Assembly (NCBI GenBank): GCA_037893245.1
Contig: JBAIAA010000076.1
Span: 62,001-126,000 of the forward strand
Length of the DNA: 64,000 nucleotides
From: Crossaster papposus
Taxonomy: Eukaryota; Echinodermata; Asteroidea; Velatida; Solasteridae
Direction of reading: 5' to 3'
Below are positions 1-64,000 of this stretch, piece after piece (the first letter of the stretch is position 1; each line of letters starts with the position of its first letter). A program made the translations under genes and the position numbers. The notes under the pieces are model-generated. The model had not been told where the DNA came from, searched no databases, and was given only the letters and a program-made list of their open reading frames with translations.

Positions 1-151
1 ATATTACTACACAAGTTTTCTTTCCACTGAGGAGAGGAGGAGGAGGGGAGGAGGGAGTATTCGTGCATGGAGCCTATAGACTGCATTATTATCCTCAGTG
101 GTAACGATGCTTATCATACTAAACCATTTCTGAAGGTTTTAAATTGCTTAC

Positions 152-414
152 TTGTACACATGTACTGGGATGTCATAATCGGCCTTATTGAGCGTTCCTG
201 TGAATTCATTAGTCAGGACGATGTACCAATAGCCTTCGATAGTCACTGGAAGAATGTCAGTTGCAGCATTTCCAGCCATTGTTGCTACTTGGATGAAGGA
301 ACCGTCATTTGCTTGTTGTAGGATTGCGGATTCTGCTTGGAATGATTGCGTGATGTGATTCAAGTGATTAGCAACGGCCAAGTGAAGAGTACCATCCTTG
401 AAGAAATGTTTGAT
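152..414 (-). CDS. EAR protein exon 32: EAR-like blades, gene continues to the left
   Basis: Acceptor ctcctttcaaag, donor ACAA/GTAAGC, phases 0 to 2. Residues 1930-2016 include FFKDGTLHLAVANHLN and GYWYIVLTNEF. The frame is still open, so at least one further exon lies beyond base 1. Confidence 0.85.
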
Positions 415-3400
415 CTTTGAAAGGAGAAAACGGACATTAAAAAAAAAAGCTTAGTAAAGGCAAAGTAATTTGTTTGACTGTCAATCCAATATAAAGGCAA
501 TTTCAAAATGACAACTTATTTCACCACAACATAAGTACAGTGCCAGGAGGATAAAAATATAGATAAAATCTTTAAAAATCTGAAAATTTCACAAACTTTA
601 TTTTGCAACTTACACGTTTTACTCCAGCAGTCATAAATGTGTCAGTCAGGTTAAAGCCAGTACTTAGGCTTTGCAGACAATAGACATAGGATGGCAGGAC
701 AGTAATGAAATCCAGATTGTCATCTATATGAACCTCATTGGCTATGGCTATGCAGGTGAGATTCGTTAAAGGATCAATGAAGACTTCAACATCGGAAGGT
801 GAGACACATGGTAGAGCTTGGTAGAGATAAAATGCCTCGGAGTCAGGGAGCCAGACTACCACATTGGTGGTGCTGTAACCGTAGAGATTATTGGGGATTG
901 TGGCTGGAAAGGAATACAAAATTAAAAATCATGAGATTGGATTTATTCACATGTACCCTCTCAGGTAATAATTAAATTACACGTACCACTGTCATGAACA
1001 CTTCAATGACAGTGGTACTTGTTTAAAGGTAGTATACACCATTTGCAGATATAGAAAATATTTACTACTGAATTATTAATAAATACCTTACTCAATTGAA
1101 AGTAAATAATGATTCTAGGCATTCAGCAAAAGGATTGCGCTAGATATCCTGTAATTATTCAAACAAATTGAATTTTATAAAGAAAAATTCGCTCTCGCCG
1201 GATGGCGAGAGCAAAAAAACAAAGATAACATAAGAATAACTGCTCGACCCCGGTTGAAAACAAACGCTGTTTTTCGTTCTTTTCTCGGCATCCATGATTG
1301 TAAAACTTCGGAAAAGTCAGTTAAACGATATTTACTATGAAATACAACCCCCCAAATCTACCCATTCATGATAATTCAAGCAATTACCAATGTTGTATAC
1401 TACCTTTAAGGTTGTAAACCTTTTTGTGTATAATACTTCTGAATTAGCGAGATAAAAGCTTTGACTTGCCCCATCCTTTTATTGAAGTTGCGGCAATAAT
1501 CAGGTTAAATGTTGTGTAATTGTACTCCTTATAACATTGTTCCAGCAGCCTTAAGAGCAGAATGAATGGTACTTACTTCTGTTGAGTGTAACTATTCCAT
1601 CCACATCATCACCTCGATTCAATCGTGTGAAGTTGTTGCATTGTCCAGTGTCCTTATTTCTGCTTGCAATGACCAGGAACAATCGATCGTCGATTACAAA
1701 TGAATCAACATCAACAGCCGATTTGGGAAACAGTGTCTAGAAAGGGACATGACAGAAACATGATAGACGAGTTAACAGCAAAAGCAACAATTCACATAGC
1801 AATTGACAGTCTATGCAAGTCAAACAAACCTCAAAGTTATTGGTGGCTAAACCTATGCATATACATGAAGCCGTTTGTTTGCTCTTAACCAGTTTGTGCC
1901 GGGATTATTTTAACATCATTGAGCCGAGGCGGGTTCAGGCTGATGGTACCGGAAAGCACACCTATGCATTTCCGGCCTTACTCGCTGCTGACAGACATTT
2001 CCGGCCTTGCTTGTGACGTGTTTGTGCGTCATCCGTTTTGAGTCTGGGGAAAACTGTGCGTGTATATACGTCCTCCGGCGCGAACTGGTTAACTGATCTT
2101 TACTATTGCTAACCAAATCCTAATGCTTAATCTAAATGCTCAATGCTTAATCTAATCCTAAATCCTAATGCTAGTGGCATAAAACTGTGGTTATGGAGAG
2201 GCAATTGTTTTTTGTCTCCGTTTGTAATACATTTGGACTTTTTGAAAGTTACAAGATAACCTCATAATGTAATTTGTTATTTTTTGTATTACATGTACAA
2301 AAAAAAAAAAAAAAAAAAGGATAGGCGGGGGGAGGGGGAGGGTAAGAAAAGAATCATCAAATGGTTCAGACCTCCCCTTTGGTCAAAAGGGAGGGGAGGG
2401 GGGAAATATTCCGTGTATACCCCCACTTCTCCTAGGATTTTTGCCCGTGGTGTCAGCCGACAGAAACAGCAGAATTAAATCACTCCTTCAACATTTCTTA
2501 AAAACACAGGTAATGTTCACATGACCATCAACCACAAAGGGGCTGTAAAGTCATATTTTTAACTTCTTGAGGTTGATGTCATTTGTGACCTGTTCCAACG
2601 AAACCCGGACAAAGTCGCACAATGTGTTTTGTCACAATGTACTCCTGAAGTCATTTCGGGATGGATTTTACCATTTTGAGGTTTTAGGTTTTCCTAAGTC
2701 ACTCACTATTAATCTACAATCTCCTCAAATTTGAACAAAATCCGTCTACCAGAAGTGTGTTTTTTTGTCAATTTTGTGAAACATTTGTGTACAGAAATAA
2801 TACGCTTTTCTGAACTTCAAAGCTGTTTATCTCATAATTAGGTTGTCAGGGTTTTATCACTAAATCCAGACCCCAGGGAAGATAGGGTGGGGGTACATAT
2901 GTAAATGATACATCATTTTAAAGCTGACAACCTAGACAATTTGAAAAAAGCAAAATCTGAAAAAACTAAAAAGTCGACTTTGTCCGGGTTTCGTTGGAAC
3001 AGGTCACATTTTGTATAAAGACTTTACATCAACCTCAACAAGTTAACATTTCAACTTTATAGCACCTTCGTGGTGGATGGTCACACACACATAACACTAA
3101 GAATGTACACATGTACCTGATAATACTTGTACTCTGAGGCAGTTTCATTCCATTGGTAGATATCAGAACCAACGCATTCAGTTGTTGGGTATGTTGTTGC
3201 CTGTGCATTGATGAGCCATTGAGTGCCATTGAAGTAGAGAGCATGCCAGGACAAATAACCCACTGTATCAATCACCTGAGTTATATTCAGATGGACCAGC
3301 AGGATTGCAGCATCTAGTGTCGAGAGAGTAAGAATTTAGATTCATTATTACAAAAAAATGAATCTAACAAGAGAATGAAATTAAGAAGTCTACACCCAGC

Positions 3401-6400
3401 ATCATTTACATTTAGTAGTGCATAATTGATCCTATGTGACCTGGCACCATGAAATGAGCGTAAAGTCCCACATTGCCAAAACGAGTTATTGGCCAAAACG
3501 TCAATTTTTCAAGTGGAAGGTAGTTTTGGAGTTGTTAACTTTTTTACATACAACATAAACTCATCATATCCCAAAATTGTATAGCTCAATTAAAACTCTA
3601 AAGTGTGGTTTTTTTTGTGGCTGAATTGCACTGATTGGTAGTATAGTTGGCACGGTTCAGGGACTTTGAACTCCATTTTCTCAAAACAAAGGAGCATGAC
3701 TTCATCAATTAGTATAGCGGCGCTTAGGAATAAGCTACAGCAACACACAATACATCATTTAAAAGCTTAGGACTTCATTCTATAAATGTAATGTCAACTT
3801 TAAAATTTTGCGACTTTCCACCCATTTCGTGGTGCCAGGTCACACCTGCCCTGTATTATGTCAGATGTCACTAGCACTGCCTCAACCCTTAGTGATTTTG
3901 GAGAATTGAGGCAAATGGTCAGCCTTCCACAGGCACGCGGGAACGGGGGGTGCAGCCGCCCCCTAGGTATTTGGGGTGGGGGTGCTGCAATGTACTAAAG
4001 CACCCCCTACTTTTGAGAGTATACGCACATCTTATCATAATTACTTGAATACTTACGTGATCAAAAATAAAGATCCTTAAAAATAAAAAAATTATAATTA
4101 TAAAATAGGCCTACAAACAATATAAAACTTAAAAATGTTCCACCCCTTTGACGACGTTCTCGAAAGCGCCATTCAAATCCACCCCATGCATCGCGCACTG
4201 TGGCCCAAATGCATGAACAACGTCATCCACGTGCAGTACATGTACATTGTACATGTACAATTAATGCACCTTGGCTAACCCATATACGGCCATGGCCATA
4301 ATACGTGTACTTCTATGTACCATGATACCAGCGATTATGCACGCTCGTGTGTTGGCCATGCGTGTACTGCACGAGCCGGGTACCCGGGAACAGCGTCTTG
4401 TGCACATGTACATGTACGTCGTGCATCTGCTGCACGAGCTAGATAACGTTGGATGGAGTCAGACTATCGGAGTTTCAGAGATACCAGAACTTGAACGAAT
4501 TTCTCCTTGCAGTTTCACCACGTTTATGAACTGTTTTGGCATTTTCTTCCAGTGGTGGATTTTGGGAGAGGTGGGGCGTTAATTAATTATTCCAGGTCTC
4601 TCGAGTCAACTCGTAGTACAGTCGTTTTCCTAGTGCCGGATATTTCCTAGTTCCATCTATAAACTCAAAGCTCCCGGGGCCCTTAAGCAGGCCCCGGACC
4701 CCACGCCGTAATGGCTTCGCGCTTCGCGCTCGCCGAACATTTTATCAAATAAAGTCCGCACCCCCTGGAAAAAATGTGTTCCAGCGGGCCTGGCCTTCCA
4801 CTCAACTAATTCAAGAAATCAATAAATTTTGTAGGATTGAGGACGGTTCCTAGCCGAAATGACCGGGTTATAATTAGGGTTGACATGCTCGACTTACTTT
4901 CCTGTGCTTCGTGCATCTTATCCAGCATGTCACATCTCAATTGAAGGCTTTGATTGAACTCTTCAAATGTGTGGTATGTGTGGACAAGACGATACAACTC
5001 AGTAATACGTAGACCGTCAACTAGTACATCAGACATTGTTGTGACATTACTTAATATCAGCTCTGCGTTGAAGGTGTAATTGCCAAGGATTGTCTGGTTG
5101 GTACTGATTAAAAGCTGTTGAAGACAAAAAACAAATAATAAATCAATGCGATTTTCCCTAATGTCCTAGCCATAAAACAAGACAAAGTCCATTACCAGAA
5201 TACCATAATTAAAGTCAAGGAGAAAACCAATGCAATCATTGACACTTCTAGTACTGATGGAACGTCACATGACCCCCCCTGCTCCAGAACACCCTTTGTG
5301 TATCTGAAGTTGTTCCATGGTGGTAGGTGGGGGGGGGGGGGGGGGGGGGGGGGGTGTATAGAGGTTATTACTGGGTTTGACAATGTGCAAATCGAGTCAA
5401 CTTAAAATATAAAAATGACACTAAATACAAGACTTACAGTATTGTTGAATAAATCTACTAAATCGATGCCATTCAGCAAAGCATTGATGAGGATATTGGG
5501 AGATATGGTGACACCTTGAGTGAAAGTCTTAACTGCGCTGATCTTTTGAATTCCATTTATCAGCAACAAGTTATCTGCCGAGACACCGTCTATCGTTCCA
5601 CCAACCCTGAAAAATACAAACAGAAATACAATGAACAATTATCTTCAGTATTTATCATTAGGTGCCTTGAATCTTCAACACAAAGACAATAACTCGCTGG
5701 CAATTTTTACGTTTATTTGTACTTTTTGTACAAATTTGATACAAAAAAACATTGTGCAAATTTATCAACTAAATAGAATTCAAGGTCATTTCAATTATAT
5801 TGTTACCTTCCCATAAACGACTTGACTTTTAAATTTCCCTCAATGTTGAATGTAATCCACGAATGCAAGAACTAATATCTCACCTGAGATTTTGTTGTAA
5901 TATCATTCCAGCAATGCTTGTAGGCAACGTGATGTTATAATCATCGATGATCGTCGCTGCATTCTTCTTATATTCAGATAAATCTACGCCATCCACTTCC
6001 ATCCAATCCGTCATGTTAATGGCTCCATTGATAGTCAGCGGGCTACCATTGAAGGTCTTAATGCCAGTTACTATGTTGTTTTGGTCGGTGACCATTGCAT
6101 TGCCATCAATATCCAATCCATTTATAGTGCCAGTGATGGTCAGAGAGTTCCCTTTTTGCAATTGAAACAAAAGAAAAATGAATATTAAATTCTGTGTCTA
6201 TAACTACTTGGTGAACCAACGAATATAGTAATTAAATGTAGGATACACCATTTGCAGATATCAAATTGTTTTACTACCGAATTATTAAGAAATATCTTAT
6301 TTAAAAGTAAATAACGATTGTAGGCATCCAGCAAAATGATTGCGCTAGATATCCTGTAATTGTTCAAACAAAATTGAAAAAAAATAAAAAAATAAATAAA

Positions 6401-9400
6401 TCATAAGAACCATGCACTGCCCGACGGTTAAAAACGAATGTCGTTTTTCTTGCTTTTCTCAGCATCCATGATTGTAAAAGTTTAGACAGGTCAGTTAAAC
6501 AATACTCAGTAGAAAATACAACCCACCAAATCCAACAATTTGTGATCATTCAAGCAATTACCAATGGCGTATCCTACCTTTAACAATGCTATGTCAAAGT
6601 GGTACAAGTACTTCACTCTTTGCACGCTTCATCATAAGCATAGATAACTTGGCACTGGCAACTTCACACAGTGATTCCCGAGTATGTTGCTTATGATAGT
6701 ATATATGCAACACACTCTGCAAAAATGAGTCTAATGTGTTAAAAATGTTTTTCAATTTTACAAATGGTCAGAAAAAGCAGGAAATAAGCTTTCATTTAAT
6801 ATATGGCACAACTGTAATACACTGGTCTTCTACGATTTTGGTAAATTTGCTTTTTCTCAGTTATATTCAAAATGTCTTTGAAAAGAAATGAAGATTTACA
6901 ATTGTAGCGCTTCATCAGATGCTATGGTAAGAGAATGACAAAACCTGTAATCTTTTCAATCGATCAGATCTGAAAATAAAGGTGTCCGAGAAACCAAAAT
7001 GCCTTAAAACCAAAATATTATTTGTTGAAAGAAAAATCACTTCTGAGACAAAAACAGCCCTTTACGTAAAAATGTATTTTCTGACTCATTTTTGCAGAGA
7101 TATGCAGGAATCACTGATATGTACAATTGCCAGTTCGAGGCTCCATGCTTATGGCAGAATTGTGCAAAAGTGCGAATTGGGACTAATCTACCAATCCGTT
7201 TGATATAAAATAGTGTTTTCCATGTTTTTATGTGTCCAGAAATCAACTACTTTCCTGGGTTTAGGTACTTACTTAGTGTAGCAATCTGTGTAAATGTTTT
7301 GACGGCAGATATCTCATCACTAACACCTCCCACCCAATGAGAAGCAGCAAAATCCTCCAAGTCAACGCCATTCAGTTCCCCTTCAAGAAAGATAGTTGTT
7401 GCCGCTAATGTTGCAGGAGATGCTATCGTTAGGGTGTCGTTAAAGGTCTTGTAACCCGTCACATCTTGTGGGATGGTTAGACTCATGTATGTCTTCTCTA
7501 GTTCCTCTGGATTCACACCATCCACCGTACCATTGCATGTCAGATTCTGTCAAAGATTAGTCATACAAGTATTAATTACAACGATGCAAGTTACTGGACG
7601 CCTCAAATTGTCTGCCTCAATAACAAAAAATGCAGAATTAGGCCGGGTCTTTAACGAGTGTCTTATACGAGTGTCCAGAGCTACTGTCTATGTAGGCAGT
7701 TAGGCAATTGGGATTTGGACATGGCTACGGCAGAGCATATTAGGTTACCATCCACCACAAAAAGGCTGTAAATATTGGAGGTTGATGTAAATTTGGAAAT
7801 GGTACGTCATCAGCTTTAACCAGTTCGCGCTGGATGACGTATATAAACGCAAAGTTTTCCCCAGATTCAAAACGGATGACGCATAAACACGCCACGAGCA
7901 AGGCCGGAAATGTCTGTCAGCAGCGAGCAAGGCCGGAAATGCTTGGGTGTGCTTCCCGGTACTATCGGACTAAACCCGATTTGGATCGAGTTTCATTAAA
8001 AATAATCCCGCGCAACGGCTTGGCGATGTTAAAATATTTCCGGCGCGAACTGGTTAAAATGATACCAAAACTAATATTTTTTGACATTTGTATTTGAAGT
8101 TATAGTTTATCAAAGTTGCCAAGCCATTATATAACATTATATAGATTTTTTGACGGTTTGGTCCCTCCTGCAAAATTAACATGTCCGACTTTACAGCTCT
8201 ATTGTAATGGACGGTCATATATGGCTACTTATGGCACCTTCAAGCGATGCTAGAATTTGTGTTTGCAAAATTATGACGCATCAATTTACAAGAATTATTT
8301 TCTGCTCGATGTTACAAAATGTTTGTTTACAGCCGGTCGAAATGCCTGATATATTGACGTGTTTATCGGTTTGTTAGTTGCAATTCAATGTACCATCATT
8401 ACAAAAAAAATATATATACAAAAATGAATACAAACAAATCCAAAAATTCAGGCCGATAGTACCAGGAAGCAAACCCACGCATTTCCGGCCTTGCTCGCTG
8501 CCGACAGACATTTCCAGCCTTGCTCGTGGGGTGTTTATGCATCATCCGTTTTGAATCTGAAGAAAACTTTGCGTTTATATACGTCATCCGGCGCAAACTG
8601 GTTAGAGCAGTGGCCAGAAATCATTCCACATATTTCTTATTAATGATGAATAGTTTCAAAACTTTACGAGAAACACAAAACAAAGACATGTATACAAAAT
8701 TGTTAAAATTGTCAATTTTTTTAGGATAGAAAAATTCATAAAATATGAGGGGAAGAAAGACAAATCTTACACCGAGAACGACGATGTTGCCTAGGGTACC
8801 GTTGGCAAGGAAAAACTGCCTCGTCTTGTTGTCATGCATGGTTGCTAAGGCGTTGGCTTTCAATGCTTGAACATCAACAGTGTCTACTAAGGTTGCGACT
8901 GTCATGTTCTGCAGCAGAGAAAATCCTCCTGAAATACAAGTTCAGTACAAATAAATTTGTCAGGCTAAAACTAAAATTTGGAAATTGTCATTTGAGTGAA
9001 CAATGCATTACTTTAAATGTTTTGCTCAAACTCGGTGCAATATTACCAATGAATCATAGGTCCTAATTGTGTTGTATGTCCTTCCATATAATATAAATGA
9101 AAACAAACTGAATTGGATGCCACTATTTATGAACATTGTGCGTGTATTTATTGAAGACTTTCTGAAAGTTCTCTATCCATCTTTCATAATTCTCTGCAAT
9201 GCTTCGAAAACAGAATGATCGTTCACTCATTGAGTAGGCTACAACTCACAGCATTCCAAGAATAACTTACTAGCGAATGTCTTATATCCAGAGATGTTTT
9301 CCGTTTCATTGTGACGTACTGCGAGTGATTCAAGAACATCTAGAGCGACACCATTGAGCAACAGCGTCTCGACAGTTTTATTGATTGTCAATGATCCGTT

Positions 9401-12400
9401 GAAGTACTTAGCACCGTCGATTGCTTGGAACTAAAATGAAAAAAGAAGAATTGTCAACAATAATACTAGCCGTTATTTCATGCATCCCGTTTCTTTCTAT
9501 GTCAAACAATGATTAATAAATCTGTTAATAACTTACAAAGGAAAAGACCAACATTCGTGCAAAAAAATGTTTTGTACGTAGTTTCTTTGTAGGAATCTTT
9601 GAAGATTTATCTGGTCTTAAAAATTGGTTGTAACATTTTTCCAACAAATAAATAAAGCAAATATAAAATATTTTTTGTCTTTCTTTGAATGATTAATTCC
9701 TGATATCCAACTTACCTCAGCCACCTTGAGAACAAAGTCAACCATCTTGTGTCCATCGATCAATCCATCAACAGTCACATTATCTCCAGATATGATGTCA
9801 GAAAACTCAAGCTCATCTAAAAGGGAGAAAAAAAGGAAAAAAGGAAAATATAATAAATTTGAGCAAATAAGCTTCGATACAATTTACAAAATAGAATATC
9901 CCAAGTGCTTAGGGTGTATCTAAACATTTAAGCTTAGAATTGTTCTCAGCTGATAAACCCTTACCAACCAAATACTCAAAATCCAGTACCTGGGGACGAT
10001 TTCACGAAAGACCAAGATCAATCTTAAGAAGACTAACTCATCCTAACTTGCATTGGATTTATTGTATGTAAGGAGGAGTTACTCTTCCTAAGATTGATCT
10101 TAACATTGGTGAAATCGGCTGCAGGGCTTATTTTGTCTTAAAGACTTTATCCCATCTTACCATTATAAGAACTGTTCAATACATTCAACACTTTGAGCAG
10201 CCAAGTTGACACATTGTGACCATTGATGGTTTGTACAACAGAGATGTTATCATTGAAGTCCACAGCCTGATTGAAAGTTACATCGCTCTCTATTGTCTGC
10301 GAGATCAACTGAATGACGACATTCTTGCTGAACGATGGTAGATGGACTCCATCGATGTGAGCTGACAAATTAAAAGAGATTTATAAATGAGCAGACATTT
10401 TCTAATAAACACCCTCCCCAATGGTATTAGCAGCTAAGGCAAAATAGATAAAGTCACAACAATTGAAATAAACTCCTCCAAATGTAAAGATTACTGTATT
10501 TTCACAACAGAGGCCCAAATGTGCATTGTGACTACTATTACCCTCTTGGTAAGTTGGCTAATTCAAAGTGTTTTTGTTTCTTATTTTCTTTATACTAGTT
10601 CTGTTTACACATGTAGATTAAACAGCGATATCATTATACACTCACCTGTAGCATTAAGGTGTGTTATATCTGCAAATCCAAATATTTTCCCTGCTGTAAT
10701 TACAGTATGTGCATGATTGATATATACAGCATCAGTCGCGATATCTGACAGATCAACTCCAACTGTGTTAACAATCACAACTAGGTCACCACTGATAAAC
10801 ATTCCATTCAGGAAGGTTTTAGAGCCAGTAACCGTCTGCGTTCCTGCATCCGACAAAGAAAAAATGGAATGTAAATAAAGATCAATTTAATGTTTAGTTA
10901 TAGTTAATTATTGGCATGAAAGATGTTTGTGGGCACCATAATCTCCCTAGTTCCGATAAGAATCTGGTAGTGGCATATTGTCTCAATGATGTATCGCGTA
11001 AATCACAATTATTCATCCTCTATTGATCCCAACCCCTAATGGTTCCAGGACTTCACTCCGGTTATATAATTTTACTTCTTGTAAGGTCAACAAAGATCTT
11101 CGTGACGTCATTAATTATGGGCCCTCCTTTATTCCTAACGACCCCAACGCACAAATATTCCTTCATCGCACAAATATTCAACTTTGCCTGTTTGCCACCG
11201 AGGGGTAAGTCATTTCTAGATTCTATTCATGTGAAATGCTTACCAGCTTGTTGGTTCTTCAGGGTGTCACCATCAACCGTTTGTACATCATATCCATTCA
11301 GAAGACCAGATAACGTCAGATTGTTTACAGACAAATGATGTGCCATCACATCACTGGTAAAGGTCGTCCTGGAAGCCACTTTTGAATTATTGGTGATGGT
11401 GACAATATCAGGAATGTATATATCTGAAGAAACAAATATGGAAAAAGGGTAATTACCAGTCAATTAAAAAATAAGGTTCGTTTGTGAACTGATGTGGTTA
11501 ACTGAAATTGGGGCATGGATCGAATTGGAAGGAAAAAACAAATAAGTATTTTTTTCTGGGTAGCAATAAAAAGGTCTCAATCTGGTATTGGAATAGATTT
11601 TAAAAATAGGATTGTAATTGGTTTTTTAATACGGTTCGAGTTGCAAGGTACATAGAACTTAGATGGACACTTGCACAGCCTCAAATAAGTAAACCAAAGT
11701 GAAATTTGTAAAGAACACTTTTTAAAACGAGAAAGCAGTAAATCTTACCATCGATAATTTGAGATTGAATGGTCAAGTTGCCATACATTATTACATTATC
11801 CCAGAATGTAACATTATCATCAATAACAAGAACCACACCAGGAATGACTCTAATAGAATCATTGAAGTATTGTGAGATATTAATTCCGTTGACTGTTGTT
11901 GCTTCTACATCTTGACTTGAAGAAACTTGAGGAAAGTTTTTCCATCCATAGATTACATCTCGTCTTCCTTGAATGACAAGATCTTGAAGACTTTTCTTGT
12001 AGGGAAATGAATGATTCCCAGCAGTTATTAGTGGGCCAGCCATCTGGATGAAAAAAAAAAATATAACAAGAAAAGGAATAGATTATTCATTGGAACACGT
12101 ACACTGCCAAGGGTTGCAAACCAGAAGACAGTAGGAAATAAAATGGAGAAACAATGTGAAATCCTGATACCACTTCAGCAGTTGTGTAAAAGTCTATGGA
12201 GAGTCAAGACAATTTAAGTATTTCATAACCAAATTGGAGATGTTTCCTAGTCACATTTGCAACATTCTTTCCATACAATGAATTTAAAATCAAAAATAAA
12301 AACCGTTACAACTATAACTAGAACACTGGTTTTTAATGGTCTCATTTAAAGTCCAATGTAGTGAATCCTTTCAATGTTACAGTCTGCAAAACTATTTGAG

Positions 12401-15400
12401 AAGTGTTAAACATTTGCCAGCATTTATCATTAAAATTTTTTCCAAAAGTGAAATTAGCAAAACCGTTACCTTTGTTTCTGAAGCATTAAGTACAACATCT
12501 CCATTAAAAACTACTGTGTCGTCATCATCAAAGAGTTTCAACGCACTGGACTCGTATTCAGTGATGTTGATGCCATTTATCAATTTGTCAACCAGTAAAT
12601 TCTGCTCGAAATTCAAATCTGAGGAAAATATCTTGGTTCCTGTAATGCGAAAACATAAATAAGGGTCAGATTACTTGATGCGTGGGCGTCATGAAGACAG
12701 ACAAGTCTAGGAGCTGCACCAGAGTGATTTAAGAAAAGTTGGTTGCAGTAGCACAATGTGGTAATTGTTTTTTTGTGAGTTGTGTAGTTCTAAAAAGAAC
12801 TAGAGTAAACTCAATGTTTCGAAGAGTATTTGGTTCTTTTCCGAACAACAAATCCACAAAGAGAATTACCACACGGTGCTTCTGCAAACAACTTCTTATT
12901 ACCTTTTTAACCCTGCAAATCCCATACCTGTAATTTGTTGATTCCAGTCGTATATACATCAGCTGACATGGATGGAATATCCACACCATCAACTAGACCA
13001 GTGACATACCTGTGATTTGTTGATTCCCAGTCGTATATACAACATCAGCTGACATGGATGGAATATCCACACCATCAACTAGACCAGTGACATACCTGTA
13101 ATTTGTTGATTCCCAGTCATATATACAACATCAGCTGACATGGATGGAATATCCACATCATCAACTAGACCAGTGACATACCTGTGATTTGTTGATTCCC
13201 CGTCGTATATACAACATCAGCTGACATGGATGGAATATCCACACCATCAACTAGACCAGTGACCTGAGACGACCCATTCAGTCGCATGCCCCCTGCAAAT
13301 GATATACTGCCCTCTACTGTCTGCATGCCACCATTGACGAGCATCACATCCAAACCGAGGCCACCAGCTGTCAAATAAAAAACAAAATTGAAGATGTATC
13401 AAACTCGGTATACAATTTATTACCATTTTAAAATCATGACCCTAGTTTGTGTATCACATTTTCTTGCATGTCCGAGGTTCACTTGAAGATGCAACAGACT
13501 TGTGCAAGATTATAATATTCTTGCATACTTTGAGCCACAACCTCGTGAATGAAATACAGCAAATAAACATGCAAAACATTTTAAAAAGAGCAGCAAATTA
13601 CAGCAGACCCTACAACTAAAACCAAAAATGAGAAAATTCACGTATCAACCTTGATTGGCGTATTTACCTTACAATATCTTGATAAAGGTTGTTTACATAC
13701 CTGTTCTTGGGATACTATCGATACTCGTTTCAATAGTCATGTTTTCTACAGTTATGCTATTTAATGTCCAATTCTCAGCTAAAACGGCCTGCGTTGGTGA
13801 ATTTTCCAACAAAATGTCATCTGGAATAGTCAAGCCATCCACAAGTCCATCCACACTAAGATTGCCATAAACATCCACAGTTTGGCTGAAATTGTAATCT
13901 CCTGTTAAGGAAAAAAACCAAAAAACGGTGAATTGTTTAACTCCTCTAGGTGTATCCTTTTCAGGGTTATAGTCGAGTCCCTGCAAGTCCGTTCACAAGT
14001 CCTTTCGTGAAGCCAGTCACAAGTCCTTTCGTGAAGCCAGTCACAAGTCCTTTCGTGAAGCCAGTCACAAGTAACTGGACGAACAATGATAAAGGAATGC
14101 TTTTGTCAAAGCTGATTTGAATAGCTTGTGATTTGAATTGAAACTGAAGGACTTGTGATGGACTTGCAGGAACTTGTGATGGACTCGACTACATCCCTGG
14201 TCCTTTTGCTCTAATTACATTGCACATGGTATTACGACAGAGGATCCAAACACACGATAACAAAAGTCTCCTTAGAATCCTAGAAAGACGGTTTCCTAGT
14301 CAATTTGTCCTCGGTCGTTAGGGTAATATGGGGGTTAAGCTAAATTAAAGAAATAAAGGAAAAAACAAAGGTCTATCCTCATTATGAAATTCACGGCTGA
14401 ACGAAAATGTTGAGTGACAATATAACAAGTTTGGTCAAACACTGTAGATATGGATGGGGCCTTGCAGAAATTAACACTGAAGTTAGGACTACCACTACTA
14501 CTTAAGAAAGCCTACGAGTTCATAAATGAGCAAATAACATCAATGCGAAGTTTTGACCTTTATTTCATCATCACTTAGCGAGGTCCATTTACCCGTTAGT
14601 TGCTGGTACCCTGTTGTTTTCAACACTGTTTGATCAAGTTGTAGAATACTGACACCATCTACAGTACGTCCTGTGCCCATGGTAATGCCTATTTCTGGAG
14701 TCAGGTTACCGGTGAAAGTCTTGTTTCCTATCACAGCAAAAATATCACATTCAATTAGGTCATTGATAACTAATGTGGTACCTTGCCCAAACGACTGGTA
14801 ACTGAATTGAGGAATAGAATACAGGGCAGGACATACAATAATAATCATTTAGAAATTAGAGTGAGCCCCAAATTGAAAAACCTACACAGAAAAAGATTTT
14901 TGTTTAGGAGCAGTAGATGACACTTTAACACTCGTAAGTTCTCAATTGAGGACAAACTGCATGGTGCATATCCGCATACACTACTAATTTAAAAGGTCCA
15001 TACACCTGTAGCCTCTGTATGAATACCAGGCTTTGTTGGTAATGCTCTCTAATGTCCTTCCATCTTTCTCTTCATTCAGAGGAGACTTGTGTACAAAGTC
15101 TATATAACAATGATATTATCGAGTCCAGTGATGTCAAATACTGACGTCATTCCTGGGTTGGGTAATCAATATATCTTGGACTGTACAAACCTGTGACTGT
15201 AAAGTTGCCTGAAGTCAACACAGCATCTTGGTTGATAGTTGACAAATCACACCCATCCACTAGTCCATCCACTTCCACATTGTGGTTGAATGTAACAACT
15301 CCACTAATATTCAAATGATTCTGAATAGTTTGGTTCCCGTATGTTAAAAGAAGGTTGCCATCAGTCACATTGACTCCATCAATGTTTTGTGATACATCCA

Positions 15401-18400
15401 GGTTTCCTTTAGGTAAAGCAAAGTTTCATTTGTGATCTTAAGGCACATGACATATCAAGCTTTATAATTTACAATACATCTGTTATTGTATTATCTCTCG
15501 ATGTTTAAAGAAAGGATACACCTTTTGCAGATATCAAAACAAAATTACTACCGAATTATTAAGAAATATCCTACTTATTGGAAGTGAATAATGTTTAAAG
15601 GCATCCAGCAAAATGATTGGACTAGATATTATGTAATTGTAAAAAAAAACATGATTGTAAAACTGTTTTTGCAAGGACAGTTCAGTTAAACGACATTTAC
15701 TATAAAATACGACACCCAAATCTACCCATTCATGATAATTCAAGCAATTACCAATGGTGTATCTTACCTTTAAATAGCTCATAACCTAAGAGTATCTTTC
15801 TAACGAGCTAAAGAGATACAGTTAAGAGTCTTAACCCAACAGTGCTGAATCCATCAATTTCAGTACGAATTATTATACTTCCACAGGGGTTTGGATTGAG
15901 AGTCGACAGTTAGGTTACGAGTTAGGGGAGATGTATTGGGCGTTGTAAATACAATGCCCAATTAATCATGTTTGGCGTTGTACATACTTACCTTCAACTT
16001 TGAATGAGGCATCAAATGTTTTGCTGCCCTCTAGAGTATGATTTCCTGACAATGTAACGATGGTGGATGTATTGATGCTGTCCAGTAATTCTGATACTGT
16101 CAAATCTCCTTGAACTGTCACATTGCCAGAGATACTAAACGCGATGTCAATAACCTGAAAAAGTAAGGGAACAATTATATAATGTACATGCAAATTGCCA
16201 AGATAAGTTAGTATTACATGGCTTCATGAAAACAAATTAAAACCATTGCAATCAATTAAAACACCTGTCAATCACCACTGCAATATAATAATAATAATAA
16301 AAACTTGTATAGCGCTGGTTTATGCACAGAGTGCCAGGACACGGGAAATGATGGGCTGATGAACTGTTGATGTCAAACGGTACTTTAGCGGTTGTGAAAA
16401 AGGCTGTGGATAGTCAATATTTTGTATAAGTATTTTGAAACAAAATTGGAAATATTTCTCAGTCCCATATTTGTGTCTTTTCAACATTTGTGCACTGATT
16501 GGCCTTTATTGAGATGATACAAAGCAAACAAAACACAGCGTCAGGTTGCAACATTCTGTCCTATTCCGGTTTAGTTTGGCTAATCACAGTGTCTTCGTTA
16601 CTGTATACCGTTAATAAACACTGACCATCTTTAATTTGTTAACACTTTCATGCCATTGATATTTACCTGGTTTTTATTATTATGCCATGTGTTTGTGACT
16701 AACTCTGTCAAGTTCACATTTCTGTTGATGACATCACTTCCCACATTGACAGTGTCTGCATCCATAACTGAAGTCATTAAATGGGTCAAGGCTTTTTGAC
16801 CTAAATAAGAAAAGTAAAAGAAATAAAATTCATGGGTGGATCCAGGGGCGTGTTCAATTGTTGCGGACAGACGGACGGAAGCACATTGTTATTAATCTAT
16901 TTCTGTGACGTCATCTATTGTTGAAAGTGTAGATTATTTTCACGAATCTACAGCTAACTGTAGATTCGTGACGAATCGACAGTTTTTGTTGTGAGCGAGG
17001 TTCGACCTCCAGGAGACAAACCGAACTACTGATGCCTTAGATTAAGTCGGTGGAGAATAGACTTGGAACTGTAGATTCGTGCAACAATGGACTCTGCTTC
17101 GCCTCATCCATTATTTGCACAAATCTACAGTTCCTCGTCTATTCTCCTTGACCTAATGCTTTCTAACAAGTCTCACATAACACTGACCATACAGTAATCA
17201 CTGCCTTGCATGTTACTTCATGTGAACTATTCCACCTACCTGTTACTGTTTGTTGAAGACCTGTTTTGTACATTGATCCATTTAACTGTGTTTCTATTCT
17301 ATTCAGGTCCAAGAAACTCTGCGTCTGGTTCAACTTCACCTCTGATAATTCAACTTTTTCTCTGGTATCAAAAATCATCCCATTTTCAGCATGAGCTATG
17401 GTAAAAAAGAAAGGGAAACTCGTTTTTTTTAAAGTCCTTTTTATTTCCTGTGTGTTGTGGAATCAATATTTTTCCTTTTCTATTTTTTTCTTTTCTAAAA
17501 GCGAACAGTAACAAACCTCAAAATATAATTATTTTAATTGGATACTTAAATGAGTATTTCCACACATTATGAATGTCCTAGTTTGTAAATTCTGTCAGTT
17601 CTTACTGTTATTTGCATAAACAGTATCCATGGTGATGTTGCTTTGGAATGTCTTGTTGCCCGTAATAATCTGAAGTTCTGAAGAATTGACGAAAACGACA
17701 TTCTCCACAGCTGTCTGTACTGTATTCAATCTGCTCCCGAGACTGTTGAAGGTAAAGACATGATGCATTTGCAGTAAAATTAAATAGGCAATTAGGCCAT
17801 TATGTTCATTTATTTCACATAAACAAAACGTGTCGTGTCGTGTCGTGTCTCGTCTCGGTAATCTGTAGGTAAAGCTACAGGTTGTGGGTTCGAGTCCTGC
17901 CTGGGACTATGATGCGTGTGCCCTTGGGCAAGGCACTTTGTCACTCATTGCTTCTCTCCACTCAGGAGAGAATGAGTACCTGCAAGGGCAGAGATGGTTA
18001 TTGTGGTTTATGTAGCTGCTTTGCACCAAAAGGGCAGCATCAAGCTGTATACTCCCCAGGGAGCTGAGATGGTATTTGGAATGTTTCATGGGCCCAATGA
18101 CCGGGGTAATAATGTTAAGCGCTTTGAGACTTGTGATAAAGTACTATATAAACACTGCAAACTTTTATTATATTTTTTATTTTTTTTAAAACTATTATTA
18201 ATGAATATTTGGTCAGAAGAAATATAAATAAAATGAACAAATAGAGGCAGAGCAGAAATGTTAACTTGAATTCAACGAAAAAACTGGTACTGGTTGTGTC
18301 TCAAACAAGCACCATTTAAGTAGCGAGTTTACTTACTTTGCAATCGTAGCTCTCATCTGAACACATGATGACAATGCATTCCTATGTAACTGTGGCACAG

Positions 18401-21400
18401 CAAGGTTCGCACGAAATAAAAGTTGATAAACATTGTCATTCAGTGTTGAATTATCACCGATGATGACAATCACCAAGTCGTTGTTGACGAATGATGTCAT
18501 ACTCGTAGCCTCTAGGTTTCCAGGTTGGGCAATCAGTACAGTAGATATCTCAAATTGCCAGCCATTGTACTCGTAGAAAGTGATGCCATCATCACTAGAC
18601 AATGCAAGAACTAAGAGGGTTCCATATTCATTTTTGATTGCATGCCACAGCCTGGCTCCAGTGGTTGAAATACTTTGGAAGGGAACAAACTCATTTTTAT
18701 GATATTTGTAGATGATTGACTGACTGGGCTCACCTGGTAAAGAATAAACAGTTCATAAATAGGTGTTATTTCGTCTTATCTGTTAGTTTCATTAGCATCA
18801 ACATGTTTTAACAGTGATCAACTCCAACTCCTGAAAAGTCATAATTGCAGAGTTCAATGTTGTAAGAGAATTTAAAAACAGACAGTTCCAAAATTGCGCC
18901 ATTTTGCCGGTAAATATTTTGCTTTCTATTACATAGTTTTATGTAAACAAAAATGTTGAACATTTTATAAAATATTCCAGCTTTCACTACAGGTAATGGT
19001 GAGGTTTGGAAAAGACCATCTATTTCATCTTCAACATGATAAATGAAGTCAATATGTGGAAGATGCCAACCTTTATTGCTTGCCACAGCCAAGAAATGGT
19101 CCTGTTCTGCACCGTCACCAAGATTGAAATACTCCCAGTTAACAGCATCTGTGATGTCAATATCCTATTACACAAGAGGTGGTTAAAAAGAGAACCCAAC
19201 AAAATTAAACAGTTTGAAGTTCTACTTCACAAATGAAAGCAAGTTAAGAAGTAAAACAACATGGTCCCACTAGCTATCTGGGCAGGAGTTGAGGCAGCCA
19301 TGCGAGTGTATGTGACAAACTGTCAAGGTATTGGCAGTTTCCCAATCCCAGGATGCAGTAATTGGCAATGGTGATGGAGCCGGAGCCTGATGAGCCTAAG
19401 CTGGTGTTTGGAAAATGGCCATTGTTAAGGTAATATAATATCAGTGCGAGGACCCGGTTATTACTGCGTGATAATGACCGGGTTGGGGATAACCGCTAGT
19501 AATGGATCGAGCGAAAGGCGAGGTCCATTACCAGCGGTCATCCCCCAACCCGGTCATTATCACGCAGTAATAAATACCTTTAATAAATACCTTTTTAACG
19601 AGAAAAATTGTGAAGTGCTCAATTTCGTGATTTGTCTTTCGGCGATATTTTCAGGGTTTTGTGTTCATGTTTAGGGGCCATGTTTTAGCTTATGCATGGT
19701 ACCCCGTCTTTTCAATATGTGTTGTTATTATAACCCATACTTTGAGACCAGACTAGCTGACCACTGATGCCCACCGTGCATAGCAACGCGCTAGCGTTAA
19801 CAGACACGCGCATTACATGATGCTTGATCAATGCTGGTTCAGGGAACATTTATTCGCTTCTTCTTGAAAGCCCATGATATTACTACCTGATAATCCACTC
19901 CACTCCACTCCATTAAGTCTCGACCAATCAGAAGCCATCAACTCTCCTAGGTATTTATTAATAGCATGTCATTCAATAACACAAATCATTATCAAGCATG
20001 TCAATATAGTCAGTATGTACATGGGTGGCGAAACATGAGGAGAAACGGGGTAGGGGAGGGGAGAGGGAAATAGCCAGGCCCCCCCCCCCCCCCCCCCTAC
20101 ATTTGGCAGTTCCGCACAAGAAAAGAAAAAACAGAAAATGCACTCCTGTCGAGTATGTCATATCAATAAGTCACTAAAATCAAAGTAATCAACCAATACC
20201 TGATATCTTATAAAGGTCTCCAGATGTGGCTGAAAGATGAGGATGTGAGAATCGGTGTGATTGGCCAAACCAAGAAATACTTGGTTGTAAATACAGAATG
20301 GATGTACATCAACTGCATTACCAGTAATAAATGTAGAAATCTTATCCAAGTGGCCTCCTTGAAAAAAACAAACAAACAAACAAACGAATAACATTTTCTG
20401 AAATAAAAATGTCAACAGTTTGGGAGACCGCCAACATAGTGCAAGATAGCTCAGTTAGTAGAGCGCCGGTCCGGTATTCCGGAGGTCGCAGGTTTAAATC
20501 GCGCTCCTGCCAGTTTGTTTTTATTTACTTTAACCCTTCCTCTACGAGGGCAAATTAGCATATGGCAGTGGTACTTGCCAAATCACTTCAGCTGCACTGC
20601 GTTGAAAGATTCTTTACATGTGCAATGACAAGCAATGGGCATACACACTGTATGGCTTTGCTTGCACAGTGTAAATATACCATGGCCTCATAGCATGACC
20701 TTGGTTTCAAATGGTATTATTTTCAAAAGCCCTTTGAGTGATTTGGAGTACCATGTATTAAACATGGGGCTTTTGTTTAAGGCGACTTTTGAAGTGAATT
20801 GGAATGTAAACAAGAGGAAGAATTAATATGAAATAAATTGTGGTTAAATGTCAAAAGAATGACTGAAATAGAAACTGGTTACTTTATAAATAATGACCAT
20901 TTAAACACGACAAAATCCCTGAAACACCACATACCTCGCCATTTATGTAAAGAAGACACCCTGCGTTGAATTCCAACACCGAATGTTTCCATCGAAGCAC
21001 CAGTTAAAATCACGTATGCTAAACCATTATGTGAGAAGACTTCCACTCTCCTTGGATTGTCAGTTAGAATTCTTTGTACATAATGAAAGTCCTGGGTTGC
21101 GTTATCAAACTCGTACACATTAGTGCCTCTTGAAAGCCCTACGGTTTCTATAAAAAGAAAAACAAATCTGGTTAGAGTTTGGCTTCAATGCTAATTACTT
21201 GCGAACTACACAGTTTATAATCAGTACAATCCAAATCTAAAGAGAAATATTATCAATCCTAAGAGAAAAAAACTCTGAATATATTGGGGTTTTTTTACCA
21301 GAATTGCTTTCCATGACCATCAAGATGGTTTGCTTCCCCACTTGAAATACCGCCAAATCTTTAACATCAGACGTGTCCCAAACTTGCAGAACAGTTGATG

Positions 21401-24400
21401 TGCCATTCTGAATACAAACATTTGAAACAAAAATATTGATATTTTTTAACGATTTCCGTTTTCCAACATTTAGCATGTACAGAAAACTGGAGCGCATACT
21501 ACATGTTGTGTAGCAGTACATTATGACAGTCAAGTGCAAGTGTCAGTGTCAAGTGCAAGTGACAAGTGCCTACATGAAACTTGAGACTTTTGAGTAGTGC
21601 TGGGCGAGTAGTGATTTTTCCCACTCGAGTACTCACAAGGAAATTACTCGTTAATCAAGTACTCGCGAGTAGTTGTCAACATTTTTGCAAGAGATAAAAC
21701 AAAAATATATATATATTTTTTTTAATTTTTGTTTTTTGTTTAAACTTATTATACTTATTATATTTACCTATACTTGCTCTGAACTTGAGACTGCCCAGCA
21801 CTACTCTTGAGTATCCCCGCACTTAACGTACATGATTCCACTTGGACTAATTAAGTTAGTCAAATCCTTATCAGATCATGTGTCCTGTTTTTAAAAATTC
21901 TGAAATCCAGATGGGATTACTGAACTTACATTGTATAGGTACAATACTGTTTGTTCTCTTGATGAGCTGACATTGGTGGCAACAATGTACTGTATGTTAT
22001 ACAATACAAAAGACTCTACTTCAGTAGTTCCTTCAATGTTGGCGTCAGATAAAGCTTGACTTTCAATCAATTCATGAAAAGCTGTAATAAAATGAAATTG
22101 CAAATTAATTCTACCCAAATTATGAGAAATAAATTTTCCCAAACACAAAGCCTAAAAGGTAGGATACACCATAGAGCAAGGAACCATGCTCTATGGATAC
22201 ACCATTTGCAGACAATTTTATTACCAAATTATTAAGAAATATCTTACTTATTTGAAAGTAACATATAGATTCTAGGCGTCCAGCAAAATGATTGCGCTAA
22301 ATATCCTGAATTGTTTCGCATACTAGATTTCTTTTTATCGCGATTGCCGAATGGCAATCGCAATCTGCCCAACGCCGGTTGAAAACAAACGCTGTTTTTC
22401 TTGCTTTTTCCCCTTGGCATCCATGATTGTAAAAATTTGGACAGGTCAGTTAAACAATATTTACTATAAAATTCAACCCTTCAAATCCACCCATTCATGA
22501 TAATTCAAGCAATTACCAATGGTGTATACTTATGAAAAATTGCTTGCGATTCGATTATGGAAGTTTTAAAAAGGTAGGATACCCCTTTGGTAATTGCTCG
22601 AATTATCATGAATGGGTGGATTTTAGGGGTTGTATTTTATAGTAAATATCGTTTAACTGACCTGTCAGAGTTTGACAGTCAAGAGTGCTTAACTTAAGAA
22701 AAGCAAGAAAAACGGCGTTAGTTGTCAACCGGCGTCAGTCAGTAGTTCTTATGATTTTTTGCGATCGCCGGAATTGTTTTTATCAATTTTTTTTTGTGGA
22801 ACAATTACAGGATAGCTAGACTAGAGCAATCAATTTGCCGGATGCCTATCACAAAAACATTAAATGCATGTTTACATTTGTACACTTTAGGAAATTTCGA
22901 GGAAAGAATATTAAACAATTCTGAAAAAACATGATTTTCTCCATTTGTCCAATCCCTATGCAAGAAAGTGTCATTTTGTATTGGTCATCACATTTAATAA
23001 ATGGCAGCATTTCAAGGCGAAGGTTAACTGTTGGGTGAAACTTTGATGCACAATAAATGTGTAACGACTAACGTTTCAGACTACATTTTACATTTGTGTA
23101 CTAACACTAACAGGTTAAGGAGCCTAACTGTTTTCCAGAAAAATGCACATTTCCCAGGGGGGACTTATTTCTTTGGACCTGTTTATTATACAGAACATGG
23201 CCTTCAAATCATTAAAATCCTATTAAGGAATTCTAGAAAATTAAACCATCTAAATTAAACCTTACGTTACTTACACTTGACTTGAGACCAACCCATCGCC
23301 GAGCGCGCTTTCGAGCACGTGGCAAATCGGGATTTGTATTGACATAACTATTGGTGGCGCTGCACTCCGTATTATCATAATAAATAATTAAGTAAAAATA
23401 CATTTAAACAATTTTGTATTTAAGTTTAAAACAATGTTTTTCAAATAAACGTCATTTAAATAAATCAATAACAATTACGAAAATGTCAACTAAATCGGAT
23501 TTGTAGATGATTGAACTGGGATAATGCAGGTTATAAATAGATGAACGAGTACAAAGTAAAAGAAGATGGCGGCGCCCATGGGCAAATTTGTTGAGTTGGC
23601 GGGTCCACAACAAATCAAATGGATTGTACTTGATAATGATAGAGTAAACAGTAATTAATGTTATAATGGAGAAACAAGATCTAATTGAGCTTCAGCTTTC
23701 AGAAGTTGAGATGCTTCAAAGTATGTTTCCCAATGAAGAGTTTTGTGTGGATGATCCGAGTGTGATTTCCGAAGCGCGCAGTGTCGTGGAACGCGACTAT
23801 ACTCATGACGGTGACACTGACAGTAGTGTACATCATGTACTACCAGCAAAGAGGGAACTTCGTCAAATTACCTTCACAATCAAGATTCAAATCGAAGATC
23901 CCAAGGTAAATCGGCGAATGTCACAAAATCCTGTTTTCTTCTGGTTATAGATATTGGAATATTACTAACAACCTAGTGCCGAGCTGGCAATTAGCATGGC
24001 TTTTTTTGCGAGGAAATTTTTTTGGTAAACAGAAAGATACATGTGGCGAGAACTGCAATACACAGTAACGTAAATGTGCAAATCTACATTGTTTGCATGC
24101 ATCAACCATAAGAAAATGGTTAAGTTGTTTTATATGGCTGCATTTCTTAAAAACTGATGTTTGTGTACATGTATTTCTTTTGCATTTTTCAGTGCGATTT
24201 GCAAGTGAACTGCCTTCTTCCTGTAACGTACCCACAGGATGTCCCCAAAGTTTTGGTTCGCTGTGAAATACCACTGTTTTCACGTCAACAACAAAAAAGA
24301 CTGAATGATGATGTTGCTGATCAAATTTTAAGTCTAGACCGAGGGGAGCTCTGCATAGGGGAGGCAATTCAATGGATCAAAGAGAACACTTTCAAATATA

Positions 24401-26180
24401 TCGACCCCCCCTCCCCATCAAAAGATAAAAGTGTGCCCAAGATGTCCAAGAAAACAAAAGATGATACATTTACAAGACTCTGGATTCACTGTCATCATAT
24501 CTACAGCAAATTCAAAAGAAGGGATATTTTAGACTGGGGAACAGAGCTGCCAGTAACCGGATTTTGTCTTCCTGGGAAGCCAGGAATTATTTGCATTGAG
24601 GGGAAGAAAAGTTTTTCTGAGGAGTTCTGGAACCGTCTCCGAAGGATGAACTGGAAGAAGATTTCTTGCAAGCATCGGGAGGATTTCCCCCTGCTTGATG
24701 GAAAGGGTCAGTCAACTTCAACCTCTGACCTCAGAAGGTTCAGTGGGTTTGAGGAAAAAGAGTTTGCTGTGAGAGGTGGAAGAGACTATCACATGGATCT
24801 TGGAATGTTCTTTAAATTTCTAGAGGAGCACGATTGTGGGTCTGTGTTTAAAATATTGCTGGGTGTCGATGGAAAAGTATCATCCAAGGCCGAGTGAGGA
24901 TTTTAATTAAGGGATTGCCTTATCAAAACAGTTGTTAATTATAACACATGTAATTAATTTGAATATGAAGGAATGCACCGATCCCACAGTTGACCATGAT
25001 CTATACACAAGATTTCATGTGCATTGTTGGTTTCTCACTTATTTGTGTCTCCCCTAATGTTTATCTTGGAAATATTCAGTTAAATTAAACTTTAAAAAGG
25101 GACTTGGAAATCGAAAGTACTGAGGAACCATTGACAAAAAAATGAAATCGACATAAAAATATAAACATTAACAACTGAAAAATTGATGTCCCAAAAAGTC
25201 GAGCCAGATAGAAAACGAAACATTTCATGACTGACACATGTTAAGGACCAACCTAGTATCGATACAACAATTAATGTGTAGATGTTATTACCGGCCAACA
25301 ATTGTGACTACAAACCCCAAACTCACGTTCATATGCCTTGGAGAGCTGATCAGGAATGGCTCTTTTTGATCTTTGATGGGCGCCAGTGTCGTCCAGTTTG
25401 TAAATCTCTTTTGTCCTTTGTAGTTTGTCTATCATAATCTGGTCTGCTGATTGTTTGATTCTCGCTATAATATCATCCATGCTGGCAGCTCCAAGTATTT
25501 CTATAAAGAAAAAGAAAAACACTTCTGAACATACCAAGAAAAACATAATTATTAAGATGGAATAGTTATGTGCAACCTCAACAAATAACACCCAAAATTC
25601 TTAATATTCCTGAATAAAAAACGTCAACTGAATGATTACCCCCACAACAGATTATGAGAAATTAATGTTTATATGCCAATAAGAAAAGCCTATAATAATT
25701 TGTTGATATCGTAGTAGTCCGAAAATGAATGTGGGACTCTCAATACTATGTATGAGAGTCCAAAAACGTAAAGTACTGAAAACATGCAACAAAAGAAAAT
25801 ATACTAGCACATGAAACAACCAGTGCAACACACTTTCCGTTGAAGAAAACTCATAAAAGAAAATTGATTCGAGACTTCAAACTTGGCTGGTGAAATACCG
25901 AGTACCTCCTTTTTAGCCTCGTGAAACATTTGGAAAATGTTATCGGCTAAAACGCGAGTCAAATTGGCCTGAAGCTGAACTTATTTTGCATGATTTTCAG
26001 CACTTCGGGGCCATGTTGGATATAGCAGCTAAAATGGCCTTGTTTGACTCCGATACCTGCATGTTGCCGTAGACGCCCTGTGTCACCCAAGACGGGCCCC
26101 GCGAATAACGATGCATCACCCCATGAAACTGCAGCCAGCTGAAAGCAAACTAGAAGGAAGAAGGTCCAGCCCCTGGCCAT
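152..26180 (-). CDS. Large secreted EAR-repeat protein, 32 exons seen, 3' end outside window
   Basis: The reading frame stays open through 32 exons joined at GT-AG sites with matching phases (6050 coding bases, 2016 residues) and runs off the left edge. Residues 1-22 form a signal peptide (MARGW, then a hydrophobic stretch). A dibasic RSKR in exon 2 looks like a furin site. Residues ~110-470 carry seven blades of the EAR/EPTP type (patterns such as YKYxxxxFVPFQ and FLAVAS), enough for one seven-bladed propeller. Residues ~475-1710 hold many 60-70-residue repeats built on 'ITGxKTF ... LTI ... VDGVDLSxL', nearly free of cysteine and rich in NxS/T sites. Residues ~1720-2016 return to EAR-like blades. 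EAR proteins (LGI, TSPEAR, ADGRV1) are extracellular; that this one is a matrix or cell-surface adhesion protein is inference. I do not recognise the central repeat or an orthologue. Intron 2 contains the RWDD2 gene on the other strand. Confidence 0.85.
614..903 (-). CDS. EAR protein exon 31: EAR-like blades
   Basis: Acceptor cctttccag, donor ACGT/GTAAGT, phases 1 to 0. Residues 1833-1929 include VEVFIDPLTNLTCIAIANEV, plus two cysteines that could pair. Confidence 0.85.
1023..1408. mobile_element. TTAA-flanked MITE, family B copy 1
   Basis: Ends AGGTAGTATACACC and its complement, with TTAA on both sides. The interior holds the shared segments TTTGCAGATATC and CATCCATGATTGTAAAA. The same family recurs at eight other places in the window. 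TTAA targets are typical of piggyBac-type elements. Confidence 0.8.
1577..1736 (-). CDS. EAR protein exon 30: EAR-like blade
   Basis: Acceptor cctttctag, donor AGAA/GTAAGT, phases 0 to 1. Residues 1780-1832 include SAVDVDSFVIDDRLFLVIAS, a clear EAR core. Confidence 0.85.
1885..2093. mobile_element. Dispersed repeat family A copy 1 (TTAACCAGTTCGCGCC ends)
   Basis: Bounded by TTAACCAGTTTGTGCC and GGCGCGAACTGGTTAA. The interior has paired 'TTTCCGGCCTT' motifs. Four more copies lie at 7816, 8451, 47078 and 62187. Confidence 0.75.
2518..3085. mobile_element. MITE with nested MITE
   Basis: The outer ends are ATGACCATCAACCACAAAGG and the complementary CCTTCGTGGTGGATGGTCA. An inner element at 2584-3008 begins TGTGACCTGTTCCAACG and ends in its complement. 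The outer inverted repeat resumes on each side, so the inner element arrived later. Confidence 0.75.
3117..3313 (-). CDS. EAR protein exon 29: second EAR-like block begins
   Basis: Acceptor ctcgacactag, donor TCAG/GTACAT, phases 1 to 0. Residues 1714-1779 include LSWHALYFNGTQWLINAQ and DIYQWNETASEYKYYQ, the strand pattern of an EAR blade. Confidence 0.85.
3435..3844. mobile_element. MITE with TGTGACCTGGCACC termini
   Basis: Starts TGTGACCTGGCACCATGAAA and ends in the near-complement GGTGCCAGGTCACA. It lies in the intron between exons 28 and 29 and shares the first nine bases with the families at 2584 and 39778. Confidence 0.7.
3845..4897. other. Intron 28 remainder, no gene seen
   Basis: Contains palindromic ACATGTAC runs near 4235-4260 and 4400-4420 and a CpG-rich patch near 4680-4760. 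A 103-codon reading frame at 4271-4582 has no recognisable features. Confidence 0.5.
4898..5114 (-). CDS. EAR protein exon 28: end of central repeats, helical tail
   Basis: Acceptor ttcaacag, donor GAAA/GTAAGT, phases 0 to 1. Residues 1642-1713 contain VLVDGLRITELYRLV, then a charged helical stretch (SLQLRCDMLDKMHEAQE) that separates the repeats from the second EAR block. Confidence 0.85.
5331..5353. repeat. Poly-G run in intron 27
   Basis: An almost pure G run of over 20 bases (a C run on the coding strand). Its length may be an assembly estimate. Confidence 0.8.
5438..5606 (-). CDS. EAR protein exon 27: central repeat
   Basis: Acceptor gtatttttcag, donor TACT/GTAAGT, phases 2 to 0. Residues 1585-1641 read GGTIDGVSADNLL, ISAVKTFTQGVTI and LLNGIDLVDLFN. 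Confidence 0.9.
5884..6151 (-). CDS. EAR protein exon 26: central repeats
   Basis: Acceptor attgcaaaaag, donor TCAG/GTGAGA, phases 1 to 2. Residues 1496-1584 contain LTITGTINGLDIDG, VTGIKTFNGSPLTI and MEVDGVDLSEYKKN, the clearest consensus copies in the gene. Confidence 0.9.
6232..6583. mobile_element. TTAA-flanked MITE, family B copy 2
   Basis: TTAA then GTAGGATACACC at the left; GTATCCTACC then TTAA at the right. It lies in intron 25. The interior matches copy 1. Confidence 0.75.
6584..7272. other. Intron 25 remainder, no gene seen
   Basis: AT-rich intron sequence. Short open frames on both strands near 6982-7246 overlap each other and show no domain or codon signal. Confidence 0.4.
7273..7546 (-). 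CDS. EAR protein exon 25: central repeats
   Basis: Acceptor aatctttgacag, donor CTAA/GTAAGT, phases 0 to 1. Residues 1405-1495 hold NGTVDGVNPEELEKT, VTGYKTFNDTLTI, GELNGVDLEDF and SAVKTFTQ: nearly two full units in one exon. Confidence 0.9.
7745..8225. mobile_element. MITE interrupted by family A copy 2
   Basis: The outer ends (ACCATCCACCAC and the related inverted end TAATGGACGGTCAT) match the outer element at 2518. Family A copy 2 sits inside at 7816-8057, in reverse orientation to copy 1 and bounded by TTAA. Confidence 0.6.
8451..8604. mobile_element. Family A copy 3, truncated
   Basis: Carries the GCATTTCCGGCC, TTTATGCATCATCCG and GGCGCAAACTGGTTA segments, but the far end is missing and is replaced by AT-rich DNA. 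Confidence 0.65.
8771..8928 (-). CDS. EAR protein exon 24: central repeat
   Basis: Acceptor cttgtatttcag, donor CGGT/GTAAGA, phases 1 to 0. Residues 1352-1404 are a divergent unit (LVDTVDVQALKANALAT). Confidence 0.85.
9271..9430 (-). CDS. EAR protein exon 23: central repeat
   Basis: Acceptor ttcattttag, donor CTA/GTAAGT, phases 0 to 1. Residues 1299-1351 read FQAIDGAKYFNGSLTI, LLLNGVALDVLESL and ISGYKTFA. Confidence 0.9.
9716..9816 (-). CDS. EAR protein exon 22: central repeat
   Basis: Acceptor ctcccttttag, donor TGAG/GTAAGT, phases 1 to 0. Residues 1265-1298 read IISGDNVTVDGLIDGHKM, half a unit. Confidence 0.85.
10161..10361 (-). CDS. EAR protein exon 21: central repeat
   Basis: Acceptor taatttgtcag, donor AATG/GTAAGA, phases 1 and 1. 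Residues 1198-1264 begin AHIDGVHLPSFSK and end in a unit with QTINGHNVSTWL. Confidence 0.85.
10646..10843 (-). CDS. EAR protein exon 20: central repeat
   Basis: Acceptor gtcggatgcag, donor ACAG/GTGAGT, phases 1 and 1. Residues 1132-1197 begin GTQTVTGSKTFLNGMF and pass NTVGVDLSDIATDAV, close to the consensus unit. Confidence 0.9.
11244..11423 (-). CDS. EAR protein exon 19: central repeat
   Basis: Acceptor gtttcttcag, donor GCTG/GTAAGC, phases 1 and 1. Residues 1072-1131 read LTLSGLLNGYDVQTVDGDT in repeat register. Confidence 0.85.
11749..12043 (-). CDS. EAR protein exon 18: central repeats
   Basis: Acceptor tttttcatccag, donor GATG/GTAAGA, phases 0 to 1. Residues 974-1071 include TTVNGINISQYFNDS and MYGNLTIQSQIIDG, about one and a half units. 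Confidence 0.85.
12470..12639 (-). CDS. EAR protein exon 17: central repeat
   Basis: Acceptor tcgcattacag, donor AAAG/GTAACG, phases 1 to 0. Residues 917-973 read GTKIFSSDLNFEQN, LINGINITEYESSAL and VVFNGDVVLN. Confidence 0.85.
12927..13181 (-). repeat. Tandem copies of exon 16 3' end with its donor site
   Basis: Three further copies of an 86-base unit (the last 82). Each carries the VDGVDIPSM coding segment and ends in a CACAG/GTATG donor. Intron donors fall at 13181, 13095, 13009 and 12927. Because 86 is not a multiple of three, only the first donor keeps the frame in a simple read-through. Confidence 0.9.
13182..13367 (-). CDS. EAR protein exon 16: central repeat, 3' end duplicated downstream
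   Basis: Acceptor tatttgacag, donor ACAG/GTATGT, phases 1 and 1. Residues 855-916 contain GGMRLNGSSQVTGLVDG, VDIPSMSADVV and QQITG. The last ~86 bases together with the donor are repeated three more times into the intron (12927-13181), giving further identical donors that would shift the frame if read through. Confidence 0.85.
13701..13901 (-). CDS. EAR protein exon 15: central repeat
   Basis: Acceptor tccttaacag, donor ACAG/GTATGT, phases 1 and 1. Residues 788-854 read DYNFSQTVDVYGNLSV, then GLVDGLTIPDDILL and two more strands. Confidence 0.85.
13970..14191. mobile_element. Small inverted-repeat element with internal 24-base tandem repeat
   Basis: Ends TAGTCGAGTCCCTGCAAG and the complementary CTTGCAGG...GACTCGACTA. 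A 24-base unit (CACAAGTCCTTTCGTGAAG core) is repeated three times at 13992-14069. Confidence 0.7.
14593..14727 (-). CDS. EAR protein exon 14: central repeat
   Basis: Acceptor tgctgtgatag, donor ACGG/GTAAAT, phases 1 and 1. Residues 743-787 start GNKTFTGNLTPE, pass RTVDGVSILQLDQ and end YQQLTG: one clean unit of 45 residues. Confidence 0.85.
15191..15406 (-). CDS. EAR protein exon 13: central repeats
   Basis: Acceptor ttacctaaag, donor ACAG/GTTTGT, phases 1 and 1. Residues 671-742 hold about one and a half units: IDGVNVTDGN, then VEVDGLVDGCDLS and LTSGNFTVT. The acceptor tract is purine-rich for its family. Confidence 0.85.
15504..15774. mobile_element. TTAA-flanked MITE, family B copy 3, internally shortened
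   Basis: TTAA at each end, GATACACC at the left and GGTGTATC at the right. It is about 100 bases shorter than copies 1 and 9 through an internal loss. Confidence 0.7.
15992..16154 (-). CDS. EAR protein exon 12: central repeat
   Basis: Acceptor ctttttcag, donor GAAG/GTAAGT, phases 0 to 1. Residues 617-670 contain ISGNVTVQGDLTVSELLD and LEGSKTFDASF, so the repeat register is clear. Confidence 0.85.
16286..16385 (-). mobile_element. SINE 3' tail fragment, reverse orientation
   Basis: (AATA)n followed by AAAACTTGTATAGCGCTGG, the complement of the AGCGCTATACAAG...(TATT)n tail seen in deuterostome SINEs. The same fragment recurs at 33300. Confidence 0.6.
16667..16800 (-). CDS. EAR protein exon 11: central repeat region
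   Basis: Acceptor cttatttag, donor CCAG/GTAAAT, phases 1 to 0. Residues 572-616 read MDADTVNVGSDVINRNVNL, a divergent unit with an Asn-rich end. Confidence 0.8.
16850..17165. repeat. Inverted-repeat segment with repeated CTGTAGATTCGTG motif
   Basis: The 14-base motif ACTGTAGATTCGTG and its complement occur several times and could fold into hairpins. Probably a non-autonomous element; its ends are unclear. Confidence 0.5.
17240..17395 (-). CDS. EAR protein exon 10: central repeat region
   Basis: Acceptor tttaccatag, donor ACAG/GTAGGT, phases 1 and 1. Residues 520-571 include LDLNRIETQLNGSMYKT and end on QQTVTG, the strand that precedes each repeat boundary. Confidence 0.85.
17606..17742 (-). 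CDS. EAR protein exon 9: start of central repeat region
   Basis: Acceptor taccttcaacag, donor AACA/GTAAGA, phases 2 to 1. Residues 474-519 contain the first ITGNKTF motif, the signature of the central repeats. Confidence 0.85.
17838..18170 (+). mobile_element. tRNA-derived SINE with Deu-like body
   Basis: A box-B-like GGTTCGAGTCC is followed by the conserved body (CCCTTGGGCAAGGCAC, CTCTCCACTCAGGAG) and the tail AAGCGCTTTGAGAC. A relative lies at 50205. The pol III head is degraded. Confidence 0.75.
18337..18733 (-). CDS. EAR protein exon 8: two or three EAR blades
   Basis: The largest exon (397 b), acceptor ctttaccag, donor GCAAA/GTAAGT, phases 1 to 2. Residues 342-473 contain IIYKYHKNEFVPFQSI, TLLVLALSSDDG and FYEYNGWQFEIS, then a last weaker blade. 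This closes a set of about seven blades, the number needed for one propeller. Confidence 0.9.
19071..19164 (-). CDS. EAR protein exon 7: EAR blade, unusual donor
   Basis: Acceptor tgtgtaatag, phase 0. Residues 311-341 read ITDAVNWEYFNLGDG and HFLAVASNKG. The only donor that keeps phase 1 for exon 8 and leaves an intact blade is AAAG/GTTGGC, poor beyond GT. A later GTAGTG (low edge 18991) breaks the phase. The boundary is therefore less certain than the others. Confidence 0.7.
19441..19580. repeat. Imperfect palindrome
   Basis: ACCCGGTTATTACTGCGTGA is mirrored by TCACGCAGTAATAA about 100 bases on, with GGTTGGGGATAACC and GGTCATCCCCCAACC inside. It forms a near-complete hairpin, probably a MITE. 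Confidence 0.65.
20079..20097. repeat. Poly-C run
   Basis: A C run of almost 20 bases in intron 6; its length may be uncertain in the assembly. Confidence 0.8.
20200..20357 (-). CDS. EAR protein exon 6: EAR blade
   Basis: Acceptor tttttttcaag, donor ATCAG/GTATTG, phases 1 to 0. Residues 258-310 read ITGNAVDVHPFCIYNQVF, then LGLANHTDS: a textbook EAR blade with the 'FLxxANH' strand. Confidence 0.9.
20444..20515 (+). mobile_element. tRNA-like sequence, SINE head or tRNA pseudogene
   Basis: Box A TAGCTCAGTTAGTAGAGC is excellent. The anticodon arm CCGG...CCGG pairs, but box B is GGTTTAAATCG and the T stem does not pair. It is unlikely to be a working tRNA gene. Confidence 0.6.
20525..20822. repeat. 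Dispersed repeat, paralogue at 48652
   Basis: Starts TAACCCTTCCTCTACGAG and shares ordered blocks (GCCAAATCACTTCAGCTGCA, GGCTTTGCTTG, AGCATGACCT, GTAAACAAGAG) with 48652-48955. No coding signal; type unknown. Confidence 0.65.
20935..21147 (-). CDS. EAR protein exon 5: EAR blades
   Basis: Acceptor tttttatag, donor CGAG/GTATGT, phases 1 and 1. Residues 187-257 read NVYEFDNATQDFHYVQRI, then VEVFSHNGLAYVILTGAS: the end of one blade and all of the next. Confidence 0.9.
21299..21407 (-). CDS. EAR protein exon 4: EAR blade
   Basis: Acceptor tgtattcag, donor TCTG/GTAAAA, phases 0 to 1. Residues 151-186 include VLQVWDTSDVKDLAVFQVG and TILMVMES, a blade core. The donor is weak past position +4 but is the only one in phase. 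Confidence 0.8.
21594..21808. mobile_element. Short inverted-repeat element with AGTAGTGCTGGGC ends
   Basis: AGTAGTGCTGGGCGAGTAG on the left is mirrored by GCCCAGCACTACTC on the right. CAGTGCTGGGC-like ends are common in hAT elements; assignment to hAT is inference. Confidence 0.55.
21930..22081 (-). CDS. EAR protein exon 3: first EAR-like blade
   Basis: Acceptor ttattacag, donor AAT/GTAAGT, phases 1 to 0. Residues 100-150 contain VESFVLYNIQYIVATN, matching the F-x-x-x-x-x-FLVVAN core of EAR blades, and end in LYLYN at the start of the next strand. Confidence 0.85.
22151..22532. mobile_element. Family B copy 4, with local duplication at its left end
   Basis: Has the family ends, but the ATACACCAT motif occurs twice around a 30-base hairpin (AGAGCATGG-type arms) near 22170-22195, as if a small element had entered its terminus. 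Confidence 0.65.
22565..22860. mobile_element. Family B copy 5, reverse orientation, truncated
   Basis: Begins AAGGTAGGATACCCC and runs in the opposite direction to copy 4, only ~35 bases away. The far end is degraded. Confidence 0.6.
23561..23577 (+). promoter_or_regulatory. AAGATGGCGGC motif, YY1-like, upstream of RWDD2
   Basis: AAGATGGCGGCGCC lies about 100 bases upstream of the RWDD2 start. This matches the YY1 consensus often found just downstream of start sites of housekeeping genes. The same AAGATGGCGG surrounds the PGRMC start codon. Confidence 0.45.
23566..23658 (+). CDS. Possible 30-codon upstream ORF in RWDD2 leader
   Basis: An ATG in good context (AAGATGG) opens MAAPMGKFVELAG and stops at TAA eight bases before the main ATG, in another frame. 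If transcribed it would act as a short upstream ORF. It could equally be just a YY1 site; no conservation can be judged here. Confidence 0.25.
   Translation: MAAPMGKFVELAGPQQIKWIVLDNDRVNSN
23666..23905 (+). CDS. RWDD2B: RWDD2 exon 1
   Basis: Codes residues 1-80, the first half of the RWD domain, ending IKIQIEDPK. The donor is AAG/GTAAAT. The ATG has A at -3 and G at +4. Confidence 0.9.
23666..24897 (+). CDS. RWDD2B: RWD domain-containing protein 2 (RWDD2A/B type), 2 exons
   Basis: Exons 23666-23905 and 24193-24897 join in phase 0 (CCCAAG/GTAAAT; tgcatttttcag/TGC) to give 314 residues, close to the ~300-residue vertebrate RWDD2 proteins. Residues 5-135 form an RWD domain: LQLSEVEMLQSMFPNEEF is the typical first helix and LLPVTYPQDVPKV carries the YPxxxP core. 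Residues ~155-314 match the C-terminal domain of this family (TRLWIHCHHIYSKFKRRDI, TGFCLPGKPGIICIEG, FWNRLRRMNWKKI). The biochemical role is poorly known; RWD domains are protein-binding folds. A choice between RWDD2A and RWDD2B is not possible. The gene lies wholly within intron 2 of the minus-strand EAR gene. Confidence 0.93.
24193..24897 (+). CDS. RWDD2B: RWDD2 exon 2
   Basis: Codes residues 81-314 from CDLQVNCLLPVTYP to the TGA stop. It includes the rest of the RWD domain and the whole C-terminal domain. Confidence 0.93.
   Translation, partial: CDLQVNCLLPVTYPQDVPKVLVRCEIPLFSRQQQKRLNDDVADQILSLDRGELCIGEAIQWIKENTFKYIDPPSPSKDKSVPKMSKKTKDDTFTRLWIHCHHIYSKFKRRDILDWGTELPVTGFCLPGKPGIICIEGKKSFSEEFWNRLRRMNWKKISCKHREDFPLLDGKGQSTSTSDLRRFSGFEEKEFAVRGGRDYHMDLGMFFKFLEEHDCGSVFKILLGVDGKVSSKAE
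25084..25089 (+). terminator. Candidate polyadenylation signal for RWDD2
   Basis: ATTAAA lies 187 bases after the stop codon, the nearest accepted variant. No canonical AATAAA is seen before the EAR exon 2 on the other strand. Confidence 0.3.
25327..25500 (-). CDS. EAR protein exon 2: helical pro-region with furin-type site
   Basis: Acceptor tttatag, donor AAC/GTGAGT, phases 1 and 1. Codes residues 42-99, a charged and probably helical segment (MDDIIARIKQSADQ) followed by HQRSKRAIP, a furin-type dibasic site. It suggests a propeptide removed during secretion. Confidence 0.85.
26057..26180 (-). CDS. EAR protein exon 1: start codon and signal peptide
   Basis: Codes residues 1-41. The start MARGW is followed by a hydrophobic core (FFLLVCFQLAAV) and a likely cleavage near SWGD. 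An in-frame ATG 14 codons upstream exists, but the stretch between is polar and would bury the signal peptide, so the second ATG is preferred. The donor is CATGCAG/GTATCG, phase 1. Confidence 0.8.
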
Positions 26181-27349
26181 GCTGGGAATCTGGGGAAAAT
26201 GATGAGATTTTATAAATTGCACAAGTTGTTTTTCGGCGTCTTAGTTTGTACAATTTGCGCACTCCCTGCATACATTTTAGTGGCATTCCACCCCCCGCCC
26301 TGCTAATGACAATACATGTAGTTTCAATTTGGAAATGTTAACTCCGTAACAAATAAAGGATATCGAAACAATCTTTACAAACACTAGGTTTTAAAATACA
26401 CGTGTATACCCACCAGCACCAAGTTAGATTTGCTAATATTGACGGCCTGGCTATCTGATGACCAATGTAGACGCTGTGGTCTCCACGTCGCCAATGACTT
26501 ACGCGGGATGTGGTAACTACTATTAAGTGGATTTTACCAGGAATGTAAAAAAACTACTTCCCGTTAGAAAGCTTGCATTCTTTTCAATCTCCTTAAGCTT
26601 CTTTCAATATCTTTACAAGATTTAAATTCCAAACATTCACCATTCTTTTTCACAGCTGCCGAGGAATGCAAATTTCAGTGGTTGGGGTGAAGGTTTTGCA
26701 CCTTCAAAATTTAAGGTCTTGGAAATTATTTTACAGTGAGAAGGTGGGGTTTGATTAATTAGTCTATTATTATTGTTCAAATATTCATATTTGAGGAGAA
26801 TTAAGGCTACTTTGACGTAGGTCACTGGGGGATGATTAATAAATAAATATATCGATATTTTCTGGACTTTGTAAATTTGAAAGCGGTGGTGGCAAGAGGC
26901 TGTACATGATATAAATGGGTTTATTGGTGATCTTGAATGAGTTTAAACATCTTTGCAAAGGATTTATTCATCTTTAGTTATTAATAAATTTAAGCCTGAA
27001 GCATTTAATAGCTCATCTGCTATTTATTTGGTCTAAAATATTTCTACAATCAGTCCTGTTTAGGCCACAATGACCTCTTATTATTGACCTCTTATTATTG
27101 CCCTCTTATTATTACTTTATCTAGTTATCGAGTTATCTAGTGGTGTGCACCCTCTAAGTCGTAATATAGTTTCCCTAGTTATTTCATAAAGAACACAATT
27201 TGAGCTCAATTCGCACTTTTAATTCTAAATAGTTACAAATGGATTTATTCAAATTTGTGGCATTCAGATCCGCAGGGGCGAATCGGTTATTTTTGGTCGT
27301 CAATTTTAATGATTTGGTCATTTAAATTCAGAAAGTGAATTTTCATATA

Positions 27350-27742
27350 ATAGGGTGGTTGAAAAACAAAACCGGGACCGCCTATTTCCAGTACCCTCCG
27401 ACCAGAAAAAACTATAATTTGAATAGACGGGGTGTGTTTCTAGATAAACAATTAAACCAAGATCACCCGATTCGGTCCAGTTATTTTTCATTTTAGGGAC
27501 CTTTTTCTGGAACTAAAGTCGGTGATCAATCGGACAGGCCCTTTTCATTGCTGTCGCGCTTCTGTTGATCAACTGCCTAAACTGACCCTGACTTGGTTCC
27601 AGAATTAAAAAGGCCACAAGAATGAAAAATTATATACTGGACCGAATCGGTTGATCTTGGTATCATTTTGTATCAAGAAAGGTTTCCCGTCCATCCAAAC
27701 TTGTTTTTCTGGTCGGAGGGTACTAGAAACAGGCCCTTCCGT
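27350..27742. mobile_element. Inverted-repeat element
   Basis: The arm with CAGTACCCTCCGACCAGAAAAA is mirrored by TTTTTCTGGTCGGAGGGTACT. Inside, AAGATCACCCGATTCGGTCC is mirrored by GGACCGAATCGGTTGATCTT. Probably a MITE of about 390 bases. Confidence 0.65.
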
Positions 27743-27794
27743 TCTGTATATACATTATTGTATATATATATTATATAGGCCTATATATATACAA

Positions 27795-28310
27795 ACTAGC
27801 ATTTGCTTTTACTACCAATTTTCAAGCTTTTACTAGCATATTATGTATGAATAAAAATGAAGCAAAATGTTTTACTGGAAAGTATTTGCTAAAGACTAAA
27901 AGTATACTTTTTACTTTCCAACATTTGCAAGAATATTAGTCGTATTTGCCCCATTTGATATAAATAAAAAAGAGTAAATGCTTGAGATTTGCAGTATTTA
28001 CTCGTCATTTTTATAGGTTGGGTCGGGGCTACCTTGCAGACAGAGAACCAAATACTAGTATGCAAAATATAAGTTTTTGTATGTGGTTAGGCAGGAAAAG
28101 GTATGAACATGGAAGATGGAGTATCTAGGGTCAAAACACAAGCAGTTGTACTGGGTTTAGGAAAATAAACGAGACGTAGATGATCGATCATTTCTTGCAA
28201 CATTCTAAAGGGAGAAAGGAGCAGGATTACTGCGAAGCAGCAACTCGAGGTTGCGATCTTATACGAGCATCATTGGTATGTTTGTGGCTTTACGTACACA
28301 CAATAGACTC
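27795..28310. repeat. Direct duplicate, first copy
   Basis: Shares long ordered blocks with 29074-29460: GCATTTGCTTTTACTA, GGTTGGGTCGGGGCTACCTT, ACAAGCAGTTGTACTG, ACTGCGAAGCAG. No coding content. Confidence 0.65.
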
Positions 28311-28678
28311 TATTGTTATAAACCACTCTTTTCATTATGTGTATCGTTCAATTATATGTTACACACATAAAGTAATGTATATCATGGAAGAAGGAATAGT
28401 GTATATTAAACATAACCGGAGCAAAAACATTTCTAGTTTGATATTTCGTTCATATTTGTAAATTGAAATGACAAATTTATATTTTCCTGAAAGTTTTTAT
28501 CTACCATTCAGTACAAATAACAGCGTCAAAACAAATGTTTTCAACTACTCGCTTTACACGTTGAAGCTTTTATTAAAGGTGTCCGGAAGTTCGGTTTCTC
28601 GAACGTTCTTGAAGTCAATTTACGCGCTCTTTATCGGAAAGGAAAAGGTAGGTACGGTAAGCACAACAAGACGACCCC

Positions 28679-28737
28679 CCCCACCCCCCTAACCCTAACC
28701 CTAGCCACAACTAGGGCTACCCTCACCCTAACCAAAA
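28679..28737. repeat. Interstitial telomere-like patch
   Basis: CCCTAACCCTAACCCTAG and later CACCCTAACC form a short, degenerate run of the animal telomere hexamer. Confidence 0.5.
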
Positions 28738-29073
28738 CCACACAACGATGTCAGAAAATTAATTTCTTTTCTATATCTCCCTCATGTAATAGAGTTCATG
28801 AAACTAAAGAAATAGAAAAAGACAACAATGATTTGGTGAACTATTGGGATGGTAGAGCACTGGAACTCGCTCATTTTATTTGTATATATAGACGTACCCT
28901 GGATTTGTACACAACTGCGACGGTTACCAGAGTTACAATTTATAATAGTATATGGATATAATTAAATCAGTAGGACACACAAGACTTAAATGCCGAGAGG
29001 TTTGGAAGGAATGATGGGCAAAAATCTATGCACGATCCAACGCCAAAAAGCAGGAAAATTTGCCGTATGCATA

Positions 29074-29460
29074 AAAACTAGCATTTGCTTTTACTATACC
29101 AATTTAATGAGTAAATGCTTCAGATTTGGTATTTACTCGTAATTTTTCAAGGTTGGGTCGGGGCTACCTTGAAAAAAGAGAAGCAAAATACTAATATGAA
29201 AAATAGAAGCTTTTGTATATGTGGTTAGGCAGGACAAGTTATGATCATGGAAGATGGATTGTCTAGGATTAAAATACAAGCAGTTGTACTGATTTTGGGG
29301 AAGGAAATGAGACGTAGATGGCCGATAATTTCTTGCAATATTGCTGAGACAGAAAACGGCATCGTGACTGCGAAGCAGTAACTTGAGGTTCCGATTTCAT
29401 TCAAACACCCCTGTCAGCGTGTGTGTCTATGCGTGGGTGTCTATCGTACATACAATAGAG
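29074..29460. repeat. Direct duplicate, second copy
   Basis: Second copy of the segment at 27795-28310, in the same orientation and about 1.2 kb away, with scattered differences. Confidence 0.65.
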
Positions 29461-30613
29461 ACTCTATTGATAAACCATTCGGCTGTGAAATCAACTGCAA
29501 GTAAAAAGCATTTACTGCTATTTCAGCCAGTAAATGCTAAACAGTAAAACTTTATTTTATTCATACGAATTGAAGCATTTGCTTTTCTTTTACTTCGAAG
29601 TAAATGCTTTTACTTTTTGCTTGTACTTCATAGCATTTGCTAGTTTTTATTCATGAGACCCATTGTCTCGATATAGAAAGTGAATGAGGCAGGGCGATCG
29701 GTGCCACGGTCCTGCATTTCTGCTGGCACTCGGAGGCCACGAAAAAAACCCTTATTTTAAGAGGAAACGTGGTTGCATCCTAGGGTGCACTCCCTGCTCC
29801 CAGCAGTTAGTTATCATTATTATTAATACCGTTATTATTATTATTTATAGGCTTATAAGTCGGGCGGGAGGGCAAGCGAGGTTCAAACGCTCAGACCGAG
29901 AAGAAAGGCATTGAATGCAATGCCCGCTTTTATAAGAGCGTTGAGGCGTAACGAAAACGGTTATGTATTAACGGCTCTAGTGAGCCCACCTGTCGTTCAA
30001 TAACGAAAAGAAATGGCATAAACTAAAAGCCGCACGACCTTTGGGTTTTGGTTGTTCTCGAACGTTTTTTTTACACCCATGAGGCGAGTGTGTGATGGAG
30101 CCAAAAATAGAGTCTTTGGCCGTTTTCCTAACCCCCTGGCTCTGGTTCGTCTCCAGTTCAGCTCATTGCTAAACTGCATGAATGAAGCCTGAACAAAGAC
30201 GAAGATGGGGTTTGAAAAACGGCCCATGCCTTCCAAGGGGGTTTTTCGAAACATTTGCTTCCGCTTTGGTTCACCTCCGAATTCCGAATCACTGCAAAAT
30301 AAATACAAATGGAAGAAAATATAAATATTCGAACTTCTTGGTTAATATCAACAAATTAAATGTTTCTGAAGCACAACAGCCACCAAATAAACATATGCCT
30401 GGAGTTCCCGCAGTTAAATTGGGAGCCTAAAATCGCCTTAAGCCAGAGACAAAACGAAACCAGTGATTCGAAAAGGCCATAAGAAAAAAAGAAAAAATCC
30501 CAACAGTCAGTCTAGTATCCAGTCACCTCATCAGAAGAGTGCACAAATTAAAACGATCAACCCGTTCAACCAGACTAACCCAACACAATCTCACGTCACA
30601 ATCTTTGATCAAG

Positions 30614-30887
30614 ATGGCGGTGGAGGAACTTTTGAGAGAGCTGTTTTTTAACCCAATAAATCTCGCATTACTGGCCGTTTGTGGATTTTTGGTCTACAAA
30701 ATCTTTATTGGGAGTAGAAAGAAGCCAGATCCACCGAGGGATCCACCTCTTCCGAAGATGAAGGGGAGGGATTTCACCCTGCAAGATTTGAAAGAATACG
30801 ACGGTACTGGCCCAGAAAAACGAGTGCTGGTTGCTGTGAACGGCAAAGTTTTTGATGTATCACGGGGAAGGAGGTTTTACGGACCAG
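30614..30887 (+). CDS. PGRMC1: PGRMC exon 1
   Basis: Residues 1-91: membrane helix, proline-rich linker (KKPDPPRDPPLPK) and the first strands of the b5 fold. The start AAGATGGCGG also fits a YY1 motif. The donor is CCAG/GTATAA. Confidence 0.93.
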
Positions 30888-33800
30888 GTATAAAACTAGT
30901 AATTCGAATAAAGATGTGAAACTTTCATGAAATTAGGGAAATAAAGTTACTTTTTTCCAGATTGAACTATTTCTAAACTAGTATGTGCAATATTTATTTG
31001 ACTTTGTTTGTAAATGTAATTTCGATATAGAGCTAAGTACTACGAATTTGTCATGTTTTTGTAGGTCAGATATACCCCTAGAACCCTGGGCTCCCGACGC
31101 CCGTAGGGCGGAGCCCCATAGATAGAGAGGGTTTTTACAGGTTAACCGCCGTTAAACAATAAAAACCGTGCACAAAAAGCAGGCAATAACTCCCATACTG
31201 CTGCACGGTCTACCCCCAGCAAAAATTTGTATGACTCAATGAGTACCTTATCAACTCACCCAGCCACTGCCCACCAAAAACCGGTCGAATCTCTGCCAAT
31301 TTCCGTAAAAAAGTGAAAACTATCCCCGTTCCGCAAACGCGACTGTTACAAGATGGCGGATAACTCGTGCGTAATTTCAAGCCGCAGCCTAGCCGCATGC
31401 GCATTCGCCGTTTTCAAAACACAAGCTTCATCTTGGGCGGCCTTATTCATACAGTTTAGCAATGCGCCAGAGGCACAGCCACAATAGACCAAAACCAGGG
31501 TTTGGAAAACAGCACCCATTGAACGATGTTATCCGCCATCTTGTAACAGTCGCGTTTGCGGAACGGGGATAGTTTTCACCTTTTTTACAGAAATTGGCCG
31601 AGATTCGACCGATTTTTGGTGGGCAGTGGCTGGGTGAGTTGATAAGGTACTCATACAAATTTTTGCTGGGGGTAGACCGTGCAGCAGTATGGGAGTTATT
31701 GCCTGCTTTTTGTGCACGGTTTCTATTGTTTAACGGCGGTTAACCTGTAAAAACCCTCTCTATCTATGGGGCTCCGCCCTACGGGCGTCGGGAGCCCCAG
31801 AGTTCTAGGGGTAGGTCAGATATTGGTTAACACAGATTTAGGCCTATAGACCATATTGCGAATAACAAAATATCACAAGAGGGCGCTACTGCCCAAAGCA
31901 TTTTGGGTAATATTATGGGACAACCATCCCAGAACTTACCCCTAGAACTATGGGGCTCCCGACGCCCAAAGGGCGGAGCCCTATAGACAGAGAGGGTTTT
32001 TACAGGTTAACCGCCGTTAAACAAGAGAAACCATGCACAAACAAAATAAAATTACTCCCATACCGCTGCACGGTCTACCTCGTACACATTTTTTATGAGT
32101 ACCAACTCACCATGCCAGCACAAACCATAAAACCGGTCGAATCTCGCCCAATTTCTGTAAAAAAATGAAAACTATCCCCGTTCCGCAAACGCGACTGTTA
32201 CAAGATGGCGTATAACATGGTTTAATGGGTGCTGTTTTCCAAACCCTGGCTTCGGTCTATTGTGGCTGTGCCTCTGGAGCATTGCTAAACTGTATGAATA
32301 AGGCCTCGCAAGATGAAGCTTGTGTTTCGAAAACAGCTAATGCGCATGCGGCTGTGGCTTGAAATTACGCACGAGTTATACGCCATCTTGTGACAGTCGC
32401 GTTTGCGGAACGGGGATAGTTTTCACCTTTTTTTTTTCACCGGTTTTATGGTTGGTGCTGGCATGGTGAGTTATTAACCCTAACTCCGTCACCGCTTTTA
32501 CTAGAAAGTATCCTGAATCCGCCACAGTCCACCAATTTTGGTTTGCAAAAACTGCTGGTGTCCTGAGTCCATCAGACTCCACCAGTATGCATTCTGGAGA
32601 GATCCTGAGTCCATCATACTCCACCAGTCCATCATATACCCACTTTTTCCATCATATTTTTTTCAACGATTAACCCTAACCACCAAAGAGTCCATCAAAA
32701 TCCATTTCCTGTTTTGGAGGATTTTAGCGGATTCAGGATACCTCCATATTGAACAACTGGAGGAGTGTGATGGATTGAGGATTTTAAGCCTAGCTTTACT
32801 GCAGGAGTTTGATGGATTCAGGATACAGAAATTCAGGTGATGGACTTTGATGGAATCTATGGAGAAACGCACTGCAATTTTGTGTATGCCACCTAGGTAT
32901 CCTGAATCCGTCACAGTCCATCAAACATTTGCTGGTGGATTATGATGGACTCAGGATCTCTCCAGAATGCATACTGGTGGAGTCTGATGGACTCAGGACA
33001 CCAGCAGTTTGTGCAAACCAACATTGGTGGACTGTGGTGGATTCAGGATACTTTCTAGAAAAAGCAGTGAGGGAGTTAGGGTTAAAGGTCATGAATCTGG
33101 GAAACATTTTCAATTTGGTTAGACAATATTGTTTAAATGCACTTTACCAAATGTACACAACCAAACATTCTTTCCCCTCAAGTCAAAGTTCCTCTAAACT
33201 AATGTCTTGCGAAGTTGTTATTCTGTTATTAATAAATTATTCAAAATATTGGAAAGATGAATCTGTAAAAACAAGAGGGTGCTGTTTAATTTAAAGTAGT
33301 AATAATAATAATAATAATAAAAACTTGTATAGCGCTGGTATCTAGAAAATCTATTCACTGCGCTGCCGCTGGGGTCTGAGAAACACTACTGATAATGATA
33401 TACATGACTGAAAAGGTGGGTTTTGAGATGAGTTTTGAAAGGTTGTGATCTCAGGACTATGAATATCAACATTTAATAGCCGAGGAGGATTTTCGTTATT
33501 AACATAAAATGATGTCTTTGATGCATCATGTATGGATTTCAATAACTCTCTTGAAAGATATAATTAAATATTACAATTTCTATGGTGACGCAGTAAATCT
33601 GTGAACAAATAATCAGATAAGGCTGTACTATTGCAAAAGTTGTGTGTGTAACTTTGTTCTCGGCTAAAGTAACAAATCAAACTGAATTATCTGTCTGGTC
33701 AAGGTGTAAATCCAATGGACTTTGTAACTTGCAATAACAGTGCATGTACATGCTGTTGGCACGTGTACATGTACACGTACACACACACGCATCAACTTAT

Positions 33801-35599
33801 TTAAGTGTTAATATAGGAAATGTTCAACACAAAACTTATGTTACATGTACATGCACACACATAATGTATTTTATGTGAAAAGGTGTTAAGGTATGTATCT
33901 TGGAAAAAGAATATTTCGCATTGAGAACATGCATAATAATTATTAGGATGTCTCCAAAATTATGCAATCCCATACCATTTTGTGATCAAACTCACAAATA
34001 GCTGAGACTCTTTTGAAACCATGAGTGTCGCAACTAATAATAATAATTATTAACCCTAACTCCCTCACGGCTTTTACTAGAAAGTATCCTGAATCCGCCA
34101 CAGTCCACCAATTTTGGTTTGCAAAAACTGCTGGTGTCCTGAGTCCATCAGACTCCACCAGTATGCATTCTGGAGAGATCCTGAGTCCATCATAATCCAC
34201 CAGCAAAAGTTTGATGGACTGTGACGGATTCAGGATACCTAGGTGGCATACACAAAATTGCAGTGCGTTTCTCTATAGAGTCCATCACAGTCCATCACCT
34301 GAATTTCTGTATCCTGAATCCATCAAACTCCTGCAGTAACGCTAGGCTTAAAATCCTCAATCCATCACACTCCTTCAGTTGTTCAATATGGAGGTATCCT
34401 GAATCCGCTAAAATCCTCCAAAACAGGAAATGGATTTTTATGGACTCAGGGTGGTTAGGGTTAATTATGTTAAATAAATTATATACAATGTACATAAATT
34501 TAACACAGCCCTCACCCCCCTCCAAACAATTAATAAAAAGTTACATTTGGGTCCGTTAAAAAAATCATTTATTTCAAGTGCTTCACTGTTGTACAGATAA
34601 TTAAACTTTGTCAAAATAACTATTTTGTTTTAAATTCTGCTGAAGAGTTTTTTAATTGTGATTGTTTTTTTGCCACAGGGGGTCCATATGGTGTTTTTGC
34701 TGGTCATGATGCTTCCCGTGCCTTGGCAACATTCTCTTTGGATAAGGATTCTTTCAAAGATGAATACGATGACCTATCGGATCTTGACAAGGAATCTTTG
34801 GAAGGCGTCCGAGAATGGGAAATGCAATTCACTGGTAGGTTTCTTAATCATCATTGTATTGGACTACTAAACTACAGTATTAGGGGCCAATTTAATGCAG
34901 AATCGGCAGGAAATGAGTTGCAAATTTACAGAGTAAACATCAATTGTTAAGCCACAAGATTATTTTAGACCAAATTTAAATCTAAACTTCTCAAATAAAA
35001 ATATAAAATTACAATCCCCTAATGGTTCACTAGGACTACCCTGCTACATACAACAGTCCATTATTTACTCCTGGGTTTCTTGTTCATTCTAACACAGTCG
35101 AACATATCAAGTTGATGGGTGCATGATGGGTGTATGGAAATATAACATGACTTGCCTGCTTAATCCAATAGAACCAAACTATGCCTTAATCTTCTGTTTC
35201 CTGCTAAATCCAACACAGTCCAACTTACCTCTAATTACTAGTACACAAAAGAATCCAACAGAATTAAAGGTGGAAATATACAACAGTTGGATCTTGTTGG
35301 ATTCAGCAGGGTTAGGGTTAAATTGAGGTGAACCCACATGCAAGATTTTGAACCTTAGGTTAAAATGTATGTGTGCTTAACTTTCCTTCATTGAAGTTCC
35401 TTTCCAAATGTTTATTATTTTTTAGCTGGTGAGTACAGTTGGTCTACATTCATATTTGTGTAATGTATCGTTTGTGTACCTTCTTGTCATTCCCACAGAA
35501 AAATATGACTACGTTGGCAAATTGTTGAAACCAGGGGAGGAACCGACAGAATATTCAGATGAGGAATCTGCAACAGATACAGAGAAGAAAGATAACTAG
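30614..35599 (+). CDS. PGRMC1: Membrane-associated progesterone receptor component (PGRMC), 3 exons
   Basis: Exons 30614-30887, 34679-34834 and 35499-35599 join in phase (1, 1) to give 176 residues; human PGRMC1 has 195. Residues ~17-33 are a single N-terminal membrane helix (NLALLAVCGFLVYKIF). Residues ~52-155 are a cytochrome b5-like haem-binding domain: FTLQDLKEYDG, VNGKVFDVSRG, FYGPGGPYGVFAGHDASR, DEYDDLSDLD. The Tyr of GPY (residue 95) aligns with the haem-ligand Tyr113 of human PGRMC1. The C-terminus EYSDEES is an acidic casein-kinase-type site. The family binds haem in the ER membrane and supports P450 and sterol metabolism. The gene could be the single co-orthologue of PGRMC1 and PGRMC2. 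Confidence 0.95.
31063..31823. mobile_element. Foldback element with long TIRs and 11-base target duplication (MULE-like)
   Basis: The element 31074-31812 starts ACCCCTAGAAC and ends GTTCTAGGGGT; its arms of ~290 bases are inverted copies. AGGTCAGATAT flanks it on both sides (31063-31073 and 31813-31823). Long arms and a 9-11-base duplication are typical of Mutator-like elements. No transposase is present. It lies in PGRMC intron 1. Confidence 0.8.
31938..32473. mobile_element. Second copy of the foldback element, right arm cut off
   Basis: Begins ACCCCTAGAACTATGGGG and repeats the left arm, then part of the right arm. It stops where a TTAACCCTAAC element starts at 32474. Confidence 0.75.
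32474..32640. mobile_element. TTAACCCTAAC element, partial copy
   Basis: Matches the first ~160 bases of the element at 34050 (CTAGAAAGTATCCTGAATCC, CCAGTATGCATTCTGGAGAG), then breaks into AT-rich DNA. Confidence 0.7.
32670..33085. mobile_element. TTAACCCTAAC element, full copy
   Basis: 416 bases, bounded by TTAACCCTAACC and GTTAGGGTTAA. The interior repeats CCTGAATCC / GGATTCAGG and 'GATGGA' motifs on both strands. It is inverted relative to the copy at 34050 and nearly the same length. Confidence 0.8.
33297..33400 (-). mobile_element. SINE 3' tail fragment
   Basis: (AAT)n then AAAACTTGTATAGCGCTGG, as at 16286. Confidence 0.55.
34050..34464. mobile_element. TTAACCCTAAC element, full copy in opposite orientation
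   Basis: 415 bases from TTAACCCTAACTCC to GGTTAGGGTTAA, matching 32670-33085 in reverse complement. It ends ~200 bases before PGRMC exon 2. Confidence 0.8.
34679..34834 (+). CDS. PGRMC1: PGRMC exon 2
   Basis: Residues 92-143: the haem-binding GPYGVFAGHDASRALATF segment and the DEYDDLSDLDKESLEG helix. Acceptor ttttttgccacag, donor ACTG/GTAGGT. Confidence 0.95.
35038..35321. mobile_element. Possible TTAACCCTG-ended element
   Basis: The left part CCCTGCTACATACAACAG and the right part CAGCAGGGTTAGGGTTAA resemble diverged inverted ends. The interior has 'AATCCAACA' repeats on both strands. Confidence 0.4.
35499..35599 (+). CDS. PGRMC1: PGRMC exon 3
   Basis: Residues 144-176: EKYDYVGKLLKPGEEP, then the acidic tail ending TEKKDN. 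Acceptor gtcattcccacag, stop TAG. Confidence 0.95.
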
Positions 35600-36282
35600 G
35601 TACCGACCTACAGTGATGTGAGAGATTCACAACACACCACACTACATGTATGTGCAGACTAGTATTCCACAAGTAAATAAGGTTGAATAGACCTGGGGCC
35701 AATTCCATAGAGCTGCTAAGCACACAAATTTGCTTAGCATGAAATTTTGTCCTTGGCAAAAACAAGGTTAGAGACCAAATTTTCACAAAGTAGGGACAGA
35801 CTCTCGCATAGGAAAGTGCACATGTAAACAAAACGTAACATTATTACATGTAGGTCTTTAATAGGTCTATTGAATCAAGTTTTTAACAAATTTGAATATT
35901 CAAAATGCCCACTTTAACAAAATCCAACACCAAAGTGTTGAGACACCTCCCATTCCTGCTATGAAGTCTAAATTATGCATACATTGTTGGCCCAATTTTT
36001 TTAATTTTTATGAATACCTGTTTTCAAGGGATCCTGCATTCCTTTGTTTACAGTAAAAATTGCATGTAGGCTCAAATGTCGTGTTGGAATTTCTTAATGT
36101 CAATGGGTCTACCTGTACAAGTTGAGTGGGCATATTCCAAAATATGAGAGTTGTAAGTGAGTGGCTATTTGATCGCAAAGCAGTTTTGCTGTTTAATTTT
36201 CATCTCCGCATAATGTAGTGTGTTGTACAGTGGATCAAATTAAGGTCCACTAGTGCCGGTAAAAACATACCATAAAAAAGAT

Positions 36283-37941
36283 TTGTACCAACGAAACCCG
36301 GACAAAGTCGCACAATGTGTTTTATTACAATGTATTCCTAAAGTCATTTCGGCGTGGATTTTACTATTTTTGAGGTTATGGGTTTTTCTGAATCATGATC
36401 TATTAATCTACAATCTCCCCAAATTTGAACATATCCATCACCCAGAAGTGCGTTTTTTGTCGATTTTGCAAAACAATTGTGTATAGAAATAATACGCTTT
36501 TCTAAACTTCAAAGCTGTTTATCTCATAATTAGGTTGTCAGGGTTTTATTACTAAATCCTTTACCCAGGGGAGATAGGGTGGGAGTACGTATAGTCCAGG
36601 CAAAATACATAATTTTGTTTTGTTGACCTCAAACAAATTGCAACAAATTGTTTTTCACCACAGTGCACTTCTATAAGGTCCCTAGAATTACATACTAAAA
36701 GTCGACAAAAATCCAAGCGGTGGAAATATGACTAATTTGCATAAATCGTTAATCCCTGCCGCGTAATATATTTATTCCCATATTTGGGTATATATATATT
36801 TTTTTTATTTTTTGAAAAGTTTATTTTGGTGATTCTACTTACATATCCTTACATCAATAACATTTGCTAAATCATATAAGTGACTGAATAATTATGGGAA
36901 CATAGTAAATATCAAAAATGACAACTTCGTGACCCTATAAATGTGCGCACATTACACTGTCTCCAGATATCATCATGTAGTCAGTATTGACGTGCTTCAA
37001 ATTCACCAAGTTGCTTACTGGCACAGTTATCCTATTAAAACCTTATGGAAAATCACATAAACAATGTTAACATTGTGATATTTAGCCCAGCAAACAAAAA
37101 CTGGGAGAAAATGGTGTGTCCCTAAATTGGGCTAACAAGTAGGTGAAGGGTTGCCTAAGGTGAGAGACTTGAACAAGTTCAAGGAAACCTCCCAAATTAA
37201 AGATTGTTGTTGCTTACAATAATCCTATCTACGTTAAAATGTATTTTGGGGATTTCCTTGAACTTGTTCACGTCTCCCATGTTAGGCAACCCCTTAACTA
37301 CTTTTTCGCCCAATTTATGGACACACCATTTTCCTCCAGTTTTTGTTTGCTGGGCTAAATATCACAATGTTATTATTGTTCATATGATTTTTCATAAGGT
37401 TTTAATTATGATAAGTGTGCCAGTAAGCAACTTGGTGAATTTGAGCTCACCAATACTGACTACATGATGATATCTGGAGACAGTGTAATGTGCGCACATT
37501 TATAGGGTCACGAAGTTGTCATTTTTGATATTTACTATGTTCCCATAATTATTCAGTCACTTATATGATTTAGCAAATGTTATTGATGTAAGGATACGTA
37601 AGTAGAATCACCAAAATAAACTTTTCAAAAAATAAAAAATATATATATATACCCAAATATGGGAATAAATATATTACGCGGCAGGGATTAACGATTTATG
37701 CAAATTAGTCATATTTCCACCACTTGGATTTTTGTCGACTTTTAGTATGTAATTCTAGGGACCTTATAGAAGTGCACTGTGGTGAAAAACAATTTGTTGC
37801 AATTTGTTTGAGGTCAAAACCTATTTTTCCTGGACTAGTAAATAATACATCATTTTAAAGCTGAGAACCTAGAGAAAAAAAAGAAAAATCTAAAAAACAA
37901 AAATTGTCAGCTTTGTCCGGGTTTAGTTGGAGCAGGTCACA
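36283..37941. mobile_element. MITE split by a 1.25-kb palindromic insertion
   Basis: The outer parts (CCAACGAAACCCGGACAAAG at left, CTTTGTCCGGGTTTAGTTGG at right) match the intact element at 2584-3008. The inner palindrome is described separately. Confidence 0.8.
36592..37837. mobile_element. Giant palindrome (foldback element), about 1246 bases
   Basis: Starts TAGTCCAGG and ends CCTGGACTA. Each arm is ~600 bases and mirrors the other nearly throughout (for example TCCCTGCCGCGTAATATA and TATATTACGCGGCAGGGA), leaving a centre of only ~50 bases near 37214. No open frame of note. Confidence 0.85.
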
Positions 37942-38552
37942 TACATTGTATGAATAACATAGTGGCTGTTTTAATTAAGCAGAAGAACAAGTACATGTAC
38001 ATACGTACAGTATTGAAACTGTAAGGTGCATACATGTACCGTACATTTATATGCCTAGTGGCATAGCATTCAGTTCAACTTGTCATTCAGAAGAAAAGAA
38101 AAGCGATGATTCAAAATGTGTAAATACTAATGATAGCCATTCTAAATGTTAGTGTTATTAATTTTTTTTCTTTCTTGCAATCTTTTTGTCATGCACAAAA
38201 AGTAAATGTTAGTGACTGCTCAATATGGAGCAGTCCTTCTGTTTTGAAAATCACAGGCGTTTGGAAAAGGGCACATCTGGAATTATCTAGGCGTGTGATT
38301 CTGTCATGCGTCTGTGGTCCAAGCTGAGACTCAACAATTTTAGCTTTTTGTATGCATCTTGATTTACAGTTAAAAAAACAACTTCACCGACATTCTTTTT
38401 TCCACAAATTATAAAGTATAATAATGCCATAAATGTATGCCGAGGTGTGCGTCTGAACAGTGGTATTCAGGCGTGTAGTTATTCATACTTCTCGGGAAGC
38501 TTTTAGGCGTGCGATGGCGTAGGGGTGCGATCACACACCTCAAAACAGAAGG

Positions 38553-38714
38553 ACTGATGGAGATATCCTGAATCAATAAAAAACAATCCTGCAGTAGGCT
38601 TACAATTCATAATCCATCAAAATTCTCTCGTTTCAACATGGCGGTATCCTGAATCCACCCAAATCCTCCAAAACAGGGATGGGATTTTGATGGATTTAGG
38701 TAGGTTAGGGTTAA
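38553..38714. mobile_element. TTAACCCTAAC element, 3' fragment
   Basis: GGAGATATCCTGAATC to GGTTAGGGTTAA matches the last third of the copy at 34050. Confidence 0.65.
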
Positions 38715-39777
38715 AAGACTAAAATCTGGTTTGTACATTGCAAACCTTCCTCTTGTTATACACTTTTTATACAACTGTATACGTAGTTTTTTTCTTCTTT
38801 TTTTTCCAACATTCCTTTGCTCTGTTCTCTGGCCTTCCTTCACGTTGTTTTTATTTACATCAATCTTAATTAAAGTTTAACTCGCACTCACAGGCATAAA
38901 CTTGTAATGTGTTTAATTTACAAAATGTATAATGTACATGTTTATTAACGATACTTGATCATCTGAAGTGAACAATTGCATGTGGCAAGCTGTTTAATTA
39001 CTCTTACTCAATTGAGTCTGAGATGAGCTCAGTGAAATTCATATGAAGCAAGATATGTGGCAGAGAAAACCCCCCCTCTTTTGTGTTGACCATTGTGTTC
39101 CCGGAGTCCCAGGAATTCTTTTTAGGTTTCAAGGGGGGATGGGTTAGGTTACAATAGTGTTGAGTGCGTATAAAGTATAGGGATAAGAGGGGGGTACCCC
39201 TCTGCCACATATCGTGCTGGGTATAGTGAAATTGATTAATTTACAATGTTTGTAATTGTGTATTCCAATAGAAATATAAATTGTGTACATGTAAATGGTA
39301 TCTACCACGTCAACTCCTGTTTGCAAGTTGCTAATAACATGGAAGATAATAACTTCACATTGCAGAAAACAGTTGATGCATGTACTTATTAAAATTTTCA
39401 AAATACATTGTAAAAATGTACATAATTCATTTAATCTGTCATTGATGATTTTGATAAGTAGAAGTCTTGCCTGTACATGTACATGTTTCTATTGAGGTGC
39501 CAATGGGGAGTATATTCCAAAACTCAAAAACCTTTCCTGATGATTCCCTTGCATGTTTCAAGATAAAACCTCGCTCGTAACCACCGCCCATACTGGGCGC
39601 TAGGAACTGCTGATGCGCTTTGATCTCTGATTGGATAGATTTTATGTGACCTGTGAAATGAAGATCACAGTTAAAGCTGCTCATCATCATACGAAAGAAG
39701 AAGACTAAAATTCTGCATGCAATTCAAAAGGTCATGGTACGCTACCCCGAACGCCGTGTGTTTCCTTCACAGAAATA

Positions 39778-40202
39778 TGTGACCTGTCATCACAAAATGA
39801 GCGTAAAGTCGGCAAAATAAAAAATTGAGATATGGGTATTTCTAAATTCTGTGGAAACAGAGCTTTCCAATGGTATATAACACTTGGAGGTTTGATACTC
39901 AATATATTTTTTTGATTTAAATTTTTCAGTCTGGAGTCTTAATACAGAGATTATGAGAAAACGGGCATTCCTTGCGAGAAATTGTGTAAAAGGCATAGAA
40001 AGGCTTAGTCAAAATTGTCTCAAAAACTTTTTTTTTTTTTATCTGATCGACCTGAAAAATTGGGAATTGATTGTTGGGGATTTAGTCTTTAAAAAACCAT
40101 ATCATCTCGAAATCGACCACCCCTTCAAATTTTGACTTTGACTGGCCGTACTGGGAATTCACTCCGTGCGACTTTACGCTCATTTTGTGATGACAGGTTA
40201 CA
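39778..40202. mobile_element. TA-flanked MITE with TGTGACCTGTCATC ends
   Basis: 425 bases, ends TGTGACCTGTCATCACAAAA and its complement (one mismatch), with TA on both sides. TA targets are typical of Tc1/mariner-type elements. A close copy lies at 54119. Confidence 0.8.
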
Positions 40203-40999
40203 TATGTGAAGCACACATTAGCATTTCCCAGATCCCAGTATAAGCGGTGGGCACGAGTGAATGATAAACAAGTTGTGTTCCAATTATTGTAAATTTCGGT
40301 TCCCAGTGAAAACAACAGTCATGCTGCTAATTAAAACACATGGAATTTCTACACCAATGTTGAACAAGTGTTATGAGTTTTGAGACATTCCCATGATTAC
40401 ACACAAGTAAACTTGGCACTCGTATGCCAACATGAATCTATGTATGCTCAAGTTTAATGATCTCTTATTAACTTTTGTTTGTGATGAATTTCACTTGTAA
40501 ATGTGTTAAGCTAGTTAAGCTACTGTAGTACAAACTTGATAAAAATTATTTTAAAAAAATCAGTGTTTTTGTTGTTGAGATATTGGTTGCAGCTGCCTGT
40601 ATTTTTTTATTGAACACAATGCCGAAATGATCTGATGAATCACATGACAGTTTGTTATTGATTGCTTTAATGAAGTTGATCTTAACCAAATTCTCTTCAT
40701 GAATGCTGTAATCAAAAACTAAACATGCAGCAACAGCCAAATTAAATTGTGTGGATACTGATTAAATGCAGGTCCATTGGTGTTTGACTGTTTGTTGTAT
40801 GTGTAGATGGTGTAATATTAACCAGCTGACTAAATATTGGTTTTAGAATATTAATTTTGGCTTTGGGATTTCCAATAAAATCAAATACAAAATTTAAATA
40901 GTTTTTTGTGTGTTTTATTTTGCATGATTTAAATTTAAGTTTCACTTGGTGGCCTGCTTGTTAAACTACATGTATACTATAATTCTCAGAACCTGTGTT

Positions 41000-41282
41000 A
41001 TGTAGGAAACACCATTTGCAGATATCAATAAATGTTACTACCGGTACCGAATTATTTAGAAATATCTGGCTTATTTGATTTTGAAAGCAAATAATGATTC
41101 TAGGTATCCAGCAAAACGATTGCTAGATATCCTGTAATTATTCCAAAAAAACGAACGCCGTTTTTCTTGCTTTTTTCTTGGCATCCATGATTGTAAAACT
41201 TCGGACAGGTCAGTTAAACGATATTTACTATAAAATTCAACCCCCCCCCCCCCCCCCGCCACAAACAAAAAATCCACCCATG
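41000..41282. mobile_element. Family B copy 6, right end lost
   Basis: Has the AACACCATTTGCAGATATC start and the CATCCATGATTGTAAAAC core, then a poly-C run, and lacks the terminal repeat. Confidence 0.65.
41240..41257. repeat. Poly-C run
   Basis: A C run of about 17 bases inside family B copy 6, where other copies have six to eight; a replication or assembly expansion. Confidence 0.75.
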
Positions 41283-41559
41283 CCGACAAGAAATCTGGTA
41301 ACCACAAAATCACATCACACTTTTATTAAAGAGCGCCCTCATAAAATAATATGCGGGTTTTGAAAACTTCGGATTCGCCTCCGATTCCGAATCTCATATG
41401 TGACTAGAGTTCCCGCAGTTGAAAATCGCCTAAAGTCGAGTCGAGTCTAAGATTAAGACGAGACGAAATGAAGCCAGAGATTAGAAAAGGCCCATAGTTT
41501 CAGACAAGATAGACTCGACCCGAGCATGACAAAAAATAGGGAGCTAGCTGCGTAGCATT

Positions 41560-41762
41560 ACAATAAATTGTGAAGACTTCGGACTAAAACTTAGGCTCAC
41601 CCATATTATTGGCGGGGACCGAATTTTCGGACTTGGCGTCCTTGCAAGCCTAGTCTTTGGGCAAGACGTTGCTTAATTCGCAGCCACGAGAGGGCGCTAT
41701 CGCGACAAACCATCATCACTCGCCATCCTGTCCGTAACAACGTCTTTGGAATTACGTCGAGG
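41560..41762. repeat. Left arm of a 3-kb inverted repeat
   Basis: TTGGGCAAGACGTTGCTTAA to AACGTCTTTGGAATTACGT is repeated in reverse complement at 44003-44046 plus 44586-44700. The arms may be the ends of one large element. Confidence 0.6.
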
Positions 41763-42195
41763 TAGAGATATGCGCACGCACCTGCTTAGCCTAATGAATG
41801 CAGCGTACATTACGTACTTTGCATAAACATACATATGCATAGGTCTAACACCCTGACTCAACTTCTCATTGCATATGGATGTACATGTACATGTACATGT
41901 GTATGTGTATGTGTATGCATATATACATGTATTGTTCACAAATGTACATGTACATACTGTACACATTTTATCATCAAACGTGTTCAACGTTATTCGTGAA
42001 AATGGAAGACTTTTCGGTACATATTAATTAGGGTCATCTCTTGCCAACAAGTTTTAAAGGCAGAATTCGTTTGGTATTTTGAAAATGACAACGTTCCCCT
42101 TAAAATATATTTATTTTTATGAATTTCTTTGGTCATAAATTCAGGACGAATTTCACCTTTGCAATTTATTTTTCAAATTTCTTTTTAGGATCTTT

Positions 42196-42998
42196 ATACA
42201 CCCTTCACATACACGGATTTTTCCAACTCGTGGTCAATCGCAAGCATCCGTAAATAACTCGCTGGTATCCGTAAATAATTCGTCACAACTCGCAACAACT
42301 CGCAGACACAAAAAAATCTTACGATTGTCCACGGTTTGAGTTTTCCGTAAATAACTCGTAAAAAGCTTGTAACAATCTGTAAGTATCGTAAACCACTCGC
42401 AACAACACGTAACCATCCGTAAACTGCTCGCAAAAATCCGTAAATGACTCGTACCAATTTTTTTAACAATTTGTTACGGTTAGTTTACGATTTGTTTACG
42501 GATTATTACGAGTGCTTACGTGTTGTTAACGATTTCATTCGGGTCGTGTTACGATGACTTTACGGATTGTTACAAGTTATTACGAGCACTTTACGTGTAG
42601 TTACGAGTACTTTAATAATAAATACGTATACTTTACGAATGATTGTACATGTACATTGAGATTTGCAGGATTTATATATTTTTTGACAACAAATCCTGAG
42701 GACTCGTAAATACTTGTAACTAACTCGTAAGTCGTAACTATTCGTAACAACACGTAAACAGGTCGTAAAATGCTCGTAAGTTGCTCGTAGTTATCCGTGA
42801 CAACTCGTAACAAATCGTGGAATTTTGACGTAAATACATGGCAATAACTCGTAATAATCCGTAATAAACCGTAAATAGCCCGTAATAACTCGTAACAACA
42901 CTTAAATCAGTCGTAAAACTGGCCAAATCGTAAGGATCTGTGAATCTGTGCGATCCGTAAAGACTCGTAAGAAAAATCCGTGTATGTGAAGGGAGTAT
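42196..42998. mobile_element. Inverted-repeat element filled with CGTAA-type repeats
   Basis: The ends ATACACCCTTCACATACACG and the complementary CGTGTATGTGAAGGG enclose ~800 bases dominated by ACTCGTAA / TTACGAGT motifs. The motif reads as CGTAA on the flanks and as TTACG in the middle (about 42460-42620). Confidence 0.75.
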
Positions 42999-44002
42999 CA
43001 GTAACCCAACGTCTCAAAGGAAACAATTTGGTTTACGTATATAATTATGTGCCTTTTCATATAATTTTAAAATTGCCCCTCCCCCACCCCCTCCTTTGTG
43101 GTCGCCATTGTGCTTGCGGAATATTCAGTTGTTTTCATGATTCTTTGTAGGTTTTAGGGAATAGGGGGGGGGGGGAGCGTTAGGTAAGAGTGTATATATG
43201 TATGGTGGTATATGCATGGTCTAACTTAGACCACCATATACCACCATATTAGACTCTAAGGGTAGTCCCTTGGTCTCATCATATCGTGCTGGGTATATTA
43301 CTGGGCTAAGCAAGCTTCAGGGTAATCATCAATTAATTCTTACTACTAGTAAAATATTCCCACAGACTTTTATGCAATTTATAAGCTGCAGCCAAGGAAT
43401 TCGGACATGGCCTATTTTTCAGAGGGGAAAACTATAATTAGTATTAGACACATTTTATCTTTACAGTTACACTGCAGTTGCCAATTTAGTCATTCTAATT
43501 GAGTTTCAGTTATTAATACAAAGCAGCAAACAGCGACATTTAGAGTGGTTTGTTAATTATTTTTGGCCTCAAATGAAATTCAATGAAATACATGTGAATC
43601 ATTTTCAAAATTTAATTCTTTAATAACACTTGCAATTGAGCCTGAGGTACATGTAAGATTAGGAATGTATTCCTACCTCAATGCACTTATAATAAAGGTT
43701 AAATTTATCCAAATCACTAGAAATAAACATGATGTCCATAAATTAAACGCAGATTAAACACCATCGCCTAGGTTTCCTGTCCGCTCCTTCTGCCATTTCG
43801 GAGCCCACCGTGCACACGGAGAAAACCGTGCCGGCGACTTTCTGATGCCGACTCGATCGTGCGAGTATCTCGGTACTTGCTACCTGACCTATTCTACACT
43901 AGCTGTCGTATGTGCGCGTGCGCGAAGAAAAGATTTCCTTCATTAACATACATAAATAGCGCATGCGCACTAGTTTTTTACCGTTTTCGGTAAAAAATTT
44001 TA

Positions 44003-44700
44003 CGTAATTCCAAAGACGTTGTTACGGACAGGATGGCGAGTGATGACACAGACATATAAACCTATAGACCGCCAGTCGTGTGCACAAAACCGTGATTTGC
44101 AAAGTATGGGCAAAACGACGCGTAGGCTGCACGGCATGCGCGTGTAGCTATAAAAAGCCAAGCGCGTATAATTACGCGTCTATCATGCAACGCACTTTGC
44201 ACGCGCGTTCATATAATTGTGTACACTATCTTTCGTTCGACGGGCAACGCACCGCGCGCTTTTTACGTTCTGTGCGCATACCGGGCAACGCGCTTGACAC
44301 AAAAATGGGCCTAAAACTTCTTTATTTTAGGGTATCAAGATTGACACTGGTTATGCTTAATCTACATGGTATATAGTATAGCCCTATGTAATTTTCTTTT
44401 AAATCGATAAATGGCTTCATATAATTATTTGACTGGAACAGTTCAGGTGTGTACAAATTCCCTATACCGAGGGCTAAATTTGCCCATAGTTGGTATTTTA
44501 GTCGGGCGCCGCGAAATCACGAAATCATCCTGTAGTTTTGAATAGGACCTGGCGGTCTATGTGTTTATATGTCTGTGAGTGATGATGGTTTGTCGCGATA
44601 GCGCCCTCTCGTGGCTGCGAATTAAGCAACGTCTTGCCCAAAGACTATTGCAAGCCCTGAAAAATACGGGTGAGCACTTTATTTACGAAGTCTTCACATT
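44003..44700. repeat. Right arm of the 3-kb inverted repeat, split by a MITE
   Basis: ACGTAATTCCAAAGACGTTG to GGCAAGACGTTGC-type sequence, complementary to 41560-41762, is interrupted by the element at 44047-44577. Confidence 0.6.
44039..44585. mobile_element. hAT-like MITE with 8-base target duplication
   Basis: The element 44047-44577 has ends CACAGACATATAAACC and the near-complement ATGTGTTTATATGTCTGTG. AGTGATGA flanks both sides. The inverted copy of the surrounding DNA at 41700 carries this octamer once with no insert, so the empty site is visible. Confidence 0.85.
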
Positions 44701-45005
44701 TTGTATGGAGGCCGTGTTCGAATTACTTGGCCGGCTGCGGCTTGAAATTATGCACGAGTCTATGGTAGCGGCTGCAGTCACATCTCATAGACTCGTGCGT
44801 AATATAAAGCCGCAGCCAAGTAATTCGGCCTACATGTACATGGGCTGTTTTCCAAACCCCAGATTTGTCTTCGCCGCGCCTGAGCTGGCTTCATTTATAC
44901 AGTTTAGCAATAGGCTGTAGCCGCCCGGAGACGGAACCAAAGCAAGGGGTTTGGAAAACGGCCTTGGTCTGGTACCTTCAAGCCACATCGTGTTGAGCTA
45001 CCGTA

Positions 45006-45018
45006 CGCGCATGCGTAG
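45006..45018. promoter_or_regulatory. NRF-1-like site upstream of SPATA18
   Basis: CGCGCATGCGTA fits the NRF-1 consensus YGCGCAYGCGCR with one mismatch, ~115 bases before the start codon in a CpG-rich stretch. NRF-1 drives many mitochondrial genes in animals; use here is inference. Confidence 0.35.
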
Positions 45019-45132
45019 CGTACTGTGACAAGCGCCGCGCCGACTGAGCTATAGCTAGCTGCTGATCCGAGTCCTGACGTACAGTATCAGGCCGGGCTCG
45101 AGTACGAACGCTTACGCCGGTACTGTCAAAAA

Positions 45133-45219
45133 ATGGCTGAATCGCTGCGAAGATTAGTAAAGACTGGAGGCTTCAGTACCCTACAGGATAAACTTGACCA
45201 GTGGAGTGACAATTATTTG
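45133..45219 (+). CDS. SPATA18: SPATA18 exon 1
   Basis: Residues 1-29, MAESLRRLVK ... LDQWSDNYL. The donor TTTG/GTTGGT is weak but gives phase 0, needed for exon 2. The open frame continues into intron and a LINE, which would mislead a gene finder. Confidence 0.85.
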
Positions 45220-48200
45220 GTTGGTATTTCAAGTTCGTTAATCGTTGGCGCGCTGATCATGCAGTGCCACACCGCGGAAAATGGGTTGTCATGGCAATGG
45301 GGACGCTTGCCCTTTAATTTAGGCTTCATCCAGAAACTTGGAGTTATAAATAGGTTGCGTCAGTTTGTTGACAAGTTCACTCTCCAAATTTTGTACAATA
45401 CACTTGTTCTCCCACACATTGGGTCAAATACTCACGAGAAGTATCTTAAAAGGATTCAAATTCTTCAGAATCGTGCAGCTAGAATGGTTTTGGGATGTCA
45501 AATTAGAGATATTCATACTGAGGATTTATATAAGAAACTTGGCTGGATGACAGTTCGCCAACGCAATTTGTATTTCAATGCTAATTTAATGTACACTGTG
45601 TTAATGGTTTAGGACCACAATATTTAACTACTAAGATTCAATCTCATATTGGTGTTCATACTCACAATACTCGTCACAATTCCCAAAATAATATTGCCTT
45701 CAACGTTGTTAACTCGGATTCCGGTAAACGAATGTTCCAATATTCAGGTGGTCAGATTTGGAATGATTTACCCCTTATACTCAAACAGTCTCCATCCTTG
45801 ATGACCTTCAAACTAAACCTAAAAAAACACATTTTAACTTAAATTTATCATATTTGTGTAGTCTGTTTGCATCTGTCATGTATTTCTATTTGTTTGATTA
45901 CATGCTTGGGCCTTGGAGACTGTTGTCTTTTTTATTTTTGATGACTAATGCGGCACTTCCCGAGTTTTACTTGCATGTACTGTGTGGCTATATCTGCTGC
46001 ATGGTACATGATTAGACCCAAGCATGTATCTGTATCTGCACTTTCTGCATCATTTTTAATTTTTAAAAAATGATTCAACCGGTTCAAACTATGTTTGTAT
46101 CCATTTTTAATCTATGTGTTTCTTAATCTATCAATTTTTAAATAGGCTCTAATATTTCAAATTATTTAAAATAATTTATTTATGAAATGGTATAGTGATC
46201 AGTAATTCTTATAATTAGAGGGCTCCTTTGGAAAGCAGTTTGTTAACTGAAAAGGACTACCCTCTTTAAAGATTACAATAAATAAATAAATCCATAAACT
46301 GTGTAGGCTATGGCCAGGCTCTCAAAGTCAAAGAAAGCTTAAAGGTAGTATACACCATTTGCAGATATCGAAAATATTTACCACCGAATTATTAAGAAAT
46401 ATCTTACTCAATTGAAAGTAAATAATGATTCCAGGCCTTCAGCAAAAGGATTGCACTAGATATCCTGAATTTATTCGAAAAAAAATGAATTTTATAAAGA
46501 AAAATTCGCTCTCGCCGGACGGCAATCGCGAAAAAACAAAGATAACATAAGAATAACTGATCGACCCCGGTTGAAAACAAACGATGTTTTTCGTGCTTTT
46601 CTCGGCATCCATGATTGTAAAACTTTGGAAAAGTCAGTTAAACGATATTTACTATGAAATACAACCCCCCAAATCTACCCATTCATGATAATTCAAGCAA
46701 TTACCAATGGTGTCTTTAAAGATGATATAAAATATGGGAATGTTATATGTGATATGTGATAGGTGGACTTGGGGCGCGCTTGGGATTTCTCTTTTTGTGT
46801 TGGGTATAAAATTATAGGTAAGCTAGGTAGGGCGCTCTCCGTGTTTTAATAAAAATATTCATTTAATTTGTTGCTTTTTTATCTGATGACTCAAACTTGT
46901 AATCCTATGCAGGTGAATACATGTGATGAAAATGTTAATCGATCCTGTGAGTTGATTGAGTTATCATCGCGTCTGCAAGGCCAACTCTTCCTAATTCTAA
47001 ATCTCTCGGCAGCAGAAGGCAAGATTATTTAAATTAAATTTTAATTCTTTGGATTGGCTAGCACAGTAAACCTTATTTTAACCAGTTCGCGCCGGGATTA
47101 TAAGGTTGTTTCACGTTCCGCGGCCATCTTGGATTCAGTGCAAAAAGAGGTACCCGGATGATAGCGTGTTTATATGGGTGTTCCCCTCTTACGTGTAGTA
47201 GGCCTACAGAGGGCGCTCTACTGAGCATGCGCAACTGGAACGTTGAAACAACCTTATTTTAACATCGCCGAGCCGACGGCCGGTATTATTTTTAACGAAA
47301 CTCGATCCGAAGCAGGTTCTGGCTGATAGTACCGGGAAGCACACCCACGCATTATCGGCCTTGCGCGCTGCCGACATACATTTCCGAACTTGAACTTGGC
47401 GTGTTTATGCGTCATCCGTTTTGAATTTTGGAAAATGTTTGCGTTTATATACGCCATCCAGCGCGACTGGTTAAAAACATCACCCAGTATAACTGCAAAA
47501 GTTACTATGTGCCATGTGGTTTGTAAAGTTGGTTACGGGTACTTGATTCCATAATCTTGAATCGGTTCCTGACATCAACATTCGGGTATTTGAGTACCCG
47601 GTTCCGATGCACAGCCCTATGGCAAAGAAAACGGACAATTAGCATTGTAATTCCTCCAACTTCTGACTATATGTTTCATTTTTGTAATGACTACATATAC
47701 AGGTGGTATATATGGTGGATGTGACGCACTGAAGAATCGTCTGTTGCCATGGTTAACTCAAGGTTTTACATCAAGCAATGCAACCACAGACCTGAGTTTA
47801 GACATGATGGCTGATGTTGCCAAGAAAGACAGAGCTTTGTCTAAGATGAGAGCAGATTTTGAAGCTCAGTTACAAGACCTAGAGGAGGACCTGAATACCT
47901 CCAGGGATGTCTCAGATTCACTCAAACTAGAGTAAGTTTGTTTACTTTTGAATCTTTCTTGTTCAGTTTTTATGCTATTTTGCTAGATATCAACACTGAT
48001 TCTGTGACTGATAGCGTTGGATAATATTTCTTGCCAAAAGAGCTTAACTATACTTACCTTAAAAAACATAACTCTTTTTCAGTGGCTCACCTGTTTAATG
48101 TCTAATTTAATTCTTTTTATGAAAGCCGGTCGCACAGAATAACAACCATTGTTGCATTATGTTTGGAAATTAAGTGTTAAGCAATTGATTTCCTGTTCAT

Positions 48201-51200
48201 GAATAGCTTTAAGGCAATGCTTTAGACACATTTTCCTCTTCATTTCCAGTTCCACATGTACTTCAAAATATGCATTGAAAATTAAAAGTCCCAGAGCATC
48301 TGACACAATACCAATATTAAAAAGGTTGTTTGTGCATAATTAATCCAGCAGGTGGAACTCTTAAACACCTGCCATTAGTCTGAAACCAATTAAGGTTATT
48401 AAGAGGCACGTGATAACTACAACATATTCTAAAGGAAATAGGACATTTTATAAAAAGAAATAGGCAGCTGAAAGTTTTTTGCTGATTGGAATTGTAAATT
48501 CGAATGTAGTGATGTGTTCATCATCAAATATGCTGGGACTAAAATATGAAGCCGTTGTTTATTCCTCTTGTTTTCTCAAAATAAGAATTTATCATAAAAA
48601 GGTTGTGCAAGAAAAGTAAATACAAAATATGTGGAATTGAAAGTTTATTAACCCTTCTACTATGAGACTTCTTTATGTCAAGTCAGTGGTACACGCCAAA
48701 TCACTCCAGCTGCAGTGCGTTGAACAATTCTTTCCATGTACAGTGTACAATGAATTGCACTTTTGTAGTTGGTGAATAGGCACGTGGCTTTGCTTGTCAG
48801 TGTGATACATAACATGGTAGACTCAGCATGACCTAGTTGACCTGCAATTTACTGTGATGGCATTCCTTGGAGTAATTTGAAGTGTAATGTAAAAACTATA
48901 GGGCTTTTTTGGGGGGCCACTGTTGAAGTGCTTTGGAGTGCAAACAAGAGCAAGCTATATGCACAGACGAGACCCACAAAAGTTAGAAGAAACATAAAAG
49001 TAAACCGACGTAATCGGGAAACGGGTTATGGATGACCTTCAAGTGTTTCAGATTTGTTATTTTGTGTGTGTTTCTATTCAAAGATTGCAACAAACAAAAT
49101 CTAAGCTGGAGGAGGAGCGTTCTGCATCCATGGGAGAGGCAATACTGAATGAAGAAGATACAATCAGACTTAACTCTAGGTAAATCAAACAAATCCAGTA
49201 TAGATCAGGTATAAGTTGGATCAGTAGCAGATTGTTTATGAATCTATGAGGACTAAAGTGAGCCATGTTTGCTTTGTCCTGCAATAATCAATTGTATTCC
49301 TTATATTGTTGTCAATGTATGGGATTTGTTGAGCTAGAAATGACAAAGGGATGCGTGACCATCTATCTATTGTGGTTTCATGTAAACATGGTAAACTGAT
49401 TTTTGCAAATTTTCAACTGAATAAGCATGAACCCACAAGGTATTTGTTACTTAGAGGGATGATTATGCTGCGTTCCAATCGCGTCGTGTTTATCGTGTTC
49501 ACCGTGTTCACCGTGAATTTCTCCATGTTAACGAGTAGGTTGCATTCCAAGACGCACGCGCACAGTCGAGTTAGTCGTGCGGTAAGGACATTCTTTATCG
49601 CACAAAAACTCGTACGTGAACGAACACGCATGCGCGAGTATTTCATTCGTTATGAAGTCGTGAACATGGAGAAAACAATTCCACCTCAAGTTCACGACTG
49701 GTGAACACGAGTTACCGGGCAATTAGAACGCCATTATACGACTCGTGAACTCGTGAACACGATAAAAACGACGCGATTGGAACGCAGCATATGTGACATA
49801 CTTACTGCATTTCTACTTCTTGGGGAGCCCTCAGTTTGACTGTTGTCCTGCTAACTGTAAGGGATAGTACCGTGAGGGTGCAGGCATCTAGCATTGAATT
49901 CTGCCCTCTACCCTTTTGATTTTTACATTACTGCTATTTCTTATGTTTTAATTATTCATAATAATAGCGTCAAAGCCCTGAAGGATGAGCTTGATGTGTA
50001 CAAGTCTCGCGTTGGTGTTCTGGAGAGCTATGAGATTGAAGCTCGTAGATTGAGAGAAGATGTCAACTTATTGAGAGAAGAGAAGGCCGTTCTAACAGGG
50101 AGGTAGGTGAACTTTGTCTATTGTGCAAATTGAGATAGATTTCTTTGTGAGTAGTTCATCCATTGCATTCAAACAGTTTATTCTTGGTATAAATCACAGG
50201 TTGCAGTACGTAGAATGCCATGGACCAGTGGTTACCGTGTTTGACTCTTGTACGATGGTTCGTGGGTTCGAACCCTGCCAGGAACATTGTGTTTGTGCAC
50301 TTTGGCAAGACACTCGACTACAATTGCCTCTCTCCACCCAGGAGTATAAATTGGTACCTGGAGAGTCGAGGCTAATTGAGCGCCAATATCGGCAGCCGCA
50401 TGGTCTAGAGCCTGATGCACAGAGTAATAATTGTAAAGCACTTTGAGACTGTTGATAAGCCTGCCAATTAGTTCCCAACTGTTCAATTCCCTTAGTCAGA
50501 TTTTCTTGTTCTTGATGATTTTGCTTTTTGCAAGATAAATTATCGTCCCTGCCTCCTTCTAGCCCAGTAAGCTACTGTTTCAGTCAGTAGTGATGTTGAG
50601 TTTTAACTACTTTGATTTCTTGTTCTTGATGATTCCTATCTTGCTAGGATGGATTATCTGACATCGCCCCTCTATCCTTCTAGCCCACAGTCTACTGTTT
50701 CAGTACTGATGTTGAGTTTTAACTACTTTGATTTTCTTGTTCTTGATGATTCCTATCTTGCTAGGATGGATTATCTGACATCGCCCCTCTATCCTTCTAG
50801 CCCACAGTCTACTATTTCAGTACTGATGTTGAGTTTTAACTACTTTGATTTCTTGTTCTTGATGATTTATATCTTGCCAGGATGGATTATCTGACATCGC
50901 CCCTCTACCCTTCTAGCCCACAGTCTACTGTTTCAGTACTGATGTTGAGTTTTAACTACTTTGATTTCTTGTTCTTGATGATTCCTATCTTGCTAGGATG
51001 GATTATCTGACATCGCCCCTCTATATCCTTCTAGCCCACAGTCTACTGTTTCAGTACTGATGTTGAGTTTTAACTACTTTGATTTTCTTGTTCTTGATGA
51101 TTCCTATCTTGCTAGGATGGATTATCTGACATCGCCCCTCTATCCTTCTAGCCCACAGTCTACTGTTTCAGTACTGATGTTGAGTTTTAACTACTTTGAT

Positions 51201-54200
51201 TTCTTGTTCTTGATGATTTATATCTTGCTAGGATGGATTATCTGACATCGCTCCTCTATCCTTCTAGCCCACAGTCTACTGTTTCAGTACTGATGTTGAG
51301 TTTTAACTACTTTGATTTCTTGTTCTTGATGATTTATATCTTGCTAGGATGGATTATCTGACATCGCCCCTCTATCCTTCTAGCCCACAGTCTACTGTTT
51401 CAGTACTGATGTTGAGTTTTAACTACTTTGATTTCTTGTTCTTGATGATTTATATCTTGCTAGGATGGATTATCTGACATCGCCCCTCTATCCTTCTAGC
51501 CCACAGTCTACTGTTTCAGTACTGATGTTGAGTTTTAACTACTTTGATTTTCTTGTTCTTGATGATTCCTATCTTGCTAGGATGGATTATCTGACATCGC
51601 CCCTCTATATCCTTCTAGCCCACAGTCTACTGTTTCAGTACTGATGTTGAGTTTTAACTACTTTGATTTTCTTGTTCTTGATGATTCCTATCTTGCTAGG
51701 ATGGATTATCTGACATCGCCCCTCTATCCTTCTAGCCCACAGTCTACTGTTTCAGTACTGATGTTGAGTTTTAACTACTTTGATTTTCTTGTTCTTGATG
51801 ATTCCTATCTTGCTAGGATGGATTATCTGACATCGCCCCTCTATATCCTTCTAGCCCACAGTCTACTGTTTCAGTACTGATGTTGAGTTTTAACTACTTT
51901 GATTTTCTTGTTCTTGATGATTCCTATCTTGCTAGGATGGATTATCTGACATCGCCCCTCTATCCTTCTAGCCCCGTCAGCCCACGTTCTACTCTTTCAG
52001 TGAGTAGTGATGTCGTGCAGCGTGTACGTCTGTCTCATCTGGTTACTCGTTTTGGTGAGATGTTCTCGCGTGATCGTATGGATGCCATGGATATCCTTCG
52101 TACATTGTCTGATGATCATGACATCAATCAACAAATTGTCTTCGCATGTGCTGAGGTAATTACATTTATGTAGTTAGCGCTTCAACAAAGGCAATAATTT
52201 GACATTTGATGGTAACAGCGAAGTTGTACAATGATGTTGACTTCAACTATATATGGCAAGTTAGGTAACATCATAATGTATGTTTTCCCCATAGAGCTAT
52301 ATTGAATTACTAGAGATCTAGCTCGATGTACAAAGTGATGCCCGCTGGGCGCATCCATGTGCACAAACCTTTGAAAAACTCGAAACTTTGTACGGCTTTT
52401 GTTGGCTATTTGCATATCTGCGTTTGCGTTACTGAACCCGATACGCTTAAAACTGAAACGCACGATCAACAAATGAGCGTTTCATTTTTTGTCTGCGCAA
52501 GCAGCACAAATCATTCACGTGTGCGTATGTATCTGCTGCAGATGACTTTTATTTTTGCGCGTAAGTTGTTTGCGTCTGTTCTACTTACACGCGCGTTGCA
52601 TTTAGAGTACACTGTCAACATTCAATTCATCTATTTTTATTGTGTTCTACAACACGCACATGAATAAACAAATTCTGCGTACAGGATGGATTCGATCTCC
52701 GCACGAAAAAAATGAGGAGTTAGCGCTCTAGTAATTAGTCTAGGGTTCTCTCACTGTTTGTAAAGTATTGGAGGCTTACAGAGCAAGGAATGATAGAGGT
52801 AAAAGTGGGCCTATTCTCATCGCCAATATTTAGTGATCACAAATACAAACAGATCAACAATACAATTCTTATCATGCACAAATCAGTGTGGTGATAACTC
52901 ATCATCTATGCCCACATGAGGGCGCACTACAGACAAAACATGGGTTAAATTGCTTCACAAGTATAGTTAATTTTTATCTAGTTATGTCTTGTTTCATTAA
53001 CCCTAACCCCCTAGGCCTTACTTTGGGCTAAAGAACGGCATACTACAGAATACTACTTAGTATTTTGTAGCATTGGGTCTCTCCGTGACTGATGATTGGG
53101 TGTGTACTGACAGAGTACAGATACTGCCAACTACAAAATACTAATAGTGGCAATACAGGTCAGTAATACTTACCTGGCAAAAAATGCAGTAGTCAAGCCT
53201 TGACCCAATGCTGTGTCCCAAGTGACAATTTTTGCTGTAGAGTTGAGAACACCCTACACAGCATACATGGGCCATGCACACTCGGCAAGCAGAGGGACCC
53301 AATGCTAATTGGGGTGAAGTACCAAATACTAAAAATTACTACAGGCATTGCACACAAGTCAGTGAGAGTACTGCATACTACTCCTTACTACTAGTAGTAA
53401 AAAGAAGCATTAGGTAGGGTTAGGGTTAAAGAATTTGAGAATGCTATATTGCGATAAAGCATCCAAAAGTGCCCCGTATGAGACATTGGAACAGTGAGCA
53501 TTTTGTTTTACATTTATGTGTACATGTAGTAACAATTATGGTCTCTTCATTCATATTTTCTTTATTTTGCATTATGCTTGCCTCTTTCTTTCCAGGAGGC
53601 CTTTCATTGTGCTAAGAAAGCCTACCGTTTGTATCGTGGTAAGGTCCGTAGTACACTGCAACTCACTCACACTGGACCAGAAACCCTGGAAGAAGCTGTG
53701 CAGAACTACATCAATAAGAATGGACAGCTACTTGATGTTCATAGCATTGTACAGGTAGTCAATTAGACCCGACTGAAATGATGGAAAAACAGACCCAACC
53801 CAATCTGAAGACGGTTTTGGGACAGGTCAAATTCGATTTTGGGTCGGTTTCAGACAACATTACACTGAAACAAGACAATCTGATTTGTTCACAGTAAAAG
53901 GTTAGCGGGGTTACACCTACAGGCATTTCATAGGAACACATAGGTGTATGAACAAACGAATGTACACAGGGTACAAAATTTAGAAACAAAGTCATTAAAG
54001 TGCTTACCAATAGCACTATTTTAAATTACTATTCATTAAAAATCTTGTGGTATTCCTTCTTCAACTGTAAACTCTTTGCAATTTCTGTGAACTACCAAAT
54101 CCAAGTTCAGTATATATATGTGACCTGTCATCACAAAATGAGCGTAAAGTCGGCAAAATCAAAAATTGAGATATGGGTATTTCTAAATTCTGTGGAAACA

Positions 54201-57200
54201 GAGCTTTCCAATGGTATATAACACTTGGAGGTTTGATACTCAATATTTTTTTTATTTTTTTTTTAGTCTGGAGTCTTAATACAGAGATTATGAGAAAACG
54301 GGAATTTTTTGCGAGAAATTGTGTGAAAGGCATAGAAAGGCATAGTCAAAATTGTCTCAAAAACTAATTTTGTTTTTATCTGATCGTCCTGAAAAATTGG
54401 GAATTGATTATTGGGGATTTAGTCTTTAAAAAAACGTATAATCTCAAAATCAACCACCCCTTCAAATTTTGACTTTGACTGGCCGTACTGGGAAATCACT
54501 CTGTGCGACTTTATGCTCATTTTGTGATGACAGGTCACCTATTAGACCACTATGACAGTGAACTAATGTATTGATATCGTTCAACTTAAATGAAGTACAA
54601 CCATTCTCGTTTCATTTAATCGTAAAATCTTTGCAATTTATGTGAACTACCAAATCCAAGCGCAGTATATATTAGAGCACTCGGACACTGAACTAATGTA
54701 TTGATATCGTTACAACCTAAATGAAGTACAACCATCCTCGTTTTATTTAACCGTAAAATCTTTGCAATTTATGTGAACTACCGAATCCAAGTGTAGTATT
54801 TGACCACTCGGACAGTAATGTATGGACATCGTTACATCGTTACAAGTACAATTATTTTTGTTTCATTTAGATGGATTTTATTTGTTTCTTCCCCTCCCCA
54901 GGATGTGTTACTGGCAATGAACACTCATCCAGTTTTGTCTTATCCCCCTGAGGTGGATTTCAAGTCTCTTTCTCGCTTCATTCGTGAGTTAGTCAAGGTT
55001 GCTTGGGATATGTGTGCCTTGCCTAATCCATTGGATATTGTACCAGCTAGGAAGGGTGAACTGTTTGATGACCTCAAGTGAGTATGAACATCATAATATA
55101 GCACTTGCTAGAGTCACAAAGCCATTAGAAACCTCCATGCAACATATATCTACAAAATACTTGACAAATTTGCCCAAATATATTATAAAAATCATATAGC
55201 ACTTGCTAGAGTCACAAAGCCATTAGAAACCTCCATGCAACATATATCTACAAAATGCTTGACAATTTAGCCAAAATATGTTGGTAAAATTAAATATGCA
55301 ACATATCTACAGAATACTGCTAGTAAAATCATATAGCACTTGCTAGATTCACAAAGCCATTAGAAACCTCCAGGCTCCATGCAACATATATCTACAGAAT
55401 ACTCGACAATTTGGCCAAAATATGTTGGTATGAAATCGTATAGCACTTGCTAGAGTCACAAAGCCATTAGAAACCTCCATGCAACATTTATCTACAGAAT
55501 ACTTGACAAATTAACCAAAATATGCTAGTAAAATCATATAGCACTTGCTAGAGTCACAAAGCCATTAGAAACCTCCATGCAACATATATCTACAAAATAC
55601 TCGACAATTTGGCCAAAATATGCTAGTATGAAAATCATATACAGCACTTGCTAGAGTCACAAAGCCATTAGATACCTCTGTGCAACATATATCTACATAT
55701 CAATAATTTGGCCAAAATATGTTCCTCTAACGCATGCCCCCTTCCTCGTAGCATTCACAGCCATGATGTGCTAGCAGATAGAGAGCACTATCAACAAGGT
55801 GAATCAGAACCAGCTGTTTGAACTCTGGCACTTGAACCAAAGCGCTGTAATTTTCCTCTCGAAATGCAGTTTTTAAAGTTGTACCGTAAAATGGCTAAAA
55901 TTTTGTGGCACATCTCTAAATGAATACAATTTGAGTTGATTTATTTTTTTATGTTTATCAGGTATCGTCGTAGCTACGATTCTGAATATTCAGCTGGTTT
56001 GGTCAGTCATTATATCTGGCCTGCACTACAAGAAGTCATAACAGGCAAGATACTGCTGAAAGGAGAGGCTGTAACTAGACGTGGGGCTACCCTTGTAAGT
56101 TGATCAGTTATCTAGGGCCAATTTCATAGAGCTGCTAAGCACAAAAAAATGCTTAGCGCAAAAAAAGTGTTGCTCATTAAAAACAGGTTACCAGCCCAAA
56201 TTCTCTGGTTTTTCAGGCTAAGCTAAGATTATCAATCGAAAACAATAAAGGCCACGTGAAAATTTGATCTGTAACCTTGTTTTTGCCAAGGACAAAGTTT
56301 CATGCTAAGCATATTTTTGTGCTTAGCAACTCTATGAGTTTGCCCCTGGTATTGTCATGTTGTATTGTAATGGTTGTAAGATTGAGATAACAAGTTTACT
56401 ATTAAAATTGTTAAATGGATTAAATCATTTGTTCATTTATCTCAGATGTGGGATTTGTTACAAACACTGCCTTCACAGGTTCTATAAGATATCTCTAGGT
56501 GGGGATAAACAAGCAAAGGTAATGATTCTTGTTTGTCACAATTAAAAGTAGGGTACACCATTGGTAATTGCTTGAATTATGAATGGGTGGATTTGGGGTG
56601 TTGTATTTTATAGTAAATATCGTTTAACTGACCTGTCCAAAGTTTTACAATCATGGATGCTGAGAAAAGCAAGAAAAACGGCGTTCGTTTTCAACCGGCG
56701 TTGGGCAGTGGTTTTTATGTTGTTTTTTGGTTTTTTCGCAATTTGTTTTTAATAAAATTTAATTTTCCGGGACAATTAAAGGATAACGAGCGCAATCATT
56801 TTGATAAATCTTAATAAAAAATAATAAATCTTAATAATTCGGTAGTAAAATTGTTTGATATTTGCAAATGGTATATCTTACTTTTAATGTATTTGTGGGA
56901 ATCCACGACAGTTTTACCTGCTTATCACTGCTGTCTTCGCATCGGTCACATGTTTCCATGATACTTTGGGTGTGAAAAGACAAGTATGTTAACATGCCTT
57001 GTGAAATAATACAAGCGCTGTATGATGAAATAGTGAGAATTAAGTACACAAACAAAAATTTATATAAGTTTGTCAGTTAGTCTGTTTGTAATATATGAAC
57101 ACACAAACCCATCCCTTGTTCTGATCGAGGGTGACATCCATTTTGGCAGCCAAATTGCTAACCTTAAACTTGTTATTGCCATTTTGCTAGTTGATAATTG

Positions 57201-60200
57201 TACATGGACACTAAGTTTTAATTATTTGCCACGAACATTTACCACACTTAAAACTCAACTGAAATGGAAAAAAATGACAAAACATAAATATTTCTCTACC
57301 TACCTAGATTTTGTTCCAGCCGATACTGTTAAACACACCATTTATTTTGTTTGGCCTTATTACAAAAAAGCATGTCATCTACATGTAGCTTCTTCTACAA
57401 GATTATATTTAAATAACACGTCGGCCTACACTGCCATTTTAAAGTTTTATTATCAAAAAATGTTAATTATTCTCGAGTAAAAATGGCTCCCAACTGTAAT
57501 TGATATTTAGAGATGATAATACAATTAAAAGTTAACTCATTGTATGTACACAGTTGGTGTTTGGTCAAGACTAAGAAACCAATATTAGCTGAACCACGAG
57601 AGTATTACAGCCACTTGATCTTCACAGGACAAATACGCTGTGTAATTAAACCTCTGCTCTCATGTTATTGACATAACGAACCCCACCCATGCTCATGCTA
57701 AAATCAATAACATGACACGTTTTTTTCCTACAAGGTTGTGATTTGGGTCAGGATTGATCCATATATTTATTATTTTGAAGAGGGCAAGTCTAGGAATTTA
57801 CGCAGACTATGTTCCATACGTAACGGAAGTTCAGCCTTCTAAGATATTTATGAATTTCAGTGTTTTGTATTACATTTTGGGTTTGCAAAGAGATTACCCA
57901 AAGGAATCTTGATGTAGTCTTTGCGATGATAATGTAATTAAAGAAAACATGGCAATACATATGGGACAAAAAGGGGACTTGCTCAAGAACAAATCTTTAT
58001 ATATTGTACTGGGTATACAACAGTTGAACGCCGCTATACCGAACATTCGGCTATACCAAACACACCAAACATAAAGGGGACTTGCTCAAGAACCAATCTT
58101 TATATTGTACTGGGTATACAACAGTGGAACGCCGCTACACCACACATTCGGCTGTACTAAACACAATACTTGGCTCCAGATTTTTGTATCCAAACATACC
58201 AAACATAACATTGTAGAAATTATGTCAACTTATTTCTAGAAATTCACTGGGTGTATCAAACACTATTTAGGCCGTTATCATTTCCCAAACGTCTGGTGCT
58301 TTATGTTTAAAAGAGACGGGTGGCTATTATTCCCCAATGAATAGAAGGGAAAGCCAACCGTTCCTTTAGAATTCAGTTTAATGGATAAAAGAAATAGGCC
58401 ACAAGAGGGGGTGCTATTTAAAATGATGGGCACCATCTTGAAAGATGTGCACATGATGTACCAGGGAGTGAAAATCACTATAACATACGATTGATATACC
58501 GAACAAAATCTGTGAATCCCGTAATGTTCGTTATAGCAGCGTTCAACTGTAAATAGAAATGCTCATAATTATGATTTCATTTTTGTATTGTATTTCATCA
58601 ATTGTAGGCTTCTCCAAGAAGAAGTCGTAGTCCTAGCCGATCTGTAACCCCAAGGAGTGGGAGGTCACCCAGTCCTCGTCGTGTCATGGATGGCTCCTTG
58701 AGTCCTGCAGGTAAGAATTCAAGAAGTCGTAGTCCTTGCCGATTTGTAACCCCAAGGAGTGGGAGGTCACCCAGTCCTCGTCGAGTCATGGATGGCTCCT
58801 TGAGTCCTGCAGGTAAGAATTTAAGAAGTCGTAGTACTAGCTGATCTGTAACCCCAAGGAGTGGGAGGTCACCCAGTCCTCGTCGAGTCATGGATGGCTC
58901 CTTGAGTCCTGCAGGTAAGAATTCAAGAAGTCGTAGTCTTAGCTGATCTGTAACCCCAAGGAGTGGGAGATCACCCAGTCCTCGACGAGTCATGGATGGC
59001 TCCTTGAGTAATGCAGGTAAGAATTTAAGAAGTCGTAGTCCTAGCCGATCTGTAACCCCAAGGAGTGGGAAGTCACCCAGTCCTCGTCGAGTCATGAATG
59101 GCTCCTTGAGTCCTGCAGGTAAGAATTCAAGAAGTCGTAGTCCTAGCCGATCTGTAACCCCAAGGAGTAGGAGGTCACCCAGTCCTCGTCGAGTCATGGA
59201 TGGCTCCTTGAGTCCTGCAGGTAAGAATTCAAGAAGTCGTAGTCCTAGCTGATCTGTAACCCCAAGGAGTGGGAGGTCACCCAGTCCTCGTCGAGTCATG
59301 GATGGCTCCTTGAGTCCTGCAGGTAAGAATTCAAGAAGTCGTAGTCCTAGCTGATCTGTAACCCCAAGGAGTGGGAGGTCACCCAGTCCTCGTCGAGTCA
59401 TGAATGGCTCCTTGAGTCCTGCAGGTAAGAATTTAAGAAGTCGTAGTCCTAGCCGATCTGTAACCCCAAGGAGTGGGAGGTCACCCAGTCCTCGTCGTGT
59501 CATGAATGGCTCCTTGAGTCCTGCAGGTAAGAATTTAAGAAGTCGTAGTCCTAGCCGATCTGTAACCCCAAGGAGTGGGAGGTCACCCAGTCCTCGTCAA
59601 GTCATGGATGGCTATTTGGGTCCTGCAGGTAAGAATTTAAGAAGTTGTAGTCCTAGCCGATCTGTAACCCCAAGGAGTGGGAAGTCACCCAGTCCTCGTC
59701 GTGTCATGGATGGCTCCTTGAGTCCTGCAGGTAAGAATTCAAGAAGTCGTAGTCCTAGCCGATCTGTAACCCCAAGGAGTGGGAGGTCACCCAGTCCTCG
59801 TCGAGTCATGGATGGCTCCTTGAGTCCTGCAGGTAAGAATTTAAGAAGTTGTAGTCCTAGCTGATCTGTAACCCCAAGGAGTAGGAGGTCACCAAGTCCT
59901 TGTTAAGTCATGGACGCGACTCCTTGAGTAATGCAGGTAAGAAATCAATTGCTACTCCGGAAAAAAAATTGACATCTCATCATCCCTTCAAGTTTCACAA
60001 AAAAAAACTTATTTTTTTTATTCTGTGAACAAAACCTTACTACACATCATTTTGGAGGTCATTCCAAGTAAATTTGTGTCTGAATTAGGTTGCGGCTTCA
60101 TATTACGCACAAGTCTATGAGATGTGGCTGCAGCCGCTACCATAGACTCGTGTGTAATATCAAGCCGCAGCCAAGTAATTGGGACTCAGCCTTTGTGCTA

Positions 60201-62089
60201 TATGAGATATGATGTCATTATGTTCTGATAATTAAGCTCTGTTTACTTTAAGTGGCTGTTATGCTCTTTAGTTTCAAGTTGTTATAAAGTGTTGTCTTAA
60301 ATCTCCCCTTTAAAAGGTTACTCGGCCATAAAGGCATTACTGATGTGAAATTATTTTGAATATAAACACAGTGTGTTTGTTTTAGATTACAGAATCACCT
60401 GAGTAGTTCACACAACCTAAGGCAACAAGATTATATTGAACAAGTAAACTTCAAGCCACCTTGTCAGTCAAAAATGCCTCTTCTTTACATTAAATTGTCA
60501 TCAACATTTTGTGTTCTACCGATCTTATTTCCTTTTGGTTACTCAAAAAAAAATGATTAAAGTTAATGACATGCTGCGAATTTTATTGTAACCCACATAT
60601 ATTTCTTTGTGACATTCCTTAAATGGGCCAAAAATGCACTACTATACTGTTATGCATGTATTATTATGATTATTATTATTAATATTTTCATTCATCTTGA
60701 TATGCAACCTGTGTTTCTATTATGTCCTAGTTCCATGTTTATACACATAACACGACTTCACTCTGCTTGTTAATTACCAGTATGACCTATATACAGATTT
60801 GAATCAATAGTTGGCTATATATAGCTCACGGAAACAAAAGCCTTTTAATATAGACAGAGGGAGACAAGTGCGCTAGCTAGACTGTAATTCCACACACAGT
60901 GGATATTTATTCTTGTACTTGGAATGGGATGAAAAGCCTACAGCTTTAGTGATTGTGTACATTGTGCAGATGTGCATGTTGTTATGTAGACTACTCTATG
61001 TCACTTTATCAGCGATGGATTTTAGCCAGAAGGTTTCATACTGGAACGACATGATTCACATTTTGGTTGAAACCCAAACTGCTATTGGCACTTGCTATTA
61101 ATGGCAACCGGTGTATGTGTACTTAAATATATCACTGCTGCTAGCTAACCAATCCAATGATAATAGTTTGCCGTTGCAAAAAAGCATAATTTATTGCAAA
61201 CGGTAGAAATGAAAAAGAATGACTCGCAATGAAAATGTGTCGAAACTTTGAGGTTAAAAAATAGGCATTTTCTGAAATGTTCTATATACAGGCATTCTGT
61301 CCCATGTTAAAGGTAGTATACACCATTTGCAGATATCGAAAATATTTACTACTGAATTATTAAGAAATACCTTACTCAATTGAAAGTAAATAATGATTCT
61401 AGGCATTCAGCAAAAGGATTGCGCTAGATATCCTGTAATTATTCCAAAAAAATGAATTTTATAAAGAAAAATTCGCTCTCGCCGGACGGCGAGAGCGAAA
61501 AAACAAAGATAACATAAGAATAACTGCTCGACCCCGGTTGAAAACAAACGCTGTTTTTCTTGCTTTTCTCGGCATCCATGATTGTAAAACTTCGGAAAAG
61601 TCAGTTAAACGATATTTACTATGAAATACAACCCCCCAAATCTACCCATTCATGATATTACCAATGGTGTATACTACCTTTAAGCCCAGTTTAAACTCGG
61701 AGTGAAAGCGAACGCAAATGCGAATTGTTGACGTCGCAGAGAGTTTTCGTGCTGCGAATTTTCAAAAGTTGAACACAATTCAATTCCGGAGAATGTTCGC
61801 AGCGAATGTTTGAAAAACCGTATCGCTTTTTCTCTCGCATGAAATATGAACTGACATTTAGTAAAACAATATCTTTCTTATTGAATTGTTTTATCAATGT
61901 AAAACAAATGAAGATCTTATTCTCAATTTGCCATTTGACAGTTTGATTTTTTTTCTCTTAATATAATATAATATATGTTTTTCTCTAAATTTAATGAAGT
62001 CCCTTTTTTTGTTTTTTTAAGGTTCTCGCCCTGGCAGTAGCTTGTCTCCAAGACCAATAAGTGCTGCCTCCTCATTTTCCAGTTACTAA
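45133..62089 (+). CDS. SPATA18: Mitochondria-eating protein (SPATA18/MIEAP), 11 exons
   Basis: Eleven exons give 503 residues (human ~538) with consistent phases: 45133-45219, 46913-47018, 47703-47931, 49084-49179, 49968-50102, 51936-52155, 53596-53754, 54902-55077, 55962-56094, 58608-58710, 62022-62089. The N-terminus MAESLRRLVK and the CDENVNRSCELIE and LKNRLLPWL blocks match the family N-terminal region. Residues ~85-217 are coiled coil. Residues ~245-447 are the MIEAP C-terminal domain (HPVLSYPPEVDF, RFIRELVKVAW, YRRSYDSEY, KGEAVTRRGA). The tail is Ser/Arg/Pro-rich. MIEAP is a cytoplasmic/mitochondrial protein for clearance of damaged mitochondria. Oddities: a GC-AG intron 2, twelve tandem acceptors before exon 6 and thirteen tandem donors after exon 10. 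Confidence 0.93.
45310..46300 (+). mobile_element. LINE 3' fragment (reverse transcriptase C-terminus and tail)
   Basis: The translation has LQILYNTLVLPHI, KRIQILQNRAARMVLG and LGWMTVRQRN, then after a one-base frame change GLGPQYL and GGQIWNDLPLILKQS: the C-terminal part of a non-LTR reverse transcriptase. It ends in AATAAATAAATAAAT, a simple LINE tail. A frameshift near 45605 and 5' truncation mark it as dead. It lies in SPATA18 intron 1. Confidence 0.8.
46338..46717. mobile_element. Family B copy 7
   Basis: TTAA at both ends, AGGTAGTATACACC at the left, a shortened right end (GGTGTCTTTAA). Very close to copies 1 and 9, including AATTCGCTCTCGCCGGA. Confidence 0.75.
46913..47018 (+). CDS. 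SPATA18: SPATA18 exon 2, GC donor
   Basis: Residues 30-65: VNTCDENVNRSCELIEL, then LQGQLFLILNLSAAE. Acceptor aatcctatgcag. The 3' boundary that restores the conserved 'AEGG' junction with exon 3 is GAAG/GCAAGA, a GC donor. No GT lies nearby in phase. Confidence 0.85.
47078..47474. mobile_element. Family A copy 4 with nested element
   Basis: Bounded by TTAACCAGTTCGCGCC and GCGCGACTGGTTAA. A 145-base element (47111-47255, ends TAAGGTTGTTTCA and TGAAACAACCTTA) interrupts GGGATTATTTTAAC, which is intact in copy 5. Confidence 0.75.
47703..47931 (+). CDS. SPATA18: SPATA18 exon 3
   Basis: Residues 65-140: GGIYGGCDALKNRLLPWLTQ, a Ser/Thr linker, then the first coiled coil (KMRADFEAQLQDLEEDL). Acceptor ctacatatacag, donor TAGA/GTAAGT. 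Confidence 0.9.
48652..48955. repeat. Dispersed repeat, paralogue of 20525
   Basis: Shares ordered blocks with 20525-20822 in the same orientation; no coding potential. Confidence 0.6.
49084..49179 (+). CDS. SPATA18: SPATA18 exon 4
   Basis: Residues 141-172, coiled coil: LQQTKSKLEEERSASMGEA and LNEEDTIRLNSR. Acceptor gtttctattcaaag, donor TCTAG/GTAAAT. Confidence 0.88.
49467..49792. mobile_element. MITE with ATGCTGCGTTCCAATCGCG ends
   Basis: The 22-base terminal repeat is mirrored exactly at the right (CGCGATTGGAACGCAGCAT). The interior repeats GTGAACACG / CGTGTTCAC. CpG-rich; open frames here are by-products. Confidence 0.75.
49968..50102 (+). CDS. SPATA18: SPATA18 exon 5
   Basis: Residues 173-217, coiled coil: LKDELDVYKSRVGVLES, then RRLREDVNLLREEKAVLTG. 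Acceptor attcataataatag, donor GGAG/GTAGGT. Confidence 0.9.
50205..50460 (+). mobile_element. tRNA-derived SINE with Deu-like body
   Basis: A box-A-like ATGGACCAGTGGTTACCGTG and a perfect box B GGGTTCGAACCC are followed by CTCTCCACCCAGGAGTATAAA and the tail AAAGCACTTTGAGACTG. Better preserved than the copy at 17838. Confidence 0.8.
50520..51935 (+). repeat. Minisatellite of 116-119-base units, each with the exon 6 acceptor
   Basis: Eleven copies precede exon 6, each carrying CTTGCTAG/GATGGATTAT, the next ~45 coding bases and a short intron-like spacer; a partial unit starts near 50520. First bases after the acceptors are 50648, 50765, 50881, 50997, 51116, 51232, 51348, 51464, 51581, 51700 and 51817, then 51936 for the true exon. 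Only the last acceptor leads into the complete exon. Confidence 0.92.
51936..52155 (+). CDS. SPATA18: SPATA18 exon 6
   Basis: Residues 218-291: MDYLTSPLYPSSPVSPRST (Ser/Pro linker), then VTRFGEMFSRDRMDAMDIL, the start of the C-terminal domain. The acceptor is chosen as the last of twelve because only it keeps the frame open to the donor GCTGAG/GTAATT. Confidence 0.88.
52997..53429. mobile_element. TTAACCCTAACC-ended element with unrelated interior
   Basis: Begins TTAACCCTAACCCC and ends GGGTTAGGGTTAA, like the elements at 32670 and 34050, but the interior is different (repeated TACTAC / GTAGTA and CCCAATGCTAATTGG segments). Confidence 0.7.
53596..53754 (+). CDS. SPATA18: SPATA18 exon 7
   Basis: Residues 292-344: EAFHCAKKAYRLYRGKVRS, then EEAVQNYINKNGQLLDVHS, helical part of the MIEAP C-terminal domain. 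Acceptor ctttctttccag, donor ACAG/GTAGTC. Confidence 0.93.
54035..54880. repeat. Three ~135-base intronic tandem units, first split by a MITE
   Basis: Units share CTTTGCAATTTATGTGAACT, ACCAAATCCAAG, CAGTATATATTAGA and ATGTATTGATATCGTT. The MITE at 54119-54539 interrupts CAGTATATATTAG in the first unit. Confidence 0.7.
54119..54539. mobile_element. TA-flanked MITE with TGTGACCTGTCATC ends, second copy
   Basis: 421 bases, very close to 39778-40202. Comparison with the neighbouring tandem unit shows an extra TA, as expected for a TA target duplication. Confidence 0.8.
54902..55077 (+). CDS. SPATA18: SPATA18 exon 8
   Basis: Residues 345-402: NTHPVLSYPPEVDFKSLS, RFIRELVKVAWDMCALPNP, LDIV, the most conserved block of the family. 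Acceptor cccctccccag, donor TCAA/GTGAGT. Confidence 0.95.
55085..55715 (+). repeat. Intronic tandem array of ~100-120-base units beside the exon 8 donor
   Basis: About six units of ATAGCACTTGCTAGAGTCAC, AAGCCATTAGAAACCTCC, ATGCAACATATATCTAC and CCAAAATATG, starting within ten bases of the exon 8 donor but not containing it. Confidence 0.85.
55962..56094 (+). CDS. SPATA18: SPATA18 exon 9
   Basis: Residues 403-447: KYRRSYDSEYSAGLVSHYIW, PALQEV, KGEAVTRRGATL, the end of the C-terminal domain. Acceptor atgtttatcag, donor CCTT/GTAAGT. Confidence 0.95.
56113..56347. mobile_element. MITE with GGGCCAATTTCATAGAGC ends
   Basis: The left end CCAATTTCATAGAGCTGCTA is mirrored by TAGCAACTCTATGAGTTTG. It repeats TGCTTAGC hairpins. 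A partial relative is at 35696-35800. Confidence 0.65.
56541..56889. mobile_element. Family B copy 8, reverse orientation
   Basis: TTAA at both ends, AGTAGGGTACACC at the left and GGTATATCTTAC at the right. Confidence 0.7.
57968..58552. mobile_element. Inverted-repeat element with partial internal duplication
   Basis: CAGTTGAACGCCGCTATACC at 58020 is mirrored by TATAGCAGCGTTCAACTG at 58534-58551, TA-flanked. A ~115-base piece with the left end is duplicated in tandem (near 57968 and 58077). It resembles pogo/Tigger ends; that is inference. Confidence 0.6.
58608..58710 (+). CDS. SPATA18: SPATA18 exon 10 (SR-rich tail)
   Basis: Residues 448-481: RSRSPSRSVTPRSGRSPSP, then RRVMDGSLSPA. Acceptor catcaattgtag, donor GCAG/GTAAGA, phase 1. 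A second donor at 58813 would add 34 in-frame residues of the same repeat; later donors lie behind TGA stops. Confidence 0.88.
58711..59950 (+). repeat. Array of 102-base units, each with the exon 10 donor
   Basis: Twelve further copies of exon 10. Donors CCTGCAG/GTAAGAA begin at 58711, 58813, 58915, 59017, 59119, 59221, 59323, 59425, 59527, 59629, 59731, 59833 and 59937. Spacing is exactly 102 (34 codons) except the last. Units after donors 2, 3, 6, 7 and 12 carry AGC-TGA where others have AGC-CGA. Confidence 0.95.
60085..60190. repeat. Palindromic fragment shared with 44730-44830 and the foldback element
   Basis: GGTTGCGGCTTCATATTACGC is mirrored by GTGTAATATCAAGCCGCAGCC, around CATAGACTCGTG. 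The same motif lies at 44735-44825 and in the centre of the foldback at 31380. Confidence 0.6.
61307..61683. mobile_element. Family B copy 9, complete
   Basis: The cleanest copy: TTAA + AGGTAGTATACACC at left, GGTGTATACTACCT + TTAA at right, 377 bases with the flanking tetramers. Confidence 0.8.
62022..62089 (+). CDS. SPATA18: SPATA18 exon 11 (C-terminus)
   Basis: Residues 481-503: GSRPGSSLSPRPISAASSFS and a TAA stop. Acceptor tgtttttttaag, in phase 1 with the exon 10 donor. Confidence 0.85.
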
Positions 62090-64000
62090 GGTAACAAGAG
62101 ATGGTTGCCAATAGAAATATCCATCCTACCCTGTGAGATGAAATTTTTTTTTTTTTGGTAACCCTCTCTATGAATAAGTCGTATTGTTAACCAGTTCGCG
62201 CCGGATGACGTATATAAATGCAAAGTTTTCCCCAGATTCAAAACGGATGACGCATAAACACGTCACGAGCAAGGCCGGAAATGTCTGTTAACAGCGAGCA
62301 AGGCCAGAAATGGTTGGGTGTGCTTCCCGGTACTAGCGGCCTAAACCCGCCTCGGATCGAGTTTAGTTAAAAATAATCCCGCGCGTTGGCTCGGTGATGT
62401 TAAAATAATCCCGGTGCGAACATGTTAAAATAATCCCGGCGCGAACTGGTTAACACTAATATACACGTACGTCTGTGATTTGACTCTCCAATTTGTATGC
62501 TTCCTGATTTTGTCAATATGTTTTTTATAGTAAACACATGCTTCTGTCAAAGAGATTGACAGGGCACACAATCCGTCCAAAATAGTTAATGCTCAAATAT
62601 ATAATTTAAATTAAATTAAAAGAAGGATTTAAACGGATCACCTTTGGGAATGTTGCAGAGATGTGAATCCTGTTTAAATCCTACTGCTTGACTGAATACC
62701 ATCTGGTTCAAGATAACTAAGTTGGTTTTTACTTGCAGTTGAGTGGAATTCTCTTAAAGTTGCTGCTGTGATGTGATGTGACACAAAAATGAAGGACCAA
62801 TTTAATGTTTGTATTTGATTTTATACCACCGATTTTAAGTGATGTGTTTTTCCTTTTGAAAAGTATATATATATTAAATGAATTACATGTACATTGTTCT
62901 GATTAGTGATTTTAATAAGATGTGAAAGTGCCAATGTATTTGTTTTATTTTTATAACACATTCAATGTAATAATTTAACTTGTTACAGTTGCATTAATTC
63001 TATGAGTGACATTTAACATCCATTTCATAATTCATTCTTGCTATGCAAACTTTGTTTATAAACCCCAAGAGCTGAAATTCCTTTACAATTTTAAAAACTA
63101 AGTAATCTATTTGTAAAGCTCGTTTGTAATAGGCTGTCTGCATTGAGATAGATAGGTTTATTATATTGTTATATTATATTGTTCTTGGTAGTGCGATAAG
63201 TCGCAGTTATGATAATAATGAATAATGTGCACATATCTACCTAAAAGGGTGCTCATGGCACTGCAACAGAAAACAAAATATTAACAAACGGGAGAAAAAC
63301 CCAAGAACCTGTAACTATGTACAGTCTGCCACTCATGAGAACTCATTCTGCGGTGTTGTAGAGTAGATTATAGTAGTGTGTTTTGAGAGCCAGTTTGAAT
63401 GTGCTAGATCAAATGGTAATAGGGGGACTATAATGGGGGCAATCGTGTAATTGGTTGCACTAACAAGTACATTAATGTGGTGCTACAACATAAGGTCTGT
63501 TGACAAGGTCTGCTAACATCTATGTAATTTGATGGTTAACGACAACAACTTCCTACATGTACTTCCCTCCCGGCCGCCCACTCCTCCCTGCCCACCCCCG
63601 CCCACCCCCGCCTGGCTTCTTTCATCCCTACTGTAATAACACCACATAAATATCTACTCAATGTCTTCACGCTGATTTCAAGTGGTCTGCCAATGCCAAT
63701 GTCTTCACTAGCACCCTACAGCTACATTACTTATGATTCTAGATGTATTTTCACAGCTTGATACTTCACAGCAGGTTTAAGTGTGTACTGATTGACTTGA
63801 GTTAAGGAGAAGGAAGTGCAGATGCCTTAAGAACTTCTTGGATCATTATTCTATTTAATAGTTGAACAAACACAGATCCAACTTAATCCACAAGATCCTT
63901 ACTCTGAATATGAGCATCCAAACGAGAGTTGCTAAACGAAACACATACCCTGGATTTACACAGTAGTGGTAACAAGTTAGTACTGGAAATAACTCCTACG
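62090..64000. other. SPATA18 3' UTR and flank, no gene seen
   Basis: Contains family A copy 5 at 62187-62453 and an ATTAAA near 62873 that could serve as a polyadenylation signal. The rest is AT-rich with a C-rich patch at 63560-63615. Confidence 0.5.
62187..62453. mobile_element. Family A copy 5
   Basis: Bounded by TTAACCAGTTCGCGCC and GGCGCGAACTGGTTAA with a short terminal duplication (AAAATAATCCCGG twice). It sits ~100 bases after the SPATA18 stop, so it is probably in the 3' UTR. Confidence 0.75.

Follow-up and report, generated by a model that had tools for sequence, protein, structure and literature searches.

The locus examined here raises the question of what a row of thirteen 5' splice sites is doing at the end of a single exon. 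In a window of 64,000 nucleotides from the echinoderm Crossaster papposus (the whole stretch of DNA that was analyzed), exon 10 of one gene is followed by tandem copies of its own end, and a preliminary description had suggested that the protein tail could grow in steps of 34 residues by choice of donor. We consider it quite likely that this array (array C) is instead a minisatellite of the type called mirages in lancelets, lying astride the exon-intron border, with copy 1 being exon, the rest intron, and the nearest donor the one most probably used.

Judging from its conceptual protein, the gene that bears the array is SPATA18/MIEAP, since the translation of exons 6 to 10 matched the MIEAP domain (Pfam PF16026) with an E value of 9.6e-56 and 189.3 bits against a cut-off of 27. 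Exons 3 to 11 could be joined into a single open frame of 421 residues plus stop that ends inside candidate exon 11, and in this gene model the array does follow exon 10, as originally numbered.

45133..47020, plus strand: putative exons 1 and 2 of SPATA18, from presumed homology; approximate, with ends not fixed (ATG at 45133, exon 2 from 46913).
47703-47931, 49084-49179, 49968-50102, 51936-52155, 53596-53754, 54902-55077 and 55962-56094, plus strand: SPATA18 exons 3 to 9, from splice-site inspection and the joined frame.
51936..52155, plus strand: SPATA18 exon 6, with an open frame through the exon from acceptor 12 of 12 only.
58608..58710, plus strand: SPATA18 exon 10, an R/S-rich tail that ends CAG/GT in phase 1 and holds unit copy 1 (from the sequence, the joined frame and the Pfam MIEAP match).
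60386..60404, plus strand: candidate last exon 11 (predicted), tgtttgttttag/ATTACAGAATCACCTGA, with matching phase and a stop after five residues (D Y R I T).
58619..59948, plus strand: array C, 13 tandem copies of a unit that joins about 90 bases of exon to the first 12 of the intron, with a CAG/GTAAGAA donor in every copy (from Tandem Repeats Finder and donor spacing).
58842..58844, plus strand: TGA of unit 3, the first in-frame stop when donor 3 or a later one is used or the intron is retained.

Tandem Repeats Finder described array C as 13.0 copies with a period of 102 bp and 94% matches, in agreement with the thirteen tandem donors first noticed, and a 13-copy array of this kind is not due to chance. 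The donors begin at 58708 and all 13 read CAGGTAAGAA, which confirms that GTAAGAA is kept in every copy. The repeat had been called exact and all of its donors in frame. The spacing is indeed 102 in 11 of the 12 intervals, but 104 in the last, and because of this last spacing donor 13 is out of frame, whereas donors 1 to 12 are in frame. Exon 10 sequence ahead of the first unit reads TCTCCAAGAAGAAGTCG, within the array GTAAGAATTCAA (or GTAAGAATTTAA) joins the exon part GAAGTCG directly, and past the last copy the intron continues as GTAAGAAATCAATTG. Every unit spans from GTAAG to CCTGCAG (two end in AATGCAG), and therefore units could conceivably be removed whole, one at a time, leaving the mRNA unchanged with respect to that made with donor 1. 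Within the unit, the CAG at its end resembles an acceptor most closely, yet this match is no better than expected by chance (shuffle P = 0.175).

We give very little credence to an assembly artefact, in which misassembly inflates the copy number. One lancelet mirage was reportedly misassembled in a draft genome (PMC3087553), and the copy number in our window could likewise be off; however, the copies of array C differ from each other by private changes at scattered positions, and like arrays recur at many unrelated loci (see below). In searches of the species' own 1.02-Gb assembly, whose counts are lower bounds, the SPATA18 array was found on one contig only, and no place outside the array was reported for its first two units.

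The array sets narrow limits on what could be translated. CGA has become TGA in units 3, 4, 7, 8 and 13, that is, after donors 2, 3, 6, 7 and 12, exactly where the preliminary description had placed the stops, and unit 13 has two additional ones. With donors 3 to 13, or with the intron retained, translation halts at the TGA of unit 3, and the claim that growth is limited to the first two donors holds. If donor 1 or 2 were spliced to candidate exon 11, translation would end at the stop of that exon, and the part encoded from the beginning of exon 10 onward would measure 39 or 73 residues, respectively. A switch of tail length, with donors 1 and 2 both used so that the C-terminal tail has either one R/S-rich unit of 34 residues or two, is in our view unlikely, although the two donors are identical and both keep the tail open into candidate exon 11. 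An extra unit could also be tolerated, as MIEAP is described as having disordered regions with R and S repeats in which the charge clusters are conserved while the sequence diverges (PMC10845071), and the R/S-rich tail of exon 10 may be one of those regions. However, of the 19 unique changes found in copies 2 to 12, 14 were nonsynonymous (13.4 expected from placing the same base changes at random), 4 synonymous (4.6 expected) and 1 a stop (1.0 expected). Because the classes of change match random placement, these copies are without visible coding constraint, and the constraint on the extra unit that a length switch would require was not found, the copies fitting the neutral expectation. Copy 2 itself carries two private amino-acid changes, which argue against the switch, a number too small for a test of its own.

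At the ten donor bases, 0 of 110 cells were changed in copies 2 to 12 versus 30 of 1012 elsewhere (P about 0.05), which could be a hint at retained donors. It nevertheless seems very improbable to us that donors 3 to 13 are decoys for poison splicing, by which nonsense-mediated decay would lower SPATA18 output with the copy number as a dial. All of them place the stop 70 to 1092 bases ahead of the junction, and early stops follow from acceptors 1 to 11 of array B as well (see below), but the trend toward kept donor intactness is weak. With donor 1, exon 10 would be 103 nt long; donor 2 would extend it to 205 nt and later donors to more than 300. Exons of more than 300 bases are disfavored under exon definition; the donor beside the exon body would be favored because donors 3 to 13 bring exon 10 above that size, which speaks against decoys too. 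Moreover, the duplicated splice sites of lancelet mirages are reported not to disturb the mRNA (PMC3087553, PMC3902484).

What stands out in array C is that its donor is the exon's own, and two further arrays in the window are also located on splice sites.

50584..51974, plus strand: array B, 12 tandem copies at a spacing of 116-119 that take in the last part of intron 5 and the first part of exon 6, with a CTTGC(T/C)AG/GATGG acceptor in every copy (from Tandem Repeats Finder, acceptors and frames).
12923..13263, minus strand: array A, 4 tandem 86-bp copies, each with a CAG/GTATG donor, at the end of the exon 13367-13182 (from Tandem Repeats Finder).

Three of the four arrays in the window (period 60-300, at least 2.5 copies) are thus on splice sites. 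In A, B and C alike the border falls inside the unit, which contains both exon and intron sequence, and the splice signal is present copy by copy (13 of 13 donors in C, 12 acceptors in B and 4 donors in A). Acceptors 1 to 11 of array B hit stops after 21 to 82 residues, and acceptor 12, adjoining the exon body, alone keeps the frame, so that this array, belonging to the same gene, cannot work as a switch of length. The last exon bases offered by array A are 13182, 13096, 13010 and 12928; its minus-strand gene, for which no Pfam family scored above its cut-off, is possibly TSPEAR-like. The fourth array of the window has a 98-bp unit, extends over 55096-55721 (55313-55721 in one scan) and starts about 20 bases past the exon 8 donor at 55077, which it does not include. 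Two-copy repeats at 54540 and 57966 were below the 2.5-copy limit.

For comparison, 120 stretches of 10 kb were drawn at random on 20 long contigs known from earlier matches, and the first eight of these held no array with a period of 60-300 and at least 2.5 copies, versus 4 in the window, although so few stretches make a small sample and the window itself had not been picked at random. When the units were shuffled, the presence of the splice signal was weakly unusual, with P values of 0.03 for the donor of A, 0.075 for that of C (a strong donor within a unit of this composition being only mildly unusual alone) and 0.095 for the acceptor of B, the last of which scores the best match in the unit, an AG other than that of exon 6.

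To look beyond the window, the genome was searched for three CAGGTAAG donors at 91-121-base spacing. This donor triple was found at 253 places, against 87 for the reversed motif, the latter mostly in short-period arrays, while a dinucleotide-shuffled motif gave 426 places, nearly all of them, among the matches listed, from two arrays of 50 and 58 bp. A T-extended donor was found at 23 places versus 52 for its reverse, and a search at 121-151-base spacing gave 307 versus 90. Because the shuffled motif exceeds the donor triple (426 against 253) and the T-extended donor falls below its reverse (23 against 52), the raw counts are no proof of a genome-wide enrichment of donors. The acceptor triple was found at 794 places and its reverse at 324, but these counts were set aside, as one dispersed repeat made up 9 of the 11 sequences listed; this repeat is present on many contigs and contains a repeated TTTGCAGGATTGAGG. 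Another observation made along the way is that a 5.3-Mb contig (G000:C8) has stop-free COX1 frames and is probably a bacterial chromosome within the assembly.

Within the window, splice-site arrays involve two genes and both the donor and the acceptor side. Among 15 further stretches with long-period donor arrays, 12 were judged by inspection to contain an exon, with acceptor, open frame and donor, that ends in copy 1 of the array; at L040 this exon has GTGAGT as its own donor. As for the rest, the array of L009 resumes in L010 beyond an insertion, and L051 and L054 were without a clear exon assignment. Two of the 15 (L051 and L056) derive from the control motif, L010 and L044 represent a single locus present on two contigs, and the set omits L025, L057 and C87, with units of 33, 42 and 52 bp, respectively, as well as the loci with 121-151-base spacing. 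Only 3 of the 12 exons passed the Pfam cut-off (OST-HTH/LOTUS, EGF and DLIC), the other nine resting on splice signals and frame. In three sets of peptides, 6 of 9 from exons outside the window, 5 of 5 (best E value, 0.0016, below the cut-off) and 3 of 3 had no Pfam family above the cut-off, and searches of the PDB gave no match. L056 is possibly SERAC1 and L052 possibly ADGRV1/Calx-beta.

Of the 16 tabulated donor arrays, 6 have a unit length divisible by three and 10, one of which is in the window, do not. The 102-base unit of SPATA18 therefore needs no coding explanation, which weakens the case for a length switch further: with an unremarkable unit length and copies 2 to 12 free of coding constraint, the proposed growth of the tail in 34-residue steps was not borne out. 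Across the same 16 arrays the donor 9-mers were at a mean 73rd percentile of intactness (range, 0.07 to 0.99), although 14 of the 16 had been chosen for intact donors, and the acceptor of array B was at 0.41. At nineteen spots along a single contig (G000:C121:159769-1094879), donor arrays with about 146-base spacing appeared in match runs of 1 to 13, as if they were a paralog cluster in which each member has its own copy number.

Copy number could be compared directly at the LOTUS exon (L009, L010 and L044), which is followed by 20 donors on contig C5 (3 + 17, the array being split by an insertion with inverted terminal sequence) versus 11 on contig C125. Between the two contigs, identity is 99.1% over the 705 bases that precede the array and 99.8% over the 1000 bases compared after it, while farther upstream there are pieces of 93-94% and one of 85% identity. 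The simplest reading is that C5 and C125 would represent two haplotypes.

A donor-bearing minisatellite with a unit of 12 bp reportedly supplies multiple splice donors to a human interferon-induced gene, IFI6 (6-16); array C resembles it in bringing several donors into one transcript and differs in its 102-bp unit. A closer parallel is found in the lancelet mirages, minisatellite-like duplications of exon-intron borders known from Adh3, globins, TnC and PGBD5; their units measure 10-160 bp and lie on the donor or the acceptor side, and many of the copies carry splice signals (PMC3087553, PMC3902484). The arrays described here share with those of Adh3, BflGb6, BflGb9, TnC and PGBD5 the border-spanning unit, the occurrence on either side and the presence in several genes of one genome. 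The mirage of BflGb6 also differs in copy number between two haplotypes, with 3 and 6 copies (PMC3087553, PMC3902484). In contrast, the host here is an echinoderm, SPATA18 combines an acceptor array of 12 copies with a donor array of 13, larger than those of BflGb6, and splicing was examined in lancelets while the SPATA18 arrays are known from DNA. A lancelet origin of the assembly was considered and rejected on mitochondrial evidence. In COX1 on contig C1841 (16,330 bp), code 9 was the only one among codes 4, 5, 9 and 13 to yield the residues expected, with AAA read as Asn in MIGGFGNWL and AGA as Ser in NNMSFW. Downstream of cox1 are frames read as nad4L and cox2, upstream of it tRNA-Leu, Tyr, Leu and Gln, and a frame read as nad1 is on the other strand, a gene order that indicates an echinoderm and probably a sea star. 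A search for the GFP family found nothing, but neither did its controls, so it carried no information on this point. Expanding minisatellites at human exon-intron borders may form novel introns; the internal tandem repeats described there, in segmental duplications, are alike in border position but have an average unit of 30 bp and 4 copies and belong to recent paralogs (PMC2812944). Tandem duplication across AG/GT offers new splice sites and can yield new introns, as proposed in a model (PMC3087553) and in a case from potato (PMC4974935). The units of SPATA18 run from GT to AG as this model needs, whereas the copies here look like passive intron. Our literature search, limited to open-access articles, found no comparable arrays in echinoderms.

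Coming back to the border minisatellite that we favor, we infer both the route of duplication and the choice of donor. A segment of 102 bases, about 90 from exon 10 and 12 from intron 10, would have been duplicated, probably via short microhomology, and then have grown to 13 copies by slippage or unequal exchange; the junctions between units would fit a single initial duplication, at a short stretch of shared sequence, with expansion afterwards. Copy 1 would stay exon, while copies 2 to 13 would be intronic, drifting neutrally with homogenization among them. The spliceosome most likely pairs the acceptor of exon 10 with the nearest donor, and with this donor in use the mature mRNA would be mostly normal. 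A tail longer by one unit through donor 2 and silent splicing unit by unit are both possible.

A broader reading is more speculative, and we put it forward only tentatively. Border minisatellites may constitute a genome-wide class in this echinoderm, shared with lancelets or parallel to theirs, that makes and erases spare splice sites and so supplies new positions for introns and new ends for exons; as each unit runs from GT to AG, some introns may be removed unit by unit, and SPATA18, with arrays at exons 6 and 10, may vary in tail length, heritably or somatically.

In the literature searched, arrays of duplicated splice sites have so far been described as a lancelet peculiarity. Because they occur in an echinoderm genome, the phenomenon is not confined to that group, and its occurrence here in many genes suggests that such repeats either have an older origin or form more readily than has been assumed. 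The arrays also provide natural test cases for how the spliceosome selects a donor when as many as 13 are identical, and for the gain of introns through tandem duplication.
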